The notes under the pieces are model-generated. The model searched no databases. It had not been told where the DNA came from and saw nothing but the letters and a program-made list of their open reading frames with translations. The translations under genes and the position numbers were made by a program. A stretch of DNA of 24,043 nt, from positions 1 to 24,043 of the IMG/VR virus record IMGVR_UViG_3300034105_002183. One strand, given 5' to 3'. This DNA is from a virus. Positions 1 through 24,043 of the stretch are shown here, in pieces (the first letter of the stretch is position 1; each line of letters begins with the position of its first letter).

Positions 1-461
1 ACTGCTTGCAGTAATGTTTCGTTTGATATAATTTTTGAATCTTTAGATTCTTTGATTTCTTTTTTAGTTGTTAAATGTTCTACTAATTTCTTTTTTGCGT
101 TAACCTTCTTTTCTATATTAGATAGATTGTCTTTTTCTATTAAGACATCCAAAGAGTTATAAATTTCATTTTCGTTTATTGACTCTACATTAATCATTTT
201 ATTTAATGATGTACAAAAAGTAGTTAAATCACTCATTTGTTGTTTTAAAATGGTAATAACTCCCTCAACGTATAACTTTGCGGTTTCCTTATCTTCAATA
301 TATTTGTTTTCAATTTCCTCATAGAACAAATACATTTCTTTAAATTCTTTATTTTCTTTGATTAAAGTTAATATATCTTTTATCTCAGCCTTATTTTCAT
401 TAGCATAAGACTCAGTTAATTTATTTAATATTTTTGTTTTTATAACCCCGAATTTTTTCAT
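1..461 (-). CDS. Partial helical protein of unknown function, downstream of portal
   Basis: An open frame starts at an ATG (rc of 459-461), only two bases after the portal stop codon, and runs without a stop to the left edge of the window, so about 153 N-terminal codons are visible and the C-terminus is missing. It begins MKKFGVIKTKILNKLTES. The visible part is rich in Lys, Glu, Asn and Leu and looks almost wholly helical, with charged stretches that could form coiled coil. I do not recognise a family. In T4, small prohead-core proteins (gp67, gp68), the prohead protease gp21 and the scaffold gp22 follow the portal gene, so a head-core or scaffold role is a guess from position only. The near-zero spacing implies co-transcription and translational coupling with the portal gene. 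Confidence 0.7.
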   Translation of the reverse strand, partial: MKKFGVIKTKILNKLTESYANENKAEIKDILTLIKENKEFKEMYLFYEEIENKYIEDKETAKLYVEGVITILKQQMSDLTTFCTSLNKMINVESINENEIYNSLDVLIEKDNLSNIEKKVNAKKKLVEHLTTKKEIKESKDSKIISNETLLQA

Positions 462-463
462 TT

Positions 464-2284
464 TTAATCATTTAAGATATCATTCAATTTATTTTCTATT
501 TCATAAATATTCTGTTGTGCTCTTTCCATATCAAACAAAACATTAAAATCTTCTTTTTCTTCACCTAACATACCTAAAATCTTTGATTTTTTAGATACTG
601 ATTCACTTAGTGGGGCTTCTCCTTCACCTCCTGCAGGGGGAGATGCGGGTGCACCACCCATATCCATGCCTCCACCAGCGGGAGCTTCACCAGCAGCACC
701 TGAAGCTTCTAGTTTAGTTCTCTCTTCTTCAGAAATACCGTACTTAGAATCCACATCATCAAATACACCAGAACGTTTAATAACATTTTGTGTGTTTGTT
801 AATTCAAATCCCATTGCTCTTTCAAGACGTTGTTGTTGTAAGTCTAACAATACCTCAGAGTCACTCATACCAAGAATATTTTTCTTAGCCCATGTATGGG
901 ACACCGGTAATATACCTACTTGTGATTGGTCAGATGTTGCATCTTTATAAAGAGTAATCTTTTCCTTCCATTGTTCAATACGTAATAAATCAGATTGTGC
1001 AGATGGGTTTGTTAATGATAACTCAAAATTACTTAATTCATCTTCCATACCTAAAAGGTATAAGTGAACTAAAGCAATTTTATTTAATTCTTGAATTAAT
1101 GATTTTTGAATTCTATTAATGGTTCTAGCAAATCGAATATCCATTAATGCTAAACTCTTACCTTCACCCACAACTTCTTCAAAACCTAAGAACGCCTTTG
1201 GAATACGTAACGCCGCAAGTAATTTCTTTTGAATATATTCAATATCGGCAATCTCACCCAAGTTTTGTGCACCTGGTAATGTTTCAATTGGATTAGATTG
1301 TGATGGGTCACGTACAGGAATAAAATAATCTTGGTCAACTGCCATTTGATTATATCTCATATCCACATTACCATTCCTTGGGTCAGCAATTTGATCTCTT
1401 TTAAATTTGTTAGCAACACGTTGTACATACGATTCAATGTCCTTATCGTCCATATTACCAACGAATACTTTGAATACACGTCTTTCAGGTGCTCTCGATG
1501 TTCTGTAAATTAACATTGCATCTTCGGCAAGTAAAAGTTGTTTCCAAATTCTTCTAATCTTATCTAACATAGAAGTACCATATGGTAACTTTCTATCATC
1601 ACCCAATAATCTAAAGTGAGCAATTTCCCAAGCTTGGAATTCCATATCTTTGTTCTTCCATTGGAATCTTAATTCTCTTGAGGGTAATTTAATATCTGTT
1701 TGTTGATTGGCTGATTTTGCACTTGCACCTTCTAATCTTTCTATTTCAATATTAGGTAACTGTTGACAACCAACGATTCCTTTTTCAGGGTCAATTTTTA
1801 AATAAACAAAATCATCTCCATACTTACAAAGACCTCTAGTCCACATTTGTAAGTTTGTGTTTATATCTAATTTATTTTTAAATAAATCTTCTAATATTGA
1901 TTTAATTCTATCTGATTCAGAATATATAGTTAGTATCTCTCCCTTCTCAGACATTGTTGTAGATTCTTCAGCGTATATGTCTAACGCAGCTGATATTTCA
2001 GGAGTAAACTCCATTGATTCATAATCATAATATGCCGATAACCTATTAGGTTCATAATACACAGATTGATTATATAACGATTGGTCTAATTTAGTCCATT
2101 TGTCCGCAATAAACTGAGTTTGTTGTGCTTGGAGTAATGCCTTTTCGTATTCTTCTCTACTATCCGTTTTTAATATCTCATCTTTATTGAAATTAAATGC
2201 TGGTGCATCAGTCTGTTTAACTTGGTTTGGATAACCAAACATTCTTGTTAATTTCTGAAAGACGGTGTAATTCTGTTCTGCCAT
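464..2284 (-). CDS. 20: T4 gp20-like portal vertex protein
   Basis: This is the dodecameric head-tail connector through which DNA is packaged and released; in T4 it also initiates prohead assembly and docks the terminase. The 606-aa product carries gp20 hallmarks: a central RTSRAPERRVFKVFVGN stretch (about 261-277) preceded by a helix beginning PYGTSMLDKIRRIWKQ (about 234), and a crown/stem region with IPKAFLGFEEVVGEGKS (about 361-377). T4 gp20 is about 524 aa. The excess is mostly C-terminal: a Gly/Ala/Pro-rich linker (about 528-558) followed by a charged helical tail (about 560-606) that is not part of the core fold I know. The gene lies 53 bp downstream of terminase with no visible terminator between, and directly upstream of the partial left-edge gene. 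The ATG abuts a GTATTTATATAC element. Confidence 0.93.
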   Translation of the reverse strand: MAEQNYTVFQKLTRMFGYPNQVKQTDAPAFNFNKDEILKTDSREEYEKALLQAQQTQFIADKWTKLDQSLYNQSVYYEPNRLSAYYDYESMEFTPEISAALDIYAEESTTMSEKGEILTIYSESDRIKSILEDLFKNKLDINTNLQMWTRGLCKYGDDFVYLKIDPEKGIVGCQQLPNIEIERLEGASAKSANQQTDIKLPSRELRFQWKNKDMEFQAWEIAHFRLLGDDRKLPYGTSMLDKIRRIWKQLLLAEDAMLIYRTSRAPERRVFKVFVGNMDDKDIESYVQRVANKFKRDQIADPRNGNVDMRYNQMAVDQDYFIPVRDPSQSNPIETLPGAQNLGEIADIEYIQKKLLAALRIPKAFLGFEEVVGEGKSLALMDIRFARTINRIQKSLIQELNKIALVHLYLLGMEDELSNFELSLTNPSAQSDLLRIEQWKEKITLYKDATSDQSQVGILPVSHTWAKKNILGMSDSEVLLDLQQQRLERAMGFELTNTQNVIKRSGVFDDVDSKYGISEEERTKLEASGAAGEAPAGGGMDMGGAPASPPAGGEGEAPLSESVSKKSKILGMLGEEKEDFNVLFDMERAQQNIYEIENKLNDILND

Positions 2285-2296
2285 GTATATAAATAC
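2285..2296 (-). promoter_or_regulatory. GTATTTATATAC element directly before portal ATG
   Basis: Read on the minus strand, these 12 bases end exactly at the portal start codon. The terminase gene has the same element in the same place (11 of 12 bases). It is too close to the ATG to be the -7 box of a promoter for this gene, so a role in translation start or mRNA processing is possible. On the opposite strand it reads TATAAATAC, the core of the T4 late promoter, but pointing away from the portal gene. Function is unproven. Confidence 0.35.
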
Positions 2297-2337
2297 TTTT
2301 CTTTATAATATAAACTAAATTATTGGTATTTGGAACA

Positions 2338-4113
2338 CTATTTAGACTTACCAAATAACCACATATGTTCTTGATATGCTTGTTTACCTACATTCATGTT
2401 GTTATTTTGATGATATAGATTATTATTATCCATACCCATAGAACCTATTTGGTCAAATGCAGTACCATAAGAATAAAATGATTTATTTGGTTCATATGAC
2501 CTTTCTGACATTGTCCAAGATTCCAACATTGCTTTATTAGCGGATTCGTTTTTCTTTAATTGATTAAAACACATATCAGCAGCGTATAAAGCCATAGACA
2601 TACTCATAATTGAATCATCATGAGCTCCTTTCATATGGTCTGGTCTACCATTCATATAAACAAACGTATTCAATTCGTTTAATAACCTACTTGATCTAAT
2701 ACTAAACCCCTTTCTAAGTTGTTCTTCGAACGCGGCAACTATTTGGGTTCTTTTATTGTTGAAATTTATACCAGGGATTTTATCCATGGCCTTTTTATTC
2801 CATTCCCATATATTTTGAGTGTTTATACCGTCAATGTATAAATTTTTATATTGCATCTCTTGTAACTTTCTAGATGTTGCAACACCCATACCTCCTGTAA
2901 TATCAATCACAATATATGCCTCATATAGTATTCCCCATTTGTAGGCGACCGATGCTAAATCATCTGGAGGTATTTTACCGATATACTCAGCCACTTGTTC
3001 TCTCTCATCAAAATCAATAATATTAATTGATGAGAAGTCTTCACTATCCCCTCTACTAACATCCACACCCATAATGTAACGATGTCCTTGGACAGGTTCT
3101 TTCCAATGCCAAAACGTACCTTGCATATACTTTTCCTTAGGGATACGAATCATATTCTTAGCAATATTCTCTTGAATATCTCCAGGAATAACCCCATCAC
3201 CCGAACCTAAGAAGTCACATTCCAATTCCTGAGCAATCTTACGTCTATCGTATTTAAATTTCTTAGACATAGATTCAAACCAAGAAGAGAATGGTTTATA
3301 CCCTTGTTCAAGATAGTCATTGTATTTCTCAGGGTCAAAATCACGCATAGTAACCTCATTATCATCATACTGTTCTCTATTTAACATATAATGACAGATG
3401 TCTTGACATTTAACCCAATGTAAATCTTTGGTATAACGAGGGTCTTTAAACCATCTTAAATCTGTTATATGGAAATCATTGATTCCACGCAATGCTTGGT
3501 CATAAACACCGTAATATATAGGGTCATAACCATTTGGTGTTGAGATTAGAATAATCTTACCACCCGTTGATAGAGACGCCATAGACGCCGCCCAAAAATC
3601 TTCACCCGCTTCAATATATGCGGCTTCGTCAAATACAAGTATAGTAGGAGTATAACCACGTAACGCATCCGCAGATGTTGCTACGGCTTTAACTTCACAA
3701 CCGTTATTTAATCTAAATCTACTTTCTGAGTTTTTATCAGGAGAAAACCCAACATTAATCCACTCGGGCCATTGTTCAATAAAGTGTCTAACTTTATTAG
3801 CCATTTCCACTGCGGTATCTCGTTTGTTCGCAATAAGAAGAACTCTTTCAGGTTCACTTTCTTTAGCTGTTTGTAATTTCTTAGAAATCCAAGCTGCGGT
3901 AACTGTTGTAACCCCCGCCTGTCTATATTTTCTAGTTATGTTTTCATTATAATTTTCATAGTCCTGAATCAATTGAATTTGGTCAGGGAACAACTCTAAT
4001 GGAACATATTTTTTTTGAGTATTGTCATAAGTTTGCAAATATGTTTTTAATGCATATGGTGCATCCTTAATAATCTTTGCATACTCTTTTAATTGTTCTA
4101 TTTTGGAATTCAT
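2338..4113 (-). CDS. 17: T4 gp17-like terminase large subunit
   Basis: This is the ATP-driven packaging motor and headful nuclease that translocates genomic DNA through the portal. At 591 aa it is close to T4 gp17 (610 aa). The N-terminal ATPase shows a P-loop region RKYRQAGVTT (61-70), Walker B ILVFDEAAY (D162, E163) and the coupling motif STPNG (191-195). The P-loop lacks the usual GK[ST] lysine: it reads G-V-T-T, and a lysine at 62 may substitute, as in other terminases of the K-x-R-Q-x-G type. The C-terminal RNase H-like nuclease shows the expected acidic residues: D351 in IMGVDVSRGD, D404 in IVIDITGG, and H498-D499-D500. A 40-bp gap containing a terminator hairpin separates it from the upstream 443-aa gene; the portal gene follows. 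The last 60 residues are Asn/Met/Tyr-rich and not conserved. Confidence 0.95.
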   Translation of the reverse strand: MNSKIEQLKEYAKIIKDAPYALKTYLQTYDNTQKKYVPLELFPDQIQLIQDYENYNENITRKYRQAGVTTVTAAWISKKLQTAKESEPERVLLIANKRDTAVEMANKVRHFIEQWPEWINVGFSPDKNSESRFRLNNGCEVKAVATSADALRGYTPTILVFDEAAYIEAGEDFWAASMASLSTGGKIILISTPNGYDPIYYGVYDQALRGINDFHITDLRWFKDPRYTKDLHWVKCQDICHYMLNREQYDDNEVTMRDFDPEKYNDYLEQGYKPFSSWFESMSKKFKYDRRKIAQELECDFLGSGDGVIPGDIQENIAKNMIRIPKEKYMQGTFWHWKEPVQGHRYIMGVDVSRGDSEDFSSINIIDFDEREQVAEYIGKIPPDDLASVAYKWGILYEAYIVIDITGGMGVATSRKLQEMQYKNLYIDGINTQNIWEWNKKAMDKIPGINFNNKRTQIVAAFEEQLRKGFSIRSSRLLNELNTFVYMNGRPDHMKGAHDDSIMSMSMALYAADMCFNQLKKNESANKAMLESWTMSERSYEPNKSFYSYGTAFDQIGSMGMDNNNLYHQNNNMNVGKQAYQEHMWLFGKSK

Positions 4114-4125
4114 ATATATAAATAC
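4114..4125 (-). promoter_or_regulatory. GTATTTATATAT element directly before terminase ATG
   Basis: The minus-strand bases immediately before the terminase ATG match the element before the portal ATG in 11 of 12 positions. A third copy of the 9-base core, TATAAATAC on the plus strand, lies at 7627-7635 upstream of the 338-aa gene. The role is unknown. Confidence 0.35.
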
Positions 4126-4127
4126 AA

Positions 4128-4150
4128 AAAAAGGGAGTTAAACTCCCTTT
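4128..4150 (-). terminator. Intrinsic terminator between 443-aa gene and terminase
   Basis: On the minus strand AAAGGGAG pairs with CTCCCTTT around a TTAAA loop (8 bp), followed by a run of Ts. It lies four bases past the stop of the 443-aa gene, so it would reduce transcription into terminase and portal, which may need read-through or their own start. The same stem occurs at 18371-18393. Confidence 0.75.
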
Positions 4151-4153
4151 GTA

Positions 4154-5485
4154 TTAATCTTTCGATGTTGTGATTCCTAGTGAACCTAAGAAATCATCTA
4201 AATCATCTCCGCCGTCTTTATTATCGTTATCATCATAATCATCCATTTCTCTATTATATTCATCTTCCTCCCAATCTTCATTTCTTAAACTATCTTCAAT
4301 TTCTTTAACCATTCTTTCAACAACTTGTTTTGCTCTTGGGTCTCCTTTAACAACCATATTCATTAATTTAGCAAAATCTTTGGTTGATAATTTAGATATT
4401 CTTGAAAATAGATAATTTTGAATGTGTTTATAATCATCTTCATATAATCTATCAGGATATGTTGCTAAAAGTTTTTCCCAAATATATGGACCAAATCTTA
4501 AATCCCATATTTCCATTGGTAAAGTATCTGTAACACCCATTACCATATCTGCTTGTCCTTTTTCGTCAGGTAAACCTTGTGTGGCAATGATTTCCATTGT
4601 ACCCTTAATTAATTCATGAACTAAAACTGGAAAAAACACCCCACGTGCTCTAACTGTAGGTGGTTCTGTTTCAGGATCAACTTCCTCTTTACCGGCTTTA
4701 GTTGATTCACCACCACCCCCTAACATCATTTCGTCAGGGAAAATCCAATATAACATATCGTTAACCGACATTAAAATACCATATAATCTAACAATGTTTG
4801 GTTTAAGTGCTGTTAATCTTTCAGCTACCAATTCAAACATATAGTGTCCTTTTTTAGAAGAACCTTGAATCAATGCATTCATCACCTTTCTTTTTGCAAC
4901 TTCGTCATTGAATATTTCAACCGCACTCATAAATTCTTCTACATCATTTCCTGCTTCTTCAGCATCAATACCAAACTCCTGCTCAATTTCCTCTTCGGTT
5001 GGATTTTCTGATTGATTTGCAAAACCTTCGTTACTAATATCTCCAATTCCCACCAATTTAGCGTCATATTGTACAACGCCCTCCGGAACAGCCAATTCTT
5101 TCTTAACTAACTCAATAGCTAAGTTTTCTAACATTTCTTTATTTTCAGATTCAAACGCTAACACTTCCCTCATCGCTCCCATCATAGATGATTGCAATTG
5201 TCCAAAAGTATTACCATCGGTTACATTACCTTGTTGGCCCGTATATTGTTTTACTTTATTAACAACATCAATAAAACGTTTTGACGCAATTACTTCCTCA
5301 AAATTAGAAGGAATTCCCTCTGGTTCATCTTGGGGTATTGACGGATTATCTTTATAAGGTGTTTCCTTATCCGCTAATTTTCTTTCCAATTCAGGATTCA
5401 TCCTTTCTGGATTATTACCGTAGTCTACTGGCATCTCATTCAAATTTTCTTTGATTAAAGATAACAATTTTTTCTTGGAAATCAT
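4154..5485 (-). CDS. Acidic virion-associated protein, family unknown (443 aa)
   Basis: I do not recognise this family. The 443-aa product starts with an amphipathic helix SKKKLLSLIKENLNEM (about 3-18), resembling one inside the neighbouring 229-aa protein. The middle is mainly helical and includes an aromatic/hydrophobic stretch (about 235-255) followed by a Gly-rich loop (about 256-260). The last 45 residues are extremely acidic, with many Asp, Glu and Asn, and end LDDFLGSLGITTSKD. No signal peptide or clear membrane segment is seen. Its place in a packed run ending in terminase and portal suggests a head, scaffold or neck component, by position only. It starts two bases after the stop of the 229-aa gene and is followed by a strong terminator. 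Confidence 0.85.
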   Translation of the reverse strand: MISKKKLLSLIKENLNEMPVDYGNNPERMNPELERKLADKETPYKDNPSIPQDEPEGIPSNFEEVIASKRFIDVVNKVKQYTGQQGNVTDGNTFGQLQSSMMGAMREVLAFESENKEMLENLAIELVKKELAVPEGVVQYDAKLVGIGDISNEGFANQSENPTEEEIEQEFGIDAEEAGNDVEEFMSAVEIFNDEVAKRKVMNALIQGSSKKGHYMFELVAERLTALKPNIVRLYGILMSVNDMLYWIFPDEMMLGGGGESTKAGKEEVDPETEPPTVRARGVFFPVLVHELIKGTMEIIATQGLPDEKGQADMVMGVTDTLPMEIWDLRFGPYIWEKLLATYPDRLYEDDYKHIQNYLFSRISKLSTKDFAKLMNMVVKGDPRAKQVVERMVKEIEDSLRNEDWEEDEYNREMDDYDDNDNKDGGDDLDDFLGSLGITTSKD

Positions 5486-5487
5486 AA

Positions 5488-6177
5488 TTATTTTTGGTCT
5501 TTAAATTTAAATCCTAAATTTTTGAATTTCATGAATTCAGGTATTTTAGTTTTGTTCTGATTAACATCACCTTCCTCACCTAATGCTTTAGGTTTTGGTG
5601 TATGTTTTGGTTCAAATGGATTCTCTCTTTTTGGTTTACCTGGTTTTGTTGTTGGTTTTTCTCTAACAGGTGTTTCGGGTGTGGGTTGAGAGGGTGATGG
5701 TTGATTTTCGTTAAGTTTAACTTTAATTAATTCCATAATTTCATTTTTTGATGTAAAACTATGAAAATTTTCTTCAGCTAGTGCACCTACCCATTCTTTT
5801 ATATCCACACCTTCTTTTTTCTTTTCTTTCTTTTGACCTTTTAAAATCTTAAAGTCTTGACCATCAATTTTACCATTGTGGTTTTTATCTAAATTCTTTT
5901 GTTTTCCTTTTAATTCTTCTTTAACTTCAGATTCAACTGGTTGAGCAATTGTTGACTTATCAACTGGATCTTTTGTAATTTTATATCCTTTAGGTGATGG
6001 AGGTAAAGAACCCCCATCCTCACCAACTTTATATGATGGCTTACCAGGTACAGTTGTTACTTGTTCACCTAATATTCTCTCGGCCAAACCATTTAACTGT
6101 TTATCGCTAAAATTAACTAATGTTTTTTCTGAGAAACCTTCTCCCATCAATTTTTCAACTAATTCTGACCTTTTCAT
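5488..6177 (-). CDS. Lys/Pro-rich protein with EF-hand-like loop (229 aa)
   Basis: No whole-protein family is recognised. The N-terminal 40 residues form a compact helical segment (SELVEKLMGEGFSEKTL, then NFSDKQLNGLAERIL). Residues 97-108 read DKNHNGKIDGQD, a good EF-hand/dockerin-type calcium loop with D, N, N, D and D at positions 1, 3, 5, 9 and 12. A later helix TSKNEIMELIKVKLNEN (about 142-158) resembles the N-terminal helix of the 443-aa protein. The rest is Pro-, Lys- and Thr-rich and probably disordered. No signal peptide is present, so calcium binding would be cytoplasmic or in the virion. The start codon overlaps the stop of the 133-aa gene by 4 nt (ATGA), indicating translational coupling. 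A structural or assembly role is inferred from the operon. Confidence 0.82.
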   Translation of the reverse strand: MKRSELVEKLMGEGFSEKTLVNFSDKQLNGLAERILGEQVTTVPGKPSYKVGEDGGSLPPSPKGYKITKDPVDKSTIAQPVESEVKEELKGKQKNLDKNHNGKIDGQDFKILKGQKKEKKKEGVDIKEWVGALAEENFHSFTSKNEIMELIKVKLNENQPSPSQPTPETPVREKPTTKPGKPKRENPFEPKHTPKPKALGEEGDVNQNKTKIPEFMKFKNLGFKFKDQK

Positions 6178-6575
6178 ATTTCTTTGAATTTTATTTCTTC
6201 TTTTATTAAAAGATATTCTCTCTGTTTTAATTTTTTTGTTACACTCTCTAAAGATTCACCAAATTTAAATGTTAATCTTTCGGTATCCGAATTCATATCA
6301 AACTTTTCCCAAGCCATTGCAACCACCCCGTCTACAGCATCAATAACTCCGAAATAATCGGAGTCTTGAACTAATTCTAATTGTAAGTCTGTATTTTTTA
6401 ATAAACCCACCAAATCCACATATTCAACTTCAGGTGACTTTGGTAAAGATGATGCAGAAGAAGGAATTATAAACCACTCATCCATGTCAATTTCAGTACT
6501 TTTACTAAAGATAAATTCGTACTGTTTTTGTCCTTTATAATCAGAACCGATTTCATTAACATAGATAAGATGCAT
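6174..6575 (-). CDS. Conserved-looking small soluble protein, unknown (133 aa)
   Basis: The 133-aa product starts MHLIYVNEIGSDYKGQKQYE and looks like a single small alpha/beta domain: a beta-rich first half, an acidic region with VDLVGLLKNTDLQLE, and a central segment YFGVIDAVDGVVAMAWE, followed by a lysine-rich C-terminal helix. There is no signal peptide, membrane segment or cysteine. I do not recognise the family. It starts one base after the stop of the 338-aa gene and its stop overlaps the start of the 229-aa gene, so it is firmly inside the structural operon. A head or neck assembly role is plausible but rests only on position. Confidence 0.82.
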   Translation of the reverse strand: MHLIYVNEIGSDYKGQKQYEFIFSKSTEIDMDEWFIIPSSASSLPKSPEVEYVDLVGLLKNTDLQLELVQDSDYFGVIDAVDGVVAMAWEKFDMNSDTERLTFKFGESLESVTKKLKQREYLLIKEEIKFKEI

Positions 6576-6576
6576 T

Positions 6577-7593
6577 TTATTTAAAGTATTTACTTAACTT
6601 TTCACTAATTGCTTGATTGATATCATTCTTAATTTCATCTAAATCAAGTTCTTGAACATCATCTTCATAAGATTGTCCTTCACTTGCTTCAATGTCAGCA
6701 TATTTGTTTAAATCTAATTCATTTGTTTCTTCTTCGTGTTGTGGTATTGGAGAATCAATAAAACTATTCAATAAATCCATAGTTTCACCTAAGTCTTCAT
6801 CACCAGTTACGGGTTCCTCTGCAGGTACCTCTTCGTCAGAAGATGGTTCTTCAAGTGATTCTTCATCACCCATTTCATCTTCTTCTCTTTCGAATTTTTT
6901 AGCGATGTCCTCAATATCCTCATCATCTAATTTATCTAAATCAACTGCAGAAATAACCATGTTTAAAATGTATTTGATATCATCACTTTCCATTTTATCC
7001 TGTAAATCTCTTAATTCTTGACCTAATTTACCTGCATATTTTTGAGCTTCCGCCATGTAATCAGAACGTTTTCCTTCTGAACCCATTTCTTCACCATCTG
7101 AAGGAGGTAATTCACCAACAGGTTCCTCTGATGGAACATCCATAGGCACATCTCCACCTTCTGGAGAAGCTGGTGGAACATCTCCACCCGCATCGGGGAT
7201 TGCAGGTGCGTCTAACGATGGTTCGGCCAATGGCGATTCCTCCTGAGGTTTGTTTTGTTTTAAAACATATTTTGTTGCTTCTTGTAATTCTTCTTGACCT
7301 TTTAAAAGTTCAAGTCTTTTAAGAGCCTCACCATATGATGAAAATTTATTCTTATTTTTCATAAACATGCCACCGATGTAATCAAGAGAACTTTCGTTTA
7401 ATCCCTTTTTTACATAGTAACCGTCTTTTTCTTTAACGATACCGTATAAACCACCTGTTTTAGATTCTTTCACTAATTCAGAAGATGGTTTTGATGATTT
7501 GTTATTATTGTTGTAGTAGGTTAACTCGAGAATTCTTTTTAATTTGTCATCTCCGTTAAGTTTTTCACTACCAAGTGGTTTTAAATCTGCCAT
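6577..7593 (-). CDS. Highly acidic low-complexity protein, possible head-core protein (338 aa)
   Basis: The N-terminal 110 residues look folded, with GGLYGIVKEKDGYYVKKG (about 47-64) and a segment around DYIGGMFMKNKNKFSSYG followed by ALKRLELL (to about 94). The remainder is dominated by Glu, Asp, Pro, Ser and Gly with short helices, giving a strongly acidic, likely disordered or coiled-coil protein. No enzyme motif, signal peptide or membrane segment is present. Such composition fits scaffold or prohead-core proteins, but homology to T4 gp22 is not evident by eye. It is the first gene after a 70-bp gap that carries a TATTTATA motif (minus-strand sense), which might mark its expression start. 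Confidence 0.82.
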   Translation of the reverse strand: MADLKPLGSEKLNGDDKLKRILELTYYNNNNKSSKPSSELVKESKTGGLYGIVKEKDGYYVKKGLNESSLDYIGGMFMKNKNKFSSYGEALKRLELLKGQEELQEATKYVLKQNKPQEESPLAEPSLDAPAIPDAGGDVPPASPEGGDVPMDVPSEEPVGELPPSDGEEMGSEGKRSDYMAEAQKYAGKLGQELRDLQDKMESDDIKYILNMVISAVDLDKLDDEDIEDIAKKFEREEDEMGDEESLEEPSSDEEVPAEEPVTGDEDLGETMDLLNSFIDSPIPQHEEETNELDLNKYADIEASEGQSYEDDVQELDLDEIKNDINQAISEKLSKYFK

Positions 7594-7663
7594 TTTGTTA
7601 ATTGTTAGATATACTTATTCTTATCCTATAAATACATAGATATAGGGAAAAAAATAAGGTTCT

Positions 7664-8410
7664 TTATTGTGTTATAGATAATTTCTTATCTACAAGCTGT
7701 GTTTTTAATTTTAATAACTTCTCAATATACCCATTTCTTCTAAGTAATTTGAATGTTAGGTTTTCATATGAATACTCTCCTCCCGATTCTAAACCACCCT
7801 GTCTGAACTCTTTTAACTTCTTTCTTAACTCTTCAATATCTTCTATTGGGCCTCCTTTTTTAACAATAGAATCTATTTTTTTCATATATTCCTCAGATTT
7901 TTGTAAAATCATTCTATCATCAATATTGTGTTTTGATTTGTTAGGTTCGATAATCCAATTATTATGTAAAATAGAATATACGCCAGAAGAAACGTGTTCC
8001 TCATCGATATCTTGGACATAGAGTTCAACATCAAATCCTTTAATTACAATATCATGTTTTTCATTCCAAACGTTTTTCTTCGCATCAAAAAACTCCTTTA
8101 ATAAATCTAAATTATAATCTGTTTCCTTAAAATCAATCAAAATGTGTAAATCAACATCCGAATAACTGGACCAATTATAATTTGATAATGAACCAGTTAA
8201 AACAACATCGTGTATGAAAAATTCAACCCCCAGTGTATCAATAAACTCATCTGCTATTTTTAACAAGGTTTTTCTTATCTCCTCACGCATAACAAAAGAC
8301 TTACCATCCTCCTCAAATATTTGATTAGATAATATGTCTTTTGGTTTAAAAGATTTTACAATCTTTTCATCTCCCACCTTGTCTTCAATCAGTTCTTCAA
8401 ATAAACTCAT
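7664..8410 (-). CDS. Nucleotidyltransferase-fold protein (Pol beta superfamily)
   Basis: The 248-aa product has the nucleotidyltransferase signature: G73-S74 in VVLTGSLSNY, followed by D85-x-D87 in YSDVDLHILID, and a third acidic residue D127 in GFDVELYV. These are the metal- and nucleotide-binding residues of Pol beta-type transferases, which move NMP to protein, RNA or small-molecule acceptors. The rest is helical and charged, with KLLRRNGYIEKLLKLK near the C-terminus. The acceptor cannot be told; it is clearly not a full CCA-adding enzyme or DNA polymerase. Its ATG overlaps the stop of the KTSC gene by 4 nt, so the two are probably translated together. Related genes occur in other T4-like phages, as far as I recall. 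Confidence 0.85.
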   Translation of the reverse strand: MSLFEELIEDKVGDEKIVKSFKPKDILSNQIFEEDGKSFVMREEIRKTLLKIADEFIDTLGVEFFIHDVVLTGSLSNYNWSSYSDVDLHILIDFKETDYNLDLLKEFFDAKKNVWNEKHDIVIKGFDVELYVQDIDEEHVSSGVYSILHNNWIIEPNKSKHNIDDRMILQKSEEYMKKIDSIVKKGGPIEDIEELRKKLKEFRQGGLESGGEYSYENLTFKLLRRNGYIEKLLKLKTQLVDKKLSITQ

Positions 8411-8652
8411 TCTATTTTCTTAAACTTATAACTTCTAGCGATATTTTCGTTGAAGTATTTTCCTTGAGATTCTGCCATTCTAAATTTAGTAAACTTATTC
8501 CAAGGAACCTTATTATACTCATAAATAGCACCATTATTAAAAGTTACCGTTAAGTCCTCACTTTCAGTATTAAATGATGCGGATTTTAAATTAGATGAAT
8601 TGATAATAACGTCAATCATCTTTCCATTAACTGTTTCTGAAATTATTCCCAT
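8407..8652 (-). CDS. KTSC domain protein
   Basis: This 81-aa protein is almost entirely one KTSC-type domain (named for its likeness to the lysyl-tRNA synthetase C-terminal region): SSNLKSASFNTESEDLTVTF (about 19-38), NNGAIYEYNKVP (about 39-50) and the terminal GKYFNENIARSYKFKKI (about 64-80) match the family pattern of a small beta-sheet domain ending in K-Y-F-N...Y-K-x-x-x-I. KTSC domains are common in phages and bacteria, and their ligand is not established; RNA or nucleic-acid contact is often assumed. A second Met at residue 12 could be an alternative start. The stop overlaps the start of the nucleotidyltransferase gene (ATGA), suggesting a functional pair. The 78 bp upstream hold the terminator of the preceding small gene and a near-copy of the TATTTATA motif. 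Confidence 0.85.
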   Translation of the reverse strand: MGIISETVNGKMIDVIINSSNLKSASFNTESEDLTVTFNNGAIYEYNKVPWNKFTKFRMAESQGKYFNENIARSYKFKKIE

Positions 8653-8697
8653 AATATTATTGTTTTAGTACTATAATATACACAATAAATATCAAAT

Positions 8698-8723
8698 AAA
8701 AAACCCCCTGATAAATCAAGGGG
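8698..8723 (-). terminator. Intrinsic terminator after 57-aa gene
   Basis: On the minus strand CCCCTTGA pairs with TCAGGGGG around TTTA, followed by TTTTTTA. The fifth pair is a G-U wobble only in the minus-strand transcript and a C-A mismatch in the plus one, which supports minus orientation. It lies eight bases past the 57-aa stop. Confidence 0.8.
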
Positions 8724-8730
8724 CAATAAA

Positions 8731-8904
8731 TTAAAAATTCTTTTTTAATTGATTAATCAGTTTATCACTAAGATATTCCTTTCTTTTTGTACTCTTAACT
8801 TCAGGTTCATTAAATTTATTACGAATTGATTCACTATCGGTCCTTTTAAGGAGTTCAATATTGGCCTGCTCAATATTATTACGTTTCATTAGATTTTTAT
8901 TCAT
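8731..8904 (-). CDS. Small basic protein, unknown (57 aa)
   Basis: A 58-codon frame starts at ATG (rc of 8902-8904) and ends with TAA at 8731, eight bases before a good terminator. The product begins MNKNLMKRNNIEQANIELLK and is highly charged (many Lys, Arg, Glu, Asn), hydrophilic and helical, ending INQLKKNF. No family is recognised. It sits between two minus-strand terminators (8930-8953 and 8698-8723), so it is either expressed by read-through from hsp20 or from a start not visible to me. The frame fills the gap almost exactly, which favours a real gene. A second Met at residue 6 could be the true start. Confidence 0.55.
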   Translation of the reverse strand: MNKNLMKRNNIEQANIELLKRTDSESIRNKFNEPEVKSTKRKEYLSDKLINQLKKNF

Positions 8905-8929
8905 TACATTTTCTTTATTATAAGTATAA

Positions 8930-8953
8930 AAAAACCCCGTGAAAACGGGGTTT
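8930..8953 (-). terminator. Intrinsic terminator after hsp20
   Basis: A perfect 9-bp stem (AAACCCCGT with ACGGGGTTT) closes a four-base loop and is followed on the minus strand by seven Ts. It starts three bases past the hsp20 stop. Confidence 0.88.
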
Positions 8954-8956
8954 AGT

Positions 8957-9313
8957 TTAGTTAAGAGAAATTTGTCTCTCTAATGACTTTTTCCTATCAA
9001 TAGGTAAAGTCAATGTTAGAACACCGTTTTCAACCTTTCCAATGATATCTTTTTCTTTCACGTCATCTGGAATATCATAAGATTTAATAAAACTACCAAT
9101 AAAATGATGTGTATTATCACCTTCTTGTTTTTCATAGGAAATTTTTAATACACCTTCTTTGGTTGATATTTTCAAATCTTCCTTGGTTAGTCCAGGTACG
9201 CTTATTGAAACAGAATAGTCCGTTTCGGTTTTACTGATGTTAGTTTCTGGTGTGGATAAAAATTTATTCACATCTAATCCAGAAAAAAATGGGTCTTTGA
9301 ATAATGTTATCAT
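8957..9313 (-). CDS. hsp20: Hsp20/alpha-crystallin small heat-shock protein
   Basis: A 118-aa ATP-independent holdase that binds unfolding proteins in the cytoplasm. The alpha-crystallin domain spans about 24-110: a beta strand run YSVSISVPGLTKEDLKIS (33-50), GVLKISYEK, then the family signature GVLTLTLPI (97-105). The C-terminal ISL tripeptide (115-117) fits the I-x-I/L motif that links dimers into oligomers. The N-terminal arm is short (about 25 residues, FKDPFFSGLD), as in class A bacterial members. Small heat-shock proteins are also found in other T4-like phages. It is divergent from the ClpC-like gene and shares a 166-bp control region with it, so the two probably respond to the same signal and may act as holdase plus unfoldase. 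No clear Bacteroidota promoter is visible on the minus side. Confidence 0.95.
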   Translation of the reverse strand: MITLFKDPFFSGLDVNKFLSTPETNISKTETDYSVSISVPGLTKEDLKISTKEGVLKISYEKQEGDNTHHFIGSFIKSYDIPDDVKEKDIIGKVENGVLTLTLPIDRKKSLERQISLN

Positions 9314-9371
9314 AGTTTACATATTATTTACTTTTCATTTTACAAATTGTAAACCAAAATGTATAATTGTT

Positions 9372-9425
9372 ATATTTTTAGACATAATGTCATTTTTAAA
9401 AATATTTTTAGACATCTTGTCATTT
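9372..9425. repeat. Two direct 24-bp repeats with GACA-N3-TGTC dyads (putative operators)
   Basis: Copies at 9372-9395 and 9402-9425 start exactly 30 bp apart, about three helical turns, and differ at two bases. Each contains an inverted GACA/TGTC dyad: GACATAATGTC and GACATCTTGTC. The two differences fall in the non-pairing centre, so both dyads are intact. The second copy ends one base before the TTTG box of the promoter for the ClpC-like gene. This looks like a pair of dimeric repressor or activator sites controlling hsp20 and clpC. Confidence 0.75.
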
Positions 9426-9426
9426 A

Positions 9427-9458
9427 TTTGGTTTTTAGAATGAAATATGTTATGTTTG
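9427..9458 (+). promoter_or_regulatory. Bacteroidota-type vegetative promoter for the ClpC-like gene
   Basis: TTTG at 9427-9430, a 20-bp spacer and TATGTTTG at 9451-9458 match the Bacteroidota consensus (TTTG, 19-21 bp, TAnnTTTG) exactly. The ATG lies 21 bp downstream of the -7 box. It is one of the best pieces of host evidence in the window. Confidence 0.85.
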
Positions 9459-9479
9459 TAATAACAAAACTTATATCAT

Positions 9480-11498
9480 ATGGCTGTAGATTTTTTCGAG
9501 GAAGGACCCACCTCAACCCCTAAAAAGGGACGTAAGGGATCAACCACACCAATTTTAGATAACTTCTCTCGTGACCTTATTAAAATGGCTGAGGAAGGTA
9601 AAATTGACCCTATAGTAGGTAGGGATAAAGAAGTTAAAAGAATTGCACAAATCCTTTCCCGTAAAAAGAAAAATAATGCGGTTATTGTTGGTGATGCCGG
9701 TGTTGGTAAATCGGCACTTGTAGAAAAACTCGCATTAATGATTGTTAAGGGAGACTGTCCAACAAATCTTTTAGATAAAAGAATAATGTCTTTGGATTTA
9801 ACTTCACTTGTTGCCGGTACAAAATACAGAGGACAATTTGAAGAAAGGATTAAAGCTATTTTAAATGAGTTACAAGAATCACCAAATGTAATTGTATTCA
9901 TTGATGAATTACATACGATGGTTGGTGCGGGTAATGCGAGTGGTGCTATGGATGCCGCTAACATTTTAAAACCTGCATTGGCAAGAGGTGAAATACAATG
10001 TATCGGAGCAACTACATTTGATGAATTTAAAAAACACATTGAAAAAGATGCCGCTTTGGTTAGAAGATTTCAAAAAATAATTTTAAAAGAACCAACAGTA
10101 TTGGAAACTATTGAAATCCTTAAAAACTTAAAGAATTCATATGAAAATTTTCATAGAGTGTTCTATGAAGAAAATGTGATTGAGACAATTGTAAAACTTT
10201 CAGGTAGATATATTGCGGATAGACAATATCCTGACAAGGCAATCGATGTTTTAGATGAATTGGGTTCAGAAAAAAGAGTTTCTAGTAGAGTACCCGAATC
10301 AATTGAAAAGTTTAAAAAACAAATTGATGAGGTTAAAGAAAAGAAAGTTCAAGTTGTTAGAAATCAAAATTATGAATTAGCAGCCAAACTAAGAGATGAG
10401 GAGAAAAAACTTTTTGATAAGCTTGAGAATGAAAAAGTAAAATGGGCAGAGAAACAAAAAGATAATAAAATACCTGTTTCGGTTGATGACGTTTATACTA
10501 TTGTTTCTGAAATGACAGGAGTTCCAATTACTAAACTCGACTCTAAAGAAACCGCTAAACTATTGAAAATGGAATCTCTATTGTCAAATAAAGTAATTGG
10601 ACAAGAAGAGGCCATTACATCAATATCAAAGGCCATAAGAAGAAATAGAGTAGGTATTAAAGATATAAATAAACCCATAGGTTCATTTATATTCTTAGGA
10701 TCCACTGGTGTTGGTAAAACTCATTTAGCTAAATCTTTAGCGGATTTACTTTTTGGTGACCCCGAAAAAATTATTCGTGTTGATATGAGTGAATATATGG
10801 ATAGACATAATGTTTCTAAATTAATTGGGTCCCCTCCAGGTTATGTTGGTTATGATGAAGGCGGACAACTAACTGAGAAAGTTAGAAATAATCCATTCTC
10901 AGTCATATTATTCGATGAAATTGAAAAAGCACATAAAGATATCTTTAACATACTACTCCAAATTTTAGATGAAGGTCATTTAACCGATTCATTTGGTAGA
11001 AAAGTTAATTTTACTAATTGTTTGGTAATCATGACTTCAAATTTAGGAGCAAAACGAGTATCTGAATTCGGCGGAGGTGTTGGATTTAACACATCATCTA
11101 GCGAAACACAAAAGTATGAAGTTAGAAAATCAATGATTCAAAAAGCATTAAAACAACAATTTAATCCTGAATTTTTGAATAGAATCGATGATGTTATATT
11201 ATTTAATTCGTTAAATGAAGAAACACTTAATAAAATCATACAAATTGAAATTGGTAAATTAAACAATCGTTTAATTGAAAAAAATTATATGATTACATTT
11301 GATAAAACAATTACCAATAAAATCTATGAGTTAAATACCCAAGAAGAATATGGTGCAAGACCACTTAAAAGAATAATCCAAAATTTATGTGAAGATTTTT
11401 TAAGTGAAGAAATATTAAAAGGTAACATAAAAGAAAATGAACCAATAACTTTAAAATATAAAGACGAAAAATTGGTAATTGTGAAAAAATTGTTATAA
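9480..11498 (+). CDS. clpC: ClpC-like AAA+ unfoldase lacking the N-terminal domain
   Basis: An ATP-driven ring unfoldase of the ClpA/B/C family, 672 aa against about 810-850 for cellular ClpC. The whole double Clp_N adaptor/substrate domain is absent: the protein starts in the linker just before D1. D1 shows Walker A GDAGVGKS (71-78), pore loop KYRG (115-118), Walker B VIVFIDELH (137-145) and arginines 195-196. The middle contains a UVR-type helix pair NQNYELAAKLRDEEKKL (295-311), typical of ClpC and not the long ClpB coiled coil. D2 shows GSTGVGKT (407-414), pore loop GYVG (454-457), VILFDEIEKAH (475-485), and VGF at 534-536, at the place of the ClpP-docking loop. So it should be able to dock to host ClpP and feed it substrates chosen without the usual N-domain adaptors. 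It has its own promoter and a downstream terminator. Confidence 0.93.
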   Translation: MAVDFFEEGPTSTPKKGRKGSTTPILDNFSRDLIKMAEEGKIDPIVGRDKEVKRIAQILSRKKKNNAVIVGDAGVGKSALVEKLALMIVKGDCPTNLLDKRIMSLDLTSLVAGTKYRGQFEERIKAILNELQESPNVIVFIDELHTMVGAGNASGAMDAANILKPALARGEIQCIGATTFDEFKKHIEKDAALVRRFQKIILKEPTVLETIEILKNLKNSYENFHRVFYEENVIETIVKLSGRYIADRQYPDKAIDVLDELGSEKRVSSRVPESIEKFKKQIDEVKEKKVQVVRNQNYELAAKLRDEEKKLFDKLENEKVKWAEKQKDNKIPVSVDDVYTIVSEMTGVPITKLDSKETAKLLKMESLLSNKVIGQEEAITSISKAIRRNRVGIKDINKPIGSFIFLGSTGVGKTHLAKSLADLLFGDPEKIIRVDMSEYMDRHNVSKLIGSPPGYVGYDEGGQLTEKVRNNPFSVILFDEIEKAHKDIFNILLQILDEGHLTDSFGRKVNFTNCLVIMTSNLGAKRVSEFGGGVGFNTSSSETQKYEVRKSMIQKALKQQFNPEFLNRIDDVILFNSLNEETLNKIIQIEIGKLNNRLIEKNYMITFDKTITNKIYELNTQEEYGARPLKRIIQNLCEDFLSEEILKGNIKENEPITLKYKDEKLVIVKKLL

Positions 11499-11502
11499 AT
11501 AG

Positions 11503-11532
11503 TTGACTTTTTACCAAAGTTATATATATTTA
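11503..11532 (+). promoter_or_regulatory. Candidate promoter downstream of clpC-like gene
   Basis: TTG at 11503-11505, a 19-bp spacer and TATATTTA at 11525-11532 match the Bacteroidota promoter with one mismatch in the -7 box. It points into a stretch with no convincing reading frame that folds into hairpins and ends in a terminator. Confidence 0.4.
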
Positions 11533-11537
11533 TATTA

Positions 11538-11640
11538 ATATAGGTTCTCTTTGTCGATAACCTTTTCGTTTTTTCATAAGTAAGTGGGGTTGAACCCACC
11601 CAAAGACCTTAAACCCCGACATCTCGTTGGGGTTTTTTAT
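11538..11640 (+). ncRNA. Candidate small structured RNA
   Basis: Between the clpC-like stop and the lipoprotein gene there is a gap of 184 bp. A transcript from the promoter at 11503-11532 would start near 11538 and end at the terminator at 11611-11640, about 100 nt. Three hairpins are visible: AGGTT/AACCT (about 11541-11563) followed by T-rich sequence, GTGGG/CCCAC (about 11584-11599), and the terminator stem. It has no tRNA shape and no convincing reading frame. It could equally be just the 3' untranslated region of the clpC-like mRNA. Confidence 0.25.
11611..11640 (+). terminator. Intrinsic terminator
   Basis: AAACCCC (11611-11617) pairs with GGGGTTT (11629-11635), followed by a T run, on the plus strand. 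It ends transcription of the clpC-like gene or of the candidate small RNA. Confidence 0.85.
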
Positions 11641-11644
11641 TGGA

Positions 11645-11676
11645 TTTCGTTCTGTCAATTTTTTTTCGTATATTTA
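11645..11676 (+). promoter_or_regulatory. Candidate promoter for the small lipoprotein gene
   Basis: TTTC at 11645-11648, a 20-bp spacer and TATATTTA at 11669-11676 each differ by one base from the Bacteroidota consensus. The lipoprotein ATG follows 7 bp later, so the leader would be almost absent. Confidence 0.4.
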
Positions 11677-11682
11677 CATTAT

Positions 11683-11871
11683 ATGAAAAAATACACATTT
11701 ATCTTGGCACTTGGTGTTGCATTAACACTATCTGCATGTGGTTCAGGGTCAACCGCAACCGAAACAACTGACTCAACAGCGGCAACAGTAGATTCTGCTA
11801 ACGTTGGTACTGCAATGAATGACAGTACAGCTAAAATTCCTACAGATTCAACTGTAAAAGAAGCAAAATAA
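11683..11871 (+). CDS. Small Thr/Ser/Ala-rich lipoprotein (62 aa)
   Basis: The product starts MKKYTFILALGVALTLSAC: two lysines, a hydrophobic stretch and a lipobox LSAC with the lipidated Cys at 19. The mature part is only 44 residues, rich in Thr, Ser, Ala and Asp (CGSGSTATETTDSTAATVDS), with no fold visible. An in-frame ATG exists 33 codons upstream (11584), but that start would bury the signal sequence and run through the terminator hairpin, so 11683 is preferred. It would be exported and anchored in the inner or outer membrane. Size and type would fit an outer-membrane spanin or an exclusion lipoprotein, but nothing in the sequence proves either. A terminator follows directly, making it a one-gene unit ahead of the RNA-repair operon. 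Confidence 0.8.
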   Translation: MKKYTFILALGVALTLSACGSGSTATETTDSTAATVDSANVGTAMNDSTAKIPTDSTVKEAK

Positions 11872-11877
11872 GAAATT

Positions 11878-11907
11878 AGGGCTGTGAAATATCGGCCCTT
11901 ATTTTTT
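11878..11907 (+). terminator. Intrinsic terminator after small lipoprotein gene
   Basis: AGGGC (11878-11882) pairs with GCCCT (11895-11899) around a 12-base loop, followed by TATTTTTTAAT. The stem is short, so some read-through into the kinase gene is likely; no other clear promoter for that operon was found. Confidence 0.65.
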
Positions 11908-11924
11908 AATCCTAAATCTCTCCA

Positions 11925-12353
11925 ATGGATACAAAAATACAAAACGAAGGTGATTTAATACTTCTTAGAGGTGTTCCCGGTTCGGGTAAAACAACATTAG
12001 CAAATATTATATTACAACAACCAAACAACAACCCACAAGAAGTTTTATCTGCGGATGATTTTTTTGTTAACGATGATGGTGATTATATTTTTGACGGTAC
12101 CAAAATAAAAGAGGCTCACAACTATTGTCAATTTAGATGTTCAGAAAGAATGAGACAGGGAATTGCACGTATAGTTGTTGCAAATACATTTACCCAAGAA
12201 TGGGAAATGAAAACTTATTTTGAAATGGCTGAAAGATACAATTACCGAGTACATTGTTTAGTTGTTGAAAACAGACATGGTAATGAAAATATTCACGGAG
12301 TTCCCGAAAATAAACTTCAACAAATGAAGGATAGGTTTGAAATAAAGTTATAG
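11925..12353 (+). CDS. P-loop polynucleotide 5'-kinase-like protein
   Basis: A 142-aa single-domain P-loop kinase of the AAA_33 / N4BP2-like / T4 Pnkp-kinase type. It has Walker A RGVPGSGKTT (15-24), the SADDFF segment (42-47) that matches the catalytic Asp region of T4 Pnkp, and a late segment NIHGVPENKLQQMKDRFE (122-139), typical of the N4BP2-like branch. The likely reaction is ATP-dependent phosphorylation of the 5'-OH end of broken RNA. Unlike T4 Pnkp (301 aa) it has no HAD-type 3'-phosphatase domain. The next ATG follows its stop codon with no gap, and an RNA ligase and a cREC protein lie downstream in the same operon, which strongly supports an RNA-repair role over a generic nucleotide kinase. 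Confidence 0.82.
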   Translation: MDTKIQNEGDLILLRGVPGSGKTTLANIILQQPNNNPQEVLSADDFFVNDDGDYIFDGTKIKEAHNYCQFRCSERMRQGIARIVVANTFTQEWEMKTYFEMAERYNYRVHCLVVENRHGNENIHGVPENKLQQMKDRFEIKL

Positions 12354-12599
12354 ATGAGTCAATTTATTGAATCTTATTTTAAAACAACTTCACCAAAAAA
12401 AACAAAAATGAAATTTTCTTCACATTTATTTAAAAACCAATGGGCAGTATACCCATTACCTTTTGCTTATCTTTATTTTGAAACATGTGAACCAGAATCA
12501 CATAAATCATTACTTCAAAACAAAATATGTGCGGTGTATATGTCGTTTAATTGGTTAAAGTGGACTTACAATATTGGATTTTATAAACCTATTAAATAA
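12354..12599 (+). CDS. Orphan protein inside RNA-repair operon (81 aa)
   Basis: The ATG follows the kinase stop directly, and its TAA overlaps the ligase ATG by one base, so it is translationally coupled on both sides. The product is basic and aromatic: a Lys-rich N-terminal part (SPKKTKMKFSSHLFKNQW), then PLPFAYLYFETCEPES, and a Trp/Tyr-rich C-terminus (FNWLKWTYNIGFYKPIK). No signal peptide or membrane helix is evident and I recognise no family. Its composition would suit RNA binding, and its position between kinase and ligase suggests a substrate-recognition or accessory subunit, but this is inference only. Confidence 0.75.
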   Translation: MSQFIESYFKTTSPKKTKMKFSSHLFKNQWAVYPLPFAYLYFETCEPESHKSLLQNKICAVYMSFNWLKWTYNIGFYKPIK

Positions 12600-13777
12600 T
12601 GTTGGAAATTTTACAGAAATACCATACTGATGGTTTGTTACATAAACAAACTCACCCAACTCTTGATTTAACTATTTGGAATTATAGTCCAAAAGTTCAA
12701 TATGAAAGATTATGGGATGAGATTACTTTGCAATGTCGTGGATTGGTAACCAATTCAAAAGGAGAAATTGTTGCGAGACCATTTAAGAAATTCTTTAACT
12801 ACGAAGAACATAAACCAGAAGATATCCCTAATGAAGATTATGTTGTCTATGAAAAAATGGATGGTTCATTAGGTATTCTCTTTTATTACGAATATGAATT
12901 AAGTGAAGAGAGAAGATATAACATATGGTTTAATAACAATTATGAAACGGGTATGGAAAGGTTTTTTGACCCAAACAATTTACCTGATTTTGATAATCCG
13001 TATTATGAACCAACCCCAAAAACAAAAGGTGAATGGATATTGGCAACACGAGGTTCATTCACATCACCACAAGCAATCAAAGGAAAAGAAATACTTGATA
13101 GGCACGATATTAGTGCAATAAGAAAAGACAACACATATTTATTTGAAATTATTTATCCCGAAAATAGAATTGTTGTTGATTATAAAGGTGAAGAAAAATT
13201 AGTGGTACTTGGCGCCATTCATACCGACACCGGTGAGGAGATTCCTGACAGTTCAATATTTTGGTTACAAGATTGTGGATTTGAAGTTGTAACAACATAC
13301 AAGACTTGGGGTGAGGGATATGACTTACTTAAAGAAGAAATTAGTAAAGATAGAGAAGGTTATGTAATTCGTTTTAAAAATGGTTTTCGTATGAAAATCA
13401 AAGGAGATGAATATAAACGTTTACATAGAATTTTAACCAACATATCAAACAGAGATATTTTTGAATATGTTAAGGAAGGTAAACCATTAGACGAGATTTT
13501 AGATAAAGTACCTGACGAATTTTATAATTGGGTTAAAGAAACAAAAGAACTATTTGAACAGCAGTTTAAAACAATTAACTTAGAGTATAAATTGATATTT
13601 AAAAATATAGTAGAAAATAATAATATTACAGATAAAAAAACTTTTGCACATTACGCTTTAAGTTATAATAACTCTTCTATATTATTCGCAATGAATGACG
13701 GTAAACCATATGATCATATTATATGGAAAATAATTTATCCAACGTACTCAAAACCATTTAAGAAAGATGAAAATTAA
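12599..13777 (+). CDS. rnlA: T4 RNA ligase 1 (RnlA)-like ATP-dependent RNA ligase
   Basis: A covalent nucleotidyltransferase that seals 5'-phosphate and 3'-OH RNA ends. The 392-aa product (T4 RnlA is 374) has the ligase motifs in order: motif I YEKMDGSL with catalytic K86, motif Ia-like TRGSF (150-154), motif III YLFEIIYPENRIVVDY with E183, motif IV EGYVIRF (253-259) and motif V MKIKGDEYKRLH with K266 and K268. The upstream CRGLV (46-50) and the FEIIYPENRIV block are characteristic of the Rnl1 rather than the Rnl2 branch. The C-terminal 120 residues are helical, as in the T4 enzyme's tRNA-specificity domain. Its start overlaps the previous stop by one base, and its end overlaps the cREC gene by 11 bp. 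Likely substrate: tRNAs cut by a host anticodon nuclease. Confidence 0.92.
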   Translation: MLEILQKYHTDGLLHKQTHPTLDLTIWNYSPKVQYERLWDEITLQCRGLVTNSKGEIVARPFKKFFNYEEHKPEDIPNEDYVVYEKMDGSLGILFYYEYELSEERRYNIWFNNNYETGMERFFDPNNLPDFDNPYYEPTPKTKGEWILATRGSFTSPQAIKGKEILDRHDISAIRKDNTYLFEIIYPENRIVVDYKGEEKLVVLGAIHTDTGEEIPDSSIFWLQDCGFEVVTTYKTWGEGYDLLKEEISKDREGYVIRFKNGFRMKIKGDEYKRLHRILTNISNRDIFEYVKEGKPLDEILDKVPDEFYNWVKETKELFEQQFKTINLEYKLIFKNIVENNNITDKKTFAHYALSYNNSSILFAMNDGKPYDHIIWKIIYPTYSKPFKKDEN

Positions 13778-14249
13778 CAATAAATTGAGATTATATCTTG
13801 ATGATATAAGAACTCCGATTGCAAACGATTGGATAATTGCACGTAATTATGATGAATTTGTGGCAGCAATTAAATTACATGGGTTAGGTAATTTTGAAGT
13901 AATATCTTTGGATCATGATTTGGGTGAAGGTGCAATGATTGAATATTATACAAATGTAAAAAATAATTATATGTTGGATTATAACAACATAGAAGAAAGA
14001 ACTGGAATGGATTGTTGTAGATATTTGGTGAGTGAAAGTATGAATCAGAATATTCCTTTACCTCAAATATATGTACATTCAGCAAATCCAATAGGTGCCG
14101 CAAATATGATGGGTTACATTAACAATTATTTTATGAATTGTAGAACTCCCCAATCCTGTATAAGAGTTAAAATTGAACATACGATTGATGAATCATTAAA
14201 ACTTTCTGATGAAGTTAGAAAGGCTAAATGGGATAGAACAAAAAATTGA
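13767..14249 (+). CDS. Cyclic-phosphate-processing receiver-like (cREC) protein
   Basis: The 160-aa product looks like a divergent receiver fold: LRLYLDDIRTP (7-17), EVISLDHDLGEG (44-55) and IYVHSANPIGAANMMGYINN (101-120). The LDDxR, SLDHDLG and HSxNPxGxxNM signatures match the cREC (cyclic-phosphate processing receiver) family, which comparative genomics places in RNA-repair operons and predicts to act on 2',3'-cyclic phosphate ends. An insertion with Asn/Tyr-rich sequence (about 57-76) sits after the second motif. It overlaps the RNA ligase gene by 11 bp, so the two are translationally coupled. Here it would supply the 3'-end healing that the stand-alone kinase lacks. It is unlikely to be a two-component receiver, since there is no output domain or kinase nearby. 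The enzymatic activity is a prediction. Confidence 0.8.
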   Translation: MKINNKLRLYLDDIRTPIANDWIIARNYDEFVAAIKLHGLGNFEVISLDHDLGEGAMIEYYTNVKNNYMLDYNNIEERTGMDCCRYLVSESMNQNIPLPQIYVHSANPIGAANMMGYINNYFMNCRTPQSCIRVKIEHTIDESLKLSDEVRKAKWDRTKN

Positions 14250-14276
14250 TTTTTTAAATTTATTTATTTATATTTG
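14246..14276 (+). promoter_or_regulatory. Bacteroidota-type promoter for the 116-aa gene
   Basis: TTG at 14246-14248, a 20-bp spacer and TATATTTG at 14269-14276 match the consensus perfectly. The ATG lies 17 bp downstream. The TTG overlaps the last codon and stop of the cREC gene, so it can drive the next gene independently of the repair operon. Confidence 0.8.
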
Positions 14277-14293
14277 TTTAATAAACCCACACT

Positions 14294-14644
14294 ATGCCAT
14301 ACACTAACAAAACAAGAACCCCATACAAAAAAATGTATATTAAAGGAAAATATACAGATTTCACAGACTTCTACGATGTTAATAAACAATCAATTTATGA
14401 AAATATTTTAGAGGTTTTTAAAGGATTTAGAGGAAATAAAAAAAGAATATTGAGTTTATATATTCAAGCAATTATCCAAGGTTTAGAATGGGATACGGAA
14501 TTTAAATTCAATAGAACCGATACCATTATATTAACAAGAGACGTTTTACCATATTTTGAAAGTATTGAAAATTATGAAAAATGTTTAGAAATAAAAAAAT
14601 TACAAGAAGAGTTGACAAATAAAAAAGATTTGGTTACATTTTAA
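14294..14644 (+). CDS. Small soluble protein, unknown (116 aa)
   Basis: A 116-aa basic, mainly helical protein starting MPYTNKTRTPYKKMYIKGKY. Tyr, Lys and Phe are abundant; a central helix KKRILSLYIQAIIQGLEWD and a C-terminal charged helix (CLEIKKLQEELTNKKD) are visible. No enzyme motif, signal peptide or membrane segment is seen and no family is recognised. Its own strong host-type promoter and tandem terminators make it a one-gene transcription unit. This is a pattern typical of early phage genes that alter host functions, but that is only a hint. Confidence 0.8.
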   Translation: MPYTNKTRTPYKKMYIKGKYTDFTDFYDVNKQSIYENILEVFKGFRGNKKRILSLYIQAIIQGLEWDTEFKFNRTDTIILTRDVLPYFESIENYEKCLEIKKLQEELTNKKDLVTF

Positions 14645-14673
14645 ATGTATCTGGAGAGGTACATTTATTTTTT
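14643..14673 (+). terminator. Intrinsic terminator after 116-aa gene
   Basis: AAATGTATC pairs with GGTACATTT (9 pairs, one G-U) around a six-base loop, followed by a T run. The stem begins in the stop codon of the gene. Confidence 0.8.
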
Positions 14674-14677
14674 GTCT

Positions 14678-14712
14678 AATCCCCGCTAGTTTCTACTAAC
14701 GGGGATTTTTTA
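14678..14712 (+). terminator. Second intrinsic terminator in the convergent gap
   Basis: AATCCCCG pairs with CGGGGATT, with an inner TAG/CTA helix, followed by six Ts on the plus strand. Its T run overlaps the stop codon of the oppositely oriented 521-aa gene. On the minus strand no T run follows the stem, so it mainly protects that gene from plus-strand read-through. Confidence 0.8.
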
Positions 14713-16275
14713 TAACATCATTCTCGAACCAATTAGGAAGTTACTTAGGAAAGGAGAACCTGATTTAGTGTTACCACTCAATTTATAATTGAAACTAAAT
14801 CCAAAACGTTTAGTTATTTTATAATCAAATGACGACCCTAATAAAAATCCCATATGTCTATTCACAGTCGTTTCTCCGTTTGTACTATTCCAAGATATTG
14901 GTGAAAACATTGTGAATATTTGTGGGGACACAGTTAATTTTTTATTATATTGGTATGGTTTTGTCCAAAATGCAATTGCTGAAGACGCCATATTATAATC
15001 ATATCCTTTTCCATTATTAAGGAATAAATTAATTACACCAACATTGTAACCAAATGTCCCCTTTTTAGGTGTTGGTTTAATCCAAGTATAACCTAACAAG
15101 TTCATATAGTTACCCGCAAGATACGCAAATGCGGTTCCGTATGAATGTATAGCATCTAAGTTACCATCTTTAGTCATTGCCATTTTAGTGTATCCACCAG
15201 TTGTTACAATTGAACTTAAATCACTATTAATTGTCAATCCCCCACTAAAACTTTCATCACCAGCCATAGATGATTTACTTACACCCATAGAAATTTGCAC
15301 CAAATATCTATTATCCACCGTTTGTGCTGTTGTTAAATCAGAAGATAAAAGTAATGGATTTGTTATTGCTTGTTTTTTCTTTTCTTCCTCTTTTTTCTTT
15401 TTCTCTTCTTCTTTCTTTTTCTCTTCTTCTTTCTTCTCCTCCTCTTTTTTAGTTTCTTCCTTTTTTGATTCTTCTTTCTTTTCTTCAGTTTTTGATTCTT
15501 CTTTCTTTTCTTCTGTTTTACTTTCTGTTTTCTTTTCTTCTGTTTTACTTTCTGTTTTAGTTTCCTCAGTTTTACTTTCTGTTTTTGATTCAGTTTTAGT
15601 TTCTGTTTTAGTTTCCGATGACGAAGAACTTCCACCACTACTTGATGAACCACTACTCGATGATGAACTACCACCACTTGCGGGAGGTGGAGTACTTGAT
15701 GGTGGTGGAGTACTTACAGGTGGGGGTGTTGAAGCGCTACTTGCGGCAGATGACGCTGCACCACTTGCAGATGAACTTGCTGATGAACTTGCAGCAGATG
15801 ATGCTGCTCCACTTGCTGCCGATGATGCGGCACCACTTGCTGCCGAACTTGCAGAATTACTTGCCGCTGACGCAGCACTAGCCGCCGCAGCATCTGACGC
15901 GGCTTTAGCTGCAGCATCTGATGCCGCCTTAGCTGCGGCTGCTGCTGCAGCATCTGCCGCAGCCTTTGCCGCTGCGTCCGCAGCCGCCCTTGCTGCCGCT
16001 TGTTGAGCTAAGAAAATTGCATCATCTTGTGTTGAACACGGCGTTGAAAATATAGAATTTACCCATACTTGAAATGCGCCACTATTCATATCTGCTAATG
16101 TTACAATTTTAGATTTACCTCTAATGATTGCGATAGTTTGATTTTGACCAAATGGAATTACAACTACATAGACTTTATTATCACACGGGTCAATGTATGT
16201 TTGTGTTATGGTAGTTTGTCCAAAAGACTTACCACAAAAAAATAATATTAGGAGAGGTAGTATTATTTTTTTCAT
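14710..16275 (-). CDS. Exported outer-membrane-like protein with long low-complexity linker (521 aa)
   Basis: A Sec signal peptide (MKKIILPLLILFFCGKSFG, cut before Q20) leads into a small domain containing two Cys (TYIDPCDNKV and FSTPCSTQDD, to about 85). Next comes an Ala/Ser-rich helix of about 95 residues, a Pro/Ser/Gly stretch (about 182-224), and about 75 residues of Ser-Lys-Thr-Glu turning into Lys/Glu repeats. The last 220 residues look like a beta-barrel or beta-sheet domain with SPQIFTM (450-456) and GSSFDYKITKRF (480-491), both shared with the 297-aa protein at 20436-21329. The linker recalls TolA-like periplasm-spanning segments. The gene overlaps the upstream 272-aa stop by one base (TAATG). 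The function is unknown; an envelope-spanning role is inferred. Confidence 0.85.
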   Translation of the reverse strand: MKKIILPLLILFFCGKSFGQTTITQTYIDPCDNKVYVVVIPFGQNQTIAIIRGKSKIVTLADMNSGAFQVWVNSIFSTPCSTQDDAIFLAQQAAARAAADAAAKAAADAAAAAAAKAASDAAAKAASDAAAASAASAASNSASSAASGAASSAASGAASSAASSSASSSASGAASSAASSASTPPPVSTPPPSSTPPPASGGSSSSSSGSSSSGGSSSSSETKTETKTESKTESKTEETKTESKTEEKKTESKTEEKKEESKTEEKKEESKKEETKKEEEKKEEEKKKEEEKKKKEEEKKKQAITNPLLLSSDLTTAQTVDNRYLVQISMGVSKSSMAGDESFSGGLTINSDLSSIVTTGGYTKMAMTKDGNLDAIHSYGTAFAYLAGNYMNLLGYTWIKPTPKKGTFGYNVGVINLFLNNGKGYDYNMASSAIAFWTKPYQYNKKLTVSPQIFTMFSPISWNSTNGETTVNRHMGFLLGSSFDYKITKRFGFSFNYKLSGNTKSGSPFLSNFLIGSRMML

Positions 16276-17093
16276 TACTTGTTGTTCAATCCTATCCCTA
16301 TTTGTGTATATCCTCTTATTGGGTCGTTATCTAATTTTAATGTAACGAATTTGAAATCTCTTATTAGTCCGATTTTGAATGTAGTAAAGTTTGTGTTTGA
16401 TTTTGGAAATGAGATACCACCTAAGTCATCTTTACCTTGCCATCTAATAACTTCATTACCAAATCCTATCATACCATGTATTCCAATTTTACCAATTCTT
16501 TTACCGGCACCAACATAGAAAGTTGACTCTTTTTTCCAATCTTCTTTACTAAGTGGAAAGTCAACATTGTTAATTTGACCATATGGATAGTATTGGTTTT
16601 GGTCTATTGCATAAGTCATTACATAATCCATAATGAAATATCCTTTCTTACCACCAACCATTCCCCAAAAAGCACTTTGTTTGTTAGTTGTGTGACCAAA
16701 TCCAAATGCGTTATAAACTCTTTCTTTTCTGATTGTATCTCTTTTTCCACTTTCGTATACATGAATTACACTTCTTTGTCTCCATCCAAAATCATCATAC
16801 CAAATGTAAGGCATTGGTTGATACCATCCCCAATTACCCCAATAATATCCATAAGGATTTTGTCTATTCCAATTTTGAACACGTACTCTACCACGTTGGT
16901 CTGGTTGAGGTTGTAATTGTTGTGGTGGACTGTTTCTCCAACTACTTACATTATTTTGTTGTGGTGTAGATGGTTGAACTCTTGTTTGAGTTGTTTGTGA
17001 TGATGGTGAAACACTTCCACCAGTTTGTCTCCAAGTTGATACTTGACCAAATACCAATGTTGGTAATAATAAAAATAATAGGAGAGTTTTCAT
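16275..17093 (-). CDS. Exported Gln/aromatic-rich outer-membrane-like protein (272 aa)
   Basis: A signal peptide MKTLLLFLLLPTLVFG (cut before Q17) is followed by a Gln/Pro/Ser-rich disordered part (to about 73). Then comes a strikingly aromatic block rich in Tyr and Trp (YGYYWGNWGWYQPMPYIWYD, about 81-100). The C-terminal 160 residues alternate hydrophobic and polar residues as in beta-barrel strands (GKRIGKIGIHGMIGFGNEV, then FKIGLIRDFKFVTLKLD) and end in GIGLNNK. I recognise no family. It is coupled by a one-base overlap to the 521-aa gene, so the two products likely work together at the outer membrane. A terminator separates it from the CsgG-like gene, and TATTTATA (sense) lies about 15 bp before the start. 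Confidence 0.83.
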   Translation of the reverse strand: MKTLLLFLLLPTLVFGQVSTWRQTGGSVSPSSQTTQTRVQPSTPQQNNVSSWRNSPPQQLQPQPDQRGRVRVQNWNRQNPYGYYWGNWGWYQPMPYIWYDDFGWRQRSVIHVYESGKRDTIRKERVYNAFGFGHTTNKQSAFWGMVGGKKGYFIMDYVMTYAIDQNQYYPYGQINNVDFPLSKEDWKKESTFYVGAGKRIGKIGIHGMIGFGNEVIRWQGKDDLGGISFPKSNTNFTTFKIGLIRDFKFVTLKLDNDPIRGYTQIGIGLNNK

Positions 17094-17118
17094 ACAAATG
17101 TTTTTATATAAATATAAA

Positions 17119-17144
17119 AAAAGGAGGTTATTATACCTCCTTTT
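17119..17144 (-). terminator. Intrinsic terminator after CsgG-like gene
   Basis: A perfect 10-bp stem (AAAAGGAGGT with ACCTCCTTTT) with a six-base loop is followed on the minus strand by Ts. It lies 24 bp past the csgG-like stop and just before the 272-aa gene. Confidence 0.85.
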
Positions 17145-17167
17145 AAATAATTATTGATGTTATTAAT

Positions 17168-17899
17168 CTATTTTGTGAATATTCCCTTTTTAATCATTCT
17201 ATCAAGAATGTTAGCACAGGCAATATCTAAGGCTTTTTTGGTTGCAATGCTAATTGTAGACTGATTAAACTTAATTGGGTCAATGGTTGCATCAGATAAA
17301 AGAGTTAATTCTCTTTTTGTTGTTGCCTCACCTAAACCCGACCCACCAAACAAGACACCTGTCTCCGCATCGGTAAATCTAACCTGAAGACCTATACGAG
17401 TTACCATATTGTCTTTAATACCGTCTTTTAGGTTGATGGTTTCATCTTCTGACACCGAGTAGTCATAACACTCAATAGTAACAAAATACTTCGCCAAATT
17501 GATTTTACCACGACCATCTAATTTATTCTCAGATATACCTGCCGCAGATGCTTGGAATTGTTTTACCATTCTATTCTTAATTTCTGTCTTGTCTTCAGTA
17601 AATTTAAATCTATTTAAATTTTCAAGGTATTCCATTGAAATGTTAGCAACACCCAAACCAACACGTTTTTCTTTCAATTCAGGATACATCTCATACATTT
17701 CATCAGAAATCCCTGCCTTTAATATTTGAATTGGAATTTGAGGACCTTCGTAGTCCATGTAAGAGCTTATGTCTCTTTTCTTTTCGAAGTCTGCCTTATA
17801 ATCCTCTGTTTTAGTTTTACCTATTGTTTGACCACTGCTAGTTATTGCAATTCCAAATATAACCACCATTAGTGTGGTTAGTTTTTTCCAATGAATCAT
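17168..17899 (-). CDS. CsgG-like secretion-channel family protein
   Basis: CsgG forms an outer-membrane export pore for curli subunits, and relatives occur widely in Bacteroidota. This 243-aa protein has a signal peptide (hydrophobic 7-22, cut near SSG-Q24). Its mature part follows the CsgG/FlgT-like alpha/beta pattern: KRVGLGVANISMEYLENLNR (78-97), AKYFVTIECYDYSV (126-139), GLQVRFTDAETGVLFGGSG (160-178) and FNQSTISIATKKALDIACAN (201-220). Unlike E. coli CsgG there is no lipobox Cys, so it would not be lipid-anchored. None of the exported neighbours looks like a curli subunit (no CsgA-type repeats). It may form a channel for another phage product, or be a periplasmic relative without pore function. 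The family assignment is by eye and only moderately certain. Confidence 0.68.
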   Translation of the reverse strand: MIHWKKLTTLMVVIFGIAITSSGQTIGKTKTEDYKADFEKKRDISSYMDYEGPQIPIQILKAGISDEMYEMYPELKEKRVGLGVANISMEYLENLNRFKFTEDKTEIKNRMVKQFQASAAGISENKLDGRGKINLAKYFVTIECYDYSVSEDETINLKDGIKDNMVTRIGLQVRFTDAETGVLFGGSGLGEATTKRELTLLSDATIDPIKFNQSTISIATKKALDIACANILDRMIKKGIFTK

Positions 17900-17911
17900 A
17901 TTTGTTAATTT

Positions 17912-18103
17912 TTAATCTTTCCAATTTCTCGGATGAGACTTAATTTTTATTTTTTTATTTACTTGTTCTACTACCTCCTCTATTACGGGAACAACTTCTT
18001 CTATTACAGAAATTACCTCCTCTATTACGGGAACAACTTCTTCTATTGTTTCAATATGTAATTCCATAGGTAACTCATCAAGATTAATTTCGTTTTCTTC
18101 CAT
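17912..18103 (-). CDS. Short acidic repeat protein (63 aa)
   Basis: The centre of this 63-aa product is a seven-residue repeat with Ile/Val and Glu at fixed places (IEEVVPV, IEEVISV, IEEVVPV, IEEVVEQ). It would form one continuous amphipathic helix with a hydrophobic face, probably a coiled coil. The N-terminus is acidic (MEENEINLDELPMEL) and the C-terminus basic (NKKIKIKSHPRNWKD). There is no signal peptide. At DNA level the repeat contains two identical 34-bp blocks. It lies 12 bp before the CsgG-like gene and 22 bp after the 70-aa membrane protein gene. The function is unknown; it could be an assembly or tether peptide. Confidence 0.65.
   Translation of the reverse strand: MEENEINLDELPMELHIETIEEVVPVIEEVISVIEEVVPVIEEVVEQVNKKIKIKSHPRNWKD
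17972..18047. repeat. Tandem 42-bp period, two identical 34-bp blocks
   Basis: Blocks at 17972-18005 and 18014-18047 are identical over 34 bp and start 42 bp apart, encoding 14-residue units of the 63-aa protein. The exact identity implies recent duplication or ongoing slippage; changes in copy number of this unit keep the frame. Confidence 0.9.
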
Positions 18104-18125
18104 TTTAATTTTTTTTAATTATTTA

Positions 18126-18338
18126 TTATTTCGGTCCATCATACCAAATGTTATTTGGGTTATCTTTAAACGTTCCATCTATTTTCCAATCAATTTCTCT
18201 AACGATTCTACTTGCTCTTTCTTCTTGATTACTAAAATGTAAATAAAGAAAGAAACATTGAAAACATAATGCGAATATTATCCAACCCCCAACAAAACAT
18301 AAGTAAACCTTAAATATTTTTTCTCCGAGTTTTTTCAT
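18126..18338 (-). CDS. Small single-span membrane protein (70 aa)
   Basis: The 70-aa product has basic residues (MKKLGEKIFK), one strongly hydrophobic segment rich in Phe, Leu, Cys and Trp (about 11-34), then a hydrophilic tail NQEERASRIVREIDWKIDG ending in WYDGPK. This fits an inner-membrane protein whose tail side follows from the positive N-terminus: probably N-in, tail in the periplasm, as in inner-membrane spanin subunits or phage exclusion proteins. No family is recognised. It sits just downstream of the holin-like gene, separated by a symmetric hairpin, so a lysis role is possible. Confidence 0.65.
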   Translation of the reverse strand: MKKLGEKIFKVYLCFVGGWIIFALCFQCFFLYLHFSNQEERASRIVREIDWKIDGTFKDNPNNIWYDGPK

Positions 18339-18370
18339 CTTATTTTTTGTCTAATTCATTAATGTATATA

Positions 18371-18393
18371 AAAGGGAGTTATAAACTCCCTTT
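18371..18393 (-). terminator. Intrinsic terminator (symmetric) after holin-like gene
   Basis: A perfect 10-bp stem (AAAGGGAGTT with AACTCCCTTT) around a three-base loop. It is three bases past the stop of the 83-aa gene. The stem is the same as at 4130-4150. The longer T run is on the plus side, but only minus-strand genes are present, so it presumably attenuates minus transcription. Confidence 0.7.
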
Positions 18394-18396
18394 TTA

Positions 18397-18648
18397 TTAA
18401 CCTTCTACTTCTTCTTCTTTCTTTTTGTGTGTGAACTTATCCACAGTATCAGCACCCATACCAATTCCTGTGATTAACATCACAGCATTAACTAATTCAG
18501 GTGACGGTGCAAAATCCGCGTGAGAGAACGAATTTAATACCATTGTAATACATAGGAACATTGCACCTACCATTGCTATAACTGGTTTTACTGAAATTGA
18601 ACCTCTTTCATCTTTGAAGAGTTCAATAGCCCATTCTTTAAATTTCAT
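18397..18648 (-). CDS. Holin-like small membrane protein (83 aa)
   Basis: The 83-aa protein has a cytoplasmic-looking N-terminus (MKFKEWAIELFKDERGSIS) and two hydrophobic segments: PVIAMVGAMFLCITMVLNSF (about 22-41) and LVNAVMLITGIGMGADTV (about 52-69). They are joined by a short polar turn (SHADFAPSPE). The C-terminal tail is highly charged (DKFTHKKKEEEVEG). Two or so helices, small size and a charged tail are the usual look of phage holins, which open the inner membrane at lysis. No endolysin gene is visible in the window, so this rests on topology alone. It lies 26 bp after the 203-aa membrane protein gene and is followed by a terminator. Confidence 0.65.
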   Translation of the reverse strand: MKFKEWAIELFKDERGSISVKPVIAMVGAMFLCITMVLNSFSHADFAPSPELVNAVMLITGIGMGADTVDKFTHKKKEEEVEG

Positions 18649-18674
18649 AATTTTTTATTTTTTGTCTTTTTTAT

Positions 18675-19286
18675 TTATCCCTCAACGTTTTCACGTAAAA
18701 GTCCACATTTTTGACACTCTTCGTGTCCGTCATGATCCGCATCTCCCCAAACGTGTTCACATTGTCTATGTGCGAAATACATATCGATTTTACCATCACC
18801 ATCAAAATCAATACCATCCATTTTACCATCACCATCTTCATCCACCTCAATACCTGTTCTTGGTTGTGTAGTTGGTACTTGTTCAAATGTATCATTTACC
18901 TTTTCAATTTTTGATTTCTCAATGGCAGATTGAAATGCTTCTGGTATTAATGGTGTGTTATTTGGTGGAGTTACAGGTAAATCGGCGGTATTACTTAATG
19001 TAGTACCGTCTTCCTCATCCATTTTCTGAACTAACATTTTATCCTTATCAGTATCACTAAACCAATAGTCAATGATTTTACCATAAGAACCAATGAAAGC
19101 TCCTAATAACAATAATAGAAGTTCTTTCCACTCTCCTTCAATTCCTGATTTATTAAATATAGCGAAGAACATTCCTCCTATAATAAACATAAACCCACCC
19201 AATACTAACGCAGTAATGTACCATCTTCTGGCCATCATATTACTTAATAAATCTTTAAAACCACTTGGTGGTTGTTTTTCACTCAT
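18675..19286 (-). CDS. Two-span membrane protein with Ca-loop-like and zinc-knuckle-like C-terminus (203 aa)
   Basis: Two hydrophobic helices (about 23-44 and 54-73, with ELLLLLLGAFIGSYGKIIDY) anchor the protein. Both helices lie near the N-terminus and leave a soluble C-terminal tail of about 125 residues. The tail holds two adjacent Asp/Gly-rich loops, VDEDGDGKMDGIDFDGDGKI (148-167), like EF-hand or thrombospondin-type calcium loops. It then has C176-x-H178 and C191-x2-C194 around a His/Asp-rich turn, resembling a small zinc site. The N-terminal part resembles phage holin/antiholin-like membrane modules, but the tail is unusual. The start overlaps the end of the 31-aa membrane ORF by 8 bp. 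A role in membrane organisation or lysis timing is inferred. Confidence 0.78.
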   Translation of the reverse strand: MSEKQPPSGFKDLLSNMMARRWYITALVLGGFMFIIGGMFFAIFNKSGIEGEWKELLLLLLGAFIGSYGKIIDYWFSDTDKDKMLVQKMDEEDGTTLSNTADLPVTPPNNTPLIPEAFQSAIEKSKIEKVNDTFEQVPTTQPRTGIEVDEDGDGKMDGIDFDGDGKIDMYFAHRQCEHVWGDADHDGHEECQKCGLLRENVEG

Positions 19287-19374
19287 CTTTTTTTAATTTA
19301 AAACTATATCTTATTAAAAACGATATTAGTCCTATAAAGAATATTACCGTTCCGACTTGATATCCTACTACCAT
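19279..19374 (-). CDS. 31-aa single-span membrane microprotein
   Basis: ATG at 19374-19372 opens a 32-codon frame with product MVVGYQVGTVIFFIGLISFL continuing IRYSFKLKKDE: one clear hydrophobic helix followed by a basic tail. It overlaps the end of the 102-aa gene by 7 bp and the start of the 203-aa gene by 8 bp, and fills a gap that would otherwise be the only long non-coding space in this run. The hydrophobic helix plus positive tail and the coupling at both ends favour a real gene. The function is unknown; holin/antiholin or assembly helper are options. Confidence 0.55.
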   Translation of the reverse strand: MVVGYQVGTVIFFIGLISFLIRYSFKLKKDE

Positions 19375-19676
19375 GCCGCTGGTTTCTCTTTGAACTCATC
19401 GGCTTCTTTTTTAGGTTTTGGTGCCGGTGCTGGTTTACCGTCTCCACCTTTGTTGATGATTACAGTTTTACCTCCCCCAACCGATTGCTGTTGAGTTTGA
19501 TTGGTTGTAATGTTAATTACAGGTGCCGCCGCCGGAGCAGGTGTAGCCTCTTTATCACCACCTAATAGTGTTGATAACCATACTCCTCCTGCGGTTACTA
19601 ATGTTGTAGCAACCCCAATTATCGTCTTTTTTAAACCTGACCAGGTTCCTTCTTGTTCTTGTGTTTCTTCTGACAT
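19368..19676 (-). CDS. Single-span membrane protein with Ala/Pro tail (102 aa)
   Basis: After an acidic start (MSEETQEQEGTWSGLKKT) comes one weakly hydrophobic helix (IIGVATTLVTAGGVWLSTLL, about 19-38). Then follows an Ala/Pro linker, a Thr/Gln/Asn segment (INITTNQTQQQSVGGGKTVI) and a Lys/Pro-rich end. This design, a short anchor with an extended hydrophilic tail, is common in small phage membrane proteins, but no family is recognised. It is the first of the run of small membrane proteins and overlaps the 31-aa frame by 7 bp. It follows the 122-aa lipoprotein gene by 30 bp. The start is supported by the helix beginning soon after it. Confidence 0.72.
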   Translation of the reverse strand: MSEETQEQEGTWSGLKKTIIGVATTLVTAGGVWLSTLLGGDKEATPAPAAAPVINITTNQTQQQSVGGGKTVIINKGGDGKPAPAPKPKKEADEFKEKPAAW

Positions 19677-19706
19677 TGTTTTGTGTTTTTATATACTATA
19701 ATTATC

Positions 19707-20075
19707 TTAAATTTTATTAAAATCAGTTATTGTTAACATATTACCTGCAACATCATACAGGGCAATCCTATAAGCTGAAGATGGTAGGGCAGATGTATAC
19801 ACCCTTAAGATGTTATCTCCCACCTTTACGTCACTTGATGATTTAGACACCACTCTATTTGAAATATCAAATATTTTAACGGTTACCGTCTGAGCAACGT
19901 CACTTTTTATGTTCATAGCAACTTCACTTGTTACAAATGGAGTTTCTAATTTTAAACCAATTGAAGTTGAAATCTTAAGATTATCACTAATTGATTGGGG
20001 TTGAGGGACAATTTCCATTTTTGTACACCCAACAAGGGTTAATAAACCTAAAACTAAGAGAGATACTTTTTTCAT
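19707..20075 (-). CDS. Lipoprotein with beta-sandwich-like domain (122 aa), paralog 1
   Basis: A lipoprotein signal (MKKVSLLVLGLLTLVGC, lipidated Cys 17) is followed by about 30 polar residues and a compact beta domain. Its second half, VTVKIFDISNRVV then VGDNILRVYTSALPSSAYRI and ALYDVAGN, has the rhythm of the C-terminal beta-sandwich domains used as sorting tails by the Bacteroidota type IX secretion system. Here it is attached to a lipoprotein instead and lacks the usual basic end. It shares the pattern VVS...VG-x-N-x-L-x-x-Y-T with the 114-aa lipoprotein encoded just upstream, so the two are paralogs. Likely location: outer-membrane lipoprotein. The function is unknown. Confidence 0.82.
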   Translation of the reverse strand: MKKVSLLVLGLLTLVGCTKMEIVPQPQSISDNLKISTSIGLKLETPFVTSEVAMNIKSDVAQTVTVKIFDISNRVVSKSSSDVKVGDNILRVYTSALPSSAYRIALYDVAGNMLTITDFNKI

Positions 20076-20087
20076 TTTTTGTTTTTT

Positions 20088-20432
20088 TTAATTTATTATT
20101 ATTTTTGTTTTACTTATTTGATTATTGTTTTGGTCTTTTAATTCAACACTAAGATATTTTGTTGTTAAGGAGTTTGTATAAATCTTAAGAGAGTTTACAC
20201 CTACTTTACCTGTAAATCTTTCTCTTGATACTACTTGATTTTGTGGTGTATCTATCATTGTTAACGTATACACACCTGCACTGGTTAAATTAAACTTAAT
20301 TATATCACCATTTTTTACTGTGTTTTCAGATGTACTAAAAAACTCCTTATCGGCCACTTGTGTGGGAACAGGTAAATCAGGTTTTGTACATGACACCATA
20401 AAACACAATAATATAATTTTAATATGTTTCAT
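20088..20432 (-). CDS. Lipoprotein with beta-sandwich-like domain (114 aa), paralog 2
   Basis: The signal MKHIKIILLCFMVSC ends in a lipobox MVSC (Cys 15). The mature part starts TKPDLPVPTQ and folds as a likely all-beta domain: IIKFNLTSAGVYTLTMID, VVSRERFTGKVGVNSLKIYT, then YLSVELKDQNNNQISKTK. It matches the 122-aa protein in VVS, VG-x-N and L-[KR]-[IV]-Y-T, though the overall identity looks low. It starts 3 bp after the 297-aa stop and ends 12 bp before the paralog, so the two are one transcript. Tandem lipoproteins may pair up or represent diversified surface factors. The function is unknown. Confidence 0.82.
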   Translation of the reverse strand: MKHIKIILLCFMVSCTKPDLPVPTQVADKEFFSTSENTVKNGDIIKFNLTSAGVYTLTMIDTPQNQVVSRERFTGKVGVNSLKIYTNSLTTKYLSVELKDQNNNQISKTKIIIN

Positions 20433-20435
20433 ATT

Positions 20436-21329
20436 TTAAAATTGAAAGTTTGTTCCTATCATAAATAGAATTGGATTACTCTTTTTATATCCAACCGATT
20501 CACTTAATTTATCCCAAGTTGTGTTATATCTGATATTGGTATTTAAAATAAATCTTTTAGTTATTTTCCAATCCAATGATGTTCCATAATATAAGTCCAA
20601 ATTAAAATCATTTAAATATGCTAAATCCGATGCAGTACCATCTTTGAATACTTTATAGATGTCACTCATGGCAAATACTTGTGGTGATATATTAACCCTC
20701 TTTGTTTTGAGTGTATATGTGTACATCACCATACCTTTGTAATTTATTTGAGATGACGCTGGCATTATTGGGTATATCAAATCCACAAAGTTTCCATTTT
20801 TATCTACCGTATATTTTCCTTCCCACGTACCTTCATATGTTCCCCAAAAAGATTTCGATGCAATTAAACTATATCCAAATGTTCCAAACTTTTTAGTCCT
20901 GAATACATCTATGAAAGAAAGTGTAATATCTTTTTGAAAATCAAAATCCGTTGAATAAAAAGATTGTAATGTAGTAGTTCTTGTATCCGTATTTCTACTA
21001 AAACCATAACCTACTCCATAGTAGTTCCATATAGGATTTATTGATGACGCAAATGAATGTCCCCATTTACCATTATTTGATGTTTTACTATATCCTAAAT
21101 TTAAGGTAGTAGATACTTGTTTACCAATTACACCTACTGATAAATTTGAAGATGAAAGAACATCTTTTGAAAAATCAATATACGACTCTAATATACCTAA
21201 ATTATTCCAATCACCACTTTCTCCAAATAATTCTTTTGGTGATAATTGTAATGTATCAGGTGTTTGTATTTGTGCGTTTGTAACAAAACTTACACAAAGT
21301 AAAAATAATATGGTTATTAGTTTTTTCAC
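20436..21329 (-). CDS. Exported outer-membrane barrel-like protein (297 aa)
   Basis: A signal peptide MKKLITILFLLCVSFVTNA (cut before Q20) precedes a protein with alternating hydrophobic/polar strands throughout (for example LSVGVIGKQVSTTLNLGYSK and FGYSLIASKSFWGTYEG). It ends MIGTNFQF with a terminal Phe, the usual last residue of outer-membrane barrels recognised by BamA. It shares SPQVFAM (215-221) and GTSLDWKITKRF (249-260) with the C-terminal domain of the 521-aa protein. The start codon is GTG and overlaps the stop of the 98-aa gene by 4 nt (GTGA). A barrel of about 10-12 strands is likely. The ligand and function are unknown; a surface receptor mask or pore are options. Confidence 0.83.
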   Translation of the reverse strand: MKKLITILFLLCVSFVTNAQIQTPDTLQLSPKELFGESGDWNNLGILESYIDFSKDVLSSSNLSVGVIGKQVSTTLNLGYSKTSNNGKWGHSFASSINPIWNYYGVGYGFSRNTDTRTTTLQSFYSTDFDFQKDITLSFIDVFRTKKFGTFGYSLIASKSFWGTYEGTWEGKYTVDKNGNFVDLIYPIMPASSQINYKGMVMYTYTLKTKRVNISPQVFAMSDIYKVFKDGTASDLAYLNDFNLDLYYGTSLDWKITKRFILNTNIRYNTTWDKLSESVGYKKSNPILFMIGTNFQF

Positions 21330-21622
21330 TTATATAATAAATTTAATATTTTACTTTTGAACTCTCTGTAAAAAGCTGATTCGATACTCCACATCATAAG
21401 TTCGTCTTTTCTTTTCCTATATCTTTCTTCAAATATCCATTTTTCAGTCTCAATATCATCTATTAGATAAGCCACTTCCATATCTACTTCTTCTTCTTCT
21501 CTTCTATATTGATTATACCAACTACTAGGAACTTGAATAAAACACTTAACATTTACAATTTTATATTTACCTGTGTGAGAGATAAAATTCTTCATCTCAT
21601 TATAGTCAAATGATATATTCAT
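21326..21622 (-). CDS. Small charged soluble protein, unknown (98 aa)
   Basis: The 98-aa product starts MNISFDYNEMKNFISHTGKY and is rich in Glu, Arg, Lys, Tyr and Trp, with a beta-like first half (YKIVNVKCFIQVPSSWYNQY), an EEEE stretch near residue 44, and two charged helices after it. There is no signal peptide or membrane segment, so it is the only clearly cytoplasmic product in this run of exported proteins. It starts 5 bp after the adhesin gene ends and is coupled to the 297-aa gene by a GTGA overlap. No family is recognised. A chaperone or regulator for the exported neighbours is a guess from position. Confidence 0.72.
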   Translation of the reverse strand: MNISFDYNEMKNFISHTGKYKIVNVKCFIQVPSSWYNQYRREEEEVDMEVAYLIDDIETEKWIFEERYRKRKDELMMWSIESAFYREFKSKILNLLYK

Positions 21623-21627
21623 AATTT

Positions 21628-24043
21628 TTAGTTTATTTTTATTTTTAATGTTTTTCCATCTTTATTAACTGCGTCCGTTGAACCTATTGAAATTAAACCC
21701 AATATGTTATCTAATTTTGTGTTTGACGAAAATGAAATCTTATATGCTGTCATTTTATCCAAACTTGTACTACCATCACTTACTAAAGAACCTAAATTGA
21801 TGTAATCACCCTTATCACTTGCGTAGTTAGTAGGTGAACCATTTGTAGTAAATTGTATTCCTTTGAACTTTAACACCGAATTATCATAGTTTAATTGGAA
21901 TTGAGTACCTACTACATTTTGTTGTAATGGGTCTAATGTAATATATGCGTAAATACTATCTCCAATTACTTCAGTCAAAATAGAGGCATTTATTTCATTT
22001 AATATTGGTGTACTCATTGATGTTCTAACCGACATCGTAGTTATATTATTTGAGGGAGGTGTTGATGAATGTGATAAGTTCACATCACCTTTCCAACTAA
22101 CAGCCAAATCATAGTTATAATTTATTACATTATCTAATAAACTAAAATTATAAGTCTTTCCTGTAAAATTTTGAAATGATTTCCAAGTACTTTTACCAAT
22201 TAAATTATAAATCGAATCTGGTATTAATCTAATTGTGTTATCTAATGTGTAAGTACTAACTAAATCTTGAACACCCGTTAGGTTTTGTAATAACTTAAAA
22301 CAATCTGCCTCATTGAAAACACCGTTGTCATCAACATCTGCATTTTTATATTGAATACCGTATGTAAATTCATTACCACTTTGGTTTCCAAATATACCTG
22401 TATTAGCAACTTCCTTGAATGCTAGATAAACATCAGATACGGTTACAATACTATTATATAATGTTTTCAATTGATTAGCATCGTATTCTTGTAACTCCAT
22501 TTTATGTTGTTTAAATGCACCAACTTGTGCAAATCCAAACTCCACTTTTACCCCATAGAACCCATTTGCACTTCTTAAATTTGATGAATATGATGAACCT
22601 GTATAATTAAATTGAGTTGATGTATAAATATAATATTCGGCCCAACCATTTGCATCATATGAATTATATGTTACAGGACCATCCCATAAATCTAATAATT
22701 TTAATTTAGTTACATTATTTGGTTCTACATTCGTTCCTACAAATTCTCTTGCATCCACACCGACTCTATATCTACCATTAGTTGCATCATAATCATAAAT
22801 TACGCACCACTCAGTTTGACCAGGAGATGCAGTTGCTTTGTATGATGCTGGTGGTGACACAAACTGATAACTTAGTCCCCATCCACCATAACCTGATGTT
22901 GATACTCCATTACGAGTTGAACCAATATATTCATTTAACCCTTGTACTACTTTAATGTAAACTTCTTTTGTTTGTCCATTTGATATAAAACCAGAGTGAA
23001 CTGCTGCCGCCGGAATATACGAATCACTTGTGTAGATATCAGTTCCCCATATTGATCCACCGGTTGCACCTGTTATTGTTATTCTATATATCTTACCAAT
23101 ATCTCCTTCGTTGAATTGTTGCATATCACTTACACCTGATAATGGTATACCCGATGTATATACTTTTGCGGTATCTATTTGATTCGAAAGATATACTTTA
23201 CCCAAACCACTTAATGATTTATAACCATCTGACGAAGTCCAACTTGAATTCGAATCATTTCTTTTGAATATTTGTGATAAGAACTTTGTTTTATCTATTG
23301 TACTATTAAACTTAAATCCAAATAAAGCTTTTATTGTTTCTCCGTTTGAGTGAGTTACTGAATTGGTATAAAATTCTGTAAATGTAGCGTTATCGGGGTT
23401 AGTCCAAGTTCCATATTCAATTACATACGGATTTGAAAAATGGTTTGGTAAATCATTCCATTGAGAACCACCACCCCATTTAGTTACTGCGTAATCTTCA
23501 TCACCACTATTGTTTGGTTCACCGGGTGCCCAGTTATTATATTGACCAACCATGTTACCATTTAATTGACCATTATTGATTTTAATTAGAGTTCCCTTTT
23601 CAGGTCCCGCATCAATTGTCCATCTAGCTTCACTTGCTTCATCGGTTAATGCAAACCAAATATTACCTTGTGGTACATTATTGAAAATAAATGCATCTTC
23701 ATCGGCAGAAGTAATTGTTACCAAATATCCCGTTTGTCCTTTGAATGTGGTTAATAGAGATGCCGCTCTTGCGTTCGTATAAGTTGCTCCGGTTGTTATT
23801 GGTCTGTAAAAGTGTCCGTTTACACCATTGTAATAATAACCAGTTGGGTTTACAGTTGCAGCTACCGAAATATTAATATCACCAATTATTGTTCCTGTGT
23901 TTATTTTTAGAGACGATAACGCAGTATTAATACTTGCCATTGTTCCAGTTACCACTAAACGAGTTTTATTACCACTTAAAGTAAATCCACTTGCTGCCGT
24001 TAAACCCGTTGTTGTGTTTAATACGAATGTTGTACCTGATGGT
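21628..24043 (-). CDS. Large modular adhesin with C-type lectin, dockerin-like and cohesin-like parts (partial)
   Basis: The frame is open to the right edge, so the N-terminus is missing; a GTG at 23955 is internal and not the likely start. The visible 804 or so residues begin with a beta module (GFTLSGNKTRLVVTGTMASI). Counting from that GTG, a C-type lectin domain spans about 38-184, with GYYYNGVNGHFY, the calcium/sugar motif WAPGEPNNSGDEDY (142-155), W-N-D (166-168) and PYVIEYG. The centre is a large beta-rich region of unknown type. Residues 540-551 (DVDDNGVFNEAD) form a dockerin/EF-hand-like loop, and about 666-775 resembles a cohesin (GTQFQLNYDNSVLKFKG). It may be a tail fibre or a secreted surface adhesin binding host glycans. 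It heads the envelope run. Confidence 0.82.
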   Translation of the reverse strand, partial: PSGTTFVLNTTTGLTAASGFTLSGNKTRLVVTGTMASINTALSSLKINTGTIIGDINISVAATVNPTGYYYNGVNGHFYRPITTGATYTNARAASLLTTFKGQTGYLVTITSADEDAFIFNNVPQGNIWFALTDEASEARWTIDAGPEKGTLIKINNGQLNGNMVGQYNNWAPGEPNNSGDEDYAVTKWGGGSQWNDLPNHFSNPYVIEYGTWTNPDNATFTEFYTNSVTHSNGETIKALFGFKFNSTIDKTKFLSQIFKRNDSNSSWTSSDGYKSLSGLGKVYLSNQIDTAKVYTSGIPLSGVSDMQQFNEGDIGKIYRITITGATGGSIWGTDIYTSDSYIPAAAVHSGFISNGQTKEVYIKVVQGLNEYIGSTRNGVSTSGYGGWGLSYQFVSPPASYKATASPGQTEWCVIYDYDATNGRYRVGVDAREFVGTNVEPNNVTKLKLLDLWDGPVTYNSYDANGWAEYYIYTSTQFNYTGSSYSSNLRSANGFYGVKVEFGFAQVGAFKQHKMELQEYDANQLKTLYNSIVTVSDVYLAFKEVANTGIFGNQSGNEFTYGIQYKNADVDDNGVFNEADCFKLLQNLTGVQDLVSTYTLDNTIRLIPDSIYNLIGKSTWKSFQNFTGKTYNFSLLDNVINYNYDLAVSWKGDVNLSHSSTPPSNNITTMSVRTSMSTPILNEINASILTEVIGDSIYAYITLDPLQQNVVGTQFQLNYDNSVLKFKGIQFTTNGSPTNYASDKGDYINLGSLVSDGSTSLDKMTAYKISFSSNTKLDNILGLISIGSTDAVNKDGKTLKIKIN

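Follow-up and report, generated by a model that had tools for sequence, protein, structure and literature searches.

A probable RNA end-healing and sealing cassette of stand-alone kinase, Rnl1-type ligase and cREC in a phage genome fragment

Bacterial Pnkp combines a kinase, a calcineurin-type phosphatase and a ligase in a single protein. It forms a complex with Hen1 (PMC4411300). In phage T4, tRNA repair as a counter-defence against PrrC pairs Pnkp, a P-loop 5'-kinase fused to a PNK3P HAD phosphatase, with the ligase Rnl1. T4 Pnk performs both the diesterase and the monoesterase step (PMC2610378). In V5-like phages a T4-like ligase, cREC (cyclic-phosphate processing Receiver), a nucleotide kinase, a sirtuin and sometimes a calcineurin-like phosphoesterase share one neighbourhood (PMC9503650), and jumbo phages have cREC-ligase operons (PMC7824862). 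The opening of cyclic phosphates by cREC is a published prediction (PMC7824862, PMC9503650), made for a protein that the 2022 paper calls experimentally uncharacterised (PMC9503650).

The window, meaning the whole stretch of DNA analysed here, is a 24,043-base virus record and a fragment, with 9.8 kb remaining 3' of cREC. It encodes a T4-type portal and terminase, the portal being nearest to those of Microcystis phage Mel-JY01 and immuto-group Flavobacterium phages and more distant from that of Rhodothermus RM378. Four genes make up the cassette and, as the sequence-only reading had described, they overlap or abut: the kinase gene ends directly before the orphan, the orphan shares 1 bp with the ligase gene, and ligase and cREC share 11 bp. 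Profile searches upheld the three gene identities given in that reading, namely a stand-alone kinase domain of 142 aa, an Rnl1 ligase and cREC.

11925-12353, + strand: predicted stand-alone 5'-OH polynucleotide kinase, 142 aa (Pfam AAA_33, 9.6e-16)
12354-12599, + strand: orphan, 81 aa, with a conserved N-terminus, MSQFIxSx (no Pfam or NCBIfam match)
12599-13777, + strand: T4 Rnl1-type RNA ligase, 392 aa (RNA_lig_T4_1, 1.7e-16; phrog_562, 1.2e-69)
13767-14249, + strand: cREC, 160 aa (PF20274, 1.7e-23)

Like the Vequintavirinae (Escherichia V5, Mydo-type; PMC9503650), the window brings together a ligase, cREC and a stand-alone kinase. The published linkage was reproduced in Vequintavirus I29 and Mydovirus KB57, which carry ligase, cREC, kinase, a calcineurin-type phosphoesterase (MPE-A) and Sir2, with cREC directly 3' of the ligase, a 4-bp overlap and MPE-A nearby. 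Unlike the Vequintavirinae, the window lineage has no Sir2 (26 records), places an 81-aa orphan between kinase and ligase, and has MPE-A away from the cluster. The jumbo-phage operons (PMC7824862) likewise hold cREC of the identical Pfam family in an operon with an RNA ligase; the window set is fuller, with kinase and orphan, and its lineage is Bacteroidota-phage-like. The cassette is thus a member of a known phage RNA-repair type and not a new repair strategy, and the proposal of a distinct phage answer is not supported. The likeness to bacterial Pnkp lies in the three predicted activities and in the calcineurin-type phosphoesterase, the candidate 3' healing enzyme of relatives. Unlike in bacterial Pnkp, kinase and ligase have a gene each, the ligase belongs to the Rnl1 type, and the cassette contains no phosphoesterase; Hen1 had no match among the neighbouring proteins scanned.

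The kinase carries a P-loop, GVPGSGKT (G16-T23), and SADD at 42-45, with G19, G21, K22 and D44 invariant in 36 homologues. It is far closer to phrog_2071 (1.3e-39) than to phrog_505, 'polynucleotide kinase' (1.2e-7), and its homologue in I29 bears the depositor's label 'NEDD4-binding protein 2 domain containing'. As in T4, a P-loop 5'-kinase is found with an Rnl1 ligase that has the C-terminal domain; unlike T4 Pnkp, the window kinase is small, separate and without a fused PNK3P HAD phosphatase domain. Membership of the T4-type Pnkp family was rejected on the length of the ORF, on its different PHROG family and on the absence of T4-type PNK3P from 24 of the 25 long relatives, the remaining one giving a weak match in a 115-aa frame.

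The 81-aa orphan is characteristic of the window lineage and is conserved across 19 homologues. It had no strong PHROG match, and a fold search of the PDB with a low-confidence model (pLDDT 69) gave no match at E<=0.001. In many relatives the orphan slot instead holds a frame of 37-46 aa (e.g. locus L003:5934-6068), which shares the N-terminus of the orphan (MSQFIESF..S.NP) and overlaps the ligase start in another frame. Over the first ten codons of this short frame the differences fall mostly at third positions, which suggests that it is translated.

All four nucleotidyltransferase motifs sought in the ligase (I, III, IV and V) are present, as K86-x-D-G, FEIIYPENRI, EGYV and KIKGDEY, and the key residues are invariant in 36 homologues. 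The Rnl1-specific C-terminal domain is also present, the ligase family profile matching T4 Rnl1 (2c5u) at 1.8e-18 through residue 369/375. Against TIGR02308 the ligase scored 2e-22, under that equivalog's own cut-off. By motifs and C-terminal domain it is assigned to the T4 Rnl1 type (PF09511), for which sealing of 5'-P to 3'-OH ends is predicted.

Ligase and cREC searches of viral contigs returned 159 loci, and the gene order that the sequence-only reading had proposed to look for is repeated across dozens of contigs from related phages. The dominant order was kinase-orphan-ligase-cREC or kinase-ligase-cREC, with 64 loci including the orphan and 45 without it (one contig's loci may count twice). 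Usually a Clp-type ATPase gene and a small lipoprotein-like gene flank the cassette on one side and a conserved downstream gene on the other. The 11-bp overlap of ligase and cREC is shared by 81 related loci, and a further 23 have an overlap of 8 bp, a recurrence showing that the layout is not accidental.

When the neighbours of cREC in sister loci were scanned with Pfam, metallophosphoesterases came to light, two groups of which are relevant, MPE-A (~217-226 aa) and MPE-B (~230-260 aa). MPE-A lies within or beside the cluster in many relatives, and further orders were kinase-x-MPE-A-ligase-cREC, MPE-A-kinase-ligase, cREC-MPE-A-kinase-ligase, cREC-MPE-A-ligase and MPE-A-cREC-kinase-ligase. Since the dominant order largely reflects common descent, this variety is the stronger evidence for a functional set. 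An independent scan seeded with MPE-A alone gave 80 loci, which were profiled for kinase, ligase, cREC and MPE-B; a kinase, ligase or cREC homologue lay <=6 kb from MPE-A in 43 of them, in varied orders. Among named phages, whose gene sets were backed by profile search, Vibrio phage Cody (L345) has ligase, kinase, one small gene and MPE-A, then genes for PRPP synthetase and nicotinate phosphoribosyltransferase, Pseudomonas phage Pyxpy02 (L346) has MPE-A, ligase, kinase and NAD-salvage genes, and Aeromonas phage phiA019 has MPE-A, ligase and kinase. PHROG 8238, an 'RNA ligase' of 737 positions, is matched by the kinase at positions 4-109 and by the ligase from 429, and MPE-A gave a weak match between these parts (195-250, E 0.0054), suggesting that other phages may carry a fused kinase-phosphoesterase-ligase.

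The PHROG label of the ligase family, RNA ligase and tail fibre attachment catalyst, recalls T4 gp63, which also acts in tail-fibre attachment, and the window homologue could have that role beside unrelated neighbours. We regard this as very improbable. Every catalytic motif of the ligase is retained, a kinase stands alongside it almost everywhere and phosphoesterases accompany it in many orders, and its neighbours in the window are a Clp-type ATPase and small proteins, with tail fibres not among them.

Elsewhere in the window, a minus-strand protein at 7664-8410 had sub-threshold matches to nucleotidyltransferases (Pol-beta type) and a strong match to phrog_36119 (unknown function); it could be an RNA-repair nucleotidyltransferase. 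A large open frame at 21628-24042 (-), with LCCL, C-type lectin-like and cohesin-like matches, probably encodes a structural or receptor-binding protein. The window contains no tRNA genes, and Pfam scans of its proteins gave no match to Sir2.

No phosphoesterase was recognised in the 24-kb fragment, and the sequence-only reading had called the HAD phosphatase missing, which was not confirmed. Viral records are often fragments, short metagenomic ones can give the impression of an incomplete pathway, and longer relatives with the window layout encode both a SAK-type ('Swiss army knife') HAD phosphatase and metallophosphoesterases away from the cassette. MPE-A was detected in three window-layout records (G005, G006 and G009), G005 and G006 apparently representing a single virus or two almost identical ones. 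The SAK-HAD gene occurs in these three and also in G002, G010, G016 and G024, ~4-10 kb from MPE-A. MPE-B, whose profile matched MPPED2 structures at 6e-66, lies ~16-24 kb downstream of cREC in nine window-layout records (eight directly; G006 if its ends are joined) and was not found in G031, which covers ~26 kb downstream; four related records that lack cREC carry it as well. MPPED enzymes favour 2',3'-cAMP as substrate and leave monoesters uncleaved (PMC10547211), hence MPE-B alone would not be expected to yield a 3'-OH. A search for characterised MPE-A homologues found none, the sole PDB match being aq_1665, a hypothetical protein. Directly 5' of MPE-A lies a conserved protein of ~165 aa (MGTNYY/MSTNYY...) in L286:5499-5999, L265:5502-5999 and L281:5498-6001; the L286 copy has no Pfam match.

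The closest long relatives, G001 and G014, do not reach the positions that MPE-A, MPE-B and SAK-HAD occupy in G006 and G009. We infer that the window's own phage encodes these genes too, the map position placing them outside the fragment. The phosphatase elsewhere in the phage that had been named as evidence against cREC as the substitute was accordingly found in window-layout relatives, the window itself being a fragment. Two other routes were considered and rejected. Removal of a 2'-phosphate based on Sir2 or KptA would need genes that the long relatives do not have (no Sir2 in 26, no KptA in 25), and 2H phosphoesterases, as a general alternative, gave weak matches in 4 of 25.

The cREC protein scored 83.6 bits against PF20274, for which the curated Pfam cut-off is 27. 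In a 37-sequence alignment D12, D13, D49, H50, D51, H104, S105, N107 and H138 are invariant, with the receiver-type aspartates D12, D13, D49 and D51 kept in 37/37. An AlphaFold2 model was confident (pLDDT 94.6) and resembled receiver domains weakly, the best match being GacS D1 (E 0.024, prob 0.94, TM 0.43-0.51); a sequence search of the PDB found no relative. We know of no receiver-fold enzyme shown to open RNA 2',3'-cyclic phosphate ends.

These data bear on the earlier view of cREC as the natural substitute for the phosphatase. In its strongest form cREC would be a complete 3'-end healer, opening the cyclic phosphate and also removing the phosphate, with no phosphatase needed. The 8-11 bp ligase overlap in about 100 loci, the invariant catalytic-type aspartates and the scarcity of T4-type PNK3P among long relatives are in keeping with such a role. 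We nevertheless consider it improbable. The predicted activity is linearising only (PMC7824862, PMC9503650), so that a linear 3'-phosphate would still block Rnl1; relatives, window-layout ones included, carry MPE-A, MPE-B and SAK-HAD; and in several lineages kinase and ligase persist where cREC is absent. In a 72-ligase tree, cREC presence changed 8 times by parsimony, at least 4 of these changes being forced on well-supported branches, and cREC had no match in 7 long records, the largest of 251 kb, that contain kinase and ligase. Where cREC is absent MPE-A completes the kinase-ligase pair, as in L068, L069, L074 and L075. A gene replacing cREC was also sought in cREC-less relatives, and the sole annotated insert (L024) encodes an SPFH/Band_7 protein, not a phosphodiesterase. 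The substitution is therefore not upheld.

Conversely, two records have cREC but no member of the two RNA-ligase families: the complete genome of Flavobacterium phage immuto and the 199-kb record G024. That kinase-ligase and cREC each occur apart fits an accessory role for cREC, or a role beyond ligation. In the second case cREC might leave RNA ends alone and cleave the cyclic phosphate of a small nucleotide, either ADP-ribose cyclic phosphate or a signal in immunity, being merely co-transcribed with the repair genes in a counter-defence block; we consider this possible though doubtful. Besides the two records that lack both RNA-ligase families, its neighbours point this way: in RaK2 cREC adjoins Sir2, Nudix and NAMPT, in a Cellulophaga phage it lies a few genes from a macro-domain gene, and NAD-salvage genes are neighbours of the repair genes in L153, Cody and Pyxpy02. 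Against it stand the tight cREC-ligase junction across distant phages, I29 and KB57 included, and the lack of KptA and Sir2, possible makers of ADP-ribose cyclic phosphate, in the 25-26 long relatives searched. Cellular relatives of cREC had no kinase, ligase, MPE-A or MPE-B nearby, as judged with phage-built profiles. That cREC is instead a receiver-fold 2',3'-cyclic phosphodiesterase acting on RNA ends, which would pass linear phosphate ends to a separate phosphatase, is a reading we consider possible, if less likely than not.

For the locus as a whole, we think it likely that it belongs to a phage system for healing and sealing RNA ends, in which kinase and ligase stand alone, phosphoesterases are encoded elsewhere and cREC is an optional accessory. 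The RNA-repair interpretation of the sequence-only reading is thus supported for a conserved kinase/Rnl1-type ligase/cREC cassette found in many phages, without the cREC substitution or the distinctness. The analysis establishes what the genes are, that their linkage is conserved, that relatives carry phosphoesterases and that kinase-ligase pairs repeatedly have no cREC beside them; we infer all enzyme activities and substrates, those of the cassette and of the phosphoesterases alike. The target would most likely be damage by host RNases, anticodon nucleases for example, whose cuts produce 2',3'-cyclic-phosphate and 5'-OH ends. The kinase would phosphorylate 5'-OH ends, the 3' end would be cleared mainly by MPE-A, the MPPED2-like MPE-B and/or the SAK-type HAD phosphatase, encoded outside the fragment, and the Rnl1-type ligase would join 5'-phosphate to 3'-OH. 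cREC would be optional, probably opening a cyclic phosphate on RNA ends or on a small nucleotide, and would not be the sole 3' healer. MPE-A, widespread in phages, is pointed to as the likely healing partner. Natural kinase-ligase sets, some with cREC nearby, some with MPE-A, some with both and some with neither, offer a test bed for the role of each 3'-end enzyme.

Some loci showed further features. In L153:7665-10035, as in Cody and Pyxpy02, which are unrelated phages, PRPP-synthetase-like and nicotin(amid)ate phosphoribosyltransferase genes lie beside the repair genes and resemble the NARP1 pathway. Locus L002 (1275-2048), whose ligase is identical to that of the window, has a GIY-YIG/NUMOD1 homing endonuclease gene between ligase and cREC. 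The ligase gene is split by inserts of ~0.9-1.1 kb in L143 (3033-5358), L332 and L338, and LAGLIDADG and NUMOD3 proteins are encoded before and within the ligase gene of L143. A search for the intron family in the interrupted loci gave no Rfam match at the gathering threshold. Near the interrupted ligase locus of L338, a GOLLD RNA (325 bits) is followed by a tRNA gene (L338:5852-6333).
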